A stretch of 64,000 bases of DNA from a virus, in the IMG/VR virus record IMGVR_UViG_3300043448_001007, positions 1 to 64,000 of that record, one strand, 5' to 3'. Positions within the stretch are counted from its first letter, which is position 1; each line of letters opens with the position of its first letter. Shown piece by piece: positions 1 to 64,000 of this stretch. The position numbers were made by a program, and so were the translations under genes. The notes under the pieces were generated by a model. The model was given only the letters and a program-made list of their open reading frames with translations, was not told the DNA's origin and did no database searches.

Positions 1-728
1 ATATAAACATTTCCATAGACACTTTTTAGAAAAGAAATTCTAACATTTTTAGCATCTTTAATATTATTAACATATGGATTTTCAGTAACTTTCATTAAAT
101 CTAATTTAGAGTCTGTTTCCTTTACTCGAATACTAACAAATTGTGATTTTTCTTGAGATAATGTAATATCATCTCTATCTTGAATCATATTTTGTTTTAC
201 TAAATTTTCTTGATTTCTTCTAATAGACGCAAAATCAGCTTTAGCTATTATACCACCTCTCATACCCTTATCATTCATATTATAACCAGCTGGTGGAAGT
301 CTATAAAATGAACCAGTAAAAGTCATTGATAAAATCCTATCCGCTCTAAATAAACGCCATATTTTATTAATATGTCTATTATTTGATACTGACCACCCAT
401 TTAAATGCCATCCTCTTAGAAGTATTTTGCCTTGAGAAGATCTACCCAAGACCATAGGATAAATAACCCTCTCGTGCCCAGCAAAGTGTTTATCTTTTTC
501 ACCTTTATAATTGATCAAAAACATCATACCATATTTAATGGCTTTGATTAAAATTTCCTCTGAATATTTAATCGGCTCATTGATAGGAATTTTTTCAAAA
601 TCCTTAATATTCTTTAAGGAAAATCTAGGTACATATTCTCTATCTTCTCTTAAATCATTAAATCCCTCCCTAATAACATATGTTACTGGATTCGAATTAT
701 AAAATCTTTTATAGTCTTTAATATTCAT
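1..728 (-). CDS. WYL-like domain protein, 3' end outside window
   Basis: An open frame of 242 codons runs from an ATG at 728 leftward past the window edge with no stop, so the C-terminus is missing. From about residue 65 it reads ...MMFLINYKGEKDKH, a VIYPMVLG strand, ILLRGWHLNGW and then WRLFRADRI. An I-x-Y strand, a V-x-P strand and an R-x-F-x-x-D-R-I strand in this order resemble the ligand-sensing WYL fold of bacterial regulators, but no helix-turn-helix is visible in the part seen. The tail after residue 160 is hydrophilic. It could regulate transcription or sense a nucleotide ligand; that is inference, and the WYL match is by eye. The ATG follows an AT-rich AATATATAA element by a few bases. 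Confidence 0.45.
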   Translation of the reverse strand, partial: MNIKDYKRFYNSNPVTYVIREGFNDLREDREYVPRFSLKNIKDFEKIPINEPIKYSEEILIKAIKYGMMFLINYKGEKDKHFAGHERVIYPMVLGRSSQGKILLRGWHLNGWSVSNNRHINKIWRLFRADRILSMTFTGSFYRLPPAGYNMNDKGMRGGIIAKADFASIRRNQENLVKQNMIQDRDDITLSQEKSQFVSIRVKETDSKLDLMKVTENPYVNNIKDAKNVRISFLKSVYGNVY

Positions 729-786
729 TTATATATTTATTAAATTTAAAATGTGAGATTTATACCACAAGACTATATATAAAAAA

Positions 787-811
787 AATAACCTCCAAAA
801 AGGAGGTTATT
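787..811 (-). terminator. Rho-independent terminator of the lipoprotein gene
   Basis: A perfect 10-bp stem (aataacctcc / ggaggttatt) with a 5-base A loop. On the minus strand it is followed by a run of T, so it terminates the small lipoprotein gene just upstream. Confidence 0.8.
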
Positions 812-835
812 AGAATTGAAATTAACAGAAATTAT

Positions 836-1006
836 CTATTTTTTAATTGTATCAGCTACAATGGTAGAATCTACTAATTTAGTTGTATCTAATGGAATTA
901 CAACTGAATCTTTTTTAGTACTGTCCGCACAACATTTCTCCTCAACTTTAGGAGATGAACAAGCAGCGATAAAACCTACTGCTAAAATAAAAGTAACCTT
1001 TTTCAT
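836..1006 (-). CDS. Small lipoprotein (56 aa)
   Basis: ATG at 1006, TAG at 836-838. The product starts MKKVTFILAVGFIAACSS: a basic n-region, a hydrophobic core and a lipobox-like ALAAC-type junction (FIAAC), with Ser-Ser after the Cys as is common in Bacteroidota lipoproteins. The remaining ~38 residues are hydrophilic, with a CC pair and Asp/Thr-rich repeats. It has its own terminator. A plus-strand ORF in the same place is its shadow. Phage lipoproteins are known as superinfection-exclusion factors or outer-membrane spanins; either role is possible and nothing here decides it. The isolated position with its own terminator suggests an independent, perhaps early, unit. Confidence 0.7.
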   Translation of the reverse strand: MKKVTFILAVGFIAACSSPKVEEKCCADSTKKDSVVIPLDTTKLVDSTIVADTIKK

Positions 1007-1110
1007 CTTTTTTATATTTTAATTTTTTTTTATTTGATTTTGGATCATCCAAAACCTTTTTTATATATCATAACCAATAAATAAGTTTTAATTATTTTTG
1101 AGATTTTTTC

Positions 1111-1122
1111 TTTAATATATAG
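1111..1122 (+). promoter_or_regulatory. Putative late promoter (TTTAATATATAG)
   Basis: The TTTAATATATA motif ends five bases before the ATG at 1127, a very short leader; it is one of many copies placed just upstream of genes in this window. Confidence 0.55.
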
Positions 1123-1126
1123 ATTT

Positions 1127-1825
1127 ATGATAAATAATACAAATGACTTAAATAAATATTATACTTTAGTCAATCAATATATTGATGAATATTTAGATAA
1201 AGGAATTAAAGCTTCTAAATTAAATAAATATTTAAATAAAAGTAGATTGCAAAATTTCTTAGAAAGAAAGGGTTTAATGGATATTCAAAAAATAGACCAA
1301 GTGGTTAAAGATGTTTTAAATGATCGAGTTTCAATTGAAAAAGACACTATTATGAAATTTGAGTCTTTTAAATTATTTGAATCTAATGGTATTCAATTTG
1401 ATTCTGTTAAAGAATGTCTTTATAAAAATGTTGGTGGATCAACAATTTCTCATGAGAAAATATTAGCTGATTTTTATGATGTATCTTTAAGTCAAATTGA
1501 TATAGTTCGTAAAACAGAAGAACATTGTTTTAGAGTTGATAAAATTGGTGGTGAAGTTAATTGTATTATTTACACCAAAGATGATTTAGAAATTATCTCG
1601 GAAAACTTTAAAGAATTAATAATCAATAAATTACCAGAAAAAAATATTGAACTAGAATATAAATTAAATATTCCAGTTAAAGAGTTTATTGATTATGATA
1701 AACTAAAAAAATATCTAGATCTCTATTTAAATGGAGATCAGACTAAAATCATTATATCACAAGTATTGCAATGTGAAATGGAACATACTAAGTCTGAGTT
1801 CCCACATTTTATTGGATTAATATAA
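1127..1825 (+). CDS. Hypothetical protein (232 aa)
   Basis: Not recognised. It is acidic and helical at the N-terminus (about residues 1-75), then carries MKFESFKLFES at about residues 76-86. This looks like the N-terminal tag seen on other proteins here, but it is internal, which leaves open an internal start at 1352. The second half has alternating hydrophobic strands (VNCIIYTKDD) and no obvious catalytic motif, signal or membrane segment. The promoter-like element is directly upstream, and the tagged 257-aa gene follows after 46 bp on the same strand, so the two are probably co-transcribed up to the terminator at 2648. Confidence 0.75.
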   Translation: MINNTNDLNKYYTLVNQYIDEYLDKGIKASKLNKYLNKSRLQNFLERKGLMDIQKIDQVVKDVLNDRVSIEKDTIMKFESFKLFESNGIQFDSVKECLYKNVGGSTISHEKILADFYDVSLSQIDIVRKTEEHCFRVDKIGGEVNCIIYTKDDLEIISENFKELIINKLPEKNIELEYKLNIPVKEFIDYDKLKKYLDLYLNGDQTKIIISQVLQCEMEHTKSEFPHFIGLI

Positions 1826-1871
1826 ATTCATGCAACATCATGATATACTATAAAACTTATTTACTTATTTT

Positions 1872-2645
1872 ATGAAAAACCTTAAATCATTTGAAAAATT
1901 TAATGAGTCTGAGAAATGGATTCAAGATGCTATTAAGAAACCTGGATCTCTTAGAAAATCCCTAAAAAAGAAAAAGGATGAAAAAATTACAACCTCTGAA
2001 ATTAATGATGAGATATCAAAATTAAAGGAAAAGGATAAGGATCCTTCTAAAAAAGGAGTTCAAGGTTTATCTAAAAGAGATCTAGATAAATTTAAAAAAT
2101 TGAATTTAGCTAAAACTTTAAAATCAATGAATGAGTCTATTGATTTAGATGAGGATTATATATTGGATAAATTAGATGAATTAGACGAATATACTATTCT
2201 TGAATTAATTGATAACTTATCTGATAAATATCCTCATATTGATTTGGAACACTGGGAGGAAATTAAAGATGATTATAATTCCTATTCAGATGATGATGAA
2301 GATACCGATTGGGATGATTCTTATGCTGCAGATGCTGCGGATCTTTATTGGAAAACATTAAGCTCTGTACCATTTTATTTTATCAATGAACCAGGAGCTA
2401 AAGAAATAATAATTAGTTATTTATCTTCTAACCAAACGAATGAATCCACAAATACTGACAATTATATGTTTTTTCAGAATTTAAATACGATGAAGAAACA
2501 AATCGAGGAAATGTTATTATTACCAGAAGATGAAGTTGATAATATTTTAAGAAATGGACATGCTTGGGCAGTTGATCATATTTGTACATCAAAAGATGAT
2601 ATTGGTGAAGTTTATGAATTCTTATCCAATCAAGTAAAAAAATAA
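1872..2645 (+). CDS. Tagged hypothetical protein, possible packaged protein (257 aa)
   Basis: The protein begins MKNLKSFEKFNESEKW, the clearest form of a short N-terminal sequence shared by several unrelated proteins here and like the T4 capsid-targeting peptide MKTYQEFIAE. Residues ~17-80 are a Lys-rich helical module (IQDAIKKPGSLRKSL, then ...LSKRDLDKFKKLNLAKTL), resembling a short basic module I associate with other phage proteins; I cannot name the family with certainty. A second FNES-like site (LKSMNESIDLDED) follows it and could be another protease site. The C-terminal half is very acidic. A basic head with an acidic tail would suit a protein packaged with DNA, which is inference. It ends at a bidirectional terminator. 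Confidence 0.8.
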   Translation: MKNLKSFEKFNESEKWIQDAIKKPGSLRKSLKKKKDEKITTSEINDEISKLKEKDKDPSKKGVQGLSKRDLDKFKKLNLAKTLKSMNESIDLDEDYILDKLDELDEYTILELIDNLSDKYPHIDLEHWEEIKDDYNSYSDDDEDTDWDDSYAADAADLYWKTLSSVPFYFINEPGAKEIIISYLSSNQTNESTNTDNYMFFQNLNTMKKQIEEMLLLPEDEVDNILRNGHAWAVDHICTSKDDIGEVYEFLSNQVKK

Positions 2646-2647
2646 AT

Positions 2648-2671
2648 AAAAACCTCCGATTGGAGGTTTTT
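2648..2671. terminator. Bidirectional terminator
   Basis: Stem aaaaacctcc / ggaggttttt with a GATT loop between two convergent genes. A and T tracts on both sides let it work in both directions. Confidence 0.85.
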
Positions 2672-2673
2672 AT

Positions 2674-2913
2674 TTAAAAAATTAAAAATACAATTTTCCA
2701 ACTTATTTCAGTACTATTAATCCATTCAAATTTCCATTTATTTTTATCTTCTTTATTTTTATTTTTATCCTTTATATTATTCCTTAACACTTCTGCCATT
2801 TTTTTTCTAATTATTATTAATTCCTCAACTCTTGAGAAATTTTTCTTGTTTAGGCTTTGACATAATTCATGGTATGTCCACCAAAAACGAAAGTTAGTCC
2901 ATAGAATTTTCAT
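2674..2913 (-). CDS. Small hypothetical protein, tandem paralogue A (79 aa)
   Basis: Starts MKILWTNFRFWWTYHELC and has a Trp/Phe-rich first third followed by a Lys/Asn-rich stretch and a hydrophobic end (WKIVFLIF). No known domain recognised. Its first 40 residues align with the gene directly upstream (2894-3046): Met-Lys, a Trp near position 11, Tyr and Leu at matching spacing, then a LxKxxxxxVxxI-KK pattern. The two start/stop regions overlap by 20 bp, so translation is probably coupled. This fits a tandem duplication. Confidence 0.6.
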   Translation of the reverse strand: MKILWTNFRFWWTYHELCQSLNKKNFSRVEELIIIRKKMAEVLRNNIKDKNKNKEDKNKWKFEWINSTEISWKIVFLIF

Positions 2914-3046
2914 TAGTAACCGATTTAATTAAATTAATTTTTTTGGCGAGGATTTTATCAACTCCTTCCTTATCATTTCTTTTTAAATAGTGGTATAATA
3001 ACCTAGTATATAACCAACATTTTATATTTAATACTACATTTTTCAT
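2894..3046 (-). CDS. Small hypothetical protein, tandem paralogue B (50 aa)
   Basis: ATG at 3046, TAA at 2894-2896. Product starts MKNVVLNIKCWLYTRLLYHY and continues LKRNDKEGVDKILAKK. It resembles the first half of the next gene on the same strand (2674-2913), and its end overlaps that gene's start. It is short and basic, with no membrane segment that I trust. The similarity to its neighbour and the overlap support it being a real gene. Confidence 0.55.
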   Translation of the reverse strand: MKNVVLNIKCWLYTRLLYHYLKRNDKEGVDKILAKKINLIKSVTNENSMD

Positions 3047-3114
3047 TAATAATTTTATTTTTTAAAAAAAGTATATATAAAAAATAATATATAAAAAAAC
3101 TACATTTTATTTAA

Positions 3115-3378
3115 ATGGATAGAATAGATGATTTCGGTAAATTTAATCAAAAAAATTCGCTTTTAGCTAAGGATTATGTAGAAAATAATTTCCTTAGATT
3201 AATCCAACATTTTGAGATAGAAGATTTAACAGAAGATCAACAAAAAGAAGAGTTAATAAAATACTTCACTAGATTTCCGGATCAGATAAAAAGGTTTAAT
3301 ATCCAAACAGTTGGAGGAAACAGAACTCAATATGCACCTAGATTAAATAATATTGGTGGATATGTAAAGTATAGATAA
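3115..3378 (+). CDS. Hypothetical protein preceding fibre gene (87 aa)
   Basis: Starts MDRIDDFGKFNQKNSLLAKD. Mostly helical and acidic to about residue 60, then a Gly/Asn-rich tail (VGGNRTQYAPRLNNIGGY). It lies 16 bp before the 1088-residue fibre gene in the same direction, so it is probably co-transcribed with it and could be a small tail or fibre-attachment protein. The family is not recognised. Two TATATA-type elements lie 20-50 bp upstream. Confidence 0.7.
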   Translation: MDRIDDFGKFNQKNSLLAKDYVENNFLRLIQHFEIEDLTEDQQKEELIKYFTRFPDQIKRFNIQTVGGNRTQYAPRLNNIGGYVKYR

Positions 3379-3394
3379 AAATAAATAAAAAGAA

Positions 3395-6300
3395 ATGATT
3401 TTTCAAGGCAAAATTTTAACAATCGAATCAACCGATGTTCCGTTAGGCCATTTAGGTATATTTGCTGGTCAGGATAACTACTTTTATGTTAAAGATGATA
3501 TGGGTAATATATATCCATTATTATCCGGACTTACAGGTCCTCAAGGTCCAATAGGTTTTCAAGGACCACAAGGATTAAATAATATTCTAATAGCTGAGAA
3601 TGGTTTAACAATGTCAACCAATATTGTTAAACTAGGAGGTGAATTAATCCAAAATACTACCATTGATGGTAATTTTGACTTGACATTTAATAATAATACA
3701 ACTTTAGTAGAATCAAATACTTTTAAAGTTTCAAATACAACTAAAGGTTTTAACTTTAATCAAATTGGATTTGATAGTAGTATTTTAGACATAATATATG
3801 AAACGGATAATAAAATATTAGTAGTTGGAGGTTTTACAACATATAATGGATTAACTTGTTCACAAGGTATTTTAAAACTAAATAGTGATGGTAACATTGA
3901 TACCACATTTAACAGTGGTGTTGGGGTTGATGGTGGTATTAGAAAAATTAAAAAACAAATAGATGGAAAGTATATAGTAGGTGGATATTTTACAACATAT
4001 AATGGAGTTCCTTGTAATAGAGGTATCATTAGATTAAATACAGATGGTACAATAGATAATACATTTAGTGGTGGTGGAGTACCACTTGATCCCTCTCAAT
4101 ATATTAGTGATATAGTTATTTTACCAGATATGAAAATTTTAGTTGGTGGTGAATTTACCATTTTTAATTCTACATCAGTTGGATATTTTGCTAGATTAAA
4201 CTCAAACGGATCAATTGATAATACATTTAATAATGGAACAGCTTTTGATTCCGCTGTAACAAAGATATATTTAACATCCAATAATAAAATATTTGTAGGT
4301 GGTAGATTTACATCATATAATGGTTCCGATGTTCCGGATCTATTAGCTAAATTAAAATATAATGGAGAAATCGATAATAGTTTTAATCCAGGTGGATTAG
4401 GTTTTAATACACCATTAGTTGGTAGTACTATATTATCAATATTGGAAACACCAGATGGTAAATTATTGGTGGGTGGTAATCATTTTACACAACATAATGG
4501 TTCAGCTTGTCCAAATAGATTTGTTAGATTAACTCAAGATGGTATTTTAGATACAACTTTTAATTTTGGTGGAGCCGGATTTAATAATCAGGTATGGGAT
4601 ATTAAAGTATTAAGTGATGGTAAAATATTGGTTAGTGGATACTTTACTCAATATAATGGACTTCCTTGTAATACCAACATAGTTAGACTAAATTCTAATG
4701 GATTAGTTGATTCTACTTTTAATAGTGGGGGTATTGGTATTAGTAGTATTGGTTCTGGATCTAGAGTTTTCGTAAATCAAGAAGATGGTAAAATATTAAT
4801 TGGAGGAGTTGGGATTAATTCATATAATAATATTAATATACCACAGAATTTATTTAGATTAAATAGTGATGGAACTTTAGAAGATATTATAAATGTTGAA
4901 GTTTTTATTGATGAAAATAATGGGGTTCTAAGATATGAAGATAACTATAAGGGATATTTTACACAGAGAAGTTTAGTAGATCGAGAATATGTTGATACTA
5001 AATCATATGGATATAATTCAAATAACTTTAAGGGTGGACATCACCAATACAACACATATAATGATGTTTTATATATCTCGAATGAACTCCGTAAATCCGG
5101 AATGGAAGCTACAACAGAAACAAGTATACGATATGATCAAAAATATATTTACTCAAATTTAAATAAATATGAAATTATTACACATAATAATAAAATATTT
5201 TTATTAATGGAGAATGTATTAGCTACACCAAATACACTCCAAGTTTTGGATAGCAATACTTTACAAGTATTAAATACAACCCCTTTTGGTGCACCTAATG
5301 ATTTCATATCACCATTTAGATATGCTGGGAAATACAAAGATAAAATATATTTTGGATTAAATGATTCAAAAGTAGCTTATATTGATACAAATACATATAC
5401 GGTTAGTTCATTTATATCAATTGGATCAAATACAACATCTTATAAAATACATAATGGTAAACTATTTTGTATGTGTCAAGGATCTAATGAGGTACATATA
5501 ATAGATTTAGATACTTGGGCAGTTGTACAGATAATAACTGGAGTTGTAAGTGCTAGAGGATGTGATATTGCTGAAAAGGAAAATAAATTGTATATTTATT
5601 CAGCTACTTCAGGAATTATCAAAGTATATAATTTATATGACTATTCTTTTCTAGTAAATATATCATTTCTACCAACATTTACATCACCGATCCAAGTAAG
5701 AGGTGAGACACAATTAGGATATTTTGATGGTAAAATATATTTCTTAGGGAGAAGTTCTAATGATGTTAGAGTTATTGATTGTACAACAGATACTATTATT
5801 TCAACTATTTCAGTTGGAACACAACCTATTGTTGGATATATTGTTAGTAATAAATTATTTGTTTTAAACTATACATCAAATTCTCTATCTATTGTAGATA
5901 TGAATACAAATTCAGTTATAAATACGATAAACTTTAGCGGATATGGATTGGCTTTACCACAAGCCGGTAATGATAATATGATATATTTTTCAAATCGATT
6001 AATAATATCTTTCCAAGGAAATAGTGTAAATGATGGTGGTTTAGCTGTTATTAACACTATAACCAATTCTTTGATTTTCACACAGAAGGGATATATGTTT
6101 AGACCTATTCAAGTAGATTATAATTATAATATTTTTGCTGCTGGTGGTGGATCCTATTTAGTTAAATTTAATTTTATAAACTCCGATACTTATGTTTTAC
6201 AACCGGATTTAATTACTTGGAGTAAAGAAACACCAATTATTAGATATGGTGATACTTTATTAAACACAATAGGTTATGAGAATAATGATTTAGTTAAAAA

Positions 6301-6661
6301 GCAATTAACTAAAAAAACAATTCCATCATTAGGAGTATTAGAAGATTATATAGAAGAAGTTATGATATATAAAAATTCTAATTATAGGGAAATAAAAACA
6401 ATTACCTCTAATTATACTGTTAAAGATGGTGATTATATGATTAACGCAGATGCAACAGGTGGTAATATAGTTATTACAATACCAACTGCTGTTGGTAGAA
6501 GAATGAAAGAATTTGTTTTCTTAAAAGTAGATAGTAGTGTTAATACAGTAACTATTTCATCACCCGTTAATATAAACGGTGCTTTAACTAAAGTTATTAC
6601 TACTCAATATGATGGTGTTACAATAAAATCAAATGGAATTCAGTATTATATAAAAAAATAA
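3395..6661 (+). CDS. Tail fibre-like protein with collagen-like motif and beta-propeller repeats (1088 aa)
   Basis: A Gly-Pro-Gln collagen-like segment (TGPQGPIGFQGPQG) lies at about residues 47-60, typical of phage fibre shafts. From about 140 to 500 come delta-60-type repeats of the pattern DGKILVGGxFTxYNG...RLNxDGxxDxTFNxGG, predicted to form beta-propeller blades. A linker, NNGVLRYEDNY...SLVDREYVD, ends this block. Residues ~560-960 form a second propeller-like block with YVTN-type repeats (VRVIDCTTDTIISTISVG). The C-terminus (~1000-1088) is a compact beta domain. The linker and repeats recur in the fibre gene at 50.8-53.8 kb. Function is inferred: adhesion to the host surface. No transmembrane segment. 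Confidence 0.8.
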   Translation: MIFQGKILTIESTDVPLGHLGIFAGQDNYFYVKDDMGNIYPLLSGLTGPQGPIGFQGPQGLNNILIAENGLTMSTNIVKLGGELIQNTTIDGNFDLTFNNNTTLVESNTFKVSNTTKGFNFNQIGFDSSILDIIYETDNKILVVGGFTTYNGLTCSQGILKLNSDGNIDTTFNSGVGVDGGIRKIKKQIDGKYIVGGYFTTYNGVPCNRGIIRLNTDGTIDNTFSGGGVPLDPSQYISDIVILPDMKILVGGEFTIFNSTSVGYFARLNSNGSIDNTFNNGTAFDSAVTKIYLTSNNKIFVGGRFTSYNGSDVPDLLAKLKYNGEIDNSFNPGGLGFNTPLVGSTILSILETPDGKLLVGGNHFTQHNGSACPNRFVRLTQDGILDTTFNFGGAGFNNQVWDIKVLSDGKILVSGYFTQYNGLPCNTNIVRLNSNGLVDSTFNSGGIGISSIGSGSRVFVNQEDGKILIGGVGINSYNNINIPQNLFRLNSDGTLEDIINVEVFIDENNGVLRYEDNYKGYFTQRSLVDREYVDTKSYGYNSNNFKGGHHQYNTYNDVLYISNELRKSGMEATTETSIRYDQKYIYSNLNKYEIITHNNKIFLLMENVLATPNTLQVLDSNTLQVLNTTPFGAPNDFISPFRYAGKYKDKIYFGLNDSKVAYIDTNTYTVSSFISIGSNTTSYKIHNGKLFCMCQGSNEVHIIDLDTWAVVQIITGVVSARGCDIAEKENKLYIYSATSGIIKVYNLYDYSFLVNISFLPTFTSPIQVRGETQLGYFDGKIYFLGRSSNDVRVIDCTTDTIISTISVGTQPIVGYIVSNKLFVLNYTSNSLSIVDMNTNSVINTINFSGYGLALPQAGNDNMIYFSNRLIISFQGNSVNDGGLAVINTITNSLIFTQKGYMFRPIQVDYNYNIFAAGGGSYLVKFNFINSDTYVLQPDLITWSKETPIIRYGDTLLNTIGYENNDLVKKQLTKKTIPSLGVLEDYIEEVMIYKNSNYREIKTITSNYTVKDGDYMINADATGGNIVITIPTAVGRRMKEFVFLKVDSSVNTVTISSPVNINGALTKVITTQYDGVTIKSNGIQYYIKK

Positions 6662-7720
6662 TTATCTTTTTAATTTAATAGAATTAGATAAGATCTGATG
6701 GACCCTATCTACTTGATCATATCTAATTCTAATTAAGTTAATAAAATTTTCTTCACAATAATCTTCTTTAATTTTATCATTTATTTTCAACTTTTCATAA
6801 GCTTCCAATCCACCAAAATGATCAATTGGTTGAAAATGTTGTAATCCATCAAACTCAATACACATACGTAAACTTGGAATATAGAAATCAAATGGGAGTT
6901 CAAAAACATTTCTACAATCTGGAAACTTCTTCTGTCTTTCAAAGTTAATATCCCTTTCTTTTAAAAAATGTGATATCTTCCTTTCACCTTGAGATTCACC
7001 ACAACTTGGACAACCATTTCCATTCAAATGTGAAAGTGGTCTTTGTAGAAAATCACCATGTTTTGGGCAAGTTATAATAACTTTTTCTTGATTCTTAACA
7101 TAAATAGTCTTGTCATATGAATATTTATTATAATGAACTATATTAGATTCTGTAATAAATTGTTCAGTTGTTTTTCTAACAGCAAGTTTTATGTTTTCCG
7201 GAGATCTATAAAGATGTAATTCAGGAGTTTGTTCAAATATCTCCCCAGTTTTATTATAGATTATCTTAACTTTTGTTTTACAATTTTTATAATCAACTAA
7301 TGAATAATCATATTTATCAACTCCCCATTTTTTATGAGATTTATAAATAAAATATTCTCTATTCATATTTAATTCAGGTGCAGATCTTAAATGACATGAA
7401 GCAATTTGTTCAAATATTATACCATCATATATAATTTTAATATGTTTCAAAGCCCCTTTATAATCTGTTAAACTATAATCATATTTATTATCTCCCCAAA
7501 TTTTCTTAGATTCTTTTATAAATTCTTCTGTTGTTTTAGTAGGTGTATTTTTTTCTGGACATCTACCTAATAAGTGTTTAGATACTCTTTGTTTATAATT
7601 TTCTCCATTATAGATAATGTCAATAACATCATTATATATAATTTTATCCTTTAAATTTGGATACTCATACTTATAACCATGTTTATCCCTAGCTTTTTCT
7701 AAAAATTCTATTCTTGTCAT
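6662..7720 (-). CDS. Putative free-standing homing endonuclease, DUF723-like (352 aa)
   Basis: The N-terminal two thirds hold several copies of a repeat of the form KWGxxKYDYSLxDYKN...KIIY..G..FEQ...HL, ending in a CPKHGDF...HLNGNGCPSCG zinc-finger-like unit. This resembles the DUF723-type DNA-binding repeats of phage endonucleases. The C-terminal ~110 residues (GERKISHFLKER, FELPFDFYIPSLRMCIEFDG, LIRIRYDQ) look like a small Vsr/PD-(D/E)XK nuclease core with FD and EFDG as candidate metal ligands. It is inserted between a fibre gene and uvsX on the opposite strand. The stop abuts the fibre gene stop. Homing activity is inference. Confidence 0.7.
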   Translation of the reverse strand: MTRIEFLEKARDKHGYKYEYPNLKDKIIYNDVIDIIYNGENYKQRVSKHLLGRCPEKNTPTKTTEEFIKESKKIWGDNKYDYSLTDYKGALKHIKIIYDGIIFEQIASCHLRSAPELNMNREYFIYKSHKKWGVDKYDYSLVDYKNCKTKVKIIYNKTGEIFEQTPELHLYRSPENIKLAVRKTTEQFITESNIVHYNKYSYDKTIYVKNQEKVIITCPKHGDFLQRPLSHLNGNGCPSCGESQGERKISHFLKERDINFERQKKFPDCRNVFELPFDFYIPSLRMCIEFDGLQHFQPIDHFGGLEAYEKLKINDKIKEDYCEENFINLIRIRYDQVDRVHQILSNSIKLKR

Positions 7721-7723
7721 ATT

Positions 7724-7733
7724 CTATATATTA
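7724..7733 (-). promoter_or_regulatory. Putative promoter (TAATATATAG)
   Basis: Minus-strand TAATATATAG lies three bases before the ATG of the endonuclease gene, matching the recurrent element of this phage. Confidence 0.45.
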
Positions 7734-7740
7734 TTTTTAC

Positions 7741-7795
7741 ATACCCCCTTTGTGATTTTATTTGGGTATTTTTAAAAAATAGTTAAAGGGGGTAT
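7741..7795. promoter_or_regulatory. 11-bp GC-rich inverted repeat between divergent genes
   Basis: ATACCCCCTTT at 7741-7751 and its exact reverse complement AAAGGGGGTAT at 7785-7795 are separated by 33 bp in the divergent spacer between the endonuclease gene and uvsX. Runs of five C or G are rare in this AT-rich DNA. Possible roles are an operator, a hairpin in the uvsX leader or a nuclease target. Confidence 0.6.
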
Positions 7796-7832
7796 GATTT
7801 TTTTATATATAAAGAAAATTAAAAATAATATT

Positions 7833-9062
7833 ATGGCAAAAACACAAGCAAAAGAAGTAAAGAAATTTGAATTTAGTAAAGTGGGTTCAATCCTAGATAA
7901 TATAGCAAAAAGTGTTCCCGTTCTAATTGAAAAGGAAATTAAAGAAAAAACATTTATCCCAACCGGAGTCTATTTATTAGATGCTGCTTTAAGTGGTAGA
8001 TTATTAGGTGGTGGTATTTCTACTAATAGAATCACTGCTTTTGCTGGTGAGTCTGGTGCTGGTAAATCATTTTTATGTTATAGCGTATCTAAACAAGCTC
8101 AAAAAATGGGATATTCTGTAATTTATATTGATACAGAACAAGCAATTGATTTGGAAGATTTTCCTAAATTCGGAATTGATAACTCTTTAGAAAAACTTAG
8201 ATTAATTAGATCTAACAAAGTTGAAGATGTTAATATTCTTCTAACCCAATTAGTTGATGAATTAAAAGAACAAAAATTAGCTGGATTTGAACTACCTAAA
8301 TTAATGATTGTTTTAGATTCATTAGGTCAAATGGCTTCTAATAAAGAAAAAGAAGACTTAAAAAAGGGTGATATTAAACAAGATATGACTAAAGCAAAGG
8401 CACTAGGATCTATGTTTAGAAGTATTAATACAGACTTAGGATATTTAGATATTCCACTATTAGTAGCTAACCATACCTATTTAACTTTAGATTTATTTCC
8501 ACAGGAGAAACTCAAAGGCGGCAATGGTCTTCTATATTCAGCTTCGGTAATTGGTTTTATGAGTAAGTCTAAACTTAAAACGGGTGAAGAAGATGATATG
8601 GACTTAGGACAGTCTGGAATTACTGTCTTGTTTAAGACTAATAAAAACCGTTTGGCCAAACCAAAGAAAATTAGATTTGATATTTCTTTTGTTAGTGGTA
8701 TGAATCCATATACTGGTTTAGACGCTTTCTGTCGTCCAGAATTTTATAATCAAATAGGAATTGCTCAAGGAAAAGAAGAAGTTGATAAATCAACTGGTGA
8801 GTTAAAATTTGTTCCGGGTGGAAATAGATGGTTTGTTAGACACTTAAATAAATCAGTAACAACAAAACAACTATTTACTTCTGAGGTATTTACACAAGAA
8901 GTATTGGAAAAAATGGCACCAATTGTAAATGATTATTTCAAATTTAAATCATTGGAGGAAATGGAAGAAACTGAAAAGAAATTCAACGAGATTGTTGGTT
9001 CAGATGATGATGACAATATAACAGATGTTGATTCAATGGATGCAAGTGATTTCTTTAATTAA
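7833..9062 (+). CDS. uvsX: UvsX/RecA-like recombinase (409 aa)
   Basis: A RecA-fold ATPase for strand exchange in recombination-dependent replication. The Walker A motif GESGAGKS is near residue 72. IYIDTEQAID and a Walker B-type strand LMIVLDSLG follow, then the LLVANHTY strand and a KGGNGLLYSAS loop region as in phage UvsX. The tail is acidic (DDDDNITDVDSMDASDFF), usual for single-strand-DNA recombinases. I chose the start at 7833 (MAKTQAKEV): the in-frame extension to 7794 would add 13 residues encoded by the TATATA element and the inverted repeat. Length is close to T4 UvsX (about 390). It has its own terminator downstream. Confidence 0.93.
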   Translation: MAKTQAKEVKKFEFSKVGSILDNIAKSVPVLIEKEIKEKTFIPTGVYLLDAALSGRLLGGGISTNRITAFAGESGAGKSFLCYSVSKQAQKMGYSVIYIDTEQAIDLEDFPKFGIDNSLEKLRLIRSNKVEDVNILLTQLVDELKEQKLAGFELPKLMIVLDSLGQMASNKEKEDLKKGDIKQDMTKAKALGSMFRSINTDLGYLDIPLLVANHTYLTLDLFPQEKLKGGNGLLYSASVIGFMSKSKLKTGEEDDMDLGQSGITVLFKTNKNRLAKPKKIRFDISFVSGMNPYTGLDAFCRPEFYNQIGIAQGKEEVDKSTGELKFVPGGNRWFVRHLNKSVTTKQLFTSEVFTQEVLEKMAPIVNDYFKFKSLEEMEETEKKFNEIVGSDDDDNITDVDSMDASDFFN

Positions 9063-9109
9063 AAATAAAAGAAAGTATAAACAGATAGAAATATAACCTC
9101 TCAATTTAG

Positions 9110-9135
9110 ATCCGGATTAATTTCCGGATTTTTAT
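9110..9135 (+). terminator. Terminator after uvsX
   Basis: Stem ATCCGGA / TCCGGAT with a TTAATT loop followed by T-rich DNA, about 48 bp after the uvsX stop. Confidence 0.75.
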
Positions 9136-9153
9136 TTTATATGGGTTTTATGA

Positions 9154-9165
9154 TTTAATATATAC
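9154..9165 (+). promoter_or_regulatory. Putative late promoter (TTTAATATATAC)
   Basis: Motif 24 bp upstream of the 1218-aa fibre gene, between the uvsX terminator and the gene. Confidence 0.55.
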
Positions 9166-9189
9166 AGATAGAAAATATTTATAATCAAT

Positions 9190-12100
9190 ATGGCTCAAAA
9201 TAAAGGAACTTTATTAGTATCACCCATTAGACCAATTAATGGTGATTTAAACATACCAGTAGCATATGCTGAAGAAATAAGAGGTGGTTGGCATTCTGTT
9301 GATGCTATATCGGATCGTGATCTAATTAGTGAGGGTAGAAGAAAATTTGGAATGATTGTTTATGTTAAAAACGATGATAAATTCTTCCAATTAAAACAAA
9401 CTAATTCACCATCACTAAATGATAATTTAAACTGGAACCAAATTAATTTAGTTCAATCCGGTAGTGAGTGGGTAAATTCTGTTTTATCAAAACAAGGAAC
9501 TCCACCGATGTCTCCATCCAATGGGGATAGATATCTTATTGATGTTGGTACTGGAGTTTGGACAGCTCATAGTAATAAAATTGCTGAATATTTAAATACA
9601 TCCTGGATATATACAACACCAACTGAAGGAATGACTGTTCGGATTGATAATGAACCCGGTCCAATCTATTCCTATTTGGGTGGAATCTGGACAAAACAGG
9701 AATTTGTAGGAGATGCTCAATATCCTTATTATATAGTTCCAAATAGTGCAAATTTAAATGTTGCCACTGGTTCTGAATATTTAATATATGGTGATTTAAC
9801 TTTAAATGGGAATATTAATAATAATGGTAAAGTTGTTGTATTAAATGGAAGTATAAGTGGTGGTGGAACAATCAGTGGATCTGGATTAATACAACAAGTT
9901 AATTTATTAACTGATGTTATAGCTGGTCCTGGTATAACTATTTCATCAACATCTTCATTAACCAGAACAGTATCAACTAATATTATTGCTGGGACTGGGA
10001 TTTATATTTCAAATAATGGTAATCAATTAGATATATCATCTCTTCCACAATTAGTTTCACCGAGTTATGTTATTCAAGCTAATGAGAAAATAGTAGTTCC
10101 AGATTGGAAAGAATATTTTATCTATGGAGATTTAACTGTTTATGGAGAGTTAGATATTGCAGATGATGGTAAGGTGGTAGTTGTAAATGGTAACTTTATA
10201 TCAGCTACTGGGGCTACGGTTACTAATATGGGTAATATTGAGTTATATCAGTTAGTAACAGTGGCTGATGATAATTTAAAAGTTGATATAACTGAAATAA
10301 GATATGGTTCCGCTGGTAGAATTTTATATGAAAGTCCCCTAAAATGGGTTCCATTGTATGGTACTTATGCTAGAGTATTAACTGAAGACTCTAATTTTGT
10401 TTATACAACATCTAGTGCTTATTTAACATCAACAGCTTCATCTTTTGAAAATTATATGGGTGTGGGTACATCAGATCCGTTAAAAAAATTACACATTCAT
10501 AATTCTGGATTATTAATTGATGGTAGTGTTAGTGAACAAGAGTCTGGGTTAGGTGATCCAAATTTTGCTAGATTAGTAATTGATTCAGAATCTTCAGAAT
10601 TACATTCATTAATTGATGCTAGAAATGATTATGGAACAGTTTTACATGTTAAAGGTAATATTGAGGGTGGTAATAGATTTCCAAGTGTTAGTATAGGAAC
10701 ACCATCTACAACTGGATTATTTCAAGTCAATGATTATTATGGGTTAAATAGTTTATTTATTAATAGAACTGGTGATATTGGTTTACATACCTTAAGTCCA
10801 AGTTTTAGTACACATATTGTGGGTGATGTTCGATTGGATTTGGGTGGTGATTCTAATTATGATATGTTTATCCGAGGAACTAATTCTAAATTAGAAAGAA
10901 TACCACATGGATTACCTAATCAAGTATTTAAAATTCCAGCGGATGGTGCCACACCATCCTGGTCAAACTTTAGTGGTGGGGGTAGTAGTGCAAGTGTATC
11001 TATTGATACTAATGAAATTGCTTTTGGTACCGGAACTGGGATCACAAGTTCTAATAGTTTTAGATTTTATTCAAGCTCTAATAGTTTAAATTCTGGATAT
11101 AATAGTGGAATGACCTTTTCATATTGTTCATCAATTTTAGGTGGTCAATCTAATTGTATATCTGCTTCACAGATGTCATCTATTATCGGAGGATCTAATA
11201 ATAATGTTAAGGTATGTAGTCAAAGATCATCTATTATAGGTGGTCAGTGTAATACCATTGGTACACAATCTCAACAGTCTGTTATATTGGGTGGGTATTG
11301 TAACTGTATCCAATATTCTAACAAATCGATAATTGGTGGTGGTGAATATAATAGTATGAATAGCTCTATATTTTCTTCAATAATCAGTGGTTTTCAAAAT
11401 AAAATATTAAATGCTTCTCAATATTCATCAATAATTGGAGGTAGAGATAATAAAACATGCACATCATCATTTTCTGTATTAATTGGTGGTAGAAATAATA
11501 CAATATCATCATCTAGTTGTTCTAATAGTATAGGTGGATATTCTAATAATATAAATTCAATAAATTCTTCAATAATAAATGGTTCATATAATACCATTAA
11601 TAATGGATCTGATAGGTCTCTAATTTCAGGCGGATCTTATAATATTATAACTAACGGTTCATCAAACTCTTTAATTATAAATGGATTAAATAACACTATT
11701 ATGAATGGATCACTTAATAGTTCAATTATGGTGGGGTCTAATAATATAATGTGTAATGGTGCATGTTGTTCACTTATTATCGGATCGAACAACAGTGATA
11801 TGAATAATGGTGTTATGAGATCAGTTATAATAAGTTCCAATCTCAGTAAAATACAAAATGGTGCCTGTGACTCAATAATTAATGGTGGTACATGTCATCG
11901 AATTTGTTTTGGATCACAAAATACATTCATAGGTGGTGGATTTATGAATGACGCTTGTGGAGTTGAAAGTTCATCTATTATTGGTGGACATAATAATCAA
12001 ATTACATGTAATACCAAATCTTCGATAATGGGAGGACATTGTAATTATATATTAGTAAGTGATCAATCTTCAATAATAGGTGGTAAATATAATATTATAT

Positions 12101-12846
12101 CATGGACATCTAGCAATTCATCTATTATAGGTGGTTGTTATAATACAATGACAGCATCTGCATACTCATCATCAATAATTGGTGGTAATAATAATTATAA
12201 TCGATCTGCTATATCATCCATAATAGGTGGTAGATCTAATAGTATCATATTATCAAACTATTCATCAATTATAGGTGGTTTATGTAATACGATGACAACA
12301 TCATCAAAATATTCATCAATATTAGGCGGTTATAAAAATAATATGACACAGACAACTGATTCATTGGTATTTGGTAGATGTAATATAGTTACATCATCTA
12401 ATAATACATCGATATTAGGTGGATTTCGTAACTGTATAATATCATCTAACTCATCTCCTATACTCGGTGGTTATTTTAATAGTATACTATCATCATCCAT
12501 ATTTTCATCTATGATTGGTGGATATTGTGGAAGCATCTCATCATCAAATTATTCATCAATTATTGGTGGTAAGTTTAATAGTATGACACAATCCAGTGCA
12601 TCAGCAATATTATCATCTTGTAACATTAGATTGGTAAATTCTTGTAATACTAATATTCTGGGTATTAATAGTATATCTGGTCTTACATTCTCAAATAGAT
12701 GTAATGATACGATTGTTCAAGATTTTGTTGTGACAGGTTCAATGTCTACCATTATTTCATCCAACGAATTTTTTGGTATAACTGGAACATTCTCCTCACC
12801 GACTCAAATAGTTGTTAAGAATGGTATCATTATCAGTATAACATAA
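9190..12846 (+). CDS. Tail fibre/adhesin-like protein with about 30 SSIIGGxxN repeats (1218 aa)
   Basis: Residues 1-180 resemble phage tail and baseplate attachment modules (SNGDRYLIDVGTGVW, then an IAEYLNTSWIYTTPTEGM strand). Residues ~190-640 are beta-rich, with LNGNINNNGKVVVLNGSISG-type strands typical of solenoids. From about 645 to 1135 there are roughly 30 units of ~16 residues built on SSIIGGxxNxI. They resemble the YadA-type head repeat of trimeric adhesins, which forms a left-handed beta-roll. Many units carry Cys (YCNCI, GQCNTI), unusual for an exported or virion fibre. The C-terminal ~60 residues are non-repetitive and may be the tip. Receptor binding is inference. A strong terminator follows. 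Confidence 0.8.
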   Translation: MAQNKGTLLVSPIRPINGDLNIPVAYAEEIRGGWHSVDAISDRDLISEGRRKFGMIVYVKNDDKFFQLKQTNSPSLNDNLNWNQINLVQSGSEWVNSVLSKQGTPPMSPSNGDRYLIDVGTGVWTAHSNKIAEYLNTSWIYTTPTEGMTVRIDNEPGPIYSYLGGIWTKQEFVGDAQYPYYIVPNSANLNVATGSEYLIYGDLTLNGNINNNGKVVVLNGSISGGGTISGSGLIQQVNLLTDVIAGPGITISSTSSLTRTVSTNIIAGTGIYISNNGNQLDISSLPQLVSPSYVIQANEKIVVPDWKEYFIYGDLTVYGELDIADDGKVVVVNGNFISATGATVTNMGNIELYQLVTVADDNLKVDITEIRYGSAGRILYESPLKWVPLYGTYARVLTEDSNFVYTTSSAYLTSTASSFENYMGVGTSDPLKKLHIHNSGLLIDGSVSEQESGLGDPNFARLVIDSESSELHSLIDARNDYGTVLHVKGNIEGGNRFPSVSIGTPSTTGLFQVNDYYGLNSLFINRTGDIGLHTLSPSFSTHIVGDVRLDLGGDSNYDMFIRGTNSKLERIPHGLPNQVFKIPADGATPSWSNFSGGGSSASVSIDTNEIAFGTGTGITSSNSFRFYSSSNSLNSGYNSGMTFSYCSSILGGQSNCISASQMSSIIGGSNNNVKVCSQRSSIIGGQCNTIGTQSQQSVILGGYCNCIQYSNKSIIGGGEYNSMNSSIFSSIISGFQNKILNASQYSSIIGGRDNKTCTSSFSVLIGGRNNTISSSSCSNSIGGYSNNINSINSSIINGSYNTINNGSDRSLISGGSYNIITNGSSNSLIINGLNNTIMNGSLNSSIMVGSNNIMCNGACCSLIIGSNNSDMNNGVMRSVIISSNLSKIQNGACDSIINGGTCHRICFGSQNTFIGGGFMNDACGVESSSIIGGHNNQITCNTKSSIMGGHCNYILVSDQSSIIGGKYNIISWTSSNSSIIGGCYNTMTASAYSSSIIGGNNNYNRSAISSIIGGRSNSIILSNYSSIIGGLCNTMTTSSKYSSILGGYKNNMTQTTDSLVFGRCNIVTSSNNTSILGGFRNCIISSNSSPILGGYFNSILSSSIFSSMIGGYCGSISSSNYSSIIGGKFNSMTQSSASAILSSCNIRLVNSCNTNILGINSISGLTFSNRCNDTIVQDFVVTGSMSTIISSNEFFGITGTFSSPTQIVVKNGIIISIT

Positions 12847-12847
12847 T

Positions 12848-12874
12848 AAAAAAACCTCTTTAAAGAGGTTTTTT
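12848..12874. terminator. Bidirectional terminator
   Basis: Palindrome AAACCTCTTT/AAAGAGGTTT with flanking A and T runs between the convergent fibre gene and the minus-strand gene; it overlaps the 3' end of the latter. Confidence 0.8.
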
Positions 12875-13150
12875 CGTTTTAATAGTAATTATATTGTCTA
12901 ATGTAAAATCATTAAGTGGTTTTCCACCATTTCGAATGTAGTCATCATATTCAGTGGAATTAATAAAGTCATTTAATAATTCTTGATAATCCTCCAACAT
13001 ATATACCTTACCATCATAAGTAATTGTATCTAAGCTTAATCCAGTACTTGGAAATTTTGGTCTTCCATACATAGGACCAACATCTCCAAAAAATGGTGCT
13101 CCAGAACCTTCTAAAAATTGTTTAAAATTATTTACTTTCGATTTTCTCAT
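12860..13150 (-). CDS. Hypothetical protein with tag-like N-terminus (96 aa)
   Basis: Starting at 13150 the product is MRKSKVNNFKQFLEGSGAP; an upstream ATG at 13159 adds MNF. The FKQFLEG stretch is close to the T4 capsid-targeting form (YQEFIAE). The rest (GDVGPMYGRPKFPSTGLS, then a LEDYQELLNDFINS helix) matches no family I know. Its start overlaps the end of the upstream gene by about 23 bp, so the two minus-strand genes form a coupled unit. Confidence 0.65.
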   Translation of the reverse strand: MRKSKVNNFKQFLEGSGAPFFGDVGPMYGRPKFPSTGLSLDTITYDGKVYMLEDYQELLNDFINSTEYDDYIRNGGKPLNDFTLDNIITIKTKKPL

Positions 13151-13577
13151 AAAATTCATCCTCAGATTCTAAGGAGTATAAATCCTTTTTATTATTATAT
13201 ATTAAGTTATAAAGAAAATTATCACCTAATTCATAAACTACATTATTTTTTAAAACTAATTGACAATCACCTTGAAAATTATTATTAATTGATATAATTT
13301 GGGAATTAATTCTACCATCTTTATCTTCTAAATTACAAATAATTTTCTTTTTGGATATAATGTATTTAACTCTTTCAACTATATTCTCTTTTGATAATAG
13401 TTTATAATCTTTATACTCTTCTACTAATTCATTTTCATAGTTTTTGAGAAACAATTTCTCTCGTTCTGATAATGATATTTTTTTGGAAACCTTATCCAAA
13501 ATTAGATTCAATTTAATTTCCTTGAAAGAATCTCGAATCTGACTAAAGGGTAGTTTAAACTTTACCATATTAGACAC
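13128..13577 (-). CDS. Hypothetical protein (149 aa)
   Basis: Starts MSNMVKFKLPFSQIRDSFKE. The first 75 residues are helical and charged; the second half holds beta strands with alternating hydrophobics (CQLVLKNNVVYELG). No motif recognised. First gene of a two-gene minus-strand unit with a promoter-like element about 20 bp upstream. Confidence 0.7.
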   Translation of the reverse strand: MSNMVKFKLPFSQIRDSFKEIKLNLILDKVSKKISLSEREKLFLKNYENELVEEYKDYKLLSKENIVERVKYIISKKKIICNLEDKDGRINSQIISINNNFQGDCQLVLKNNVVYELGDNFLYNLIYNNKKDLYSLESEDEFYEKIESK

Positions 13578-13594
13578 TTATTTTTTAAATAATA

Positions 13595-13610
13595 CCATAT
13601 ATATTAAAAA
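13595..13610 (-). promoter_or_regulatory. Putative promoter (TTTTTAATATATATGG)
   Basis: Minus-strand copy of the recurrent element, 18 bp before the ATG at 13577. A divergent plus-strand copy lies 23 bp further on. Confidence 0.5.
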
Positions 13611-13632
13611 TATAACTTAAAGATATGAAATA

Positions 13633-13644
13633 TTTAATATATAT
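13633..13644 (+). promoter_or_regulatory. Putative late promoter (TTTAATATATAT)
   Basis: Copy of the motif 20 bp upstream of the tape-measure-like gene, back to back with the minus-strand copy. Confidence 0.5.
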
Positions 13645-13664
13645 GATAATAAATTATTTTATTT

Positions 13665-16328
13665 ATGGATAAACAATTATTAGATGCATTAGATAACCTA
13701 TCATTTGCTTTAGATGAGATTGCAAAAGCACTTAATTCAAAAAATGGTGAATCTCAATCATCGGTTGGGAGTGCTTTACAAAGTGGTGATTTTTCCAATC
13801 AAATGGTGGAGATAGGTAAAGGAATTCAATCTATAAAAGAGGACACAAAGAAGATTTTAGAAAATCAAAATACTATTCTAAATATGCAAAAAGAAAAAGA
13901 TTCTAAAAAAACTGATGTTTTTGAAGAGTCGGGTCAAAAAAAGAATAGTATTAAAGATGGTGTTGTATCTGTCTTATTAATAGCTGGGGCTGTTTTAGCA
14001 ATAGGAACTGCATTCAGTCTTTTAGGTGATGTTGATTGGAAAACTGTAATTTCATTATCAATTTCCCTACCCTTATTAGCTATGGCTTTTGAGAAAATAT
14101 CAACTATGAAGGATTTATCATATAAAAATATGATTAATCTATTCTTAATAACAACAACTATGTCGATGGCTGTATTAGCATCATCTTATATATTATCAGG
14201 GGTTAAACCAGTTGGGGCTTCTCAATTATTAACAGTTGTTTTAATAGCGGCTTCATTCTCGTTAATATCTTTTAATGTTGGTAAATTAGTAACAGCTTTT
14301 AGTTCTATCTCAACAACCGATGCTATTAAATCATCTTTCTTAATGCCCTTATTACTTACATCTGTTTCAATGGCTATTGCGGCTTCTTCATACTTTTTAG
14401 ATATGGTTAAACCAATTGGATTATCACAGGCCATTACATCAATTCTTATCGCTGGAACATTTACTGTTTTGGGATATGGTGTTGGTAAGTTATTAGAGTC
14501 ATTTAAAGGTATATCTGTAAATGATGCTATATCAGCTTCTTTCTTAATACCTATTTTATTAGTTTCAATATCATATGCTATATCCCTTTCATCATCATTA
14601 TTAGCTGGTGTAACACCAATTGGATTATCACAAGCCATTACCTCTATTTTAATTGCTGCTACATTTACTGTAATATCTTATGGAGTTGGTCAATTATTAA
14701 AAGGATTTAATGGTATATCAGCTTCTGATGCTATGTTAGCTTCCTTAACTTTACCACTTTTATTAGTTGGTATTTCAGCGGCTATTGTTGGATCATCTTA
14801 TTTAATAAAAAATATCCAAGATGTTAGTATGTCACAATTAATAACCTTCTTTGGAATAGGATTAACATTATCAGTTGTTGGTATTATAATGGGAGTTGCA
14901 TTAAAAGTTATTAGTAAGATCGGAAAGCCAGAAGAATTCTTCGAAGGTGCTATATCTACTGTTTTTATCGCGGGTGCTATTGCTATATCTTCACATATTA
15001 TCGCTATGGGTAATTATACTGGAAACTTCCCCCCATTGGATTGGTCAATTGGGGTTGGATTAAGTTTAATTATTTTTTCATTACCAGTTTGGTTTTTGGG
15101 TAAAATGGGTGTTAGTGATATTATTAAAGGAACAATTGCCGCTGTTTTGGTATCTGGGTCTATTATGGTATCATCATTAATTCTTGAAATGGGATCTTAT
15201 AAAAAATATCCATCTTTAGATTGGGCATTGGGTGTTGGTCTAAGTTTGGGGGCTTTTGGATTAGCTGCTGTTTTACTTGGAGCCGTTGCTCTATCTCCTA
15301 CTTTTTATATGGGATTGGGAGCGGTTCTATTAGTTGCTGGATCAATAGTAGCAACATCTTATATTTTAGAGTCCGGATCTTATAAAAAATATCCATCATT
15401 TGAGTGGGCTAGTAGTGTTGGTTTATTGATGGCTGGATTCAGTGTTGGTATTATCGGATTAGCTTTAGCCTCACCATTCATTTTAGTTGGATCAGCTGCT
15501 ATGTTAATGTTGGGTGGAACAATCTTAGCTATTGACAAAATGTTTGAGAGTGGAAGCTTCACAAAATATCCAAGTGAAGAATGGTTTGGTGGTGTTAAGA
15601 AAACAATATTGGGTTTTATTGACTTAATGGATGTGGTGTCGATTGGGTCAGCTATTAGTGGTGCTGTATCAGATATGTTTGGTGGAGGTTTAACTGATAT
15701 TGCTGAATCTATTTTAGAAATCGATAAAGTATTTGAGGGTGGTAATTTTACAAAATATCCATCAATGGCTTGGGGTAATGGTGTTTTAAATGCTATCGCT
15801 AAGTTTAATCAAATTAAAAATGCTCTTAGTGGTGGTTCTAAATTAGGTGATATTTTTGGTGGAAATGATTTACAAAATACTGTTTCTAGTATATCACAAT
15901 TAGCAGTAGCCTTTGATAGATTAGGAAAGGCTATGTCAACTTTTGCCAACTCTATTTCATCAATTGATGAAGAAAAATTAACAGCTATAAAATCTTTATC
16001 ATCAACAGTTGTCCTAATGTCTTTATTAAATCCAGATCAATTCTCTGAAATGATGGATGCGATGGAAGAAAAATCTGGAATATTTGGTGAATTTATTGAT
16101 GAGTATAATAATAGTAGAAAAGAAGCTGAAACGGGTGGTTTCTTCTCTAGTTTTAAGTCTCCATCTTCGGATAAACCCAAAAGTGATGCTGATATTTTAG
16201 GACCTAAATTAGATAAAATGAATGCCCTATTAGCTGATATATCAACTGTTGTTGGATCAAAAGGATCATTAAAAACTTATATAAATAATAAGGGAAGAGA
16301 AGCTAATGTTTCACCAACTAAAAAGTAA
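13665..16328 (+). CDS. Putative tail tape-measure protein with two families of internal repeats (887 aa)
   Basis: Residues 1-90 are a polar coiled-coil-like head. From ~100 to 400 about four hydrophobic units of ~66 residues recur (GLSQAITSILIAGTFTV, then GVGKLLESFKGIS, then DAISASFLIPILLVS). From ~440 to 720 a second repeat built on ESGSYKKYPSxEWxxGVG appears about five times. The C-terminal ~150 residues are helical with linkers. Long length, strongly hydrophobic helical repeats and the neighbourhood of small tail-type genes suggest the tape measure, which sets tail length and crosses the host membrane during ejection. A phage membrane protein is the alternative. It is longer than T4 gp29 (590 aa). 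Confidence 0.5.
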   Translation: MDKQLLDALDNLSFALDEIAKALNSKNGESQSSVGSALQSGDFSNQMVEIGKGIQSIKEDTKKILENQNTILNMQKEKDSKKTDVFEESGQKKNSIKDGVVSVLLIAGAVLAIGTAFSLLGDVDWKTVISLSISLPLLAMAFEKISTMKDLSYKNMINLFLITTTMSMAVLASSYILSGVKPVGASQLLTVVLIAASFSLISFNVGKLVTAFSSISTTDAIKSSFLMPLLLTSVSMAIAASSYFLDMVKPIGLSQAITSILIAGTFTVLGYGVGKLLESFKGISVNDAISASFLIPILLVSISYAISLSSSLLAGVTPIGLSQAITSILIAATFTVISYGVGQLLKGFNGISASDAMLASLTLPLLLVGISAAIVGSSYLIKNIQDVSMSQLITFFGIGLTLSVVGIIMGVALKVISKIGKPEEFFEGAISTVFIAGAIAISSHIIAMGNYTGNFPPLDWSIGVGLSLIIFSLPVWFLGKMGVSDIIKGTIAAVLVSGSIMVSSLILEMGSYKKYPSLDWALGVGLSLGAFGLAAVLLGAVALSPTFYMGLGAVLLVAGSIVATSYILESGSYKKYPSFEWASSVGLLMAGFSVGIIGLALASPFILVGSAAMLMLGGTILAIDKMFESGSFTKYPSEEWFGGVKKTILGFIDLMDVVSIGSAISGAVSDMFGGGLTDIAESILEIDKVFEGGNFTKYPSMAWGNGVLNAIAKFNQIKNALSGGSKLGDIFGGNDLQNTVSSISQLAVAFDRLGKAMSTFANSISSIDEEKLTAIKSLSSTVVLMSLLNPDQFSEMMDAMEEKSGIFGEFIDEYNNSRKEAETGGFFSSFKSPSSDKPKSDADILGPKLDKMNALLADISTVVGSKGSLKTYINNKGREANVSPTKK

Positions 16329-16370
16329 AAATATTTAAAACTTTTTAATCTTTTATTATATACTTTTTAT

Positions 16371-16802
16371 ATGGAGATTTTTAATGATTATAAATTGTAT
16401 CAGTCGTATAAAAAAATAATACGACAAAATAGAGTTACTTTAGAAGCTAATTATGGAATTAGAATAGACTCAGCTAATAGACTATATACTGTAATTAATA
16501 TACCTCAATCACAAGATGATGAGGCTTATAATTTAAGAAAACAAGATATTGATAGATTAGCTGAATCTTATATTAAAGAGTATATAAATAAATTATCTTT
16601 ATATTTAAACTCAATTGGACTGGGTGAATTATATAATTTTTATGAACCAATTAAGAAGTTGGAAAAACATTCTTATTTAATTGTCCTAGGATTCTCGAAA
16701 ATAAATAGCGTTGAATTAAATCGGAATCTCTATTTTAGATTATACCCACTAATAGGAATCTCTATTTTAATTTATTTAATTATTTATTACTTCCAACATT
16801 AA
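16371..16802 (+). CDS. Hypothetical protein with C-terminal membrane anchor (143 aa)
   Basis: Starts MEIFNDYKLYQSYKKIIRQN. Residues 1-115 are charged and mixed alpha/beta; the last ~20 (YPLIGISILIYLIIYYF) form one transmembrane helix followed by QH. This layout is that of a tail-anchored membrane protein. It sits 42 bp after the tape-measure-like gene on the same strand with a TTATATAC element between, so it belongs to this tail-like operon. Family unknown. Confidence 0.7.
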   Translation: MEIFNDYKLYQSYKKIIRQNRVTLEANYGIRIDSANRLYTVINIPQSQDDEAYNLRKQDIDRLAESYIKEYINKLSLYLNSIGLGELYNFYEPIKKLEKHSYLIVLGFSKINSVELNRNLYFRLYPLIGISILIYLIIYYFQH

Positions 16803-16850
16803 ACTTTTAAATACTTTTTTCTAAAATAAAAAACAATAAAAATAAATACT

Positions 16851-17288
16851 ATGGCTAAATTTACAGAAGTATCAGATGATTTTAAAGATAGATTCTTTGA
16901 GATTTATAAATCAAAATCATTTGCAATTAATTTAAAATTTGATTTCTTAGGAAATGAAAAACAAAAAGAGTTAGTAAAAGTAAAGAAAATATCGGATGAC
17001 TATTCTTTCCGTATGGGGAAAGATATTATGGTCTATGTAAATGAAGATCTTTTTGTAGCTTTTGATGATGAATCGATCACAATCTTGATTGAACAAGAAT
17101 TAGATAAAATTCAAGTTAATTTAGATTCTGGTGTTATTAAATTAATTAAACCAGATTTAAATACTTTCTCAACTCTTATCACTAAATATGGTGTAGAGTC
17201 TGTTGGAAAAGCTAACCAAGTTCAGGAGTTATATTCCCAACAAAAGAAAGATGGAACTTTGGAAAATAAAGGTGATTTTGCCTTCTAA
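16851..17288 (+). CDS. Conserved-looking phage protein (145 aa)
   Basis: Starts MAKFTEVSDDFKDRFFEIYK. The middle reads VYVNEDLFVAFDDESITILI, then EQELDKIQVNLDSGVIKLIK and PDLNTFSTLITKYG. The EQELDKI helix after a strand recalls the short metal-binding helix of phage putative metallopeptidases, but no HExxH is present, so I do not assign an enzyme. It ends with a short acidic tail. The next gene follows after 17 bp, so the two are surely co-transcribed. Confidence 0.75.
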   Translation: MAKFTEVSDDFKDRFFEIYKSKSFAINLKFDFLGNEKQKELVKVKKISDDYSFRMGKDIMVYVNEDLFVAFDDESITILIEQELDKIQVNLDSGVIKLIKPDLNTFSTLITKYGVESVGKANQVQELYSQQKKDGTLENKGDFAF

Positions 17289-17305
17289 AAATAAAATAAA
17301 ATAAA

Positions 17306-17935
17306 ATGTCAAAAACAGCGTTTGAAAACAGTGTAGTTAAACCAGAAACTACTTTAAGAATTGGAGAAATTGATCATAAATTAATTTCAACTGAAGATGA
17401 AGTATCATTAGATACAGCTATTAAACAAGTTGAAGAATTTATGTCAAAAAATTCGGGTGAAGGTTTAACCGAAGAAGAAAAAGATGAACTTTATGCTAAA
17501 GCCCAATCTTTATATAAAGATTATTACAAGTTAGTAAGAGATAATAGATACTCTTTCTATTTAAATAGAAGACAATATCAGTTTTTAACTGATTTAATCT
17601 TAACTAAATTAGAATATGATGTTAATAGTATTTTTATCGCAATTGAATTAACAGAAATGTTATCATCAATGAAAGATACTAAATTTAGAAATGATGATGA
17701 AGTTATTTCCTTCCAAATTACAGCAACTGAAATGACGTATATCTATCATTTGATCTCAACTCACAAAGTTAAGGGATTAACAAATACATCTTATACATTC
17801 TCACAAGTTTTAGTAAGAATTGGTGATTTATCAAAAGTTATTAATTATTATGACACTTATGCTAAAAATTTGAATACTGAAATTCAAAAATGGGCAGTGA
17901 GTTTAGGTGGTGAATTAGAAATACCTACCGAATAA
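17306..17935 (+). CDS. Hypothetical protein (209 aa)
   Basis: Starts MSKTAFENSVVKPETTLRIG. Highly helical and acidic, with a Tyr-rich middle (YKDYYKLVRDNRYSFYLNRR). No signal, membrane segment or catalytic motif seen. Last gene of the plus-strand run that starts with the tape-measure-like gene, ending at a perfect palindromic terminator. Position suggests a virion or assembly role; family not recognised. Confidence 0.72.
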   Translation: MSKTAFENSVVKPETTLRIGEIDHKLISTEDEVSLDTAIKQVEEFMSKNSGEGLTEEEKDELYAKAQSLYKDYYKLVRDNRYSFYLNRRQYQFLTDLILTKLEYDVNSIFIAIELTEMLSSMKDTKFRNDDEVISFQITATEMTYIYHLISTHKVKGLTNTSYTFSQVLVRIGDLSKVINYYDTYAKNLNTEIQKWAVSLGGELEIPTE

Positions 17936-17938
17936 TTT

Positions 17939-17968
17939 AAAAAGAGGACTAAATTTAGTCCTCTTTTT
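17939..17968. terminator. Bidirectional terminator overlapping a gene end
   Basis: Perfect palindrome GAGGACTAAA/TTTAGTCCTC with flanking A5 and T5. Its right arm encodes the last codons (Lys/Glu/Asp) of the convergent minus-strand gene. Confidence 0.88.
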
Positions 17969-19253
17969 CTTTTTTATTATATTCTTTAACCTTTGGTATA
18001 TAACTTGGTGTTAAGAATTTATATAATTTTTTCAAATATTCTTCTCGATCCATCTCCACCTCTGACATACTCCACATTATATAAGCAAAATAATAAATCT
18101 TATCAATTAGAACCTCCTCTTCTATTTTATGACCAGTGTATCTAAATTCAATATATTTATACTTTTCTAAAGGAAGTAAATTCAATCCAAAGTTTTTATA
18201 AGTAAATTTGTAATCCCCATATGGAGTTTGATTGGTTAATATTTTCATGATATGTGAATTTAATAAATTTTCACACTCATTAATTTTATTATCTTTTAAT
18301 AGGTCTAAACTCTTTCCCAATAAATCCACATTATTTAATAAAACCGGCTTTAACGATCCAACATAGTCTGATTTAACCCTAGATTCCATATTTTTGAATA
18401 CATATGGTATGTGTTTTTTATCTTTCTGTAAATCATCTAAAAATAAAAGACCTTTAATTAAATTTAAATTTGAATTTTTATTAGTAAATCCTAAATTGAT
18501 ATGAATACCAGTTGTTTTTTTGAAACTAAAATGTTTATCTCTCTTCCCCTTAACATTTGGGGATGAATCATAATCAAGATAGAAGTCATGAATACAATCA
18601 ACTAACTCATTAATTGAGTTAAAATAAGTTTTATTTGATAATTCAATTCCATTGTCTAATGTATTATCCAATTCAAATTTAAATTTAGATCCCCACTTTT
18701 CAATAAAAATAGGAAACTTTCTTTTAAACTTCTTTTCCAACTGTTGAAAATTATCTGATAAATAAGATGCACACAATCCATCAAAGATATCTAAAATAAA
18801 TAGTTTATCTTTGATTGATTGAATCTCTTTTTCAATTTCAATACCACCTATTTCATCTGATTCATTTAATTCCTCTTCTAATTCACTAAACTGATCATCT
18901 AATTCAGATTTAATATCATCTATCCAACTTTCTATCTCTTCATCATCTCCACCAACATCAATAATAGTTGACAAACAATCTTCTAAAAAATCATTATTCT
19001 CTTTTGAGTCTGTATAGATAACAGATCTACTCAATTCTTTTTTAATACTATTTCTGATAATGTTTAGTAAAGTATTCTCTAAGTATTTTTGAGTATATTC
19101 TTTATCACTATGTTTAGATTTTAAATCCGTTAACATCTCTAATTCTATTTCAATAGAAGCTGTAAATAAATCCGAAACCTCATCATTTTTCATTTGAGAT
19201 AGTTTCTTAGGATTTAATTCCTCTTTTATAAATTCTATGTATTTCTTAATCAT
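17955..19253 (-). CDS. Amidoligase-like enzyme with tag-like N-terminus (432 aa)
   Basis: Three signatures fit the amidoligase (glutamine synthetase-like carboxylate-amine ligase) family: an early strand with acidic ligands, ASIEIELEM (residues 32-40); TGIHINLGF (248-256), matching the usual G-x-H-x-(H/N)-x; and IEFRYTG (368-374), matching the E-F-R strand. The region between (~90-200) is an acidic coiled-coil insertion. Such enzymes form amide bonds using ATP. The N-terminus MIKKYIEFIKEELN resembles the capsid-targeting-like tags of other genes here. The isochorismatase-like gene lies 24 bp upstream on the same strand. Assignment is from motifs by eye; the substrate is unknown. Confidence 0.55.
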   Translation of the reverse strand: MIKKYIEFIKEELNPKKLSQMKNDEVSDLFTASIEIELEMLTDLKSKHSDKEYTQKYLENTLLNIIRNSIKKELSRSVIYTDSKENNDFLEDCLSTIIDVGGDDEEIESWIDDIKSELDDQFSELEEELNESDEIGGIEIEKEIQSIKDKLFILDIFDGLCASYLSDNFQQLEKKFKRKFPIFIEKWGSKFKFELDNTLDNGIELSNKTYFNSINELVDCIHDFYLDYDSSPNVKGKRDKHFSFKKTTGIHINLGFTNKNSNLNLIKGLLFLDDLQKDKKHIPYVFKNMESRVKSDYVGSLKPVLLNNVDLLGKSLDLLKDNKINECENLLNSHIMKILTNQTPYGDYKFTYKNFGLNLLPLEKYKYIEFRYTGHKIEEEVLIDKIYYFAYIMWSMSEVEMDREEYLKKLYKFLTPSYIPKVKEYNKKEKED

Positions 19254-19256
19254 ATT

Positions 19257-19267
19257 CTATATATTAA
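19257..19267 (-). promoter_or_regulatory. Putative promoter (TTAATATATAG)
   Basis: Minus-strand copy of the motif, three bases upstream of the ATG at 19253 and inside the 24-bp spacer from the preceding gene. Confidence 0.5.
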
Positions 19268-19277
19268 CTTTTAAAAA

Positions 19278-19892
19278 CTATTTTATTGGACAATGTGACG
19301 CACTATAAATAAATTTATAATCCCTTTTTATTTTAACACCTAATGATATTGCTGTTGTTTCTATATCCAAGAAACACTCACTATCAGATCCACCAACCAT
19401 TATAATTTTCCGGCCACTTAATTCAGTTAAAATATTAAATAGCTTTTTAGGACAATGATACCATTTATGATTGTTACCGATATAAACAATAATAGTTCCT
19501 TCCTTTGTATCAAAATAATCTCCTCTTTTCAACTTCTTATTAATTTCTAAATCTTTAACTTTTTTATATGTTTCATTATCAAGTACTTTTTTATAAAAAT
19601 CTATATTAACATTATAGTTATATCTTTTCTCAATTAAATCAACTTGATTTGGAAAATGGTATAAGTCACTATGAACTGGTATATCTGGATTTTCATCATA
19701 TAAATAATCTTTATCAACCGATTTCCCGTCGATATGATTATCCCATATTTGATATACCTTGGAAAATTCTTGACAATATTTATTCAATTCATATAAATAC
19801 TTTTCATTAAAGAACTTTCGGAAAGATTTTTGAACATCAACTATAAATAAAATAGATTCATTATTAAAATCTTCAAATAATTTAATTTTCAT
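19278..19892 (-). CDS. Isochorismatase-like cysteine hydrolase with tag-like N-terminus (204 aa)
   Basis: The fold signature is nearly complete: FIVDVQKSF with Asp19, IEKRYNYN with Lys89, and VGGSDSECFLDIETTAISLG with Cys173, the Asp-Lys-Cys triad of isochorismatase/nicotinamidase-type hydrolases. QIWDNH (Asp51, His53) sits where nicotinamidases bind metal. Residues 1-13 (MKIKLFEDFNNES) precede the first strand and match the tag seen on other proteins, so it may be packaged and trimmed. Known family reactions include nicotinamide, ureido and isochorismate hydrolysis; which applies is unknown. It has its own promoter-like element and precedes the amidoligase-like gene. Confidence 0.7.
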   Translation of the reverse strand: MKIKLFEDFNNESILFIVDVQKSFRKFFNEKYLYELNKYCQEFSKVYQIWDNHIDGKSVDKDYLYDENPDIPVHSDLYHFPNQVDLIEKRYNYNVNIDFYKKVLDNETYKKVKDLEINKKLKRGDYFDTKEGTIIVYIGNNHKWYHCPKKLFNILTELSGRKIIMVGGSDSECFLDIETTAISLGVKIKRDYKFIYSASHCPIK

Positions 19893-19895
19893 ATT

Positions 19896-19907
19896 GTATA
19901 TATTAAA
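19896..19907 (-). promoter_or_regulatory. Putative promoter (TTTAATATATAC)
   Basis: Minus-strand copy three bases before the ATG at 19892, facing a host-type promoter of the divergent gene. Confidence 0.5.
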
Positions 19908-19916
19908 TTTTTTTAC

Positions 19917-19924
19917 TATATTTG
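19917..19924 (+). promoter_or_regulatory. Host-type -7 box (TATATTTG)
   Basis: TATATTTG matches the Bacteroidota primary-sigma -7 consensus TAnnTTTG and lies four bases before the ATG at 19929. A TTG about 20 bp upstream could serve as the -33 element. Confidence 0.45.
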
Positions 19925-19928
19925 TAAT

Positions 19929-20276
19929 ATGAATAGTATATTTATTATTGAGCCTTATAAAGTTGGGACAACTTGGGCTTTTGACGATTTAGAAAGAGGT
20001 TTAGTGAAGGAACCATTTGTTGGTGGTATGGGACCAGTAATTAAAAAAATATTAATTGATAAATATGGTGAATCCAAAGACCGATTTACTTTATTCTTCT
20101 CCGATATTGAGTTCCCAGATTTTGATTTCTTCTTAGAAAAGGGAATAGACTTAAATAATGGATCTTTTTACTCAATAGATAACCTAAATCTAAAGGGTTG
20201 GTTATGTCCAGCTTTAAGAAAATATTATACATTGGACTTACCTCAAAAAATTTATTTTAAGATTGAGGTTGAATAA
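19929..20276 (+). CDS. Conserved hypothetical protein, DUF6717-like (115 aa)
   Basis: Starts MNSIFIIEPYKVGTTWAFDD and continues with GLVKEPFVGGMGPVIKKIL, a pattern (IxPY...TWxFDD...GLxxEPFV) I associate with a small bacterial and phage family of unknown function; the name is from memory and unverified. A single plus-strand gene inside a minus-strand block. It is preceded by a host-type -7 box rather than the phage motif, so it may be transcribed early. It ends at its own terminator. Confidence 0.65.
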   Translation: MNSIFIIEPYKVGTTWAFDDLERGLVKEPFVGGMGPVIKKILIDKYGESKDRFTLFFSDIEFPDFDFFLEKGIDLNNGSFYSIDNLNLKGWLCPALRKYYTLDLPQKIYFKIEVE

Positions 20277-20278
20277 AA

Positions 20279-20302
20279 AAAAGACCTTTCTAGGTCTTTT
20301 TT
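20279..20302. terminator. Bidirectional terminator
   Basis: Stem AAAAGACC / GGTCTTTT with a six-base loop TTTCTA, between convergent genes and overlapping the end of the minus-strand one. Confidence 0.8.
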
Positions 20303-20913
20303 ATATATTTTTCTAATCCATAGTTACCAACAATTTCCTCAATATGTGGGATTTTTAAAATATCCTCATAAAATGAATCATTACCAACATGAATACCACT
20401 TTTAAAATTTATTTTAACCAAATCACCCTCATCAATCACTTCTACCTCACCTAATATATCTTTTAAAAACCTAGTATATAATTTAGTTCTTTGAGAATCT
20501 TTATTATCTTTGATATGTCTCTCTTGATCACTGGAACTTCTCTTAGGATAAAATGATATTCCCTTAAAAACCTCTTCCTTTTCCCATATTTTATACTTAT
20601 TGTTAGTTGATATTAATGATAATACTCCAGCATCATAAGCAGTTGATAATATTTTAGAAATTCTATCCATCATTTCATTTCTATTAGTTACTGGTAATTC
20701 TGAATAATCTTTACTACCATCACTATTTTTTTGATAGAAATCAACTAGAATATAACCACTAGATAATTTAACATTAAAATACATCTTAATATCACCTATC
20801 GTAGATGACATTTCACTCGGTATGTTTAACCCATCAATATTCTCAATATTTTTATTAGAAATATATTTTTCTAATAATAAACAGAATTCCTCAAATAATT
20901 TTAAATAAATCAT
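20290..20913 (-). CDS. Hypothetical protein with tag-like N-terminus (207 aa)
   Basis: Starts MIYLKLFEEFCLLLEKY, a looser form of the tag (K-L-F-E-E-F). The body is mixed alpha/beta with strands such as MYFNVKLSSGYILVDFYQ and a basic helical stretch near residues 125-150. The family is not recognised and no catalytic motif was seen. Independent minus-strand unit with a promoter-like element four bases upstream. Confidence 0.7.
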   Translation of the reverse strand: MIYLKLFEEFCLLLEKYISNKNIENIDGLNIPSEMSSTIGDIKMYFNVKLSSGYILVDFYQKNSDGSKDYSELPVTNRNEMMDRISKILSTAYDAGVLSLISTNNKYKIWEKEEVFKGISFYPKRSSSDQERHIKDNKDSQRTKLYTRFLKDILGEVEVIDEGDLVKINFKSGIHVGNDSFYEDILKIPHIEEIVGNYGLEKYIKKT

Positions 20914-20916
20914 AAT

Positions 20917-20929
20917 CTATATATTAAAA
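20917..20929 (-). promoter_or_regulatory. Putative promoter (TTTTAATATATAG)
   Basis: Motif copy three bases before the ATG at 20913. Confidence 0.5.
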
Positions 20930-20936
20930 TAAAAAA

Positions 20937-21539
20937 CTACTTTTTATTTTGCATCATTTTGTTAATCATATCGTTTATATCTTTACCAGTCATTGCCACA
21001 CCACCATCATCAGACTTAGATTCGGATTCAACCGATTTAGGAGCTACTTCACTCATATCATTTTTAAAATCTTTATAATACTTTTCTAAATCATTTCTTT
21101 GAGACGCTGCATATTTTGAGTTTTCACGAATTTGAGATATGGTTTGATTTATTACCTCATGCATTCTAGCTGAATTATCACCATTATCAACTTGTCTTAG
21201 TTGTGATAGAAAATTCTTTCGAGTCATCTTTTGTAAAAATAAAGTCTCAGCATATACCATTGCATCCTCATGCATTTTATTCTTTAAATATGGGTGTTCT
21301 TTTATCCCCGGATACTCACCCAAATATAAATCCGATAAAGATTCAATTACATCACTACCTCTTTGCTTAGCTACCTCTAAATCCGATTCATAATCATATA
21401 CTTCCAAACTACCTAAATCTGGTAAATCTTCCATTCTAGCTAAATGCATCGATATATCAAAATCACTTGTACTACCTTCTTGAATCATATCAAATTCATC
21501 TTTTAAACGAGTGGATTCTTTTTCTTTTTTAGTGCTCAT
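20937..21539 (-). CDS. Hypothetical acidic helical protein next to terminase (200 aa)
   Basis: Starts MSTKKEKESTRLKDEFDMIQ. Almost entirely helical, with a YPGIKEHPYLKNKMHEDAM loop and a coiled-coil-like C-terminal third. It is divergent from the ribbon-helix-helix/terminase unit, with 82 bp between. A small-terminase role is conceivable from size and position, but no DNA-binding motif is clear, so this is only a suggestion. A motif copy is 20 bp upstream. Confidence 0.7.
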   Translation of the reverse strand: MSTKKEKESTRLKDEFDMIQEGSTSDFDISMHLARMEDLPDLGSLEVYDYESDLEVAKQRGSDVIESLSDLYLGEYPGIKEHPYLKNKMHEDAMVYAETLFLQKMTRKNFLSQLRQVDNGDNSARMHEVINQTISQIRENSKYAASQRNDLEKYYKDFKNDMSEVAPKSVESESKSDDGGVAMTGKDINDMINKMMQNKK

Positions 21540-21559
21540 ATATACACGTATTTTTATTT

Positions 21560-21572
21560 GTATATATTAAAC
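21560..21572 (-). promoter_or_regulatory. Putative promoter (GTTTAATATATAC)
   Basis: Motif copy 20 bp before the ATG at 21539, in the divergent spacer with the ribbon-helix-helix gene. Confidence 0.5.
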
Positions 21573-21621
21573 TTTAAAAGTGGAAAAAATTCACTTTTTA
21601 GAATAAATATATACTATAATT

Positions 21622-21786
21622 ATGGCAAGAAAAAAAGGTAAATTAAAAGAAAAGGTTGGTTTTTCAATCGATAAAGAAATCAACGAATTGTTGGAACAAT
21701 ACTGCCAAGATAACATGGTTAATAAGTCTAAACTAATTAATCATTTAATAAAATCTTTCTTAGTTATACAGGAGGAAAAAGTGTAA
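21622..21786 (+). CDS. Ribbon-helix-helix DNA-binding protein coupled to terminase (54 aa)
   Basis: A short gene with ATG at 21622 and TAA at 21784-21786. After a basic start (MARKKGKLKEK) the product reads VGFSIDKEINELLEQYCQDN and then NKSKLINHLIKSFL: one beta strand and two helices in the Arc/MetJ arrangement. Its stop overlaps the ATG of terminase (TAATG). A perfect AGGAGG at 21770-21775 lies 10 bp before that ATG, rare in this phage, so terminase translation is probably coupled to this gene. It could autoregulate the packaging operon or act as the DNA-recognition partner of terminase; both are inference. Confidence 0.75.
   Translation: MARKKGKLKEKVGFSIDKEINELLEQYCQDNMVNKSKLINHLIKSFLVIQEEKV
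21770..21775 (+). promoter_or_regulatory. Shine-Dalgarno sequence for terminase
   Basis: AGGAGG ten bases before the ATG at 21786, inside the last codons of the ribbon-helix-helix gene. Other genes here have A-rich leaders without such a site. Confidence 0.65.
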
Positions 21787-22289
21787 TGGCTACTAAACAA
21801 ATAATATGGACAACTAAAGCAATTGACGAAGTTAATGAGCAAATAAATATGGGGTTTTATCCTAAAGGTGATATGAATCCATTTTTTGAAGGAACTCCTG
21901 GGTTTAGAAAACCCGGATTGGCTTTTAAAATGACACAGAATGAATTAGAAGAATACATTAAATGTAAAATGGATATTCACTACTTTTCTGAAAATTATTG
22001 CTATGTTAAAGGTGATCAAGGTGAACCAATTAAATTAAAACTTAGAGACTATCAGAAAGAAGTTCTGGATAACTTTTTTAATAACCGTTTTAATATACTA
22101 ATGGCCAGCAGGCAAGTTGGTAAATGCCTGGGTTTCAATGAGTTAGTAGAAATAGAGGTTGGTGATAATATTGTTTTTATTAAAATAGGTAAATTATATT
22201 ATGATACACTTAAAGAAATAAAGGGACTTACATTATTACAAAGAGTTAAGATATTTTTATACGATTTTCTTTCTAAATTGGAAAATTAG
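21786..22289 (+). CDS. terL: Terminase large subunit N-terminal part plus intein N-segment (167 aa)
   Basis: Residues 1-113 are the start of a T4 gp17-type packaging ATPase. They include KLKLRDYQKEVLDNF (adenine-binding Q region) and MASRQVGK, the Walker A motif up to its Lys. At residue 114 the extein stops and an intein begins: CLGFNELVEIEVGDN is an intein block A with Cys1. About 54 intein residues follow, ending LYDFLSKLEN before TAG. The rest of the intein and of terminase are in the ORF at 22372, one frame away. Alone this product has no complete ATP site, so it needs protein splicing in trans or a repaired frame to be useful. Confidence 0.88.
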   Translation: MATKQIIWTTKAIDEVNEQINMGFYPKGDMNPFFEGTPGFRKPGLAFKMTQNELEEYIKCKMDIHYFSENYCYVKGDQGEPIKLKLRDYQKEVLDNFFNNRFNILMASRQVGKCLGFNELVEIEVGDNIVFIKIGKLYYDTLKEIKGLTLLQRVKIFLYDFLSKLEN

Positions 22290-22818
22290 CTTTCTTACTT
22301 AACAGGAAGCCAGATAATTTTAATATATGGGAGTCTGACTATAGAAAGAACCCAGAAAAAATAACCAAATTATGTTTAAATTTCTTACAAATATAACAAT
22401 ATATTTAATTCGTAGATTAATTGAGATAGTTGAATACTTTGAGTATTTCAATCGAGATCTTGATGAAGATGATATTCATAAAAAGGTGATAAATGTTATA
22501 TCAACTAGAATTAAAGTTAAATCTGATACTGGTTTTGTTAATGCTAGTGAAATAAATCTAACTCAACCATTTACTCATTATTTATTGATATTAGATAATG
22601 GATATCAATTAAGAGCAGCTGATCATCATTTAGTTTTTGACTCTAATTACTCAACTATCAGAGTTTGTGATTTAAATAAAGGTGATGAAATATGGACTGA
22701 TCAAGGTTTAGTTAAAGTGAAAAGTGTTAAGAAATTAAACTTTAAAAGTTCAATGTTTGATTTGTCAATTGATGATTCAAATATGAGATACTATACTAAT
22801 GGTATTTTATCACATAAT
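22125..22818 (+). other. Intein in terminase Walker A, coding region split in two
   Basis: The insertion lies exactly between Lys and Thr of Walker A (SRQVGK / TVCSS). The first residue is Cys. Block B (LRAADHHLVF), block F (MFDLSIDDSNMRYYTNGIL) and block G (SHN followed by Thr) are all recognisable in the second ORF. There is no LAGLIDADG or HNH endonuclease. The span is 694 bp, not a multiple of three: the frame closes at 22289 and reopens at an ATG at 22372. TTTTAATATAT at 22318-22328, the phage's promoter motif, lies between. This fits a split intein with a ~54-residue N-part and a 149-residue C-part; a frameshifted relic is the alternative. Confidence 0.82.
22318..22328 (+). promoter_or_regulatory. 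Promoter-like element between the intein halves (TTTTAATATAT)
   Basis: Matches the recurrent TTTAATATAT element and lies 43 bp upstream of the ATG of the C-terminal intein/terminase ORF. It would let the second half be transcribed as its own gene. Confidence 0.45.
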
Positions 22819-24573
22819 ACTGTTTGTTCATCTATAATGATTTTACATTTTGTTTTATTTAATAATAATAAGAACTGTTTAGTTACGGCTAATAAATTAG
22901 ATACGGCGGTTGAGGTTTTGGATAAAATGAAAGAGATTTACCAAAGGCTTCCATTCTTTTTACAGCAGGGGATTTTAAACTGGAATCAAAAATTTATGGT
23001 TTTTGAAAATAAGAGTAGAATTAAAGGATTTGCTACAACTAAGACAGCTTCTATTGGTCAAACAGCTGACTTTTTATATTTGGATGAGTTTGCTTATTTA
23101 CCGGACAATATAGCAGATAAATTTTATAAATCGGTTTTCCCAACTGTATCAAATATTGATAACTCAAAGATTATTATCACATCAACCCCAAATGGAATTA
23201 ATTTATTTCATAAATTGTTGATTGAGGCTGAGAAGCCGGAAGGTGAGAAATCATCATATATTGCTAAAAGAGTTTATTGGTGGCAGGTTCCGAAAAGATT
23301 TGTTTCATATATTAGATTAAGTAAAGATAAATGTTTGAGTTATGGTATAAATCCGGAAGATGTTTTGAAACACTATCAAGAAAAGTTTCCAGATACTAAA
23401 AGTGAGTTATATTATAATGATGAGTTAAAAAAATGGGTGGTTAATGTTTTCAATAATGAAAGTTGTTCAGAAGATGATGTTATTCGGGAAGAAATAAAGG
23501 GTGCTAAAATACCGGAGATTGCGGAAATAACAACTTGGAAAAAGGAAACAATTAAAGATATTGGTGGTGAAGAAGCTTTTAACCAAGAATATGATTTGAG
23601 GTTTATAAATTCATCTAGAAGTTTATTGAGTGAGGGATTGATTGATCAATTAACTAAAGGTAAAGATCCATATGAATGGGAACCAATAGATGAATTAGAT
23701 AATCGAATTAAGTTTTCATATTTAGATTTAAAATGGAATCAAAATCCGGATATTTATAATCCATTAGATAGAAAAAATATGAAAGTTGTATTTTCAGTAG
23801 ATACTGCTGAGGGTTTAGGTCAGGATTATTCAATAATTAATATTTTTAAATTAGTTCCTAAACCAATTACTTTAATGGAGATGCAGAAAAAGAATTATAA
23901 ATCAATTGTAGATTGTTTTCAATTGGTTCAGATTGGTATGTATAGATCAAACCTTGTTTCTGTTCAACAATTATCCGAGATTTTATATGTTTTAGCTTTT
24001 GAATACTTCGATCCTGAAAATGTTAAGATTGTTTTGGAGATAAATGCTTATGGACATGAATTATTGGCACATTTACCAAATTTATTTGATGGTAATAATG
24101 ATTACGGTTCTTTTATCTTTTTCAAATATAAACATCGAGCTGATGCAATAGAAGAGAAGATTGGATTAAAAGTTGGTGATAATAAAAATCTATTAGTTAA
24201 AGACTATCAAGATAGAATGCATGAAAATTCTGTTATTATTAACAATAATGATAATATAAATGAAATAACAACATTTATTAAACATATAACATCGGCTGGT
24301 AATGTTACTTATTCCGCTGATGGTTCAGCTCATGATGACACTGTTATGACTGTTGTTAACTTGTGTTCAGTCTTTGGGAAAAAGGATTTTAAGCAAATCT
24401 GTGATGAGTTTTTACCTTTGATTAAAGATACAGAAGTAAAAAATTATATTAATCAGTTAATAAATAATGGTGAATATGTTGAAGGTTTAAATTACTCACA
24501 ACTTTTGAATATTCGTCGCCAGAATTTAAACCATCAAAAGATGATGAATAATATGAATAAGGGAAAGTTTTAA
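22372..24573 (+). CDS. terL: Intein C-segment plus terminase large subunit ATPase/nuclease (733 aa)
   Basis: Residues 1-149 are the C-terminal intein part, ending GILSHN at the splice junction. From residue 150 (TVCSS) terminase resumes. Seen in order: Walker B with the catalytic Glu (FLYLDEFAYL), the coupling motif IIITSTPNG, then an RNase H-like nuclease with acidic residues in FSVDTAEGLGQDYS, IVLEINAYG and DGSAHDDTVM. These match T4 gp17, so both ATPase and headful nuclease appear intact. ATG at 22372 is the first start after stops in this frame; TTTAAAT at 22375 is also a -1 slippery heptamer. Upstream leader is A-rich. Joined to the N-terminal ORF after splicing it would give a terminase of about 700 residues. 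Confidence 0.9.
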   Translation: MFKFLTNITIYLIRRLIEIVEYFEYFNRDLDEDDIHKKVINVISTRIKVKSDTGFVNASEINLTQPFTHYLLILDNGYQLRAADHHLVFDSNYSTIRVCDLNKGDEIWTDQGLVKVKSVKKLNFKSSMFDLSIDDSNMRYYTNGILSHNTVCSSIMILHFVLFNNNKNCLVTANKLDTAVEVLDKMKEIYQRLPFFLQQGILNWNQKFMVFENKSRIKGFATTKTASIGQTADFLYLDEFAYLPDNIADKFYKSVFPTVSNIDNSKIIITSTPNGINLFHKLLIEAEKPEGEKSSYIAKRVYWWQVPKRFVSYIRLSKDKCLSYGINPEDVLKHYQEKFPDTKSELYYNDELKKWVVNVFNNESCSEDDVIREEIKGAKIPEIAEITTWKKETIKDIGGEEAFNQEYDLRFINSSRSLLSEGLIDQLTKGKDPYEWEPIDELDNRIKFSYLDLKWNQNPDIYNPLDRKNMKVVFSVDTAEGLGQDYSIINIFKLVPKPITLMEMQKKNYKSIVDCFQLVQIGMYRSNLVSVQQLSEILYVLAFEYFDPENVKIVLEINAYGHELLAHLPNLFDGNNDYGSFIFFKYKHRADAIEEKIGLKVGDNKNLLVKDYQDRMHENSVIINNNDNINEITTFIKHITSAGNVTYSADGSAHDDTVMTVVNLCSVFGKKDFKQICDEFLPLIKDTEVKNYINQLINNGEYVEGLNYSQLLNIRRQNLNHQKMMNNMNKGKF

Positions 24574-24680
24574 AGCTTTCCTCCAAATATAATTTGAAAT
24601 ATATTCCCTATACAAAATCCAATTAATAGAGAAAATATAGAAAAGCAAGCTAATTGTGTAAATGTGTAGAGTGTTTCCAT
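24570..24680 (-). CDS. Tiny membrane protein downstream of clpS (36 aa)
   Basis: ATG at 24678-24680 overlaps the stop of the ClpS gene (TAATG), and the stop overlaps that of terminase on the other strand. The product, METLYTFTQLACFSIFSLLI then GFCIGNIFQIIFGGKL, is essentially one or two membrane helices. Coupling to the adaptor gene and clean boundaries support it being real. Function unknown; a holin-like or membrane-modulating role cannot be excluded. Confidence 0.5.
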   Translation of the reverse strand: METLYTFTQLACFSIFSLLIGFCIGNIFQIIFGGKL

Positions 24681-24958
24681 TAGTTCTTTTCCATTTTAAC
24701 AGACAGACCAGCAGATTTAAGTTGTTCTTTCATTTTTTCAATTTCCTCTTTTGATCCATACTTAACATCACATTTACCTTTATAATGTACTATCATAGCA
24801 CAATTTTCGGCCTGGGTAGATTCATGACCACATATTTTTATCAGACAGGTGATTACCCAATCAAATGTATTGTAATCATCATTGCAGAGAATCAATACAT
24901 ATGGTTGTGAGATAATTTCTTCAACTTGTGTTTTTTCTAATGTTTTTGGTTGTATCAT
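24680..24958 (-). CDS. clpS: ClpS-like adaptor of the N-degron pathway (92 aa)
   Basis: Matches ClpS over nearly its full length: YVLILCNDDYNTFDWVITCL holds the Asn-Asp-Asp that binds the alpha-amino group (residues 26-28), AENCAMIVHYKGKC holds the conserved His58 of the pocket, and LKSAGLSVKME is the terminal strand. In bacteria ClpS delivers proteins with N-terminal Phe, Leu, Trp or Tyr to ClpAP; in Bacteroidota it works with ClpA/ClpC-type unfoldases. A phage copy may redirect or block host proteolysis, which is inference. It is transcribed against terminase, with a motif copy just upstream. Confidence 0.88.
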   Translation of the reverse strand: MIQPKTLEKTQVEEIISQPYVLILCNDDYNTFDWVITCLIKICGHESTQAENCAMIVHYKGKCDVKYGSKEEIEKMKEQLKSAGLSVKMEKN

Positions 24959-24962
24959 AATA

Positions 24963-24976
24963 TTTATATATTAAAT
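24963..24976 (-). promoter_or_regulatory. Putative promoter (ATTTAATATATAAA)
   Basis: Motif copy four bases upstream of the clpS-like ATG. Confidence 0.5.
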
Positions 24977-25050
24977 TTTTTAAGGAAGTTTTATTTTTTG
25001 ATATATATAAAAACAAATTTACGTTTTTAAAAAAATAAAAACAAATTTTT

Positions 25051-25461
25051 ATGAAAATAGATTTAAAATCAATTGTGATAATAATACTAACAGTAGCCTT
25101 GTTGGGTATGTTAGGTAATTTCTTTTTGGGTGGAAGTAACCATAAGAAGGAAATTAAAGAATTGGAAAAAAGAAATCGAGAAATCGAAGCTCAAAAAAAG
25201 CTAATTGATCAAGATCTTAGAAAACTTCAAGATGATTATATTCTAAAAGAAAATAGATTGAAGGAGTTAGAAGAATCTGAAAAAATATTACAAGAAAAAT
25301 TACGAGAAAAAGATATTGAAATTAAAAAAGCGAATGATAATTTGAGTCATCTTAAAGGCGAATTAAATAAAACAAGAGCAAAAATACAAGAATTGGAAAA
25401 GAATCCAAATTATAAAAACGGTGATAATTTATTAAATTCTCTCCGAGAAAAAACAAAATAA
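25051..25461 (+). CDS. Membrane-anchored coiled-coil protein, i-spanin-like (136 aa)
   Basis: MKIDLKSIVIIILTVALLGM and GNFFLGG form one N-terminal transmembrane helix. Residues ~30-120 are a continuous charged coiled coil (KEIKELEKRNREIEAQKK...). The layout matches inner-membrane spanins of the Rz type. It lies four bases before a second gene with an export signal, coiled coil and membrane helix. The pairing suggests disruption of the host envelope at lysis. Identity rests on architecture only; no lysin or holin is visible next to it. Confidence 0.6.
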   Translation: MKIDLKSIVIIILTVALLGMLGNFFLGGSNHKKEIKELEKRNREIEAQKKLIDQDLRKLQDDYILKENRLKELEESEKILQEKLREKDIEIKKANDNLSHLKGELNKTRAKIQELEKNPNYKNGDNLLNSLREKTK

Positions 25462-25465
25462 TTTT

Positions 25466-25975
25466 ATGAAAAAGATTATATTAATAATGACTATAATACT
25501 ATCTAGTTTAGTATTAAAAGCTCAAACCGATACCCTTAATTTACCAAAATATTATATAGTTGATAATGATACAATTGGTGTTATTATGTCAATTGAACAA
25601 TGTCAAAGATTGGATCATAATACAGAACTCTTAGAACTTTATCGTAAGATGTCAATCGACTGTGATAATGTTGAAAAAAGTTATATTATTGTTATTAATA
25701 AGTTGGGTGATAAAATAGCTATATTGGAGGTAGATATTAAGAATTTAAAAAATCAAAATGATCTTCAAAGGGATATGATTGGTAATCTACAAAATCAGAT
25801 AGAGGATTATAAGAAAAAAGATCAACTTAATAATCAAGAACTATCTAATAAAGATCAGATAATAAGTGGACTAAAGAGTGATCTTAGAAAACAAAAGATG
25901 AAAACAGCCCTCGGTTTTGGTGGAACTGTTTTAGCAACTGTTGGATTTGTGGTTTTATTAATTGTAGGTCATTAG
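25466..25975 (+). CDS. Exported coiled-coil protein with C-terminal membrane helix, spanin-like partner (169 aa)
   Basis: An N-terminal signal peptide (MKKIILIMTIILSSLVLKAQ, likely cut after the Ala) is followed by a beta-rich part with YYIVDNDTIGVIM, a coiled coil at ~85-145 and a terminal membrane helix (ALGFGGTVLATVGFVVLLIV). With the gene four bases upstream it forms a two-protein envelope-spanning unit. It lacks a lipobox Cys, so it is not a classical Rz1. It ends overlapping the stop of a small minus-strand gene. Confidence 0.6.
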   Translation: MKKIILIMTIILSSLVLKAQTDTLNLPKYYIVDNDTIGVIMSIEQCQRLDHNTELLELYRKMSIDCDNVEKSYIIVINKLGDKIAILEVDIKNLKNQNDLQRDMIGNLQNQIEDYKKKDQLNNQELSNKDQIISGLKSDLRKQKMKTALGFGGTVLATVGFVVLLIVGH

Positions 25976-26082
25976 TTAAATACTAATACTACTTTTCCAC
26001 AACCTCTACAAATCTGATAACTGCCACTAGCAGACTCTATTAGAACATATTCACAATAATGATTATTTAAACTAATTTTCAT
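25972..26082 (-). CDS. Tiny zinc-knuckle-like protein (36 aa)
   Basis: ATG at 26080-26082, TAA at 25972-25974. Product MKISLNNHYCEYVLIESASG, then SYQICRGCGKVVLVFN. HxxC-like and CxxC pairs could bind one zinc. Its stop overlaps the stop of the convergent exported coiled-coil gene. Small size limits confidence; the Cys pattern and compact boundaries favour a real gene. Confidence 0.45.
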   Translation of the reverse strand: MKISLNNHYCEYVLIESASGSYQICRGCGKVVLVFN

Positions 26083-26167
26083 AAAAACTTTTTTAATTAT
26101 ATATAATTAAAAAAATATAAAAAAGTGAGTTTTTGAACTTAATATATAATAAAAAATATTCCATAAA

Positions 26168-26743
26168 ATGAAACATATTAAAACATTTGAAAAATATCAA
26201 AATAGAAAAAGAAGAGATGAAATTATAAAGGAATCAGTTCTTCAAGTTAATGATATTTATAAAGTTAGAACTATGGTTGATATTCCACAATCTTTAATCA
26301 ATTCATACGTGAAAAAAGTAAAAGATACAACTGGTAAAAATTTAAGACAATTTTTCGGAGATGTTGATATTGCAGAAGAAATTGTTAAGTATATTAACTT
26401 AGAGTTTTTAAATGTTGATAAGATCCCATCTGGTTTTTTAACAGGTGATGCTCAAGGTCAAGGACAAGGACAATCTCAAGTTCAGGGTCAAGGACAAGAA
26501 GCTCAAGTTCAACCTCAAGTTCAGGATCAAGGTCAAGTTCAAGTTCAAACAGATGCACAATCACAAGTCCAAGACGATTTTGAGGAAGTTCAAGGTCAAG
26601 GTCAATCTCAAGGTCAAGGTCAATCACAAGTTCAGGGTCAAGGTCAATCACAAGTTCAAGGTCAAGGTCAATCTCAGGAAGAAGATGAAGAAGAATCAAC
26701 TGAGGAGCTTCCAGAAGAAGGTGAAACAGAAGATGAAATATAA
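26168..26743 (+). CDS. Tagged protein with Gln-Gly/Gln-Val low-complexity domain (191 aa)
   Basis: MKHIKTFEKYQNRKRRDEII is another tag-like N-terminus. Residues ~25-90 are an ordinary folded-looking region (VDIPQSLINSYVKKV). From ~94 to 170 the chain is a repeat of Gly-Gln, Ser-Gln and Val-Gln encoded by a short DNA repeat based on CAAGGT/CAAGTT. The end is strongly acidic (Glu/Asp/Thr). The repeat produces long shadow ORFs in other frames, which are not genes. A Gln-rich domain may be a flexible spacer or a condensing segment; its length probably varies among related phages. Confidence 0.75.
   Translation: MKHIKTFEKYQNRKRRDEIIKESVLQVNDIYKVRTMVDIPQSLINSYVKKVKDTTGKNLRQFFGDVDIAEEIVKYINLEFLNVDKIPSGFLTGDAQGQGQGQSQVQGQGQEAQVQPQVQDQGQVQVQTDAQSQVQDDFEEVQGQGQSQGQGQSQVQGQGQSQVQGQGQSQEEDEEESTEELPEEGETEDEI
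26455..26680 (+). repeat. Short tandem repeat encoding (Gly/Val/Ser)-Gln
   Basis: Degenerate 6-bp units (CAAGGT, CAAGTT, CAATCA) arranged in larger 12-24 bp periods, in frame within the tagged gene. A likely site of length change by replication slippage. Confidence 0.8.
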
Positions 26744-26746
26744 TTT

Positions 26747-26773
26747 AAAAACCCAGTTTAGACTGGGTTTTTT
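26747..26773. terminator. Bidirectional terminator
   Basis: Stem AAAACCCAGT / ACTGGGTTTT with a four-base loop between convergent genes. Confidence 0.85.
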
Positions 26774-26777
26774 ATTT

Positions 26778-27623
26778 TTATAATTTAAATTTAAAGTTTT
26801 CAAAAGATTTAATAATATTTGATGTTTTTAATATTATATTCTTTTCTATTATTTTTTGACTCTTATTAGGAGTAACTTCCCTAACACATAATCTTTTCTC
26901 CACATCTCTTACTTTATCTTTAATTACTTTGGATATATCATTGGAATTGACTAAAAATTTTTCCAAAACTTCATTTATTTTATGTGATAAGTTTATCGGT
27001 TTATAATCATTATCATAATAGTAAATAGTATCAAATTCAGATATCTCTTCATTGGTAAATTGATTACCAGTTGTTTTATAACCAATTAAATGTTGTAATA
27101 ATATTTTAACCTTCAAGTATGAAATTTCATCATCTTGTCTATTATAGAAAGTTTCACTTAAATAATAAACATCTGATATTTGGAGACCAATTTCTTGGAT
27201 TTTCTCATCTAATTTTTTAAGGATCTTTTCATATCCATTTTCTTTGTTTTTAGAGGCAATTAAATATATTTTATCATCAGTATTAATTATACTTTGGAAA
27301 GGATCCATGTCTATTTCAAAATGTGATTCTGATATCCTTTCCGAATCCATAAATTCTTGCATAGATATTGAAAGATTGCTGATATCTAATTTATTTTTCC
27401 GACAAATTGTTTTTAGTTTATTCATAAAGATTTCTGGTAAATAGAATATACTACCATTAAAATTTAATTTATTTCCTTGACTTTTATAAATTCCGGATTT
27501 ATATAAATTAAACTCATGAATTTCTATCTTGATAAGTGGATTTTTTGGATTATCTTTTGAAACAATCCAAGCTTTTTGATCGGATACTAAAATAGTATCT
27601 ATGTCTATAAAATGAGCATTCAT
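26778..27623 (-). CDS. Hypothetical protein (281 aa)
   Basis: Starts MNAHFIDIDTILVSDQKAWI. The FIDIDTIL and FDTIYYYDND segments recall the Asp-rich first strand and a late acidic loop of HAD-like phosphatases, and a Ser/Thr or Lys could supply the middle motif. The match is weak and I do not assign an enzyme. The C-terminus ends SFENFKFKL, oddly like the N-terminal tags found elsewhere. Independent minus-strand unit with a motif copy five bases upstream. Confidence 0.7.
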   Translation of the reverse strand: MNAHFIDIDTILVSDQKAWIVSKDNPKNPLIKIEIHEFNLYKSGIYKSQGNKLNFNGSIFYLPEIFMNKLKTICRKNKLDISNLSISMQEFMDSERISESHFEIDMDPFQSIINTDDKIYLIASKNKENGYEKILKKLDEKIQEIGLQISDVYYLSETFYNRQDDEISYLKVKILLQHLIGYKTTGNQFTNEEISEFDTIYYYDNDYKPINLSHKINEVLEKFLVNSNDISKVIKDKVRDVEKRLCVREVTPNKSQKIIEKNIILKTSNIIKSFENFKFKL

Positions 27624-27628
27624 ATAAT

Positions 27629-27641
27629 CTATATATTAAAA
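27629..27641 (-). promoter_or_regulatory. Putative promoter (TTTTAATATATAG)
   Basis: Motif copy five bases before the ATG at 27623. Confidence 0.5.
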
Positions 27642-27660
27642 ATAATTTTTTACTTTTAAT

Positions 27661-27687
27661 AAAAAAAGGACGTTAAACGTCCTTTTT
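27661..27687 (-). terminator. Terminator
   Basis: Stem AAAAAGGACG / CGTCCTTTTT with a short loop, just after the stop of the 148-aa minus-strand gene (27691). Confidence 0.8.
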
Positions 27688-27690
27688 ACT

Positions 27691-28137
27691 TTATGCTATA
27701 TTTTTTGATAATGCAAAGTTATATAATATTGGTAGATTTAGATTTCTTAAAAATCCCTCTCTAATATCACCGAATGTTTTTGCGAATTTTACAATCTCAA
27801 TTATGGACCAACCAAACTCTTCCTGAAAATCAAAAAGGCAATCATGCCAATATTTTTTATAGTTATTTGATTCTTCCCACTCCATCTTCCCACCAGTTAA
27901 CCAATATAAACACTTTTTGGGATCAATTTCTTCTAAATTGATATCTTTTATTTCCAAATCCCATATTGGGTCATTCTTTTTAACACTTTTTAATAATATT
28001 GATATAGCTTCTGGTAAATCATATGTAATTTCTGATCCTATTTCAAATAAATATTTATTATCTTCATAATTTATTTTTATTGTATCTGAAAAAAGAATAT
28101 TAAATTCTCTCTTAGTTTCTACTTTTTTTCTTTTCAT
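27691..28137 (-). CDS. Hypothetical protein (148 aa)
   Basis: Starts MKRKKVETKREFNILFSDTI. Mixed alpha/beta, with Trp-rich segments (CLYWLTGGKMEWEESNNYKK, WHDCLFDF). No family recognised and no signal or membrane segment. Second gene of a two-gene minus-strand unit after the repeat protein at 28161-28439, 23 bp apart, closed by a terminator. Confidence 0.68.
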   Translation of the reverse strand: MKRKKVETKREFNILFSDTIKINYEDNKYLFEIGSEITYDLPEAISILLKSVKKNDPIWDLEIKDINLEEIDPKKCLYWLTGGKMEWEESNNYKKYWHDCLFDFQEEFGWSIIEIVKFAKTFGDIREGFLRNLNLPILYNFALSKNIA

Positions 28138-28160
28138 ACAATAATTAATTATTTTTTATT

Positions 28161-28439
28161 TCAAGAAGATATTTTACCAGTCCCATTGAACTGACCATCT
28201 TCCCAAATACCATTAATAAAATTTCCATAAAAATTTCCATTTCTGAAAATTCCAAAAATCCATTGACCAGATAAAAAAATCCCATTGTGCCAAATTAGAG
28301 TATTATTTTTTATTTCAATTTCAGCATCTTCAATTTCAGCATCAATTAACCAAAAAAATTTTAAATCTCTAAGTATTTTTTCTATTTGATGTTGGGTAGT
28401 ATATTTAGTATTATTAAAAATTAGAGATCTATACTTCAT
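28161..28439 (-). CDS. Small Trp/Gly repeat protein, MORN-like (92 aa)
   Basis: The second half consists of short repeats of the form W-x-N-G-x-F-x-x-G-x-W (WHNGIFLSG, WIFGIFRNG, NFYGNFING, WEDGQFNG). They resemble the beta-hairpin repeats of MORN-type and related phage proteins. The first 45 residues form a helical lead (QHQIEKILRDLKFFWLIDAE). Function unknown; such repeats usually make extended beta sheets or bind partners. First gene of a minus-strand pair. Confidence 0.65.
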   Translation of the reverse strand: MKYRSLIFNNTKYTTQHQIEKILRDLKFFWLIDAEIEDAEIEIKNNTLIWHNGIFLSGQWIFGIFRNGNFYGNFINGIWEDGQFNGTGKISS

Positions 28440-28528
28440 AAATAATTAAATCATTTGTAGTATATATTCTTTTTTAATTATAATATTTTAACAAGACTGG
28501 ATTTTTTAAGTTTTTTTGAGAAATTAAA

Positions 28529-28540
28529 TTTAATATATAG
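28529..28540 (+). promoter_or_regulatory. Putative late promoter (TTTAATATATAG)
   Basis: Motif copy 20 bp upstream of the 654-aa gene. Confidence 0.55.
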
Positions 28541-28560
28541 AATAAATATAATTGTAATAT

Positions 28561-30525
28561 ATGAGAGTTTTAGGACCCAAAGAATATTTAGAAAATCTAA
28601 AATATCAAAGAGTTAATGAAGAAGTTTTCCAAAATGATATTAGTTGGGGAGATTCATTGGTTGGTCGTATGTTTGCCTCTGTTGGTAGAAAAGTATCAGA
28701 TACTTATAATAATAAAAAGATTGGTGATCTCTTAAAAAAGTTAGAAGATACAATAAATGTCGAAGCTTTAAAAACTGTTGAAAAGAATGTACCAGAAATA
28801 AAAGAATCATCTGATAAAGCTAAGCAGAAACCAATCATTGATAGATTGATAGGATATTTAGAAAAGGGTGATATTGAAGGTGTAAAAAGACTTTCAGAAA
28901 ATGTGGAATTTGATAATGTTCTAAATAAACTAAATGATGATGATAGAAAATTTATAGAAAGCTTATTAGATGATAAAGTTGATAGTGAATCAGATACCTC
29001 TATTGGCAATATTGAAACTTCATTAAAAGATTTTAAGACTATTATCGATACTGTTGTTGTAGAGAGCTATTATGATTTTTCTGAATATTTTTCTATAAAT
29101 GAGAGTATTAATAATTATGATCAATTTAAAGTTCTTATTAAAAGAGAAAAGGATTTAATGAAAAGAAATCTTAAAAGTATTTTTATAGAAATTAAAAAGT
29201 TTTATAAAAATCCTAAATATACAATAATAGATTCCGCAAATTTTTTGACAAAAGGTGATAAATCTAAATTTGTTGATTTTAAGAAAGTTTCAGAAATATC
29301 TAAAGAGATATCAGATTTTCTTAAATTAGTTAAAGATGGTAGAATAAACATTAATGATCAAAATATAAAGGATAAAATAGTTAAGTTAAAATTGGATGAA
29401 TCAATTCTTATTAAAGAAGAATTTCAATGGGATTCTAATAGGGCTAGTGGGGTAATATCCAACTTAAAAAAGATAGACACTAAAGTAGATGTTGCTAGTT
29501 TATCAGAAAATGATGAAAAAATTGAAAATATTAAACAGTTTCCAATTGACTCTTTAAAAATAGTTCAGATATTTAAAGATGCTTCTAGATTATTTATTAA
29601 ACAAAGAATACCTTCTTCTAGATCAGATGGTAGAATATCAAATAGTAGAGCACAAGATTGGGAGAAAGTAGATAGAAACGGTGGTGTTGAAGGAGTTGAT
29701 CCAAAAAATCCTGGATCTGGACCATTTAGAAGAATATCACTTTTTGATAAATGGAATGATGGTGTTTTGGATATTATCAATAAATATGATAATATAATAT
29801 CAAATGCTGTGATTAAAAAGAAAGATGGTAGTATTGCTAAGGATAAAGAAGGAGAGAATGTTAGTCCTTTAAAGAAATTTATGATTGATAGTTTAGAAAA
29901 ACCAGAACTACAAATTGGTGGATCTGCTCAATCAACATATTTAAGATCACACTTAGGTATGGATGAAAAGACAGCATCTTCTTTTTCTGAAGATGGTAAA
30001 AAGAGTTCAGGAAACAAATCTGATAATGAAACTAAATTAGATTCTAAATGGGAGTGGGTAGATTCTGAAATATCCAAAACAGAACATAAGGGATTGTATA
30101 GGTTTTCTATTAGAAGTAATATCGAATTGGAAAAGGGTGATTTAAAAATTAAATTTCCACAATCTGATAGTATATATTTATACATTTCAGGTAATAATGG
30201 AAAGAATAACAAAAACAACTACCCTTATTGGGGTATAATTTCTGATAGAGATGATTGGATTAAAATTGATGGATATTCTATATCAAATAAAAATCCAGAT
30301 ACTAATATATATTATTGTGAAATTAATTTTGATAAAAAAGGAATTTCTTTAACAAATGTAACAGATATTTATTCGAGAGGTAGATTTGAAATACAAGAAA
30401 AAGTAAAAGATTTTAAATTTGAAATAAATAAAATTATAAAATTTAAAAGATATTTAAAAGATAAAAAGACATTTAATATTGATAATGATTTTACTAAAGG
30501 ATGTAAAAAAGAACTACAAAAATAA
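28561..30525 (+). CDS. Large hydrophilic protein, candidate internal virion protein (654 aa)
   Basis: Starts MRVLGPKEYLENLKYQRVNE, whose KEYLENLKYQRVNEE stretch looks like an extended capsid-targeting-type sequence, with another E-x-F-x-x-NES site (EYFSINES) near residue 180. The body is very rich in Lys, Asp and Ser, helical from 60 to 350, with a conserved-looking middle (GVDPKNPGSGPFRR) and a beta-rich C-terminal domain from about 495. No enzyme motif is seen. Size, composition and position between packaging and sheath genes suit an internal head protein; this is inference. Promoter motif upstream, strong terminator downstream. Confidence 0.72.
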   Translation: MRVLGPKEYLENLKYQRVNEEVFQNDISWGDSLVGRMFASVGRKVSDTYNNKKIGDLLKKLEDTINVEALKTVEKNVPEIKESSDKAKQKPIIDRLIGYLEKGDIEGVKRLSENVEFDNVLNKLNDDDRKFIESLLDDKVDSESDTSIGNIETSLKDFKTIIDTVVVESYYDFSEYFSINESINNYDQFKVLIKREKDLMKRNLKSIFIEIKKFYKNPKYTIIDSANFLTKGDKSKFVDFKKVSEISKEISDFLKLVKDGRININDQNIKDKIVKLKLDESILIKEEFQWDSNRASGVISNLKKIDTKVDVASLSENDEKIENIKQFPIDSLKIVQIFKDASRLFIKQRIPSSRSDGRISNSRAQDWEKVDRNGGVEGVDPKNPGSGPFRRISLFDKWNDGVLDIINKYDNIISNAVIKKKDGSIAKDKEGENVSPLKKFMIDSLEKPELQIGGSAQSTYLRSHLGMDEKTASSFSEDGKKSSGNKSDNETKLDSKWEWVDSEISKTEHKGLYRFSIRSNIELEKGDLKIKFPQSDSIYLYISGNNGKNNKNNYPYWGIISDRDDWIKIDGYSISNKNPDTNIYYCEINFDKKGISLTNVTDIYSRGRFEIQEKVKDFKFEINKIIKFKRYLKDKKTFNIDNDFTKGCKKELQK

Positions 30526-30528
30526 AAT

Positions 30529-30560
30529 AAAAAATCCCATACAAAAATATGGGATTTTTT
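30529..30560 (+). terminator. Terminator
   Basis: Stem AAAAAATCCCATA / TATGGGATTTTTT with loop CAAAAA; directly followed by a promoter motif for the next gene. Confidence 0.88.
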
Positions 30561-30561
30561 A

Positions 30562-30573
30562 TTTAATATATAA
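30562..30573 (+). promoter_or_regulatory. Putative late promoter (TTTAATATATAA)
   Basis: Motif lies between a terminator and the ATG at 30577, three bases before it, which makes independent transcription of the tagged gene likely. Confidence 0.6.
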
Positions 30574-30576
30574 ATC

Positions 30577-31173
30577 ATGAAATATATCAAAGGATTTAAG
30601 TTGTTTAAAGAACAAACAGAACCAACAAAAAGTATGGAAGTTAATAATCAAAAAGTCGCCTTGGAAAAAAGGTGGAATGATTATAAAAGTAAAAAGAGTC
30701 AAATCCCAACTAGAGTTGATAACTTTTTAAAAACCGGTGATATGCAATCTATAACTCTACAAAAGGATGATCTATCAAAAAGTCCATTTAAAGATTTGGT
30801 AACTAATGGTTCAGATCAAACAGTAAATGAGTTTATAATGTCATACCTTCTTTTTATTATTGAACAAAGAAAAAAATGGCAAGATACCTCCGAAAAAATA
30901 AAGAAAACAGAAACCGAGATTAAAACATTATCTGATTCTAAACCAACTGAAAAAGAAGAAATTGATGAAAATCAAAAGAAGATAAAAGGTCTTCAAGATC
31001 AATTAAGTACTTATCGACAATTACAAAATAATTATAATAAATCGGTAATGGATAAAGAAAAAGAATTGGAAAATATCTATAACCAAGAAAAAAAAGAATT
31101 AGAAACTGAGTTTTCTGTTTCAAAAAATTTAGATAAGGCAGTGGAAGCTGAAAAAAATACCACACAAAGTTAG
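30577..31173 (+). CDS. Tagged coiled-coil protein (198 aa)
   Basis: MKYIKGFKLFKEQTEPTKSM carries the recurrent tag pattern (K-x-F-K-L-F-K-E). Residues 20-90 are mixed; from ~95 to the end it is a long charged coiled coil (WQDTSEKIKKTETEIKTLSD...). It lies immediately upstream of the sheath gene. Tag plus coiled coil would suit a scaffold-associated or packaged protein, but nothing here proves it. Family not recognised. Confidence 0.75.
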   Translation: MKYIKGFKLFKEQTEPTKSMEVNNQKVALEKRWNDYKSKKSQIPTRVDNFLKTGDMQSITLQKDDLSKSPFKDLVTNGSDQTVNEFIMSYLLFIIEQRKKWQDTSEKIKKTETEIKTLSDSKPTEKEEIDENQKKIKGLQDQLSTYRQLQNNYNKSVMDKEKELENIYNQEKKELETEFSVSKNLDKAVEAEKNTTQS

Positions 31174-31249
31174 TAATTATTGAAAAATGGAAAAAAATGG
31201 TTTTTTTTATTTTATATATAATAACGACACAAAAAATTATTAAAACAAT

Positions 31250-34200
31250 ATGACAATTCAAATTGGTAAATACAAAAGACCAGGTATCTTCTTAGAAGAA
31301 TTTGATAAATCACAAATTACTAGCCCTACTGTTGATGGGATTACAAACCTAGTTATTGGTGTATCTAAGAAAGGTCCTGTAAACACACCAATCCGTTTAA
31401 CTAATACTGGGGATTTGGAAAGAATCTTTGGACAATTGGATAGACAATTGGAAAGAAAGGGATCATTCTTTCATAGAACAATCTCGAAGATGTTGGAAGC
31501 TTCTCCTGTTTATGCTATTAACTTATTATTAACAGATGATAACTTAGACCAATTGGAATATCAAAATCTTTCTTCAGCTACTTCTTATCAAAATGATGTT
31601 GAGAGATTAGCCCCATATAGAAGATTTTTTGATACTACTGGTTTCTGGAAAAGAGATACTGAATCTTTCATAAATATAACTAAATCAAATGCTGGTTATG
31701 AACAAAGATTATTGAATTTCACAAATTTATCTGATAGATATGTAACTATATTCTGTTTCAAATCTAAAAAGGTAGGATTTGATAGATCGTTATTAGAGTG
31801 GTATGGTTCAATTGAGAAAATGCCTCCATATGTTTATCCAACAGATTTAGCATCAGATTATTTGGTCGATGTTTTAGTAGTGGCTGGTGATTTCTCTAAT
31901 TATAAAGATTTATCAGTTGATCCTAGATATTCTAACTACTTCTCTGCAACTGGTTTGAGAAAAGAACAAGTTAGAAACTTCTCAAATGATAGAAATGTTA
32001 CAACATTAGCAGCAGTTGAAGGTGTTTCTTTAATTCCATATTTCAGAGATGGTAATGGTGCTAATATATTCATTGAAACTGTTATCAATAGAGATACTGA
32101 TAAACACGGTGTGTTCTGTGCTTTTAATATAGATTTATTTGAAACAGACTATCCAAAAGGATTAGTTGATTTAATTGGTAATAACTTAGTTGGTGATTCA
32201 TTAAATGTAAATCCTCCAACTAATGATGAAACATATTATGGTTCATTGGATGGATCTGATGGTTCAGCTGATGGTGAATTTAATGTTAATTTCTTATCTT
32301 ATAAAGAAAATATTACCGAAACTACCGGATTTGAAAACAGATCTTTAGATAGACCTGGTAACGTAATTGCCCTTTTTGGTACTCAATCTATGTTAGGACC
32401 AAATAATCATAACTTTAAAGATAATTTAATCAATCCAAATAAATTGGGTGGTTTCTTATCTGGATACTTAAATGATGGTAATAGAACTTGGTGGTATAAT
32501 GAAGGTTATGTAAATGATGTTTACAAAACTTCATTCACTGTAGCATCTCAAAGTTTATCAGTTGGTTATGCTGTTGACCAAACATCAAATAATGGTTATG
32601 CTGTTATTGGTGGTAACTTGGTTAATATTAGTGGCACATTCTCATTGAACTTATCAGCTACATCATTCCCAGTTACAGGTATAACACAATCATATAGAGC
32701 AGCTTATGTATTAGATACAACTGGTAATGTTAAAGTTGTTCAAACAGTTACTCCAAACACACAACCAAATGTAGCATCTACTGATATAGTATTTGGTTAC
32801 GCATCATTTAGTGTTTGTAATGGTAATTTTGTGGGTGGTTCGATGACCGATGTTACTATTAATAGTAATACTGGTGGTGGTGAGTTAGCTTATATTCCAC
32901 TTTCTTATGGTACTGATTATATCTTCTCAACTGCTTCTCAAGCAGCTGGATCATTTAAAGTTGAATACTTAGATACAAATGAAAGTTTAAATTTAAGTAA
33001 ATACGAAACTGCTAGAAAGATTAAACACTTTAACGCTATGTTAACATATATCAATACATCATCTACTTCTAAAGGTGTGATGTTATTAGATCCTATGGTT
33101 GATACTGTTAAGTTATCAATGGCTAGTATAGTTGTTAAAGATATTGTAACTTCAACAACACAAAATAAATCATTTGTAATTGCTACAACTCCAAATACAA
33201 ATAATACAGTTAATAGTTATGTACAAGATGACTATGTTGAGAATTATTTCTTAGACTCATCTGATATACAAAATATCGTTGATTCTGGTGTATTAGCATT
33301 CTATAAATTAGATGATGAACAATTGATTGGTAAAAATGGTGTTGTAACTAAAAATGAAATACCAGATGCTGGTGATATAGGTGTTGCAGCTAAATATTCT
33401 ACATTATATTCTAAATATAATGATGGTTTGATTAATAGTGGTGATGTTATTTATCAAAAAACAAACTACTCTCCAGTTCAAGCTATATTTGTACCGGGTG
33501 AATCAGCTACTGCTTCTATAGCAGGGTATGATTACATTGTATTTAAAGTTAGTCAAACAGATGGAATGCAATCATTTAATAATGGATATTTTAATGAAGT
33601 TAATAACTTATCTGGATATCAATTCTTAATAAAAGGTGTTAGTAATACTGGTGTATTTACAACAAAAGTTGATGAAGGTTTAACACCAGCTAATACTGGT
33701 TTCCCTTACCAACCAACAACTGCTGGTGGTGATGCATTAACTGGTAGAGCTTTCCAATTAGCAACCGCTTCTAATGGAGTTTATGACTTCTTTGATAATA
33801 CAGATTATAAATATTTCGCTTATGAAGTAGCTCAAAATACTTCAGAAGAAACATTGGATGTATTAAATCTATTTGCTTATAGTCCAAACTTTGACGATGC
33901 TCCGGCTTATATTGAAGTTTATATTGATAGTGAATTGAATCTAAGAATGTCCTTCAAGGATTATTTATTAACAGCTCCTCAACCATTAGCTAGTATCGAT
34001 ATTGCTGGTAACGGGTTGGCATCTAATAATAGAATCTATGTTAGTTCATTTGATTCAAATTATAAACAAGCAATTGAAATTGAACAACCAGCTAATTGGA
34101 TCCCAGTAGCTAATAAAATATTAGTTAGAGGAAGTAGATATACGGAAATTAAAACTGGTGATTACTTGGAAGCTGATTATGATGTAAATTCTTTAATGCC

Positions 34201-35410
34201 AGATCAAATGCCGAAGAAATTAACAAGAATACTTTCTAAAAAGGTATGGAGTGGTGATTCTTCATTGGTTGAAATAACTTGTGATGCTACTATTAAAGTT
34301 ACTGATTTTAATGGTGATAAACAAACTTTCAGATATTCAACATTTGATAATTATGTAACAACTTACAAAGCTATTAGCCTTAAAGGATTTAGAATTCGTC
34401 AAGAATCTTTACCAGATGGTACTGAAGAAAAACAAAATGATATCCTTAATTTAACAGCTAAAGGAACTCCAATGTTCCACGCTTTAACTAACAAGGAAGC
34501 ATTCGATTTCAGATACTTAATTGATGGATTTGGTTTAGGATTGACCGAAAGATCAAAACAACAATTAGTTGATATTTGTGGAGAAAGATTAGATTGTTTT
34601 GGTATATTAAATATGCCAAGTATGAAACAATTTAAAAATTCAAGTTCACCTTCATTTGTTAATGAAGAAGGAGTATTACAACTTGAATATGTTGCCGCTG
34701 GTGGAAATATTGAAGCTAACCCAGCCTTCTTATATTCATTTGGTGATGGAAAAGGAGTTTCTGCAACTGGTTACTTTACTCCATATGTAACTGTAAATGA
34801 TAATGGTAGACCAGTTGATGTTCCGCCATCTGCCTATATCGGTATTACATATATGAGAAAACATAACTCAACCAACTCAAATATTGTTCCTTGGACAATT
34901 GCGGCTGGTATAACTAATGGTAAGGTAACAAATATTGCTGGTATCGAAATGGATTTCACCCCACAAGATATTGAATATTTAAATCAAGCTCAAATGAATC
35001 CTATTACATTCAAACGTAATAGAGGTTATATGATAGAAACTGAAAATACTGCTCAAGTATTATACAAATCAGCTCTTTCTTATATCCACGTTAGAGAAGT
35101 ATTAATTGAATTAGAAAGAGAATTAGCAGCAATGTTACTTGATTTCCAATGGAAATTTAATACTCCAGAAATCAGAGCTGAAATTAAATTAAGAGCTGAT
35201 GTTATTTGTGAGAAATATGTTTCTCGTCAAGGTTTATTCAACTACTTTAACAAGTGTGATGAAGAAAACAATACTCAAGAAATCATCGATAACCAAATTG
35301 GTGTTTTGGACACGTTTGTGGAACCAATTCGCGGAATGGGTATCATCGTGAACAACGTAACAATCCTAAGAACTGGTTCAATTCAGTCTGGTGGATTTAT
35401 CACAGACTAA
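31250..35410 (+). CDS. 18: Tail sheath protein, very large (1386 aa)
   Basis: The N-terminus (IGKYKRPGIFLEEFDKSQIT, then NLVIGVSKKGPVNTPIRLTN) and C-terminus (SALSYIHVREVLIELERELA, LLDFQWKFNTPEIRAEIKLR, RQGLFNYFNKCDEENN) match contractile tail sheaths of the T4 gp18 family. The C-terminal domain around 1150-1386 forms the inner helical core that contacts the tube. At 1386 residues it is about twice T4 gp18 (659). The surplus lies in the middle (~400-1000), rich in Ser, Thr and Gly, probably outer-surface insertion domains. Slightly more GC-rich and codon-regular than neighbours, as expected for a highly expressed gene. Ends at a strong terminator. Confidence 0.92.
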   Translation: MTIQIGKYKRPGIFLEEFDKSQITSPTVDGITNLVIGVSKKGPVNTPIRLTNTGDLERIFGQLDRQLERKGSFFHRTISKMLEASPVYAINLLLTDDNLDQLEYQNLSSATSYQNDVERLAPYRRFFDTTGFWKRDTESFINITKSNAGYEQRLLNFTNLSDRYVTIFCFKSKKVGFDRSLLEWYGSIEKMPPYVYPTDLASDYLVDVLVVAGDFSNYKDLSVDPRYSNYFSATGLRKEQVRNFSNDRNVTTLAAVEGVSLIPYFRDGNGANIFIETVINRDTDKHGVFCAFNIDLFETDYPKGLVDLIGNNLVGDSLNVNPPTNDETYYGSLDGSDGSADGEFNVNFLSYKENITETTGFENRSLDRPGNVIALFGTQSMLGPNNHNFKDNLINPNKLGGFLSGYLNDGNRTWWYNEGYVNDVYKTSFTVASQSLSVGYAVDQTSNNGYAVIGGNLVNISGTFSLNLSATSFPVTGITQSYRAAYVLDTTGNVKVVQTVTPNTQPNVASTDIVFGYASFSVCNGNFVGGSMTDVTINSNTGGGELAYIPLSYGTDYIFSTASQAAGSFKVEYLDTNESLNLSKYETARKIKHFNAMLTYINTSSTSKGVMLLDPMVDTVKLSMASIVVKDIVTSTTQNKSFVIATTPNTNNTVNSYVQDDYVENYFLDSSDIQNIVDSGVLAFYKLDDEQLIGKNGVVTKNEIPDAGDIGVAAKYSTLYSKYNDGLINSGDVIYQKTNYSPVQAIFVPGESATASIAGYDYIVFKVSQTDGMQSFNNGYFNEVNNLSGYQFLIKGVSNTGVFTTKVDEGLTPANTGFPYQPTTAGGDALTGRAFQLATASNGVYDFFDNTDYKYFAYEVAQNTSEETLDVLNLFAYSPNFDDAPAYIEVYIDSELNLRMSFKDYLLTAPQPLASIDIAGNGLASNNRIYVSSFDSNYKQAIEIEQPANWIPVANKILVRGSRYTEIKTGDYLEADYDVNSLMPDQMPKKLTRILSKKVWSGDSSLVEITCDATIKVTDFNGDKQTFRYSTFDNYVTTYKAISLKGFRIRQESLPDGTEEKQNDILNLTAKGTPMFHALTNKEAFDFRYLIDGFGLGLTERSKQQLVDICGERLDCFGILNMPSMKQFKNSSSPSFVNEEGVLQLEYVAAGGNIEANPAFLYSFGDGKGVSATGYFTPYVTVNDNGRPVDVPPSAYIGITYMRKHNSTNSNIVPWTIAAGITNGKVTNIAGIEMDFTPQDIEYLNQAQMNPITFKRNRGYMIETENTAQVLYKSALSYIHVREVLIELERELAAMLLDFQWKFNTPEIRAEIKLRADVICEKYVSRQGLFNYFNKCDEENNTQEIIDNQIGVLDTFVEPIRGMGIIVNNVTILRTGSIQSGGFITD

Positions 35411-35430
35411 TTTTAATTAGAATAAAATTT

Positions 35431-35459
35431 AAAAACCCTCAAGAAATTGAGGGTTTTTT
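35431..35459 (+). terminator. Terminator after sheath gene
   Basis: Stem AAAAACCCTCAA / TTGAGGGTTTTTT with a four-base loop, 20 bp after the sheath stop. Confidence 0.88.
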
Positions 35460-35479
35460 ATTAAACAAAGATAGGTGTG

Positions 35480-35491
35480 TTTAATATATAT
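35480..35491 (+). promoter_or_regulatory. Putative late promoter (TTTAATATATAT)
   Basis: Motif copy 19 bp upstream of the endonuclease ATG at 35511. Confidence 0.5.
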
Positions 35492-35510
35492 GTAAAAACA
35501 ACTATTGTAT

Positions 35511-37190
35511 ATGAATTTAAATATATTCAAAGAACCAGATCCATCTGGTAGAATGTCAAAGGAATCATATGTTTCTAAGACATATACAGAAGAATATAAG
35601 GTAATAATTGATTATTGTAACTCTAATAATATTATGGATATACCATTTAAAGAGAAGGTATATTTATTTCTAAATAGTTTAAATTCCACTCCTTTATGTA
35701 AAAATCCAAATTGTGATAATAAAGTTAATTATATTAATAGTACATTGGGATATAGAGAATATTGTTCCAATAAATGCATTGGTAGTGATCCAAATATTCA
35801 AAAAATAAAGGAAGAAAAATCAATATTAAAGTTTGGAACAAAAACTCCGGCTGAATCAAAACAAATCAAAGAAAAAATTATTAAAACAAATCAAGAAAGA
35901 TATGGTGGTAATTCACCACAATCTAACACAGATATTAGGAATAAATCAAAAGAAACTCTATTAAAAAATTGGGGAGTTGATAATCCTGGTAAGAACGAAA
36001 CTATTCTCAAAAAAAGAATTGAATCTTTTAAAAAAAGTGATTATAAAGAAAATTTTAAGAAAACATCAGTTGAGAAATATGGAGTTGAACATCCTTGGAT
36101 GAATAAAGAAATTCATAATAAATCAATAAATAAATCAATTTTAACTAAGAATAAAAAGATATCTAATATAATAGAAAATAAATTAACAAATACTAACTAT
36201 AATTTGATATCTATTGATTATGATAAATTTAAAAGAGAGATACAGATTTCGTGTGTAGATTGTGGATCTAATTTCAAGATAAATCGTGAAGACTTCCATC
36301 ATCGTTTTAAAAGTAAAACAACTATATGTACAAATTGTAATCCAATTAATAGTAGTAAATCTGGATCAGAGATGGAACTTGTTAAGTTTATATCAAGTGT
36401 TTATAATAAGACTATTATTACTAATAGGAAAATTATATATCCATACGAATTGGATATATACTTACCAGATGATGACTTAGCTTTTGAATTTAATGGTTTA
36501 TATTGGCATTCAGAAGATCAAAAGGGTAAAAATTATCATTATATTAAAACTAAAAAATGTGAAGAGTCTGGGATAGAATTAACACATATTTGGGAAGATG
36601 ATTGGGTTTATAACAATGATATTATCAAGTCTATTATTTTGAATAAACTATCACTTACTAAAAATAAAATATTTGCTAGAAAATGTATTATTTCAGATGT
36701 ATCAATTAAAGAATCCTCTAAATTTTTAGAAGAAAATCATATTTTAGGAAATTGTAAATCTAATATTAAAATAGGTTTATATCATAATAATATTTTAATA
36801 TCTTTAATGTGTTTCTCCAAAAATAAAGGAGATTTTGAGTTGGTTAGATTTTGTAATTTATTAAATACCAATGTTATTGGTGGTGCTTCTAGGATCTTTA
36901 AATATTTTATCAATAAATATAAACCGGTGAAGATTACCAGCTATTCTGATAACTCTATGTTTACCGGTGATTTATATGAGAAATTGGGATTTGAATTTAT
37001 AAATGAAACTAAAATAAATTATAAGTGGGTTCTTAATAAAAAAAGATGTCATAAATCAAATTATAGAAAGGATCGATTGGTTAAAGATGGATACGATCCT
37101 AGTAAAAGTGAATCGGATATAATGATTGAGGATGTTGGTTCTTATAAAGTTTGGGATTGTGGATTAAAGAAATGGGTTTACAAAACTTAA
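35511..37190 (+). CDS. Homing endonuclease-like protein with GNAT-like C-terminal domain (559 aa)
   Basis: I use the ATG at 35511 (MNLNIFKEPDPSG); an upstream TTG adds two residues. Residues ~60-95 are a zinc finger (CKNPNCDNKV...YCSNKC). Then come several DNA-binding repeats of the type KxGxxxPxxxxxxKEKIIKTN (~100-210) and a second CxxC...CTNC finger. The nuclease core reads YELDIYLPDDDLAFEFNGLYW with HIWEDDW, a Vsr/PD-(D/E)XK-type site. The last ~170 residues (LVRFCN, NVIGGASRIFKYFINKYKP, SYSDNSMFTGDLYEKLGF) look like an acetyltransferase-type fold seen on phage endonucleases. Closely related to the gene at 62186-63673. Inserted between sheath and other genes, a usual homing location. Confidence 0.8.
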   Translation: MNLNIFKEPDPSGRMSKESYVSKTYTEEYKVIIDYCNSNNIMDIPFKEKVYLFLNSLNSTPLCKNPNCDNKVNYINSTLGYREYCSNKCIGSDPNIQKIKEEKSILKFGTKTPAESKQIKEKIIKTNQERYGGNSPQSNTDIRNKSKETLLKNWGVDNPGKNETILKKRIESFKKSDYKENFKKTSVEKYGVEHPWMNKEIHNKSINKSILTKNKKISNIIENKLTNTNYNLISIDYDKFKREIQISCVDCGSNFKINREDFHHRFKSKTTICTNCNPINSSKSGSEMELVKFISSVYNKTIITNRKIIYPYELDIYLPDDDLAFEFNGLYWHSEDQKGKNYHYIKTKKCEESGIELTHIWEDDWVYNNDIIKSIILNKLSLTKNKIFARKCIISDVSIKESSKFLEENHILGNCKSNIKIGLYHNNILISLMCFSKNKGDFELVRFCNLLNTNVIGGASRIFKYFINKYKPVKITSYSDNSMFTGDLYEKLGFEFINETKINYKWVLNKKRCHKSNYRKDRLVKDGYDPSKSESDIMIEDVGSYKVWDCGLKKWVYKT

Positions 37191-37522
37191 TCTAAAATAG
37201 ATATTAATTTAATTTCTCGATCTATTTGAATATAATCAATTTTATTATAGATAATTGACTTAATTAGATCAATATATTTTTCAACCTCTGGGGTGGATTC
37301 TATTTCTAAACTATGTATGTTGATTCTCAAATGTATATCACCACTTTCTATATGGTGGAAAATAACATCAACACAACCAGGATTTAAATGTCTATTATAA
37401 CCATCTTCATCGGTAAAGGCAAAATCACAAAATAAACTAATTTTATTTAGGAGGTATGTTATCTTTCTAAATGTTGATAATTTGAAGTTTTTATCATTTT
37501 CGTTGAAAATTGAATGTATCAT
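37187..37522 (-). CDS. Hypothetical protein (111 aa)
   Basis: Starts MIHSIFNENDKNFKLSTFRK. One alpha/beta domain with GYNRHLNPGCVDVIFHHIES and IHLRINIHSLEIES; His-rich strands could bind metal, but no known motif is clear. Its end overlaps that of the convergent endonuclease by four bases. A TTTAATATATAG copy about 40 bp upstream probably drives it. Confidence 0.68.
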   Translation of the reverse strand: MIHSIFNENDKNFKLSTFRKITYLLNKISLFCDFAFTDEDGYNRHLNPGCVDVIFHHIESGDIHLRINIHSLEIESTPEVEKYIDLIKSIIYNKIDYIQIDREIKLISILD

Positions 37523-37578
37523 AAACCTTTTACTAATTTAAATAATGGATAAGTCATCTAATTCTATATATTAAATAT

Positions 37579-38088
37579 TTAACTTATTTTATTAAATATT
37601 AGTTTACAAGATAGATTATGGGCAATTTTTCTGATTAAACTTTCATTTGCTTTTGTATTGTGTAATAGTTTGGGTTTTTTAATCACTTCAAATGATAAAT
37701 CGTCATTAATATAAATGAGTCCGGCATAGTCTGGGACCTCCTCAACTTGTATAAGATCTTTAATAGTTACAAAGGTAAAATAATTGGGTAGTAAGTATTC
37801 CAACTCACCCTTTCTACTTTGAGTAAATTTTTCATTAATAATTAGAGTATGTTTTTCTTTAATGAAATCTTTTTTATAATCAGATCTACTTATTTTTATT
37901 TCATATTCATAGATATAATCAGATTTAGATATGGATATAACATCACATTCACTTAAACCCATTCCAGTAAATTTGGTGGTGATGGGTGAGTGTGATTTTT
38001 CATATAGATACATACATAAAGCAGATTCTATATTTTTTGATTTGGAGTTATCTCTTTTAATTTTATTGATTGATGATTTTCTAGACAT
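37579..38088 (-). CDS. PD-(D/E)XK nuclease-like protein, MmcB-type (169 aa)
   Basis: The core GLSECDVISISKSDYIYEYE followed by IKISRSDYKKDFIKEKH gives a restriction-nuclease signature: CDV, then the E-x-E-I-K active-site strand, then a basic SRSDxKxDF helix. This E-I-K-x-S-R-x-D pattern is the hallmark of the MmcB-like and similar DNA-repair nuclease families. A basic N-terminus (MSRKSSINKIKRDNSKSK) fits DNA binding. Probable role in DNA processing or repair; the substrate is unknown. A terminator lies between it and the hub genes. Confidence 0.62.
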   Translation of the reverse strand: MSRKSSINKIKRDNSKSKNIESALCMYLYEKSHSPITTKFTGMGLSECDVISISKSDYIYEYEIKISRSDYKKDFIKEKHTLIINEKFTQSRKGELEYLLPNYFTFVTIKDLIQVEEVPDYAGLIYINDDLSFEVIKKPKLLHNTKANESLIRKIAHNLSCKLIFNKIS

Positions 38089-38110
38089 TTTATTAATTAT
38101 TTTATTAATA

Positions 38111-38134
38111 AAAAATCCTCCGAAGAGGATTTTA
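38111..38134 (-). terminator. Terminator after hub genes
   Basis: Stem AAAATCCTC / GAGGATTTT with loop CGAA, directly after the stop of the minus-strand gene ending at 38135. Confidence 0.8.
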
Positions 38135-38380
38135 TTATTTAAATTTACTTGCTATACTTCCCATATCTTTCATATACGATCCTGGATTGAAGTTAGGCAT
38201 TGTTGATTTTTGTTTCTCCTCTTCTGATTTTCTTTGTTTTTCCTCTTCATCTGTTAGTTCATTAACAATACTGATATTTTCCTCAAACATCCAATATGGC
38301 CAGTCATCGATTGATTTCTCATTAACATGGTAATGTTTTTGAAGAAGAAGTTTATTTTTTAATAAAGGTCTCAAAGGCAT
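38135..38380 (-). CDS. Small protein overlapping the hub gene (81 aa)
   Basis: I start at 38380 (MPLRPLLKNKLLLQKHYHVN); the in-frame extension to 38482 lies wholly inside the gp26-like gene and looks like its shadow. Next is a Trp-containing segment (IDDWPYWMFEENISIVNELT) and a charged helix, then FNPGSYMKDMGSIASKF. It overlaps the upstream gene by 29 bp in another frame, as is common for tail-assembly partners. Position suggests a baseplate-hub or chaperone role, comparable to T4 gp51, but sequence alone does not prove this. Confidence 0.6.
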   Translation of the reverse strand: MPLRPLLKNKLLLQKHYHVNEKSIDDWPYWMFEENISIVNELTDEEEKQRKSEEEKQKSTMPNFNPGSYMKDMGSIASKFK

Positions 38381-39284
38381 CATGAATAACGAAAATACCT
38401 GACGCTCCGTTGGGAAACTGCATATCTGCGCGGACCTCCAGGCCACACGAACCACAATTTTTAACCAACTCTTTAATACCAAATGTCATTTTACTGACAG
38501 CACTATTTAAAAATTGAAAAGAAATATCGTCCATGTTTTCAAAATCAACCAATTTAGCTTTAATTCCTTCGTTAGTGATATTATTTCTACCTTCTAACAT
38601 AAATGGAATGATTTTTAAAAAAGCCATATTAGGTTTTGATTTTTCAGCATTTTCCTTAATTATATAATCCGTAAAAGATTTCTGTAAACCAATAGTTGGT
38701 GGAGTTAACGAGAATTCTTTATTATTGGTTGTTTTGAAGTAAAATGAGTTTGTTTTTTTATCATAAAAATCATTTAACCTCTCATCTAAAACATGGAATC
38801 TAAAATTAGCTCTTTTTAGTTCTATCTCACAATCTTGACCACAAGTACATTTGGCTTTAACTCCTAAAGAAGAACCATTTTGAAATGTTAATTCTCGGAT
38901 CATAAATATTAAAAATAGTCTGTCTTGATCTTTGATATCTAAAAATGTGCCCATTTTTCCATCTGGAAATTTAATTCTAGCACAAGAAGCCAACATATCA
39001 TTCATCTTTTCTATCACATCGTAAAAATTATTATCATCTACCATTGAATAAGATTGAATCTCCTTAACTTGAGCGGCTCTTATTAAAAGAGTTGTTCCAT
39101 TTGGATAAAATTGACCACAGGGTAGTTGACGAATATCAACACTCATATATTGAAGATCGGTGGTTCTGGTATTAGATGGACCACTCTCAATCACTTGATA
39201 CATATCACGATCATTTTTATTTTCATTTTGCATCAGATGTTGTTTTAAATAATCCTCTTCTGACATTTCTTTTTTACTACTCAT
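38352..39284 (-). CDS. 26: Baseplate hub protein, gp26-like (310 aa)
   Basis: The conserved N-terminal domain begins IRQLPCGQFYPNGTTLLIRA and continues AQVKEIQSYSMVDD, typical of the T4 baseplate/gp26 family. KAKCTCGQDCEIEL (residues ~143-156) and KNCGSCGLE (~278-286) give two Cys pairs, likely a zinc site, as many relatives have. The DRLFLIFMIRELTF helix is also typical. These proteins help assemble the central hub of the baseplate. It is 1.5 times longer than T4 gp26 (208). The downstream gene overlaps its 3' end. Mainly family knowledge and motif reading. Confidence 0.75.
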   Translation of the reverse strand: MSSKKEMSEEDYLKQHLMQNENKNDRDMYQVIESGPSNTRTTDLQYMSVDIRQLPCGQFYPNGTTLLIRAAQVKEIQSYSMVDDNNFYDVIEKMNDMLASCARIKFPDGKMGTFLDIKDQDRLFLIFMIRELTFQNGSSLGVKAKCTCGQDCEIELKRANFRFHVLDERLNDFYDKKTNSFYFKTTNNKEFSLTPPTIGLQKSFTDYIIKENAEKSKPNMAFLKIIPFMLEGRNNITNEGIKAKLVDFENMDDISFQFLNSAVSKMTFGIKELVKNCGSCGLEVRADMQFPNGASGIFVIHDAFETFIKK

Positions 39285-39305
39285 AAAGTATGTTTATTTT
39301 TTATT

Positions 39306-39455
39306 TTATATATTCGTTTTTACTTTTTTCCTCTTTTTATTTCTTTCCCTTTGTCGATATTTCTTCTCATTTCTTCGACATTTTTCTTGACAGTAAACTT
39401 TATCTGAACGACCCTCACCAACATCATTGCAACAATTTCTATACTGACATTTCAT
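39306..39455 (-). CDS. Small zinc-finger protein (49 aa)
   Basis: ATG at 39453-39455, TAA at 39306-39308. Product MKCQYRNCCNDVGEGRSDKV followed by YCQEKCRRNEKKYRQRERNK. The C-x4-CC...YCxxKCR pattern with GRSDKVYC is that of small treble-clef-like fingers common in Bacteroidota, then a very basic tail, so nucleic-acid binding is likely. A plus-strand ORF here is its shadow. It precedes the gp26-like gene on the same strand. Confidence 0.65.
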   Translation of the reverse strand: MKCQYRNCCNDVGEGRSDKVYCQEKCRRNEKKYRQRERNKKRKKVKTNI

Positions 39456-39552
39456 TCTATTTACTTTTTTAAGTATATAGTAATCAATTCGTCCTCCCTC
39501 TTTAACATTTTTAATAATTTAAATTTAATATATAAGAAAAATAGAAATTTTT

Positions 39553-40080
39553 ATGAAAAAATTTGAAGCTAAAAAGAATAAAATTGATAAGAATCATGTG
39601 ATATCCCATCCAGACTCCCTTCCCAAAGAAACTCCCAAAGATAAAGAACAATTTCAAGGTGGTGTGGATATAAAATCATTCGAACCGGAATTTAAATATA
39701 ATTTTAATTCTACTACACAAGATGATGATATTAAAGAAAAGGATGCTGAAGATTTTATTAAACCACATAAGAAATACTTAATGACATTTGAATCATTCTC
39801 AACTAGTTTTTGTGGTTGTTGTGAAAGATGTAATTGTACAAAAGATACAACTGAATGTTTTTGTCATTGTAAAGATTGTATCTGTCATATAAACGGTGAT
39901 GAATCAATTGGTGAATTAACTGAAACAATAGATGATGATTCTGAAACAGAACCTTGGTACGAACCGGAATGGTGCGAAGATTGTTCAGCTTCAGATGAAG
40001 AAAATGGTATTGAATATGAACCAAATTTCACTTGGAAAGATGGTTCTTGGATTTGTGACCACTGTGGTGGATATTGTTAA
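39553..40080 (+). CDS. Cys-rich acidic protein with tag-like motif (175 aa)
   Basis: Starts MKKFEAKKNKIDKNHVISHP. An internal LMTFESFST at ~77-85 resembles the tag and precedes a dense Cys cluster, FCGCCERCNCTKDTTECFCH followed by CKDCICH. A later WCEDC and the final ICDHCGGYC add more pairs. It may bind several zinc ions. The rest is acidic and Pro/Glu/Asp rich. The internal ATG at 39781 could be a second start giving a tagged short form. Function unknown. A motif copy lies about 20 bp upstream. Confidence 0.7.
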   Translation: MKKFEAKKNKIDKNHVISHPDSLPKETPKDKEQFQGGVDIKSFEPEFKYNFNSTTQDDDIKEKDAEDFIKPHKKYLMTFESFSTSFCGCCERCNCTKDTTECFCHCKDCICHINGDESIGELTETIDDDSETEPWYEPEWCEDCSASDEENGIEYEPNFTWKDGSWICDHCGGYC

Positions 40081-40090
40081 ATTATTTATC

Positions 40091-40120
40091 AAGGAGGGTT
40101 TTAATCCTCCTTTATTTTTT
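40091..40120 (+). terminator. Terminator
   Basis: Stem AAGGAGG / CCTCCTT with an eight-base loop and T-rich tail after the Cys-rich gene. Confidence 0.7.
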
Positions 40121-40163
40121 AAACTTTTTATTTGATTTTTTCTATTAAAAGAAAAGATTTTTA

Positions 40164-41279
40164 ATGAGTAAAATTTACCTTATAGGAGATAGCCACTTAT
40201 GTCTTGGCTATCCAAATAATGTTGATAAATGGACAAAAGTTCACCAAGAATATTTCAAAGATTTTTTAATTCCACTATTAAAGGAAAAAGTTAAACCAGG
40301 TGATATTATTATTCATTTGGGTGACTTATATGATAATAGAAATGTGATTCCAATTAATCTTCTTAATTATGGGATGGAAATCGTAGAGGAAATTTCTAAA
40401 ATAGCCCCATTTCATATAATTGTTGGAAATCATGACTTATGGAGTCGCAGTGCTAGTGAAATTAATACTATTAGACCTTTTAAATATATTCCAAATGTCC
40501 ATATCTATGATAAACCAACCCAAATAGAGTATAATAATTTAAGTTTATTATTAATGCCTTATATTGAATCTAAAAAAGAACAAATTAAGGTAATGGATGA
40601 TCATAAAAAATGTCATTATCTCTTTTGTCATTCAGATCTAAATGGGGCTAAAATGCACTTAACATCTGTGGCTCATAAAAATAATGATAAAATTGACGCT
40701 GAATATTTCTCAAACTTTAAAAAAGCCTACACCGGTCACATTCACATTCGACAAGTTTTGAAGAATGTAGTGTTTGTTGGTTCTATTTTCCAGATGGATA
40801 GAAATGATTATAATGACCAAAAGGGAATTACTGTCTTGGATACTAATACTGGGGAAGAAGAATTTTTCCCTAATACAATTTCCCCCGTATTTAAAAAAGT
40901 TAAAGTAATACAAGAATCGGATTTAGTTAAACTAGAACAATTAAAAGATTCAAAAGATTGGATAGATTTAACTATCTCAAATAATCTCCTAATCTCTTCC
41001 AGAAAAATTAGAAGAAAAATTGAATCTATTTTGGAAACTGGTGGATTTGCTACTGTTGAATATTTAGATGATATTAATAAAGAGTCTGACGAAGTAACAG
41101 AAGATGAGAAGATTACAGAAGAGAAATCTCTGGATATATCTATCCAATTAGATTATGAGGAATATATCAAAGGGTATGTTAAAAGACAAAAGTATGAAAA
41201 TGAGAAAATTCAAAATGGTATTCTTTCTGAGTTTTCTGAAGTGATTAAAATATATCAAGAAAATTATAAGGATAAATAA
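40164..41279 (+). CDS. 47: SbcD/Mre11-like nuclease, T4 gp47 homologue (371 aa)
   Basis: A calcineurin-type phosphoesterase: GDSHLCLG, HLGDLYDNR, VGNHDLWS, CHSD and YTGHIHIR give the five metal-binding motifs in order over residues 8-195. In T4 gp47 pairs with the ATPase gp46 to resect DNA ends for recombination-dependent replication with UvsX. The C-terminal third is charged and helical, where the partner binds in Mre11. No gp46/SbcC gene is seen in this window. The HD-domain gene follows 27 bp downstream. Confidence 0.88.
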   Translation: MSKIYLIGDSHLCLGYPNNVDKWTKVHQEYFKDFLIPLLKEKVKPGDIIIHLGDLYDNRNVIPINLLNYGMEIVEEISKIAPFHIIVGNHDLWSRSASEINTIRPFKYIPNVHIYDKPTQIEYNNLSLLLMPYIESKKEQIKVMDDHKKCHYLFCHSDLNGAKMHLTSVAHKNNDKIDAEYFSNFKKAYTGHIHIRQVLKNVVFVGSIFQMDRNDYNDQKGITVLDTNTGEEEFFPNTISPVFKKVKVIQESDLVKLEQLKDSKDWIDLTISNNLLISSRKIRRKIESILETGGFATVEYLDDINKESDEVTEDEKITEEKSLDISIQLDYEEYIKGYVKRQKYENEKIQNGILSEFSEVIKIYQENYKDK

Positions 41280-41290
41280 AATATAATCAC

Positions 41291-41298
41291 TATATTTG
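41291..41298 (+). promoter_or_regulatory. Host-type -7 box (TATATTTG)
   Basis: TATATTTG eight bases before the ATG at 41307, inside the gp47-HD spacer. Matches the Bacteroidota TAnnTTTG consensus, as in front of the gene at 19929. Confidence 0.45.
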
Positions 41299-41306
41299 TA
41301 AAATAA

Positions 41307-41957
41307 ATGGAATTTATGAAAATAAAAAAATTTAAAGAATACCAATTATTAAATGGTATTGAGGTAATTAAAAAGTTAAAATTGGAAGATCATTTAGGTA
41401 ACTTACTAAATGATAATAAATCAAATAATGCTCCTTACCATAACCTTAATCATACTTTATGTGTAATTAAGAATGTGTATTATTTAGCTAATCAAGAAGA
41501 CTTAAATAATAAGGAAATTAAAAATTTAGTATTAGCCGCTATCTATCATGATTTTAATCACTCACAAGGTGAAAAGAAAGATGATGAGAATATCAAAGAA
41601 GCTATTAAAGCTTTAAAGAAATATGTAGAAGGTGATACAACAGATATTGAAGAACTAATCAAAGCCACTCAATATCCATATGTAATAGAAGATAAAGATT
41701 TATCTGATTCACAGAAGGTACTTAAAGATGCTGACGTTATGCAAATATTTGAGGATAATTTTATTCAACAAGTTATCTATGGATTATCTACCGAATTAAA
41801 GATGAGTGTTAAGGATTTCCTACCTATTCAAATAAAGTTTTTAGATAATTTGAAATATTATACTAAAGCCGCTCAAGAGATAAGTAAAAGTAGACTCTCT
41901 ACAATAAAAGATGAAACTAATTTTTTGATAGATTTATTAAACAAAAAGTCCGAATAA
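41307..41957 (+). CDS. HD-domain phosphohydrolase (216 aa)
   Basis: PYHNLNHT supplies the first His, IYHDFNH the His-Asp pair and KDADVMQIF the last Asp, the standard metal-binding set of HD-domain hydrolases. Such enzymes act on nucleotides or cyclic nucleotides. An ATG three codons in (MKIKKFKEYQLLNG) would give a product starting with a tag-like sequence. Preceded by a host-type -7 box, so it may be expressed before late genes. The substrate is unknown; clearing a host signal nucleotide is one idea only. Confidence 0.78.
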   Translation: MEFMKIKKFKEYQLLNGIEVIKKLKLEDHLGNLLNDNKSNNAPYHNLNHTLCVIKNVYYLANQEDLNNKEIKNLVLAAIYHDFNHSQGEKKDDENIKEAIKALKKYVEGDTTDIEELIKATQYPYVIEDKDLSDSQKVLKDADVMQIFEDNFIQQVIYGLSTELKMSVKDFLPIQIKFLDNLKYYTKAAQEISKSRLSTIKDETNFLIDLLNKKSE

Positions 41958-41970
41958 ATTCGGACTTTTT
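41943..41970. terminator. Bidirectional terminator overlapping a gene end
   Basis: Palindromic AAAAAGTCCGAAT / ATTCGGACTTTTT; its left arm encodes the last residues (Lys-Lys-Ser-Glu) of the HD gene and it faces the convergent tail tube gene. Confidence 0.85.
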
Positions 41971-41975
41971 AAATA

Positions 41976-42602
41976 TTAGTAACCAGCCACAAATGGAGGT
42001 TGAATTGTAAAGTTATTATCAATCCATTCATCGATAAAGTAATCAGATACAAAATCAACTTGAGCTCCATCCCAAATTCCTTGACCACTCCAATCTAATG
42101 ATGGACCACCTGCTACTTTTGTAACTTGACAGTTTTGGAAAGTAACTCGTCTCAAAACTAATCCTTTTTTATCGTGTTGATTTACAATCAGAGTCCCGAT
42201 ACAATCAGCTTTATAATGTAAATAACCATTTTGTGAATTCCAACCCAAGTCATACCAAGCTCTCATAATATTCCAAGTTTCCATAGCTCCTTGATCATTT
42301 ACGTTGATATTAAATTTAATACTTGGCTTAGTTGTTGTTTCACTTGGACCAGCATTTAGGAAAGCTCTAGTGCTATATTTATATCTTTGTTCAGAAACTC
42401 CAATATCCTTAGTTGTGATGCCTAAATCAATAGATGTTGATTGTTGTAACATTAAAACCGGATCTCTACCCTGAGCTTGTAATATTTGAGGTAATACAAA
42501 TGTGATCTCAAATAGATTTTGGTAAACTGGTTCTTGTGGAATGGTTCCTGGGCCGCCGGGCGCCCCTACCATGCTTAACTGAGTATAATGTGGTAAAGCC
42601 AT
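41976..42602 (-). CDS. 19: Tail tube protein, gp19-like (208 aa)
   Basis: PVYQNLFEITFVLP near residue 25 is the conserved opening strand of the T4 gp19/phage tail tube family. Further strands with TRAFLNAGPSETTTKPSIKF and the tail domain (LVLRRVTFQNCQVTKVAGGP, SLDWSGQGIWDGAQVDFVSD) match the tube fold. T4 gp19 has 163 residues. The protein polymerises inside the sheath to form the DNA channel. It is transcribed from the opposite strand to the sheath and 6.5 kb away, unlike T4 where 18 and 19 are adjacent. GC content is higher than in the surroundings, as for the sheath. Confidence 0.82.
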   Translation of the reverse strand: MALPHYTQLSMVGAPGGPGTIPQEPVYQNLFEITFVLPQILQAQGRDPVLMLQQSTSIDLGITTKDIGVSEQRYKYSTRAFLNAGPSETTTKPSIKFNINVNDQGAMETWNIMRAWYDLGWNSQNGYLHYKADCIGTLIVNQHDKKGLVLRRVTFQNCQVTKVAGGPSLDWSGQGIWDGAQVDFVSDYFIDEWIDNNFTIQPPFVAGY

Positions 42603-42745
42603 ATTAATTTTTTATTTTTTATGTTAAGAAAACTTTTTCTTATAATCTATATATAATAAAATTTTTCTTTCCTACTTATCTATATATTAAAAATAAAAAC
42701 CATATTTTGATAAATTAGAAAAATGTTAGTATTAAGAGGTGTTGA

Positions 42746-42760
42746 TTTTAATATATAAAA
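42746..42760 (+). promoter_or_regulatory. Putative late promoter (TTTTAATATATAAAA)
   Basis: Motif copy about 18 bp upstream of the giant baseplate gene, in the 176-bp divergent spacer with the tube gene; a weaker minus-strand copy lies near 42646-42656. Confidence 0.55.
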
Positions 42761-42778
42761 ATAAAGTAATCATTATTA

Positions 42779-45700
42779 ATGTTTAGTTTAAACCAACATC
42801 TTTTATATCCTATAGTAAAGAGTGATAGATTCAGATTTCGACATGATGGTGGACATTCTGATTCGGTTGGAAATGTTTCAACAATAACAAATTCTTTCCA
42901 AGATGGATCTTTAAATACATCATCACCACAAGAAGTGGAACCATTTATTGAAACAACAACCCCCAAAAGTGAATTAAGATTCTTTGATAAAGAAGGGAAT
43001 AGTTTAAATTATATCTATAATGAAGACCTTGGAAGATATGAGGGTGACATATATTTCCATGAAAATTCTAGTGATACATTCAAAACACAAACTTTATTTT
43101 TATTAGAAAATATATCAGCTTTTCAGTATGAAAATCCAGATTTAATGACACTAAAAAAGTTTCAACTTTTTAATGAAAGGGGATTTCATTTTTATCCGGG
43201 TAATTATGTAGATAAAAAAATAAAAAGAGTAATTCCAGTTAATAATGATGTAACTTTTTACTCTAAATGGGTTTATGGTGATAATTTTGATTTCTATTTT
43301 CCAAAAGGGACTATTATACGATTTGATAGTAGTTTAATGGAGTTTAATAATCCAAATCAAAGTTATGTAGTAACTTCGGCTAAAAAAGATGCTATTTTAA
43401 TTGTATCTCTGTTGGATAACTTCCAGTTTACAAATTTATATTCTGGAATTTGGGATTTGGATTCAACTTATATTGGTAAATCTATTTCATCAATTAATAT
43501 TATTGGTATTTATGATTATATTGACTCTTTTACATTAAGAGACAAGTTATCACCTTGGAATGAGCCAAGTTTTTATGATCGATTATATGCTGGAAGAAAA
43601 TTAAATATTGTAAATAGTGATAAAAACGACAATTATAAAAATACTAAAGATTTTGAGGAAGTTAATGTTGTTACATTAGATAATAATGAGATGATTGATA
43701 TTGTTCATTATGAATATAATACTATTACTAATAAAATTACAGGTGATTTAATAATAGAGGCGATATCTAAAACCGACCTACCTTTAATTTACAAAAATGG
43801 ACTTAATTTTAACTCATCAAATTCAACTCTAGAGTTTGGTGATACAATACCACAAATATTAAAACCGGGTTCTAATTTTAAAGTTCAAAACTCCGTATCC
43901 AATACAGATATATTTTCTGTTAGTCCTATTCAAAGTTTTAAAGGAAATGTTGTTACGACATATTATCAAGTTGGTAATCAAGTTATGTGGAATAATGATA
44001 TTTATCAATGTATAAATTCCTATACTTGGTCAGCTACATCATCTATAACACCGGATGATTCTAATTATTGGTCAAATTTACCAACTTATCTACCAATAAA
44101 TCCATCACCCGTTAATGAAAATTTATTATTGGGTGATTTATATTTGACAAATAATAAATTTTATTTTACGCAAACATTCACCGCTTCTGGAATAGTTACG
44201 GCTGCTTCGGCTGTTGAAAATTTTAAGAATGAACTAAAATCATTAGATATTGATTTTTATTTAAATAATTTTTCATTAAAAGCGGATTTAATATATCCAA
44301 CTAATTATTGTGAAGTTAACTTCTATAATGGATTTGTCGGACCAACAACTTCAATCGGTAATATTAGTTTAGTTTATGAAAGAGCTTTGGAGGTTAGGGA
44401 ACAATTAGTTAAGGAGTTCAATTATGATTATAGTCAAAATTATAGTTATAATATTGTAATTACCGATTTAGATGAATATGGATTAATTGTTAAAGTTAAT
44501 AAAATGGTATATCAAACTGAAACCCAATTTTTATATTCAATGGGTCAAATCGATATGCAAAGAACTATTGACAAGACATTAAGATATTGGTTAACTAAGA
44601 GTTTTGCAAGATTAATGACATTAGGTATTATACCAACTTTACAAACAATTGGAAATAATTCACCATATTATAATTCTATAAATTTAAGAACCCAATTTCC
44701 AAATGTTCCATTACAATGGGAAGTTTTAGTGGGGTCTACTGCTGACTTTTATGTTGAACATACATTATTAACTATCAATGATATGGGATCTTTCCTTTCC
44801 ATTAAAGTTAATAATAGATCATATGATATAAAAACTATTATGTCAAGTCCATATATTCCTGACATTGCACAAACTTTATCTGATTGGGTAGAAGAACATC
44901 AAAATATATTAGAAAGTTATGGTATATATGTTGTCAATTCAGCATCATCATTAGATTTTAGAGTTAAAAAACAAACACAAAGATTAGATTTAATTGTTAA
45001 TGTTGGTAAGTCTTCACTACCAGGTATAAACCTATATCAGATATTAAAAAGATCAAAAGGAAATCAAGGAACAATTATTACATCTAATGAGATAAAATTA
45101 AATACAGATAATGGTGATTCTTTAGAGGAAGTTGGATTTGCTACTGGTATGATAACTGGTATAAATGAAACTATCTACCCTCTTCAAAATCAAGAATATA
45201 ATATTTTATATTTGCAACCCGAAACAATAAATCTTAGTTATGAAGGTCCTTTCTGGGGAATGACCGATTCCCTATGTGAACAATCACCTTTTGTAACGGT
45301 TGCTTTCAGTATTGGGTATGGTGCTACAGGATGCCCGACTGATTTTTTAGCTGGGACATCAAATGCTGGTATGTTTGATAATACTATGTTTAGTAATGAT
45401 TTTAGTATTAATTACATGAATACAAATACATATTCAGTAAATAATTATAATCTATTTGCTTTAGGTGGGGCTGATGATATGGTTGATATATTATACATTC
45501 CAAATGTATCATCTATGTATATCTTAGGGAAAGACCTTTTGGTCTTTGACGCCCTAACGGCTCAACAAACAACAACAATTTTATTGAATAGTGGAACATA
45601 TTCTGTGGATATGGTATTTAACCCAATCACTAACTATTTATATGCTATTACAAAGAATTCACTTTATAAAATAGATCCATATATCAATCAAATAATATCA

Positions 45701-48631
45701 ACTTATTCTATAAGTGGTGAAGGATATGAGATTAATTATAGTCAAAATGGTGATATTTATATCACAACCGATTTAGGAATATCAATATTTGATAATACTG
45801 GATTAGTTAATTCATTATCATTACCGAGTTATCATATCGTTTCTAATGATTTTGAAAATGATATGTATGCTGTGGGTAGAGATGGATCATCTCTTTATAG
45901 AATTGATGGATCATCTAGAACATTACAAACAACCTATACTATAAGTGGATTAACAAATTCAATAGTATATGATCCAACAAATGAATCTATTTATGTTTGG
46001 GGATCATCATTATATAAAGTTATGAATGGTCAGGTGGCTACTGCTTCCCTATTAACACCAGGTGGGTTTGAAGATATGTTATTTAATAACTTAACCAATA
46101 CTTTAAGTTTATCTTCAGATAATTCTACAATAACATCGTTGAGTTTAGAAGATGATTCAATTAATTATACACAATTTAATGGATATTGGGGGTATCAAGT
46201 AATTAACCAGTATGATGGTGATATTTATATATCATCACAAGGAATTAATCAAGTAACTGTTGTTGATAATGTTACTGGTAATGTAAAACATATTGTTCCC
46301 CTAATTGGTGGATTATCTACTAGATTAGCTTATAACCCTTTAAGAAAAAGCATTTGGACAATCCAACCAGTTCCAAAGAATGTGGTAGAGATTGAAGTTA
46401 CTTTAAATAATTACATTACTTTAAATATTCCAGATTATTTGAATATAAGAGAGAATTCATTAGGGACATTAGATGAAAATTATAAGTATAAGAAATATCT
46501 TTGGTTACATACTCAAGATTATCTTCGTCGTCCAAGAATGAATTTTAATAATGAACCATATGCTAAATATTATTGGAGATGGTTTTCTGATAACGTACCA
46601 CAATTCTTTATGTATGATTTTACAGGTAATCAATTACCAACATCTGGTCCGTTATCATATACTGGTGAGAAACCCTTACCAACTGTTGTTTTAAATAGAA
46701 AAGCAAATAGAGATACTAATAAAAGGGGAATATCAGAAGCTCAACAAACTATATTTGATCAAATATATGAAACTTTAGAACATGTTGATGATGAGAATGA
46801 TGTATCCAGTGTTCCAGAACCTATACAATTATTTATTGGATTCAATTCACCAGATGAAGGAGCATTGAGAAGTATATTACAATTATATTTACAAGAGGAT
46901 GTAGATTTTACAGTCACAACTAATAATTTGAATTTGGATGAAATACGTTTTGAGACAATAATTGATGGTGATGATAGATATGGTAAAATAACACTAAATG
47001 AAAATTCAACCTCTAATTTTATTAATGATATTAATGACTTACCAAGAGGACTAAAGATAGGTCAACATTTAGCAATATTTATTAAAGATCTAACAAATAC
47101 AAAAGATCAATATCTTTCTAAAAATAATGGATACCTATTAAAAATAAGAGAGGTATATAATAGAGAAATTATTGTAGATTTTTTCCAAGATATTGACGAA
47201 TTACATTCTGAATCAACAATCATAAATGACTATCCACATCATGGTAAAACAACATATCTTTCAACAAGATTTAAAGTTTGGGATAAAGAGATTGGTAGAT
47301 TTAATGTTTTGGGTCAAACCGAAATAGAAGATATTCGATATAGAACAGAACTTGGTAATGTTGGTAAATTAATAAATCCAGAAGATACTTATATTTTTAA
47401 AGATTATGATATAAAAGAGGATGGGATTGATTGGGTTTATTTAAATGCTAAGAGAAAGGAAATGTTAATGATGAAACATTTAATATATCCTTATATTGGA
47501 AGTTATAAATCAATAATTAATGCTATAAATTATTTTGGGTATAACGATTTAGTCCTAAATGAATATTATAGAAATATAAATCCAGATTCTCCTGAATTCT
47601 TGAAATTATTTAAAGTTGAGATTCCGGATATATTTGATCCATCTGTTCCTGGTTGGAGTGATAAAGATTTCTTGAAACATACTTTCCCAAATCCATCATT
47701 TGAAGATACAAATTTATTTAATCTTACTTATGATATAACTGATAAGGAAGGTAATAATATTTTAACATATACTTTAGAAGAAGTTCAGAAAAAACTTCAA
47801 GGTCTAAAGATTTGGTTACAGAAAAATATCATACCATTAACACACAAAATATTAGATATTAGTGGTAGGGCATATGTAACATCAACAAATCATATCAAAC
47901 ATAATTTACATGATGCTACTGTTTTAAGAATTCATGAAAAATTAACACCAGTTGTTGGGTATTTAAGAGAGGCCTATTTAATGCCAGTAAATAATGGTTC
48001 AACTGTTTATAACTGTGTGATTGATTTTGGAACCGGTTCTACTCAATCTTTGCCAGATACATATGAAATAAATATTACAACTTATGAAATTTATCGAGAA
48101 TGGTATCCATTTAAAATATATGATCAAGGTAATAGAGTAATTTACTATGATAAATTATATGAGTCTGTTATACCAGAAAATAGAGTTAATAATCCAAGAA
48201 AATATGAGAATACACCTTCTTGGTCTAATTCTGTAACATATAAAGTAGCTGATATTGTTGAATATAATCGAGAGTTTTATGTGTACTCTGGTACTATGTC
48301 TATGACATCTAGTGTATCTCCAAATGTTGATATATCTAATTGGATAAATGTTACTGAATGGAAAGAAATCGATTTAGTTCCTATTCAACATATTAAAGAA
48401 GTTAGAAAGGCTAACAATTTATTACCATATAATTTTGTGATTGATTCAAATATAGATCCTTTTATTAGAGTTGAAATTACATCTGATAATGGATATGGGT
48501 CAACATATACACAAAGAAGAAATTATGATATTAAAGGAGTATTGGATATACGAGAGTTAGAATCTTATACAAATTTAACAAGTAAACAATATATAAGAGC
48601 AATAATACCAATTGTCTATCCAGAAAATTAA
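42779..48631 (+). CDS. Giant baseplate-type protein with inserted beta-propeller (1950 aa)
   Basis: The longest gene here. The N-terminal ~400 residues and C-terminal ~700 read as virion scaffold. At ~397-440 and again at ~1780-1870 are short W/Y-rich modules (YQVGNQVMWNNDIYQC, YDQGNRVIYYDKLYES, VADIVEYNREFYVYSG) like carbohydrate-binding CBM5/12 units. Residues ~890-1195 are beta-propeller-like repeats (NNYNLFALGG to RKSIWTIQP). The KHLIYPYIGSYKSIINAINY helix near 1560 resembles a wedge-type core. It sits just before gp25, so a baseplate wedge role (T4 gp6/gp7/gp10 position) is likely but the exact homologue is not settled. Glycan binding is inference. Confidence 0.65.
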   Translation: MFSLNQHLLYPIVKSDRFRFRHDGGHSDSVGNVSTITNSFQDGSLNTSSPQEVEPFIETTTPKSELRFFDKEGNSLNYIYNEDLGRYEGDIYFHENSSDTFKTQTLFLLENISAFQYENPDLMTLKKFQLFNERGFHFYPGNYVDKKIKRVIPVNNDVTFYSKWVYGDNFDFYFPKGTIIRFDSSLMEFNNPNQSYVVTSAKKDAILIVSLLDNFQFTNLYSGIWDLDSTYIGKSISSINIIGIYDYIDSFTLRDKLSPWNEPSFYDRLYAGRKLNIVNSDKNDNYKNTKDFEEVNVVTLDNNEMIDIVHYEYNTITNKITGDLIIEAISKTDLPLIYKNGLNFNSSNSTLEFGDTIPQILKPGSNFKVQNSVSNTDIFSVSPIQSFKGNVVTTYYQVGNQVMWNNDIYQCINSYTWSATSSITPDDSNYWSNLPTYLPINPSPVNENLLLGDLYLTNNKFYFTQTFTASGIVTAASAVENFKNELKSLDIDFYLNNFSLKADLIYPTNYCEVNFYNGFVGPTTSIGNISLVYERALEVREQLVKEFNYDYSQNYSYNIVITDLDEYGLIVKVNKMVYQTETQFLYSMGQIDMQRTIDKTLRYWLTKSFARLMTLGIIPTLQTIGNNSPYYNSINLRTQFPNVPLQWEVLVGSTADFYVEHTLLTINDMGSFLSIKVNNRSYDIKTIMSSPYIPDIAQTLSDWVEEHQNILESYGIYVVNSASSLDFRVKKQTQRLDLIVNVGKSSLPGINLYQILKRSKGNQGTIITSNEIKLNTDNGDSLEEVGFATGMITGINETIYPLQNQEYNILYLQPETINLSYEGPFWGMTDSLCEQSPFVTVAFSIGYGATGCPTDFLAGTSNAGMFDNTMFSNDFSINYMNTNTYSVNNYNLFALGGADDMVDILYIPNVSSMYILGKDLLVFDALTAQQTTTILLNSGTYSVDMVFNPITNYLYAITKNSLYKIDPYINQIISTYSISGEGYEINYSQNGDIYITTDLGISIFDNTGLVNSLSLPSYHIVSNDFENDMYAVGRDGSSLYRIDGSSRTLQTTYTISGLTNSIVYDPTNESIYVWGSSLYKVMNGQVATASLLTPGGFEDMLFNNLTNTLSLSSDNSTITSLSLEDDSINYTQFNGYWGYQVINQYDGDIYISSQGINQVTVVDNVTGNVKHIVPLIGGLSTRLAYNPLRKSIWTIQPVPKNVVEIEVTLNNYITLNIPDYLNIRENSLGTLDENYKYKKYLWLHTQDYLRRPRMNFNNEPYAKYYWRWFSDNVPQFFMYDFTGNQLPTSGPLSYTGEKPLPTVVLNRKANRDTNKRGISEAQQTIFDQIYETLEHVDDENDVSSVPEPIQLFIGFNSPDEGALRSILQLYLQEDVDFTVTTNNLNLDEIRFETIIDGDDRYGKITLNENSTSNFINDINDLPRGLKIGQHLAIFIKDLTNTKDQYLSKNNGYLLKIREVYNREIIVDFFQDIDELHSESTIINDYPHHGKTTYLSTRFKVWDKEIGRFNVLGQTEIEDIRYRTELGNVGKLINPEDTYIFKDYDIKEDGIDWVYLNAKRKEMLMMKHLIYPYIGSYKSIINAINYFGYNDLVLNEYYRNINPDSPEFLKLFKVEIPDIFDPSVPGWSDKDFLKHTFPNPSFEDTNLFNLTYDITDKEGNNILTYTLEEVQKKLQGLKIWLQKNIIPLTHKILDISGRAYVTSTNHIKHNLHDATVLRIHEKLTPVVGYLREAYLMPVNNGSTVYNCVIDFGTGSTQSLPDTYEINITTYEIYREWYPFKIYDQGNRVIYYDKLYESVIPENRVNNPRKYENTPSWSNSVTYKVADIVEYNREFYVYSGTMSMTSSVSPNVDISNWINVTEWKEIDLVPIQHIKEVRKANNLLPYNFVIDSNIDPFIRVEITSDNGYGSTYTQRRNYDIKGVLDIRELESYTNLTSKQYIRAIIPIVYPEN

Positions 48632-48652
48632 TATATAAAAAAAACAAGTTTT

Positions 48653-48907
48653 ATGAAACATATTAGGAAATTTTCAACTTTTAACGAGAACAAAACCGAT
48701 GGATTTGTTGTGGCAGCTAAAGATTTAATAGATGGTACAAAAATGTATAAAAATGACTATTCAGAAAAGAGATATAATCAAATCATAGAGTTGGAGAAAC
48801 TTATTTATGGGAATGAAGAGGATCGTAAAAAATTTGTTAAATCAATAAAGAGACTTTTGGGAATATCTGAATGGGACTTACCAAATGAACTCTATAAATA
48901 TTTATAA
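48653..48907 (+). CDS. Small tagged protein between baseplate genes (84 aa)
   Basis: MKHIRKFSTFNENKTDGFVV has the tag pattern K-x-F-x-x-F-N-E, followed by a compact helical domain (DRKKFVKSIKRLLGISEWDL). A copy of the promoter motif lies in the 21-bp gap after the giant gene. It lies six bases before gp25. The tag on a protein nested in a baseplate operon is unexpected if tags only mark head proteins. Family unknown. Confidence 0.72.
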   Translation: MKHIRKFSTFNENKTDGFVVAAKDLIDGTKMYKNDYSEKRYNQIIELEKLIYGNEEDRKKFVKSIKRLLGISEWDLPNELYKYL

Positions 48908-48912
48908 TTTAT

Positions 48913-49290
48913 ATGGCAGAATTTGATTTTAGAGATTTTTATATTGGATATGAAGGACATCCTAGATGGACTATTAATAGGATAATAACCGATGATGCTG
49001 TTCGAGTTATTGTACAAAAGTACGAAATGTTACTTTTTACTAATAAAGGTGAAGTCTTGGGTGATCCTGATTTTGGATGTGATTTGGAAAAACTACTTCA
49101 CGAAACATCAGTCTCGGCCGAATCGGTGGAAAAATTAATTCATGAGCAAATAGTTAAATATATTCCAGAGATAATCGATATTGACTATCTCTTGGAAGTT
49201 AGTTTTGAAGAAGACCCTGAAAATTATCAAGATGTGATGATTATTAATTTCTCAATCGGTGAAAATGAAATAAATGCTGTTATCTCATAA
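48913..49290 (+). CDS. 25: Baseplate wedge protein, gp25-like (125 aa)
   Basis: KYEMLLFTNKGEVLGDPDFG and CDLEKLLHE carry the GPW/gp25 signature: a strand, Gly-Glu, an x-x-x-P-x-F-G-C segment and a Leu-Glu helix. Length (125) is close to T4 gp25 (132). gp25 is a conserved wedge component that nucleates sheath assembly. It follows the tagged 84-aa gene directly and the giant wedge protein, forming the baseplate operon. No terminator is obvious after it; a small minus-strand gene abuts its stop. Confidence 0.85.
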   Translation: MAEFDFRDFYIGYEGHPRWTINRIITDDAVRVIVQKYEMLLFTNKGEVLGDPDFGCDLEKLLHETSVSAESVEKLIHEQIVKYIPEIIDIDYLLEVSFEEDPENYQDVMIINFSIGENEINAVIS

Positions 49291-49434
49291 TTATCTTCGA
49301 TAGGGTTTACCACCTTTATTTGAATGTCTCGGTTGCCATGTTTGTTGCATATGACCATTTTGACAAGATGGTAACCAGATACCAATCAAATAGATACCCA
49401 CTATTAATAAAGTTAGAATTTTAAAATTTTTCAT
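49291..49434 (-). CDS. Small lipoprotein-like or membrane peptide (47 aa)
   Basis: ATG at 49432-49434, TAA at 49291-49293, abutting the stop of gp25. The product MKNFKILTLLIVGIYLIGIW is followed by LPSCQNGHMQQTWQPRHSNK and a basic Gly/Arg end. A hydrophobic segment ending in LPSC can be read as a lipobox, making a tiny outer-membrane lipoprotein of the Rz1 kind, or as a simple membrane anchor. Its distance from the spanin-like pair at 25 kb is a point against it being the partner. Confidence 0.5.
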   Translation of the reverse strand: MKNFKILTLLIVGIYLIGIWLPSCQNGHMQQTWQPRHSNKGGKPYRR

Positions 49435-49456
49435 AATATTTATTATTATTTTTTAA

Positions 49457-50416
49457 TTATTTCATAATATCTTGAATTTTACCAATAATGGTCATTCCAA
49501 CAATGATAGGATCAGAATCTTTTTCTAACTTTTCTCGATAATCTGTAATAATATAGTTAGCTTCAAACAACTGACATATTTTCTCTTTCTTATTTTCTAA
49601 ACAATAATCAATAAATGGTCTTCCGAGTAAATCAATCATTTTATCTATTCTTTCCGGTCCAAAATTTGACATCAAAAAATGATATATTTTTTCATAATCT
49701 CTATCACCGAATATAACAGAATATAAGTCATCTTGCGTTTTCTTTCCAATATTTTTTTCAGAACTCCCTCCACCTACACCAATTAAAAAATCTTGTAAGT
49801 CATTATATAGTGCTCGGTTATCTGGAAATCTTTTATTAATTATTTTTATTAAATCATCTTTTTCTATTTTTATACCTTCAGATTGACAAACATCATTCAT
49901 TAATTTCTGATATAAATCTCTCTTCATTTCCCTTTCTTCATTGGCTGCTGGTTCAAAGTCCAGTAAAGTAAATCGAGATTTTTTAATAGCATCTGTTAAT
50001 TTACTTAAATGGTTAGTAGTTAGTATAAATCTAACATTATTAGCACTATAATGTTCAACAAAGGCTTTAAAAGCATCTTGAAAATTGGTAGATACTTTTT
50101 CAAATTCATCTAAAAAAACATATTTCATTCCATCTTCACAATCCATCATTGGCTTTGTTTTACAAAACTTATCAATTTCATTTCTTAAAACTTCAATAGA
50201 TGTATAGAGTGAACTATTTATTTCTAAATAAGCTTTATCTCCTGAATATTTACCGATTAAAATTCTGGCTAATGATGTTTTGCCAGTTCCATAGGGTCCA
50301 TAAAAAATATAATTCTTGGTGATTCCATTCCTAAAGTGGTCTTTAATTCGAGATGGTAGGATTAAATCCTCCATTTTTTTAGGTCTCCACTTCTCATATA
50401 ATATTTCGTTCTTCAT
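49457..50416 (-). CDS. 44: Sliding clamp loader subunit, T4 gp44-like (319 aa)
   Basis: AAA+ ATPase of the clamp loader family. YEKWRPKKMEDLILP is the typical opening, YGPYGTGKTSLAR is Walker A near residue 40, MKYVFLDEFE is Walker B, ILTTNH sensor 1 and IKKSRFTLLDF the arginine-finger region (SRF, as SRC in homologues). The length equals T4 gp44 (319). It loads the gp45-type clamp on DNA in replication and, in T4, supports late transcription with gp55. The small subunit gp62 is not seen nearby. It lies alone among structural genes on the minus strand. Confidence 0.88.
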   Translation of the reverse strand: MKNEILYEKWRPKKMEDLILPSRIKDHFRNGITKNYIFYGPYGTGKTSLARILIGKYSGDKAYLEINSSLYTSIEVLRNEIDKFCKTKPMMDCEDGMKYVFLDEFEKVSTNFQDAFKAFVEHYSANNVRFILTTNHLSKLTDAIKKSRFTLLDFEPAANEEREMKRDLYQKLMNDVCQSEGIKIEKDDLIKIINKRFPDNRALYNDLQDFLIGVGGGSSEKNIGKKTQDDLYSVIFGDRDYEKIYHFLMSNFGPERIDKMIDLLGRPFIDYCLENKKEKICQLFEANYIITDYREKLEKDSDPIIVGMTIIGKIQDIMK

Positions 50417-50471
50417 AAAAATAACTTTAGATTAATTTTATTAAAGAATGTGTTAAAAGTTTATTTATGAA

Positions 50472-50486
50472 TTTTAATATATAAAA
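50472..50486 (+). promoter_or_regulatory. Putative late promoter (TTTTAATATATAAAA)
   Basis: Motif copy 14 bp upstream of the fibre N-terminal ORF at 50501. Confidence 0.55.
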
Positions 50487-50500
50487 GAAAAATTAAAATT

Positions 50501-50809
50501 ATGCCTTTAATTACAAGATCTGGTAAGGGGTCCAAACTAACACATGTTGAGATGGATGGAAATCTAACCTATTTGGAAAACTTAGCTTTGAATGGTGGTG
50601 GTGGTTCATCATCTTCAATAAATGAAATATCTGCTGGTGTTGGTTTAACTGGTGGTGGTACTTCAAGTATAGTAACTTTATCAATACAATCTGATGGTGT
50701 TACTGAAGATATGTTGAATATAATTGGTGGACCAACTGCTGGTTATATTCTATCTAATGATGGAATCAATTTAACTTGGATTGAATCTAATCCCGGACTA
50801 TTTGGTTAG
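50501..50809 (+). CDS. Fibre N-terminal attachment segment, frame ends early (102 aa)
   Basis: SGKGSKLTHVEMDGNLTYLE is the short motif found at the N-terminus of many phage tail fibres (S-x-L-T-x-x-E-x-D-x-N). Next come a Gly/Ser linker and strands INEISAGVGLTGGGTSS and ILSNDGINLTWIESNPG. The frame stops at TAG 50807. The following ORF continues in the +1 frame with a delta-60 repeat that starts in mid-blade (PDYLVRLNSDG). Reading one base forward at the in-frame CCC codon (50792-50794) would join them as ESNP-DYLVRLNSDG. Likely one fibre gene that is frameshifted, either programmed or broken. Confidence 0.72.
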   Translation: MPLITRSGKGSKLTHVEMDGNLTYLENLALNGGGGSSSSINEISAGVGLTGGGTSSIVTLSIQSDGVTEDMLNIIGGPTAGYILSNDGINLTWIESNPGLFG

Positions 50810-53762
50810 ACTAAATAGTGATGGTACTTTAGATACTACCTTTAATAATGGTGGTTCTGGATTTGATAGTGGTTTATTTGAAATAAAATTACAAAATGAT
50901 GGTAAAATATTAGTAGTTGGTTACTTTACAACTTATAATGGATCAGATTGTCAAGATAGGCTAGTTAGATTGAATACTGATGGTACTTTAGATACTACAT
51001 TTAATAATGGTGGATCTGGATTTGATGCTAATATAAATTCAATAACAATTCAACCAGATGATAAAATCTTAGTAAGTGGTTACTTCAATAATTATAATGG
51101 GGTTGATTGTCTAGATAATTTAGTTAGATTGAATACTGATGGTACTTTAGATACTACATTTAATAATGGTGGATCTGGATTTAATGGTGGTGTGAACTTA
51201 ACTAGAATTCAATCAGATGGTAAAATTTTGGTAAGTGGTTTTTTTACAACTTATAATGGAGCTGATTGTCCAGATGGATTTGTTAGATTAAATTCTAATG
51301 GTAGTTTGGATATAACATTTAATAATAGTGGGACTGGATTTAATACATATTTAAGTAAAATGTCAATTCAATCAGATGATAAGATTATAGTAAGTGGAAG
51401 TTTTACAACTTATAATGGAGCTGATTGTCCAGATTATTTAGTTAGATTAAATAGTGATGGTAGTTTAGATGAATTATTTGAAGTTTTATTTATGTCACCA
51501 CCTTCCATAAATTCCATTTCATTACAATCAGATGATAAGATTTTTATTGGTGGATATTTTACTACCAACAGTGGAATAAACCACTTTATGAACTTAAATC
51601 CTGATGGTACATTAAATTCATTGGGGAATGTTAAAATACTTACTGACTATAATGGATTATTAAAATATGAAGATAATTATCATTCTGTATATTCTGGTAG
51701 AACTTTAGTTGATAGAGAATATGTTGATGTTAGATTTGACTCGATTATTTCGGAGAACACATTAGCCAGCAATGGTTTGACAAAAAATATTAATACTGTA
51801 GAGATAGGTGGTTCTATCTATAAGAATACTACTATTGATGGTGATTATGATTTTACTTTGGATAATAAGTCATTTAATTTATTAAATATTACAGGCGGTT
51901 TTAATTATAATGAGACTGGTGTCTCTGGGAATGTAGTAAGGTATCTATATAATCAAACAGATAGTATTTTAATAGGTGGTGACTTTTTCTATTATAATGG
52001 AATTGATTGTCCTAACAATTTAATAAGAGTGAATAGAAATGGGTCTTTAGACACAACATTCAACAATGGTGGTTCTGGGTTCGATAATATTGTTTTATCA
52101 ATAGATGTTCAAACAGATGGAAAAATATTAGTGGGTGGTAACTTTACAACCTATAATGGATCTAATTGTCCGGATAGATTTGTTAGATTGAATATGGATG
52201 GTACTTTAGATACTACCTTTAATAATGGTGGTTCTGGATTTAATAGTGCTGTTTGGTCAATATCTATTCAACCAGATGGAAAAATATTAGTGGGTGGTCA
52301 GTTTACATCGTATAATGGGATAAGTTGTCCTTGGGGATTAATTCGTTTAAATACAGATGGGTCTTTAGATACAACTTTTAATAATGGTGGATCTGGATTT
52401 GTCAATGGTTCAATACGAGGTGGTATAATTGTTCAACCAGATGGTAAAATTTTAGTAGGTGGCTTTTTTACACAATATAATGGGATCAATTGCCCAGATA
52501 ATTTGGTTAGATTAAATAGTAATGGATCTTTAGATACCACTTTTAATAATGGTGGCTCTGGGTTTAATAGTGATGTTTATTCAATATCTATTCAATCGGA
52601 TGGGAAAATTTTAGTAGGTGGTAGTTTTACTCAATATAATGGATCTAATTGTCCCGATAAGTTAATTCGATTAAATAGTAATGGTTCTTTAGATACCACT
52701 TTTAATAATGGCGGTACTGGATTCAATAATGATATTTGCACAATATCTATTCAAACAGATGGTAAAATTTTAGCAGGTGGTGATTTTACTACATATAATG
52801 GATCTGATTGCTCAGACAGATTAACTAGGTTAAATACTGATGGTAGTATTGATAATACCTTTATTTTTAGTGGATCTGGTGTTTTAATCTACAAAATTAT
52901 TATACAACTAGATGGTAAAGTTTTAATGGGTGGTCTATATGGTTCTTTAGTAAGAATAAACCAAAATGGTAGTCAAGATCTCCCAACAAATGTTAAGGTA
53001 TTTTTGGATAAAAATCACGGATTACTAAGATATGAAAATAATTATCATGAATTCTATACAAATAGAACACTAGTTGATAAAGAATATGTGGATCTATTAT
53101 CATCAAACTACCTTAGTTTATCTGGTGGGACTATGAGTGGAACTATATCTTTTGGATTAAATAATCAATATTGTTTATCTGGTAGTGGTGTGATGGCTGG
53201 TATTACGTTTAGTAATAAAATATCTTTATCTGACAACTCGTTAATTTATCCTGGATATGGTGGTACTTTAATTGAATCAAAGTCAAGTGATTTTATAAGT
53301 AGATTATCTGTTAACTCTGAATATACTTTCTGGGATGTTAGGGGAACAATATCAACCAATGCTCCATTAGGTACAACATATTCTAGAGGAACAATATTAA
53401 TGTCAACTCTGGGTGGGATAGAAATAAAATACAATAACCCAGTAAAAACATCTAATATCCAATTAACTGATGGATATGTTGGTATTGTTGGAGTTGATAT
53501 ATACACAACAAGTTTATTGGAAGCTAGATTAAAAACAAATAGCTTAACAGATGATCGAGACTTTTCTTTCCCAGATTCATCCGGAACATTCTCATTAATA
53601 TCTGATTTTGGTCAATTAATGGTATATACAAATGCTACTAAACCAGCTGCTGCTACTAATGTTGGTAGATTAATATACATATCGGATATTGATGGTGGTA
53701 TAGCGGCTATTAGTAATGGAACAGATTGGAAAAAAATGCATGATAATAGTATAATCGTCTAA
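50781..53762 (+). CDS. Fibre body with two arrays of delta-60 beta-propeller repeats (993 aa)
   Basis: The nominal TTG start at 50781 is in the middle of a repeat, so this is better seen as the +1-frame continuation of the ORF at 50501. Array 1 (~1-270) and array 2 (~360-730) have units GSxFTxYNGxxCPDxxVRLN with DGTLDTTFNNGGSGF. Each array ends in the same linker (GLLKYEDNY...RTLVDREYVD), and the module GSIYKNTTIDGDYDF precedes array 2. Residues ~740-993 are a beta-rich C-terminal domain. Repeats and linker are shared with the fibre at 3.4-6.7 kb. Host recognition is inferred. Confidence 0.78.
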   Translation: MNLIPDYLVRLNSDGTLDTTFNNGGSGFDSGLFEIKLQNDGKILVVGYFTTYNGSDCQDRLVRLNTDGTLDTTFNNGGSGFDANINSITIQPDDKILVSGYFNNYNGVDCLDNLVRLNTDGTLDTTFNNGGSGFNGGVNLTRIQSDGKILVSGFFTTYNGADCPDGFVRLNSNGSLDITFNNSGTGFNTYLSKMSIQSDDKIIVSGSFTTYNGADCPDYLVRLNSDGSLDELFEVLFMSPPSINSISLQSDDKIFIGGYFTTNSGINHFMNLNPDGTLNSLGNVKILTDYNGLLKYEDNYHSVYSGRTLVDREYVDVRFDSIISENTLASNGLTKNINTVEIGGSIYKNTTIDGDYDFTLDNKSFNLLNITGGFNYNETGVSGNVVRYLYNQTDSILIGGDFFYYNGIDCPNNLIRVNRNGSLDTTFNNGGSGFDNIVLSIDVQTDGKILVGGNFTTYNGSNCPDRFVRLNMDGTLDTTFNNGGSGFNSAVWSISIQPDGKILVGGQFTSYNGISCPWGLIRLNTDGSLDTTFNNGGSGFVNGSIRGGIIVQPDGKILVGGFFTQYNGINCPDNLVRLNSNGSLDTTFNNGGSGFNSDVYSISIQSDGKILVGGSFTQYNGSNCPDKLIRLNSNGSLDTTFNNGGTGFNNDICTISIQTDGKILAGGDFTTYNGSDCSDRLTRLNTDGSIDNTFIFSGSGVLIYKIIIQLDGKVLMGGLYGSLVRINQNGSQDLPTNVKVFLDKNHGLLRYENNYHEFYTNRTLVDKEYVDLLSSNYLSLSGGTMSGTISFGLNNQYCLSGSGVMAGITFSNKISLSDNSLIYPGYGGTLIESKSSDFISRLSVNSEYTFWDVRGTISTNAPLGTTYSRGTILMSTLGGIEIKYNNPVKTSNIQLTDGYVGIVGVDIYTTSLLEARLKTNSLTDDRDFSFPDSSGTFSLISDFGQLMVYTNATKPAAATNVGRLIYISDIDGGIAAISNGTDWKKMHDNSIIV
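50815..52960 (+). repeat. Direct repeats encoding delta-60 propeller blades
   Basis: Near-identical stretches of about 110-150 bp recur, for example TTTAATAATGGTGGATCTGG at several sites, in two blocks separated by a unique spacer near 51.7-51.9 kb. High DNA identity makes unequal recombination likely. Confidence 0.8.
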
Positions 53763-53784
53763 ATTTATTTCATAAATAAAAAAG

Positions 53785-53823
53785 TAAATCACTTATATTA
53801 AGTTATGGGTGATTTATTTTTTT
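53785..53823 (+). terminator. Terminator after fibre gene
   Basis: Stem TAAATCAC / GTGATTTA with a 16-base loop and a run of T; weaker than others here because of the long loop. Confidence 0.55.
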
Positions 53824-53891
53824 ATATATAGATTTAGATACAAAATCTTTTCGATTTTCGAAAATGATTTCAAAAAATTAACTCTAAATAA

Positions 53892-54647
53892 ATGATTGGT
53901 GATAAATTTAATATGGATGACTCATTTTATAGGGATTTAACAATTTGTTTTTTAGATAAAATTGAAGGTCAGGTAAAATGGGTAAATAAATTTACTTCTG
54001 GTGATGTTCAAGTAAATGTTCCATTTTATTATAGTCTAACTGGTGATGAAAGATTTTTATTAGATAGTTTTCAAGATGATATTGTATCAAATAATAGATT
54101 TGTTGAATTAAATACTGATATTATACCTAGAGGGCATGTTACATTAACTAGTTTTACTATTAATTCTGATCAATTTAGAAATCCAAATGTTTGGGTTAGA
54201 GATGTTTTTGAAGATACTGAGAAAAAAGAAGTTAAGTCACAATTAAAAAAGTTAAGAGCTATACCAATTACGGCTACATTTGATATATCTATTCTTTTGA
54301 AAACAGAAATAGATGTGTTTAAATGTTCTCAAGCTCTTATGAATACTCTTTGGTTATATAAGTTTATGTATTTTGAGCATAATTATATGCATATTGATGC
54401 TGTTTTACATATTCCAGATAGTTCTCAGATTGAAATTATTCGCGAAAAAACAATGTCAAATGAAAATAATATTAAACTTACTCTTTCAGTGGAGGTTAAG
54501 ACATATTATCCAGCCTTTCCACCGGATGAGAAGTCAATTTCACCACATAGAACTAAGTGGTTTAATAATATTATTACTACTAGAACTGGAAATTATAGAC
54601 AATCTAACAATAATTCAGATAATCCACCAGGAGCAAATCAAAATTAA
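53892..54647 (+). CDS. 15: Tail terminator/sheath stabiliser, gp15-like (251 aa)
   Basis: The layout follows T4 gp15: an N-terminal helix with the FYRDLTICFLDKIEGQVKWV strand, SGDVQVNVPFYYSLTGDERF, then TDIIPRGHVTLTSFTINSDQ and AIPITATFDISILLKTEIDV. These are the paired strands that form the hexameric ring at the top of the tail. Residues ~150-215 carry VLHIPDSSQIEII and KLTLSVEVKTYYPAFPP, also as in gp15 (a VNGWMYPP-like segment). Length 251 against 272. It caps tube and sheath before joining to the head. No close T4 identity is claimed, only fold-level similarity. Confidence 0.62.
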   Translation: MIGDKFNMDDSFYRDLTICFLDKIEGQVKWVNKFTSGDVQVNVPFYYSLTGDERFLLDSFQDDIVSNNRFVELNTDIIPRGHVTLTSFTINSDQFRNPNVWVRDVFEDTEKKEVKSQLKKLRAIPITATFDISILLKTEIDVFKCSQALMNTLWLYKFMYFEHNYMHIDAVLHIPDSSQIEIIREKTMSNENNIKLTLSVEVKTYYPAFPPDEKSISPHRTKWFNNIITTRTGNYRQSNNNSDNPPGANQN

Positions 54648-54727
54648 TATATAAAAGGTATAAAAATGACAAAAAGTCGATTTTAGAACATAATATATAG
54701 AATATAAAAAAAAATAAAAATATACTC

Positions 54728-56014
54728 ATGAAGAATCTTAAACTAGAGCTTTTCAACTTTAAAAAATCATTAACTTATGATGATTCCGAGGTGGCTCACA
54801 TCATTGAAGGGCATTATAATAATTGTGCTGATTTTACAGAAAAGAATATTATATTTTCTCTTAATGAGAAATTAAAACCTTATATGTATGATAAAAAGGT
54901 TAAAACTTTATTAGAAAGTTTAAATGCTGATATGAAGCAATATGAATTATTATATGAATTGAAAAGTTTATATAATGTTTTAAATACTCAAAATCAAGGA
55001 GAGTTGTATCGTCAACCTATTAATGTTTTATTACAAACTATTAATTTGGAAAATGATCAAGATCGTCTTTCTAAAGTTTTAAATGAACTTGCTGTTTATG
55101 ATTGGGTTCCAGAAATTAAACTTTTTGTTCATAACTTAACTCAGTCTCCAGAGACAAGATCTAACTTATTAAGTGGTGGTAAATCTGAATCAGTTTATAC
55201 TTTGGTTGAGTCTGTTGAAGATGGTCACTTAGCATTTATTAAAGATTCTTGGTTCCTTTTAACTGATAATACTATTGAGAAAACTCTTTTAGAGAATCAT
55301 GTTAAAGAAGAAGGTCGTTTGGCTGAATTGAGAACATTACAAACAGCTTTACAATATTGTGCTGTTACTGAGTCTAGAATTGATTTCAGAATTTCGGAAT
55401 ATTTAACTTTAGGATTAGGTGTTGCTAAAAAAGGAGTTGTTTATTTAAATGATGATGAATTAAATGCTGAAACAACTTTAGAAAGTGTTTTCTCATCACC
55501 AGTTATTCCAATTGTAAATAAAAACTTCTATCCATTGATTCAAGAAGTTGCAAAAAATATGAATTCATTTGTTGAATTAGATGTTGTTAAAAAAGTTACT
55601 AATTTAGTAAAACCTACTTTAGAATTATATTGCTTTAACTACAAAAACAATGTCTATGTTTATAGATGTGATGAGAGATATGGATATTCTTTATTTAAAT
55701 ATGAGTCAGCTGCTGAGTTATGTAACGAATGTAAAGGCGAAATGAGTTATGATTTAACTTTCTTCTATGAAAATAAACTTTCTAAAGAAATGGTTTCTAA
55801 AAAAAGATTAGAAGATAAAGAAAGAGAAATCGAATTGAAATTAGAAGATGTTAATTTAAACATTTCTAAATTAGAAGCAACTTTCAAAACTTTAGGAGAA
55901 ACTCCAGTTCTTAAAGAAGCATTAACTAACTTAACTAAAAGAAAAAGTAATTTAGATAATGAACTTCAAGCTGTTAAAGAACTTCAATATAAAGAAAGAG
56001 TTAAACTTGGTTAA
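54728..56014 (+). CDS. Hypothetical structural-type protein (428 aa)
   Basis: Starts MKNLKLELFNFKKSLTYDDS, with a tag-like but imperfect beginning. It is highly helical: residues 50-200 hold many Leu-rich amphipathic helices, ~285-345 a beta-rich part with Cys pairs (YRCDERYGYS, AELCNECKGE), and the C-terminus is a coiled coil (KEREIELKLEDVNLNISKLE). Codon choice is regular (frequent TTA, CTT, GTT, GCT), suggesting high expression. Position in the head/tail gene block suggests a virion or scaffold component. Family not recognised. Confidence 0.7.
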   Translation: MKNLKLELFNFKKSLTYDDSEVAHIIEGHYNNCADFTEKNIIFSLNEKLKPYMYDKKVKTLLESLNADMKQYELLYELKSLYNVLNTQNQGELYRQPINVLLQTINLENDQDRLSKVLNELAVYDWVPEIKLFVHNLTQSPETRSNLLSGGKSESVYTLVESVEDGHLAFIKDSWFLLTDNTIEKTLLENHVKEEGRLAELRTLQTALQYCAVTESRIDFRISEYLTLGLGVAKKGVVYLNDDELNAETTLESVFSSPVIPIVNKNFYPLIQEVAKNMNSFVELDVVKKVTNLVKPTLELYCFNYKNNVYVYRCDERYGYSLFKYESAAELCNECKGEMSYDLTFFYENKLSKEMVSKKRLEDKEREIELKLEDVNLNISKLEATFKTLGETPVLKEALTNLTKRKSNLDNELQAVKELQYKERVKLG

Positions 56015-56021
56015 TAAAATA

Positions 56022-56052
56022 AAAAAAAATCCTCAATTTGAGGATTTTTTTT
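56022..56052. terminator. Bidirectional terminator
   Basis: Stem AAAATCCTCAA / TTGAGGATTTT between convergent genes with long A and T tracts. Confidence 0.82.
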
Positions 56053-56056
56053 TTAT

Positions 56057-56740
56057 TTAAAAGTTTAATTTATTTTCTTTTCTATATTTAATAAAGAATT
56101 TTTCAAAAGATTCTACAACTTCATCAACACTATCTACAATTCTGAATAGTTCAAAATCTGATTCTTTAATACAACCTTCCACTAACATAGATTCTCTCAT
56201 CCACCCAATCAATCCACTCCAATATTTAGAACCAACTAAAAATATTGGATATTTTTCAGTTTTTTCAGTTTGTAAAAGTGTAATAACTTCCCATAATTCA
56301 TCCATTGTTCCAACACCACCTGGCATAATAACAAACCCTTGAGAATATTTTAAGAACATAACTTTTCTAACATGAAAATACTTAAAAGATATATTTTTAT
56401 CCCAATCAATAAAATCATTATTTTTCATTTCAAATGGTAATTTAATACCAACTCCAACTGAAGGTGATCCACCTCTTTGAGCACCCTTATTAGCCGCTTC
56501 CATTATACCTGGTCCACCACCAGTTATAATACCATAACCTTTTGATGAGAGTCTATAAGCAATTTCCTCAGTTAATTGATAGTATGGACTATCTTCTTTT
56601 AATCTGGCTGATCCAAATATAGAAATACAAGGACCAACATCGGTCAATTTGTCAAACCCTATAACCAGTTCTGAATTAACCCTTTGAACTTGCCAGGAAT
56701 CATTAGCTCGTATTTCCTCCTTATTTTTATTCCAATTCAT
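56057..56740 (-). CDS. LOG-family nucleotide phosphoribohydrolase-like protein (227 aa)
   Basis: A Rossmann-type LOG protein: CISIFGSAR strand, then GYGIITGGGPGIMEAANKGA (residues ~68-87) and VIMPGGVGTMDELWEVITLL (~137-156), which are the two signature motifs of the LOG/TIGR00730 family, including Arg and Glu of the active site. Known members cleave the N-glycosidic bond of nucleoside monophosphates. It is placed alone on the minus strand between structural genes and ends at a terminator. In a phage it may salvage bases or counter a nucleotide signal; both are inference. Confidence 0.85.
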   Translation of the reverse strand: MNWNKNKEEIRANDSWQVQRVNSELVIGFDKLTDVGPCISIFGSARLKEDSPYYQLTEEIAYRLSSKGYGIITGGGPGIMEAANKGAQRGGSPSVGVGIKLPFEMKNNDFIDWDKNISFKYFHVRKVMFLKYSQGFVIMPGGVGTMDELWEVITLLQTEKTEKYPIFLVGSKYWSGLIGWMRESMLVEGCIKESDFELFRIVDSVDEVVESFEKFFIKYRKENKLNF

Positions 56741-56784
56741 TATGTTTTTTATTTTATAAAAAGATATATTTTTAAAGTTTATAA

Positions 56785-56797
56785 TTTAATATATAAA
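56785..56797 (+). promoter_or_regulatory. Putative late promoter (TTTAATATATAAA)
   Basis: Motif copy 14 bp upstream of the tagged gene at 56812. Confidence 0.55.
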
Positions 56798-56811
56798 AAA
56801 ACAATTTATTT

Positions 56812-57348
56812 ATGAAATATTTAAAAAAGTTCAATGAATCCTATAAAGAACCATTTATATATAAATCTCCTGATAATCTAGTTCGAGATATAAAAGAAAT
56901 ATTCTATATCCTATCAGATTATGGTTGTGAAATTAAATATGATAATTCAAATGACTATGAGTTAGATATTGAAATTGAACCAAAAAATATAGATAATAGT
57001 TTCTCATCATTGGATAGTTTAATAAGCCTTAGAGAAAAACTCATTGAGGAAAATGAGCTTATTTATGTTACTAAACTAATTGAAGTTTGTCAACACTTAG
57101 ACCAATTGAAAGAAGATGTGGGTGGATTTGAGTATAAATTTTATGGTAATATAGATATCAATGATAATTTTACAATTACAATTGAGTTTGAATATGAGGA
57201 AATGGCAATTATTAATGTTGTTAATAATTTGATTTATTTAAATGATGATATTATTGTGTCACAACTAAAGTATATAAATGATAATGCTGAGTATGATGGT
57301 TGGGAAGTAGGTGATCGATCATTTTTTTTTAGATTTTTACTTAAATAA
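56812..57348 (+). CDS. Tagged protein, frame ends after a T9 run (178 aa)
   Basis: MKYLKKFNESYKEPFIYKSP has the tag ending in F-N-E-S. The body is acidic and shows a repeated pattern: DIKEIFYILSDYGCEIKYDN and a later GNIDINDNFTITIEFEYEEM, perhaps two related alpha/beta units. The frame reaches nine T residues at 57322-57330 and stops 16 bases later (FFFRFLLK). In the +1 frame the chain would go on as LDFYLNKKYNVNDILEHFNI, the ORF at 57311. Loss of one T would give a 244-residue protein. Likely one gene with slippage, a mutation or a sequencing indel. Confidence 0.7.
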   Translation: MKYLKKFNESYKEPFIYKSPDNLVRDIKEIFYILSDYGCEIKYDNSNDYELDIEIEPKNIDNSFSSLDSLISLREKLIEENELIYVTKLIEVCQHLDQLKEDVGGFEYKFYGNIDINDNFTITIEFEYEEMAIINVVNNLIYLNDDIIVSQLKYINDNAEYDGWEVGDRSFFFRFLLK

Positions 57349-57511
57349 GAAGTATAATGTGAATGATATTTTAGAACATTTTAATATTATTATGGGTGAG
57401 TATTTCAAATTCTATCTAAGTAAAGAAGAATCCGACGACTTTAAAGATAGTGGTGATTATTTATATATTTTAAAAGGAGATTTGATTAAAGGAGAATTAG
57501 CACCACATTAA
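57311..57511 (+). CDS. Probable continuation of the tagged gene in the +1 frame (66 aa)
   Basis: Begins at a GTG inside the upstream gene and passes the T9 run in the next frame. After the overlap it reads NVNDILEHFNIIMGEYFKFY and LSKEESDDFKDSGDYLYILK, acidic and helical like the upstream gene. It has no clear start signal of its own, so I regard it as the C-terminus of the gene at 56812. Confidence 0.5.
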   Translation: MIDHFFLDFYLNKKYNVNDILEHFNIIMGEYFKFYLSKEESDDFKDSGDYLYILKGDLIKGELAPH

Positions 57512-57618
57512 ATAAATAGATAATTTTTCGAAAAATTAATAAACTTTACTACATGATCAACGTAGAAAAAGAGTTACACGATAAATGTTGAAAAACATCA
57601 AAAATTAATGTGTATTAA

Positions 57619-57984
57619 ATGTATTTAAATAACAAAGATCTCTATGTAGAAATTGTAGTTTCTAAAGCTACCGGAAAATTAACTAGAAAAGCTGAAAAAA
57701 TGATGGAACTTTTAGCTAAAGAAACCATCAAAAAAATGAAATATTGGAGTATTGATGATCGTAATGACTGTTATCAAACGGCTTTATTAGACATGTATTC
57801 TAATTGGTATAATTTTAATGAAGAAAAATCAATAAATTGTTTCGCTTATTTCACAGAGATTATTAAGAGAGGGTTAGCGAAGGGGTTTAATCAGTTATAT
57901 AAGAAAAAGGGAGATAATGAAAATCAAATTAAAATGATATCATTAGAGGGATCAAATGATGGTCAAGGTCTCCATTCAATTTAA
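57619..57984 (+). CDS. 55: Late-transcription sigma factor, T4 gp55-like (121 aa)
   Basis: Follows T4 gp55 in order: an N-terminal Y-x-NNK-x-L (MYLNNKDLYVEIVVS), a helix with KAEKMMELLAKETIKKM, the D-x-x-D segment (SIDDRNDCYQTALLDMYSNW), NFNEEKSINCFAYFTEIIKR, which matches the N-F-D-E-x-K-x-x-N-x-x-A-Y-I-T core that contacts the -10 element, and a basic GFNQLYKKKG helix. T4 gp55 is longer (185). In T4 it directs host RNA polymerase to late promoters (TATAAATA), working with the clamp loaded by gp44. Here the matching element may be TTTAATATATA, which is inference. Confidence 0.75.
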   Translation: MYLNNKDLYVEIVVSKATGKLTRKAEKMMELLAKETIKKMKYWSIDDRNDCYQTALLDMYSNWYNFNEEKSINCFAYFTEIIKRGLAKGFNQLYKKKGDNENQIKMISLEGSNDGQGLHSI

Positions 57985-57986
57985 AG

Positions 57987-58088
57987 ATGATGAATTTTAA
58001 TATTGAAATATCCAAGTTAAGTTCTATTATTATAGAAAAGAGATATCCTGAATTTTATAAAGATCGGTGGGAATATATAAAAAAATAA
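57987..58088 (+). CDS. Tiny protein after gp55-like gene (33 aa)
   Basis: ATG at 57987, two bases after the stop of the gp55-like gene; a second ATG follows at once. Product MMNFNIEISKLSSIIIEKRY followed by PEFYKDRWEYIKK. Close coupling to the sigma gene suggests a real ORF, possibly a helper peptide; I do not recognise it. Confidence 0.4.
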   Translation: MMNFNIEISKLSSIIIEKRYPEFYKDRWEYIKK

Positions 58089-58093
58089 CTAAT

Positions 58094-58399
58094 ATGTCAT
58101 ATATATTTATAGTATTTATCTTATATTATCTATTATTTTTTGATAGATTAAATAAACCACTTATTAGTCGCGATTATAAAGATCATTTAACAATTATCTT
58201 AGACTTATTATATTATTTTAGTCAAGTTATTTTTATTATTTGGTCAATATCTCTTTTATTTATAAATGTTGATACTCCATTGGTTATTTGTTTATTCATA
58301 ACTACCTTATTTCTAATGCTTAGTAAATGGAGTGGTCCTAATTTGAAAGTTGAAATGAGTATCTTGATACTTAGAACTATGATTCTGTTATTAATTTAA
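58094..58399 (+). CDS. Small membrane protein with three helices (101 aa)
   Basis: I start at the ATG at 58094 (MSYIFIVFILYYLLFF); the in-frame GTG at 58067 lies within the preceding tiny ORF. Hydrophobic stretches at ~2-16, 34-57 and 62-76 are likely transmembrane helices, with charged RLNKPLISRDYKDH between the first two. Five bases after the preceding ORF, so in the gp55 operon. A holin-like role fits the topology but is unproved. Its stop overlaps that of the convergent gp4-like gene. Confidence 0.6.
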   Translation: MSYIFIVFILYYLLFFDRLNKPLISRDYKDHLTIILDLLYYFSQVIFIIWSISLLFINVDTPLVICLFITTLFLMLSKWSGPNLKVEMSILILRTMILLLI

Positions 58400-58932
58400 T
58401 TAATTCCATACTTCTTAAGATGTTCTTCTGTTAATATTATAAATTCCCAACCTTTCATTTTACAATATTTAATCATTGTTTCCCATTTAGCTAAATTTTT
58501 TTGAGCCATTTTTAGATCATATTCAAAATTCTTTAGCTTTTTAATGGTGGCATTAATTGGCATTTGGAGTTTTTTTTCTTGGAGGAGAATAACATTTTGA
58601 TATTCTTTCATCGGTTTTACTTCCATTACAACTTTTTTAACCTCACCATCTTTTTTAGTCATTTCATAATAAAAATCTGGATAATAACAATGTTGTTTTA
58701 AAGTGATATCATTATTATCAAAATGAGTTAATTGATATGGTATTTTAATTCCTTCGGAGTTCCATCGAGTGACCATTTCATTAGCGTCAAGCCAAGTCAT
58801 TATTTTTAATTCAAGTCCGGATCTATAAAATAATCCACCTTGATTATTTAGTCTAATAACCTTATCCTTATTTTTGGGAACAAATAATCCTTGTTTGTAA
58901 TTTCCAGCTCCAGTTGGTTTAGAATTTAACAT
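58396..58932 (-). CDS. 4: Head completion protein, T4 gp4-like (178 aa)
   Basis: GNYKQGLFVPKNKDKVIRLN, FYRSGLELKIMTWLDANEMV and TRWNSEGIKIPY, then HCYYPDFYYEM and VVMEVKP match T4 gp4 (K-Q-G-L-F, Y-R-S-S-W-E-x-K, W-S-S-E, Y-Y-P-D-F) over almost the whole length. The E, PDF and ExK residues form a TnsA/PD-(D/E)XK-like site. In T4 gp4 completes the filled head before tail joining. Motif copies face both ways in the spacer upstream, shared with the next plus-strand gene. Confidence 0.85.
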   Translation of the reverse strand: MLNSKPTGAGNYKQGLFVPKNKDKVIRLNNQGGLFYRSGLELKIMTWLDANEMVTRWNSEGIKIPYQLTHFDNNDITLKQHCYYPDFYYEMTKKDGEVKKVVMEVKPMKEYQNVILLQEKKLQMPINATIKKLKNFEYDLKMAQKNLAKWETMIKYCKMKGWEFIILTEEHLKKYGIN

Positions 58933-58945
58933 AAATCAATATACA

Positions 58946-58960
58946 TTTTTTAATATATAT
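58946..58960. promoter_or_regulatory. Putative late promoter (TTTTTTAATATATAT), possibly bidirectional
   Basis: Motif copy ends six bases before the ATG at 58967; the near-palindromic TTAATATATATTGATAT core also offers a minus-strand version for the gp4-like gene. Confidence 0.5.
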
Positions 58961-58966
58961 TGATAT

Positions 58967-59677
58967 ATGGGTGCTCTAAATGAAAGAATAAAGTTAAGTC
59001 AATTAGTTCATGGTAAAGATTTGGTAGACTATTTTAAAAATAATAGTCAATATATGTATGAGCAATACCAAACTACCAGCGATTTGTGTCAATCTCAGAG
59101 TATAGATAAGATATCTAAAGGTGGATTTTATTTTTTTGTTTACAAAGATGATTCCAATTGGATGAGATATTCTTTATTATTTTGTACAGATTATCGTAAG
59201 TTGAATAACTTAACCATTGTAATGGGTATTAATTTTAATTTTATTCCTATTGAAATAAGAGGTAGATTTTTTGATCAATTTATTAATGAAAAAGATTTTG
59301 AAAAAAATTCATATTTACCCGTTGATTTCACAACCATTTATAAAGAACTACTAAAAATAGGGTTCGAATACTCTTTAGTTGAATGGACAGTTCCACAAAT
59401 AGTTAGTGTTCATAGAATACATTTGGAGTTATTACCAAGATTTCTATATTCATCATTTCCTAAAAATAAATATGATCCAAATAAGTTAATGGAGATATGG
59501 GCTGCTAAAATTAAAGATAAACAATATAGACACCAAGAAGTAATTCTTTCTAAAATAGATGAGTTTTTTGATGCTGAAAAATCTTTACAGAAAAAAGAAA
59601 CAGGTAATAAGTATCAATATTTGGAGAAACATATTCAAAGACTACAAAGAAGTTATGAAAAATATGGAAAATTTTAA
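58967..59677 (+). CDS. Hypothetical virion-type protein upstream of portal (236 aa)
   Basis: Starts MGALNERIKLSQLVHGKDLV. Contains a beta-rich centre with FYFFVYKDDSNWMRYSLLF, RKLNNLTIVMGINFNFIPIE, a FLYSSFPKNKYDPNKLMEIW segment, and a helical C-terminus that ends in a coil with many Gln/Lys. The position between the gp4-like gene and the portal suggests a head or neck protein. The family is not recognised. The gene is complete, with a motif copy directly upstream. Confidence 0.72.
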   Translation: MGALNERIKLSQLVHGKDLVDYFKNNSQYMYEQYQTTSDLCQSQSIDKISKGGFYFFVYKDDSNWMRYSLLFCTDYRKLNNLTIVMGINFNFIPIEIRGRFFDQFINEKDFEKNSYLPVDFTTIYKELLKIGFEYSLVEWTVPQIVSVHRIHLELLPRFLYSSFPKNKYDPNKLMEIWAAKIKDKQYRHQEVILSKIDEFFDAEKSLQKKETGNKYQYLEKHIQRLQRSYEKYGKF

Positions 59678-59738
59678 AAAAAAAGGGAGGACGCTCTTTC
59701 CAATATATAAAAAAGTAAATAAAAAATAATAGATAAAA

Positions 59739-61415
59739 ATGAGTTCTTATAATCCACTAAACAATCAAAATGGATACGCCTACATGAATTCGGCTGTAGA
59801 AAATAAAGGATTGTTTTCCAGAATACTTAGAAATATCTCAACTTGGGGAATGAATTATGATGATATGATATTAAGAAACCAAGTCGGCGTTAATATCAAT
59901 GAAGATCCATATTCACAACAAGGTAGTTCAATGTATGATTTTTTCTCGAAAAGAGCAGTGGCGTCTGTTTTAAACAGAAAGTCAATTCCTTATTTAGATA
60001 GATCATATAGTGATAAGCGGAGAATTTTGAGAGAATATTCTATTAAAGATGAAATTAGGGATTATGTTTCTGTTGTTTGTGATGAAGCTATAATTTATCG
60101 AGATCGTAAATTTTGTAAACCCAGAAATTTATCAAATGATTTCCCACAAGAAATTAGAGATAAGTATTTAGAATATTTTGAAAGAATTTATAATAGATTT
60201 GGATTCTCTGATAGTATAACAGCTTGGGGATTAATGAAAGATTTCTTAATAGATGGTTATATTGCGATGGAAATTATATGGGATGATAAAAAGAAAAACA
60301 TTATACATTTCAATAGATTAAGACCAGAAACTTTGGTACCTGCTTATGATCCAGCTATTGGTCACCTCTGGATTCAATTTCCGGATGATCCACAACTACG
60401 AAGAATATTTTTGGATTCACAAATAGTATTTATTTCATATGCTGCTCAAAATGATTATTCAGAAACATCTTATGTTGAAGGTTTAATTAAACCTTATAAC
60501 CAATTAAAGATTTTAGAACAAGCTAAAATTATGTTTAATATAGTAAATGCAACATTACATCAAGTATTTACAATTCCAACCAATGGTTTATCCAGACAAA
60601 AGGCTGAAGAACAAATAGGTCAGTTAATCCATGATTATTCAGAACAAGTAGAATGGGATGATAGTTTGGGAACATTACAAATTAATGGTAGTAAACATTT
60701 AAATTATTGGAAACAAATCTGGTTCCCGGCTGGTGATGGAGGTACTCCAACAATGGAGTTGAGAAGTCCACAAGGAGCTAACTTAAATGAAGATGATATG
60801 TTAAAATGGTTTCATAGAAATCTAAAAAGAGCTTCTAAAATACCATTACAAAGATTCGCTGATGATAGTGGTGGTGGAAATTTAATTGTTGATTCTAGTA
60901 ATATAACACATGATGAAATAAATTATCACAACTTTATATCAAGAATGCAAGCTAATTTTAAGGAATTGGTTTTAAAACCATTAAAAATGCAACTTTTAGT
61001 TGAATTTCCAGAAATTAAAGATGATGAAAGATTATTAAATCAATTAGATGTTGAATTTTCAACAAATCAGTTTGTTGAGGCTTTAGAAAGACAAGCGATG
61101 ATTGAGAAGAAAGCTGGTCTATTAACAACACTAATGAGTATTCAAAAAGCTGATGGTAAACCATACTTCCATGTTGATTATTTAATGGATAAAGTTTGGG
61201 AGTTGACTGCCGAAGAAAAAGAAGAGAATAATAGATATTGGTTAAAAGATTCAGCTGGTGGTTCGGCTGAAGGTGGTGATATGGGTGGAGACGTTGGTGG
61301 TGATATGGGTGATATGGGTGATATGGGTGGAGAAGCTGGAATGGAATCTGGTGGTGAGATACCTCCTCCAGAAGGTGGTGGTGAATCCGAAACCGGAGGA
61401 GAATTTGAATTTTAA
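59739..61415 (+). CDS. 20: Portal vertex protein, T4 gp20-like (558 aa)
   Basis: Matches the gp20 family: DFFSKRAVASVLNRKSIPYL in the N-terminal part, RILREYSIKDEIRDYVSVVC with DEAI, then GLMKDFLIDGYIAMEIIWDD, the LRPETLVPAYD crown segment, and SPQGANLNEDDMLKWFHRNL with the LKRASKIPLQRF helix. T4 gp20 has 524 residues. The last ~55 residues are a Gly/Asp/Glu-rich low-complexity tail (GGDMGGDVGGDMGDMG...). The dodecamer forms the DNA channel and docks terminase. Ends at a strong terminator. Confidence 0.92.
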   Translation: MSSYNPLNNQNGYAYMNSAVENKGLFSRILRNISTWGMNYDDMILRNQVGVNINEDPYSQQGSSMYDFFSKRAVASVLNRKSIPYLDRSYSDKRRILREYSIKDEIRDYVSVVCDEAIIYRDRKFCKPRNLSNDFPQEIRDKYLEYFERIYNRFGFSDSITAWGLMKDFLIDGYIAMEIIWDDKKKNIIHFNRLRPETLVPAYDPAIGHLWIQFPDDPQLRRIFLDSQIVFISYAAQNDYSETSYVEGLIKPYNQLKILEQAKIMFNIVNATLHQVFTIPTNGLSRQKAEEQIGQLIHDYSEQVEWDDSLGTLQINGSKHLNYWKQIWFPAGDGGTPTMELRSPQGANLNEDDMLKWFHRNLKRASKIPLQRFADDSGGGNLIVDSSNITHDEINYHNFISRMQANFKELVLKPLKMQLLVEFPEIKDDERLLNQLDVEFSTNQFVEALERQAMIEKKAGLLTTLMSIQKADGKPYFHVDYLMDKVWELTAEEKEENNRYWLKDSAGGSAEGGDMGGDVGGDMGDMGDMGGEAGMESGGEIPPPEGGGESETGGEFEF

Positions 61416-61420
61416 GGATA

Positions 61421-61451
61421 AAAAAAGAGTGAGAGAATTTCTCACTCTTTT
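61421..61451. terminator. Terminator after portal gene
   Basis: Stem GAGTGAGA / TCTCACTC with a five-base loop and A/T tracts on both sides; it overlaps the end of the convergent minus-strand gene. Confidence 0.85.
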
Positions 61452-61834
61452 TCATTGTCATCTAATTCTATAATAAATCCAAATATATCATCTGATCCAG
61501 ATAGAGAACGTGGTTTAATACCCGGATCAGTATCTAATATTCCCTCACATGTTACTTCCAATTCTTCTACTAATAAACCTGAATTTATAATAAACTTCAT
61601 TTTAGTTATTCTAATTTTGTTTGCATAAACATGATCATTTAAATCCTTTTTGTTATATTTTTTAATTACTAAATGTGGTAGTATATTTTCAATATCAAAT
61701 TGAACTCTTTGTCCAAAAAGACAAGATAATTTAATATCTCTTAGACATGTTTTATAATCTCTATATTTTTCTAAGAGAGGTTTAAACCTTTCTATACTAG
61801 TCCCTTGATTTATTTCTACTTTTCTTACGCTCAT
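61442..61834 (-). CDS. Hypothetical protein (130 aa)
   Basis: I choose the ATG at 61834 (MSVRKVEINQGTSIERFKPL); a start at 61849 would add MWKIY. One alpha/beta domain with LSCLFGQRVQFDIENILPHL and KMKFIINSGLLVEELEVTCE, and an acidic end. Not recognised. It overlaps the 3' end of the truncated endonuclease-like gene upstream by about 38 bp, which suggests that gene was placed or shortened secondarily. Confidence 0.65.
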   Translation of the reverse strand: MSVRKVEINQGTSIERFKPLLEKYRDYKTCLRDIKLSCLFGQRVQFDIENILPHLVIKKYNKKDLNDHVYANKIRITKMKFIINSGLLVEELEVTCEGILDTDPGIKPRSLSGSDDIFGFIIELDDNEKE

Positions 61835-62189
61835 ATAAATTTTCCACAATACTTTTTTTCATTTTATTAAATAATTCAATATTCTGTATTGGATAATCAC
61901 ACCCCCAATTTTCATTAAGAGTCCTCTTCCTTTTCACCTCAGAACATTTTCGACAATAATAGTACCCCCAAGTATTATTATATTTGACATAATTTTTAAA
62001 AATAACATCCTTAACTACATTACAATTTAATCCATCACATTTACATGTAATTTTGTAACAAGATCCGGGTGTTAAAAACTCAATCGGTATTAATATCTCA
62101 TCACCAATCATTACATCATATCCCAAATCTTCAAAATATTGGTAGTTGGATTCAATTATTTTTACTTTTATTTCTCTTGTTAAAATCAT
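61797..62189 (-). CDS. Degenerate or truncated endonuclease-like protein (130 aa)
   Basis: Contains a CKCDGLNCNV...CRKCSEVKRKR zinc finger and one NENWGCDYPIQNIELFNKMK repeat. These are the N-terminal finger and first DNA-binding repeat of the endonuclease family found at 35.5 and 62.2 kb, but there is no nuclease domain. Its start overlaps the stop of the full-length gene upstream by four bases. It could be a decayed copy or a stand-alone DNA-binding module. The basic C-terminus (ERKKSRNKSRD) has no similarity to the intact copies. Confidence 0.6.
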   Translation of the reverse strand: MILTREIKVKIIESNYQYFEDLGYDVMIGDEILIPIEFLTPGSCYKITCKCDGLNCNVVKDVIFKNYVKYNNTWGYYYCRKCSEVKRKRTLNENWGCDYPIQNIELFNKMKKSIVENLYERKKSRNKSRD

Positions 62190-63673
62190 AATATTATTTC
62201 ATATTTTATTTTACCACAATCCCAAATTTTTGGGATTTCTAATTCAGATTCACTTATTCCAGTAATTGACCTTTTAAAATTTGATTTATGGATTCTTTCA
62301 CCATCAAAAACATATTTATAGTCTGGATTACTTTCATTTACCTTTTCAAATTTTAATTTAGTATATAGATCACCACGGCTCCAATCTCGATCAGCATAAC
62401 TTATTATTCTGATTGGTTTATAATTTTTAATAAAATAATTAAGTAATTTTGAAGCACCACCTATAACATTAAATCCAATCTTATTACAAAATCTATTTAA
62501 ATTCCATTCTCCATAATTCATTTTCTTACGACCTTCAAATTGATCAAATGTCATTAAACAAACCAACTCTTCATTGTGAAATAAACCTATTTTAATTTTT
62601 GAATTTGACCAACCTTGGATATGATTATTGTTTAAAAATTTTTTAACTAATTCTATATCATCAATTTCCTTAATAATACAATTTCTAGATCCAATTTTTG
62701 AACTTAATTTTAAAAGATTTCCTATTTGACTTTCAATTATACTTTTTCTATGATTCCAATCATCTTCCCAAAAATGGATTAATCTAATTCCCTGTGATTC
62801 GAAAAATTTTGTCTTTTCTAAATGGAAATTTTTATCCTTATATATCTCAGAATGCCAATATATACCATTGAACTCAAATCCTATTTTCTCGGATGGTAGA
62901 AATATATCAATTTCTTTATTACCAATTTTATAATTTTGTATTATTTCCCCATTATATATTGATTTTATAAAGTTAAATAGGTTTATCTCACCACCAGATT
63001 GATGACCATTTATTTTATTACAAATTGTGCATAATATTGTTTTATATTTAATCCTTTTATGGAATAAATCAATATCTATTTCAAAATCATGTTCTTTATT
63101 GTTATCACATCTAAATAAAGATATTCCATTTTCCTTATAAGATAAATAATTTTTATGATTAGCAATTTTAAAATTGTTTTTTCTAAAAATTTCACTTTTT
63201 TTGTTATTTGATGCCCCCCAATTTTCTAAATATTTTTTAGCTTTGAGATCTTTTACTTCTCTGGATTGTGAAACATTTTCAACTCCCCATCTATCTAAAT
63301 TTGTTGATTTTTGTTTATTTAAAACTTCTTTATTTTTTAAATGATGTTCAACACCAAACTTTTTAATATTATTCTCTTTTATTTTTATTTGAATATCTTT
63401 TGATTGTGATACAAACTCAACACCTCTTTTCTCTAAGTTGGTCTTTTTTGACTTTTCTTTGATATTATCTAATTGGAATACGTTTTCAACTCCCCATTTT
63501 TCTAAATTATTCTTCTTTAATTTACATTTTTTACACAAATACTCACCATTACAATATCCATATGATGTATATAATTTGAATTTTATCTTTTTATCAATAC
63601 CACATGAATCACAGACTACCTCTATTTCAGTATTACTCCATTTTCCAATACTATCTATATTAGTTTTAATCAT
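62186..63673 (-). CDS. Homing endonuclease-like protein with GNAT-like C-terminal domain (495 aa)
   Basis: An N-terminal zinc finger (CDSCGIDKKI...CKKCKLKK) is followed by four or five repeats of the form LEKWGVENVFQxxxIKEKSKKTN (~55-165), then a second finger (CTICN). The nuclease core reads KEIDIFLPSEKIGFEFNGIY and WHSE with HFWEDDW. The C-terminal domain (NRFCNKIGFNVIGGASKLLN, YADRDWSRGDLYTKLKF) matches that of the gene at 35.5 kb. It is inserted between portal (20) and prohead protease (21), which are neighbours in T4. Homing function is inferred from family and position. Confidence 0.8.
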   Translation of the reverse strand: MIKTNIDSIGKWSNTEIEVVCDSCGIDKKIKFKLYTSYGYCNGEYLCKKCKLKKNNLEKWGVENVFQLDNIKEKSKKTNLEKRGVEFVSQSKDIQIKIKENNIKKFGVEHHLKNKEVLNKQKSTNLDRWGVENVSQSREVKDLKAKKYLENWGASNNKKSEIFRKNNFKIANHKNYLSYKENGISLFRCDNNKEHDFEIDIDLFHKRIKYKTILCTICNKINGHQSGGEINLFNFIKSIYNGEIIQNYKIGNKEIDIFLPSEKIGFEFNGIYWHSEIYKDKNFHLEKTKFFESQGIRLIHFWEDDWNHRKSIIESQIGNLLKLSSKIGSRNCIIKEIDDIELVKKFLNNNHIQGWSNSKIKIGLFHNEELVCLMTFDQFEGRKKMNYGEWNLNRFCNKIGFNVIGGASKLLNYFIKNYKPIRIISYADRDWSRGDLYTKLKFEKVNESNPDYKYVFDGERIHKSNFKRSITGISESELEIPKIWDCGKIKYEIIL

Positions 63674-63812
63674 ATATTTTTTATTTTTTAATCAAATTCA
63701 TCACATACTATATATAAAAATAGTTGGTTTGTTTAATATTCCTGTAAAAAATCTACCTATGTAAAAAAACGATATTTTTTGTCAATATATATGTAAAATC
63801 AATATATTGAAA

Positions 63813-64000
63813 ATGAAACCTATATTAATCGTAGAGAACAACACAAATCCTCTTTCGTTAAATGAAAATTTAAGTGGAAAGGATAAGTATGTTCTTTCAG
63901 GACCATTCACTGAATTTGATATCGTGAATAGAAATGAAAGAGTTTATACTGCTAATAAGTTCTTACCAGCTCTTCAAGAGTTGAATGAAAGAATTAAACA
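63813..64000 (+). CDS. 21: Prohead core protease, T4 gp21-like, cut by window end
   Basis: ATG at 63813; 62 codons are visible without a stop. LSGPFTEFDIVNRNERVYTA and NKFLPALQELNERIK match the conserved opening of phage prohead proteases (G-x-F-x-x-x-D-x-x-N-R-N-x-R-V-Y). In T4 this serine protease matures the capsid and cuts the targeting peptides from internal proteins, which makes it relevant to the tagged proteins in this window. The catalytic His and Ser are beyond the edge. AATATATATG lies 20-30 bp upstream. Confidence 0.82.
   Translation, partial: MKPILIVENNTNPLSLNENLSGKDKYVLSGPFTEFDIVNRNERVYTANKFLPALQELNERIK

What the first reader, a model, noticed from the sequence alone, without database searches (positions are those of the whole stretch)
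21786..24573. Candidate atypically split intein in the terminase Walker A motif
Directly seen: terminase is interrupted exactly between Lys and Thr of SRQVGK/TVCSS by an intein with Cys1 and block A in one ORF (ends 22289) and blocks B, F and G (HN then Thr) in a second ORF in another frame starting with ATG at 22372. Between them are 82 bp with TTTTAATATAT, the promoter-like element found before most genes here. Known: inteins often sit in TerL Walker A, and some are naturally split near the N-terminus with a short N-part (for example AceL-TerL, about 25 + 104 residues). Here the N-part would be about 54 residues and the C-part 149. Extein ATPase and nuclease motifs are all intact, arguing for a functional terminase. 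Packaging would then depend on trans-splicing of two separately expressed proteins.
Basis: partly seen in the sequence, partly recalled or inferred. Interest (0 to 1): 0.93.

Follow-up and report, generated by a model that had tools for sequence, protein, structure and literature searches.

The report
Split intein inside phage packaging motor
This virus encodes its DNA-packaging motor in two separate pieces that are predicted to be glued together, after translation, by a self-removing protein element (a split intein), and the gap between the pieces still holds the worn-down tail of the selfish endonuclease gene that probably created the split.

Summary
Confirmed. The large terminase gene is interrupted exactly between Lys and Thr of its Walker A motif (RQVGK|TVCSS). 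The interruption is an intein in two ORFs: a 54-residue IntN (22125-22286) and a 149-residue IntC (22372-22818). It is not a sequencing error: 58 non-identical related loci are split at the same place, all with GK|Cys1 and, at the other end, H-N|T/S. Others have no intein, and four have a contiguous intein at this site. In 41 of the 58 loci a ~310-residue Vsr-like (I-Bth0305I-like) homing endonuclease gene sits between IntN and IntC. The 82-bp gap here is the eroded 3' end of that gene: 17.9 bits to its profile, 0 of 2000 shuffles above 7.4, with the same 22-bp overlap onto the IntC start. In one relative pair the cassette is almost identical while the exteins are 83-93%, the signature of recent homing. 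The endonuclease appears to have been lost repeatedly, yet the halves stayed separate. So this is a HEN-less 'fractured gene' with an atypically split intein, predicted to trans-splice. Splicing was not tested. Two known themes combine here at a site and IntN length not found in the papers I could read: new variant of a known kind.

The parts
21786..22124 (+). TerL N-extein (113 aa), ends in the Walker A half SRQVGK
   Evidence: phrog_5989 terminase, 5e-19; preceded by AGGAGG
22125..22286 (+). IntN, 54 aa: Cys1 and block A strands, plus a C-terminal helical tail (about 33-54)
   Evidence: homologous IntN in 11 aligned relatives, Cys1 invariant; helix placed by the model of contiguous homologue L113
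22287..22289 (+). TAG stop of the N precursor
22277..22393 (+). Remnant of the 3' end of a Vsr-like homing endonuclease gene, read in the third frame (...DNFNIWESDYRKNPEKITKLCLNFLQI*); matched part 22319-22390; overlaps IntC start by 22 bp as in L002
   Evidence: 0 of 2000 shuffles; only HEN-profile hit in the 64-kb window
22318..22328 (+). Promoter-like TTTTAATATAT, 43 bp before the IntC ATG, inside the remnant
   Evidence: function inferred only
22372..22818 (+). IntC, 149 aa: N-terminal helix (about 1-28), DTGF strand, block B (AADHHLVF), blocks F and G (YYTNGILSHN)
22819..24570 (+). TerL C-extein (584 aa), begins TVCSS (rest of Walker A), intact Walker B and nuclease motifs

Best explanation
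The terminase gene is a 'fractured gene'. An intein sits in the Walker A loop between Lys and the +1 Thr. In this lineage a free-standing Vsr-like homing endonuclease gene lies, or lay, inside the intein, at a point in a helix between block A and the strand before block B, so intein and host protein are made as two polypeptides. The IntN tail helix and the IntC head helix pair and the two parts fold into one HINT domain (inferred from the model of a contiguous homologue). Cys1, the block B and penultimate histidines, Asn149 and Thr+1 then carry out class 1 trans-splicing (inferred from residues), giving a 697-residue terminase with an intact P-loop. Before ligation neither half has a complete P-loop, so packaging should depend on splicing (inferred). 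In this phage the endonuclease has been deleted down to its last ~26 codons, the part next to and overlapping the IntC start, so the element should no longer be able to home on its own, but the split has stayed (sequence shown; loss of homing inferred).
For: Same split in 58 non-identical loci, all with GK|Cys1 and an H-N|T/S end (57 SHN, one HHN); IntN median 55 aa. 41 of them hold a full HEN between the halves. HEN catalytic domain: Pfam DUF559/MTES_1575 and PHROG homing endonuclease; PDB hits by sequence (weak, E 0.04) and by fold (E 0.02, probability 1.00, TMt 0.74) go first to I-Bth0305I 3r3p, with Vsr nucleases close behind. Gap remnant: 17.9 bits, 0 of 2000 shuffles above 7.4, still E 4e-5 with the IntC overlap excluded, only HEN-profile hit in the window. 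Homing signature: L002/L003 cassette mostly 98-100% identical, adjoining exteins mostly 83-93%; L005/L042 IntN+HEN 92-98%, IntC and flanks about 53-78%. dN/dS below 1 wherever it could be computed. Intein fold: VidaL and Cat are top PDB hits. Empty sites in relatives read GKT without a break.
Against: No splicing data. The window's own two-part intein could not be folded; the model is of L113, about 45% identical in IntC. Block B lacks the usual Thr (AADHH), though the whole family shares AD.H. This exact locus was found in no second contig, so its own bases rest on one assembly. Excluding the part shared with IntC, the remnant is short (16 matched residues). That the HEN insertion created the split is inferred from its position; a split preceding the HEN is not excluded.
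Confidence: 0.9

Rival explanations
1. A contiguous intein broken by assembly or sequencing error.
For: Four contiguous inteins exist at this site (L040, L113, L135, L141), and this exact sequence is known from one record.
Against: 58 non-identical loci are split at the same place, most with a whole gene in the gap. The intervening DNA reads as an endonuclease end in the third frame, and two of the three frames of the gap are closed by stops.
Confidence: 0.02
2. The two terminase pieces work together without ligation, as reported for split NrdA of phage Aeh1; the intein parts are passengers.
For: Precedent of an essential phage gene cut by an endonuclease gene (PMC3653736).
Against: The break is inside the P-loop, between Lys and Thr. 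Cys1, GK before it and H-N|T/S at the end are kept in all 58 loci and dN/dS is below 1 in IntN and IntC.
Confidence: 0.05
3. A dead or decaying terminase in a degraded or fragmentary genome.
For: The record is 74 kb and linear, possibly a fragment, and the HEN is visibly eroded.
Against: Both ORFs are open over 900 codons in all with the enzyme motifs present, and HEN-less split alleles are spread over the tree, as expected if they are viable.
Confidence: 0.03
4. A refinement of the main reading, not exclusive of it: IntC-TerL is transcribed separately, from the element at 22318-22328, so the halves are regulated apart.
For: Exact match; 25 of 58 genes here have the element within 60 nt upstream.
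Against: Few relatives have it before IntC (4 of 58 within one mismatch); ORF1 and ORF2 are 82 bp apart on one strand, so one transcript is enough.
Confidence: 0.4

Closest known systems
AceL-TerL, GOS-TerL and consensus Cat (6dsl), atypically split terminase inteins
   Same: Terminase host; short IntN, long IntC; split in the corresponding region (IntC residues 36-148 align to CatC 6-111)
   Different: Those use Cys+1 and IntN of 25-37 aa (PMC11766414); here Thr+1 in Walker A, IntN 54 aa, and extra helices on both sides of the split
VidaL (6vgv)
   Same: Best structural match and best profile match
   Different: About 27% identity in the fold alignment; its host gene and split were not checked here
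'Fractured genes' of Dassa et al. 2009 (PMC2677866; not held, known from memory and citations)
   Same: Split intein with a free-standing endonuclease of a Vsr-like kind between the halves, as in 41 relatives
   Different: The cases I recall are split at the canonical site; here the split is near the N-terminus, and in this window the endonuclease is gone
Split PolB intein with HNH endonuclease of jumbo phage MIJ3 (PMC6892783)
   Same: Essential phage gene, split intein, endonuclease ORF between
   Different: Different host gene, nuclease family and split position (blocks A to N4 in the N part)
Kuttervirus terminase (PP856729.1), contiguous intein at the same GK|T site
   Same: Same insertion point, Cys1, SHN|T
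   Different: Single ORF, shorter linker at the place of the split, no endonuclease; annotated simply as terminase

Membership tests
Class 1 split intein | Nucleophile at residue 1 | tested here: met
   Cys1 in the window and in all 58 split loci
Class 1 split intein | Penultimate His, terminal Asn, +1 Cys/Ser/Thr | tested here: met
   SHN|T in the window; among the 58, 57 SHN and one HHN; +1 Thr or Ser
Class 1 split intein | Block B TxxH | tested here: inconclusive
   AADHH: the final His is invariant in the alignment, the usual Thr is replaced by Ala in the window
Class 1 split intein | HINT fold | tested here: met
   Contiguous homologue L113 models as HINT (mean pLDDT 80) and the 50 PDB hits listed are inteins or intein-like domains; not run on the window's own two parts
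Class 1 split intein | Trans-splicing activity | not testable with these tools
   needs co-expression
Atypically split intein (short IntN) | Split lies between block A and block B | tested here: met
   IntN 54 aa, IntC 149 aa; Cat and VidaL nearest
AceL/GOS/Cat-TerL insertion type | Cys at +1 | tested here: not met
   +1 is Thr of the P-loop; the review table lists Cys+1 for all three
Fractured gene (Dassa 2009) | Free-standing endonuclease ORF between intein halves | tested here: not met
   In the window only a 3' remnant; met in 41 relatives
Vsr-like (EDxHD) homing endonuclease, relatives' gap gene | Vsr-type catalytic fold | tested here: met
   I-Bth0305I first, probability 1.00, TMt 0.74 (E 0.02); Vsr third
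Vsr-like (EDxHD) homing endonuclease, relatives' gap gene | Homing | tested here: inconclusive
   Comparative signature present: identity block coincides with the cassette; cleavage and transfer not tested

The most novel reading that the evidence does not exclude
A widespread family of terminase Walker A inteins in which endonuclease invasion makes a one-way split: the endonuclease is later lost, replaced or relocated many times, but the two gene halves do not rejoin, so assembly of the packaging motor has become permanently dependent on, and perhaps timed by, protein trans-splicing.
Probability: 0.35. Interest if true: 0.75.

Novelty: new variant of a known kind. Interest (0 to 1): 0.6.

Why it matters
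The series empty site, split with whole endonuclease, eroded endonuclease, clean gap, displaced halves lets the origin and fate of split inteins be read directly, a question usually argued from single cases. The split falls inside the P-loop of an essential motor, so phage packaging should be conditional on protein ligation, which can be tested. The family also offers dozens of natural split inteins with longer, helix-tipped IntN parts for protein engineering.

Tried and rejected
Alignments A1, A5, A6 and A7 misplaced the IntN rows and were not used for conclusions. Programmed frameshift or stop read-through was rejected: most relatives hold a whole gene in the gap, and one record about 12 kb. 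A first remnant test in the wrong frame was repeated correctly. The tblastn hits that suggested an intein in Morganella phage Rgz1 were spurious; its Walker A is uninterrupted. A search for a second contig of this virus found none. DNA-level similarity of the gap to L002, L003 and L004 was only suggestive, so the claim rests on the protein-level remnant.

Full report
OBSERVATION. ORF1 (21786-22289) encodes the terminase N-extein up to RQVGK, then a 54-residue IntN beginning with Cys. ORF2 (22372-24573) encodes a 149-residue IntC ending SHN, then the rest of the terminase from TVCSS. The ORFs are in different frames. PHROG and Pfam place the exteins in the large terminase family. Joined at K|T they give a 697-residue protein with Walker B, TSTPNG, DTAEG and HDD motifs present.

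NOT AN ERROR. A search of viral contigs with ORF2 returned 23 loci: eight with the same two-ORF arrangement and others with no intein, where the Walker A motif is continuous. Further searching raised the split set to 58 non-identical loci, compared over about 200 bases at the IntC start; all have GK|Cys1 and an H-N end, 57 of them SHN, followed by T or S. IntN length has median 55 (37-73). Four loci have a contiguous intein at this site, among them a Kuttervirus terminase.

WHAT THE GAP IS. In 41 of 58 loci the gap holds a ~310-residue endonuclease ORF on the same strand, whose 3' end in many cases overlaps or abuts the IntC start. Tested examples have a Ros/MucR-like zinc-finger N-terminus (below Pfam's cut-off) and a DUF559/MTES_1575-like nuclease C-terminus, one matches a PHROG homing endonuclease, and the modelled catalytic domain matches the homing endonuclease I-Bth0305I first and Vsr third. 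In the window the third frame of the gap reads DNFNIWESDYRKNPEKITKLCLNFLQI*, against GFKVLVIWDSEFKKNKKETIEKCLNFLNQ* in L002. The C-terminal HEN profile scores it at 17.9 bits; 2000 dinucleotide shuffles of the gap reach 7.4 at most. Part of this similarity is shared with the IntC start, which overlaps; without that part it is still E 4e-5 with the wider profile (0.001 with the first one). The full HEN profile against all ORFs of the window hits only this place. The stop lies 22 bp inside IntC in both the window and L002.

A GRADED SERIES. L085 keeps about 63 codons of endonuclease in a 190-bp gap; the window, L081 and L105 keep about 20-26, the latter two with weak scores once the IntC overlap is excluded; L004 has a still weaker trace with stops; L034 (47 bp) and L123 (24 bp) none. 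On a tree of C-exteins the seven HEN-less short-gap alleles need seven changes, at least six forced by well supported branches. I read this as repeated loss of the endonuclease with the split retained. Gain of HEN into already split alleles would also raise that number: L005 and L042 share IntN plus HEN at 92-98% DNA identity while IntC and exteins are about 53-78%, which shows such exchange. Four gaps hold another, opposite-strand endonuclease-like ORF (one matching DUF7487), and in the 735-kb phage genome LR756501 IntN and IntC are about 12 kb apart with genes on both strands between. That IntC, however, ends NLN and the genome has a second, partial terminase, so its function is unsure.

MOBILITY. 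L002 and L003 are mostly 98-100% identical from IntN through IntC (one 150-bp block 91%), while the adjoining exteins are mostly 83-93%; dS is 0 in IntN and IntC against 0.53 in the C-extein. This is what recent homing of the entire cassette predicts. The window's intein is old by comparison: about 52% identical to relatives in IntC while its C-extein is about 68%.

HOW IT WORKS. IntC's nearest solved relatives are Cat and VidaL. A model of the contiguous homologue L113 has the HINT fold (mean pLDDT 80) with a long helix, model residues 43-74, at the place where the others are split. I infer that in the split form IntN's tail helix and IntC's head helix are the two parts of that helix and help the fragments find each other; a review of the Cat intein reports hydrophobic association followed by extein threading (PMC11766414). 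Conserved residues fit class 1 chemistry. Because the P-loop Lys and Thr are on different chains, neither half should be an active ATPase before ligation. Ligation itself is inferred, not shown.

KNOWN AND NEW. Split terminase inteins with a short IntN are known (AceL, GOS, Cat: IntN 25-37 aa, Cys+1), as are split inteins with a free-standing endonuclease between the halves (Dassa 2009, from memory; MIJ3 PolB). Jug phages have terL split by group I introns (PMC12363816), a different mechanism. I found no held paper describing this Walker A site with Thr+1, a near-55-residue IntN and a Vsr-like endonuclease at the N-proximal split, but most subscription papers are not held, so novelty is provisional. 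The same intein and endonuclease families also occur in another P-loop protein, gp46-like by its sequence, in L049-L056 and L058-L060.

Noticed in passing
L049-L056, L058-L060: The same split IntC with the same endonuclease family sits before STMLDAL or similar in what looks like a gp46/SbcC-type ATPase: a second P-loop host for this split intein family.
   Followed up: partly
L037 (LR756501.1 606000-627000); L154: In a 735-kb phage genome IntN and IntC of the terminase are about 12 kb apart with genes on both strands between; its IntC ends NLN, and a second partial terminase (390 aa) lies at about 700 kb.
   Followed up: partly
L038 (LR756500.1): IntC ends SSQ instead of SHN before the +1 Thr, in a split locus that still has the endonuclease: possible Gln-ending intein.
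   Followed up: no
L032/L034, L027, L075, L139: Gaps between the halves hold an opposite-strand endonuclease-like ORF (one matches DUF7487); L034 and L032 are 99% identical in protein but have 47 and 1812 bp gaps.
   Followed up: partly
G000 contig about 68-70 kb, outside the window (L155): A 680-aa ORF with KWGV repeats and a Vsr-like nuclease domain resembles those opposite-strand gap genes: probably another homing endonuclease in the same phage.
   Followed up: no
L040 (PP856729.1): A Salmonella Kuttervirus terminase, annotated plainly, carries a contiguous intein at the same GK|T site.
   Followed up: partly
window, whole: TTTTAATATAT-like element (up to 1 mismatch) occurs within 60 nt upstream of 25 of 58 called genes, often 5-9 or 17-22 bp before the ATG: likely a promoter or start-region signal of this phage.
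   Followed up: partly
window 26168-26743: ORF with a long Gln-Gly/Gln-Val low-complexity repeat; its N-terminus resembles a gene lying between the terminase halves in LR756501.
   Followed up: no
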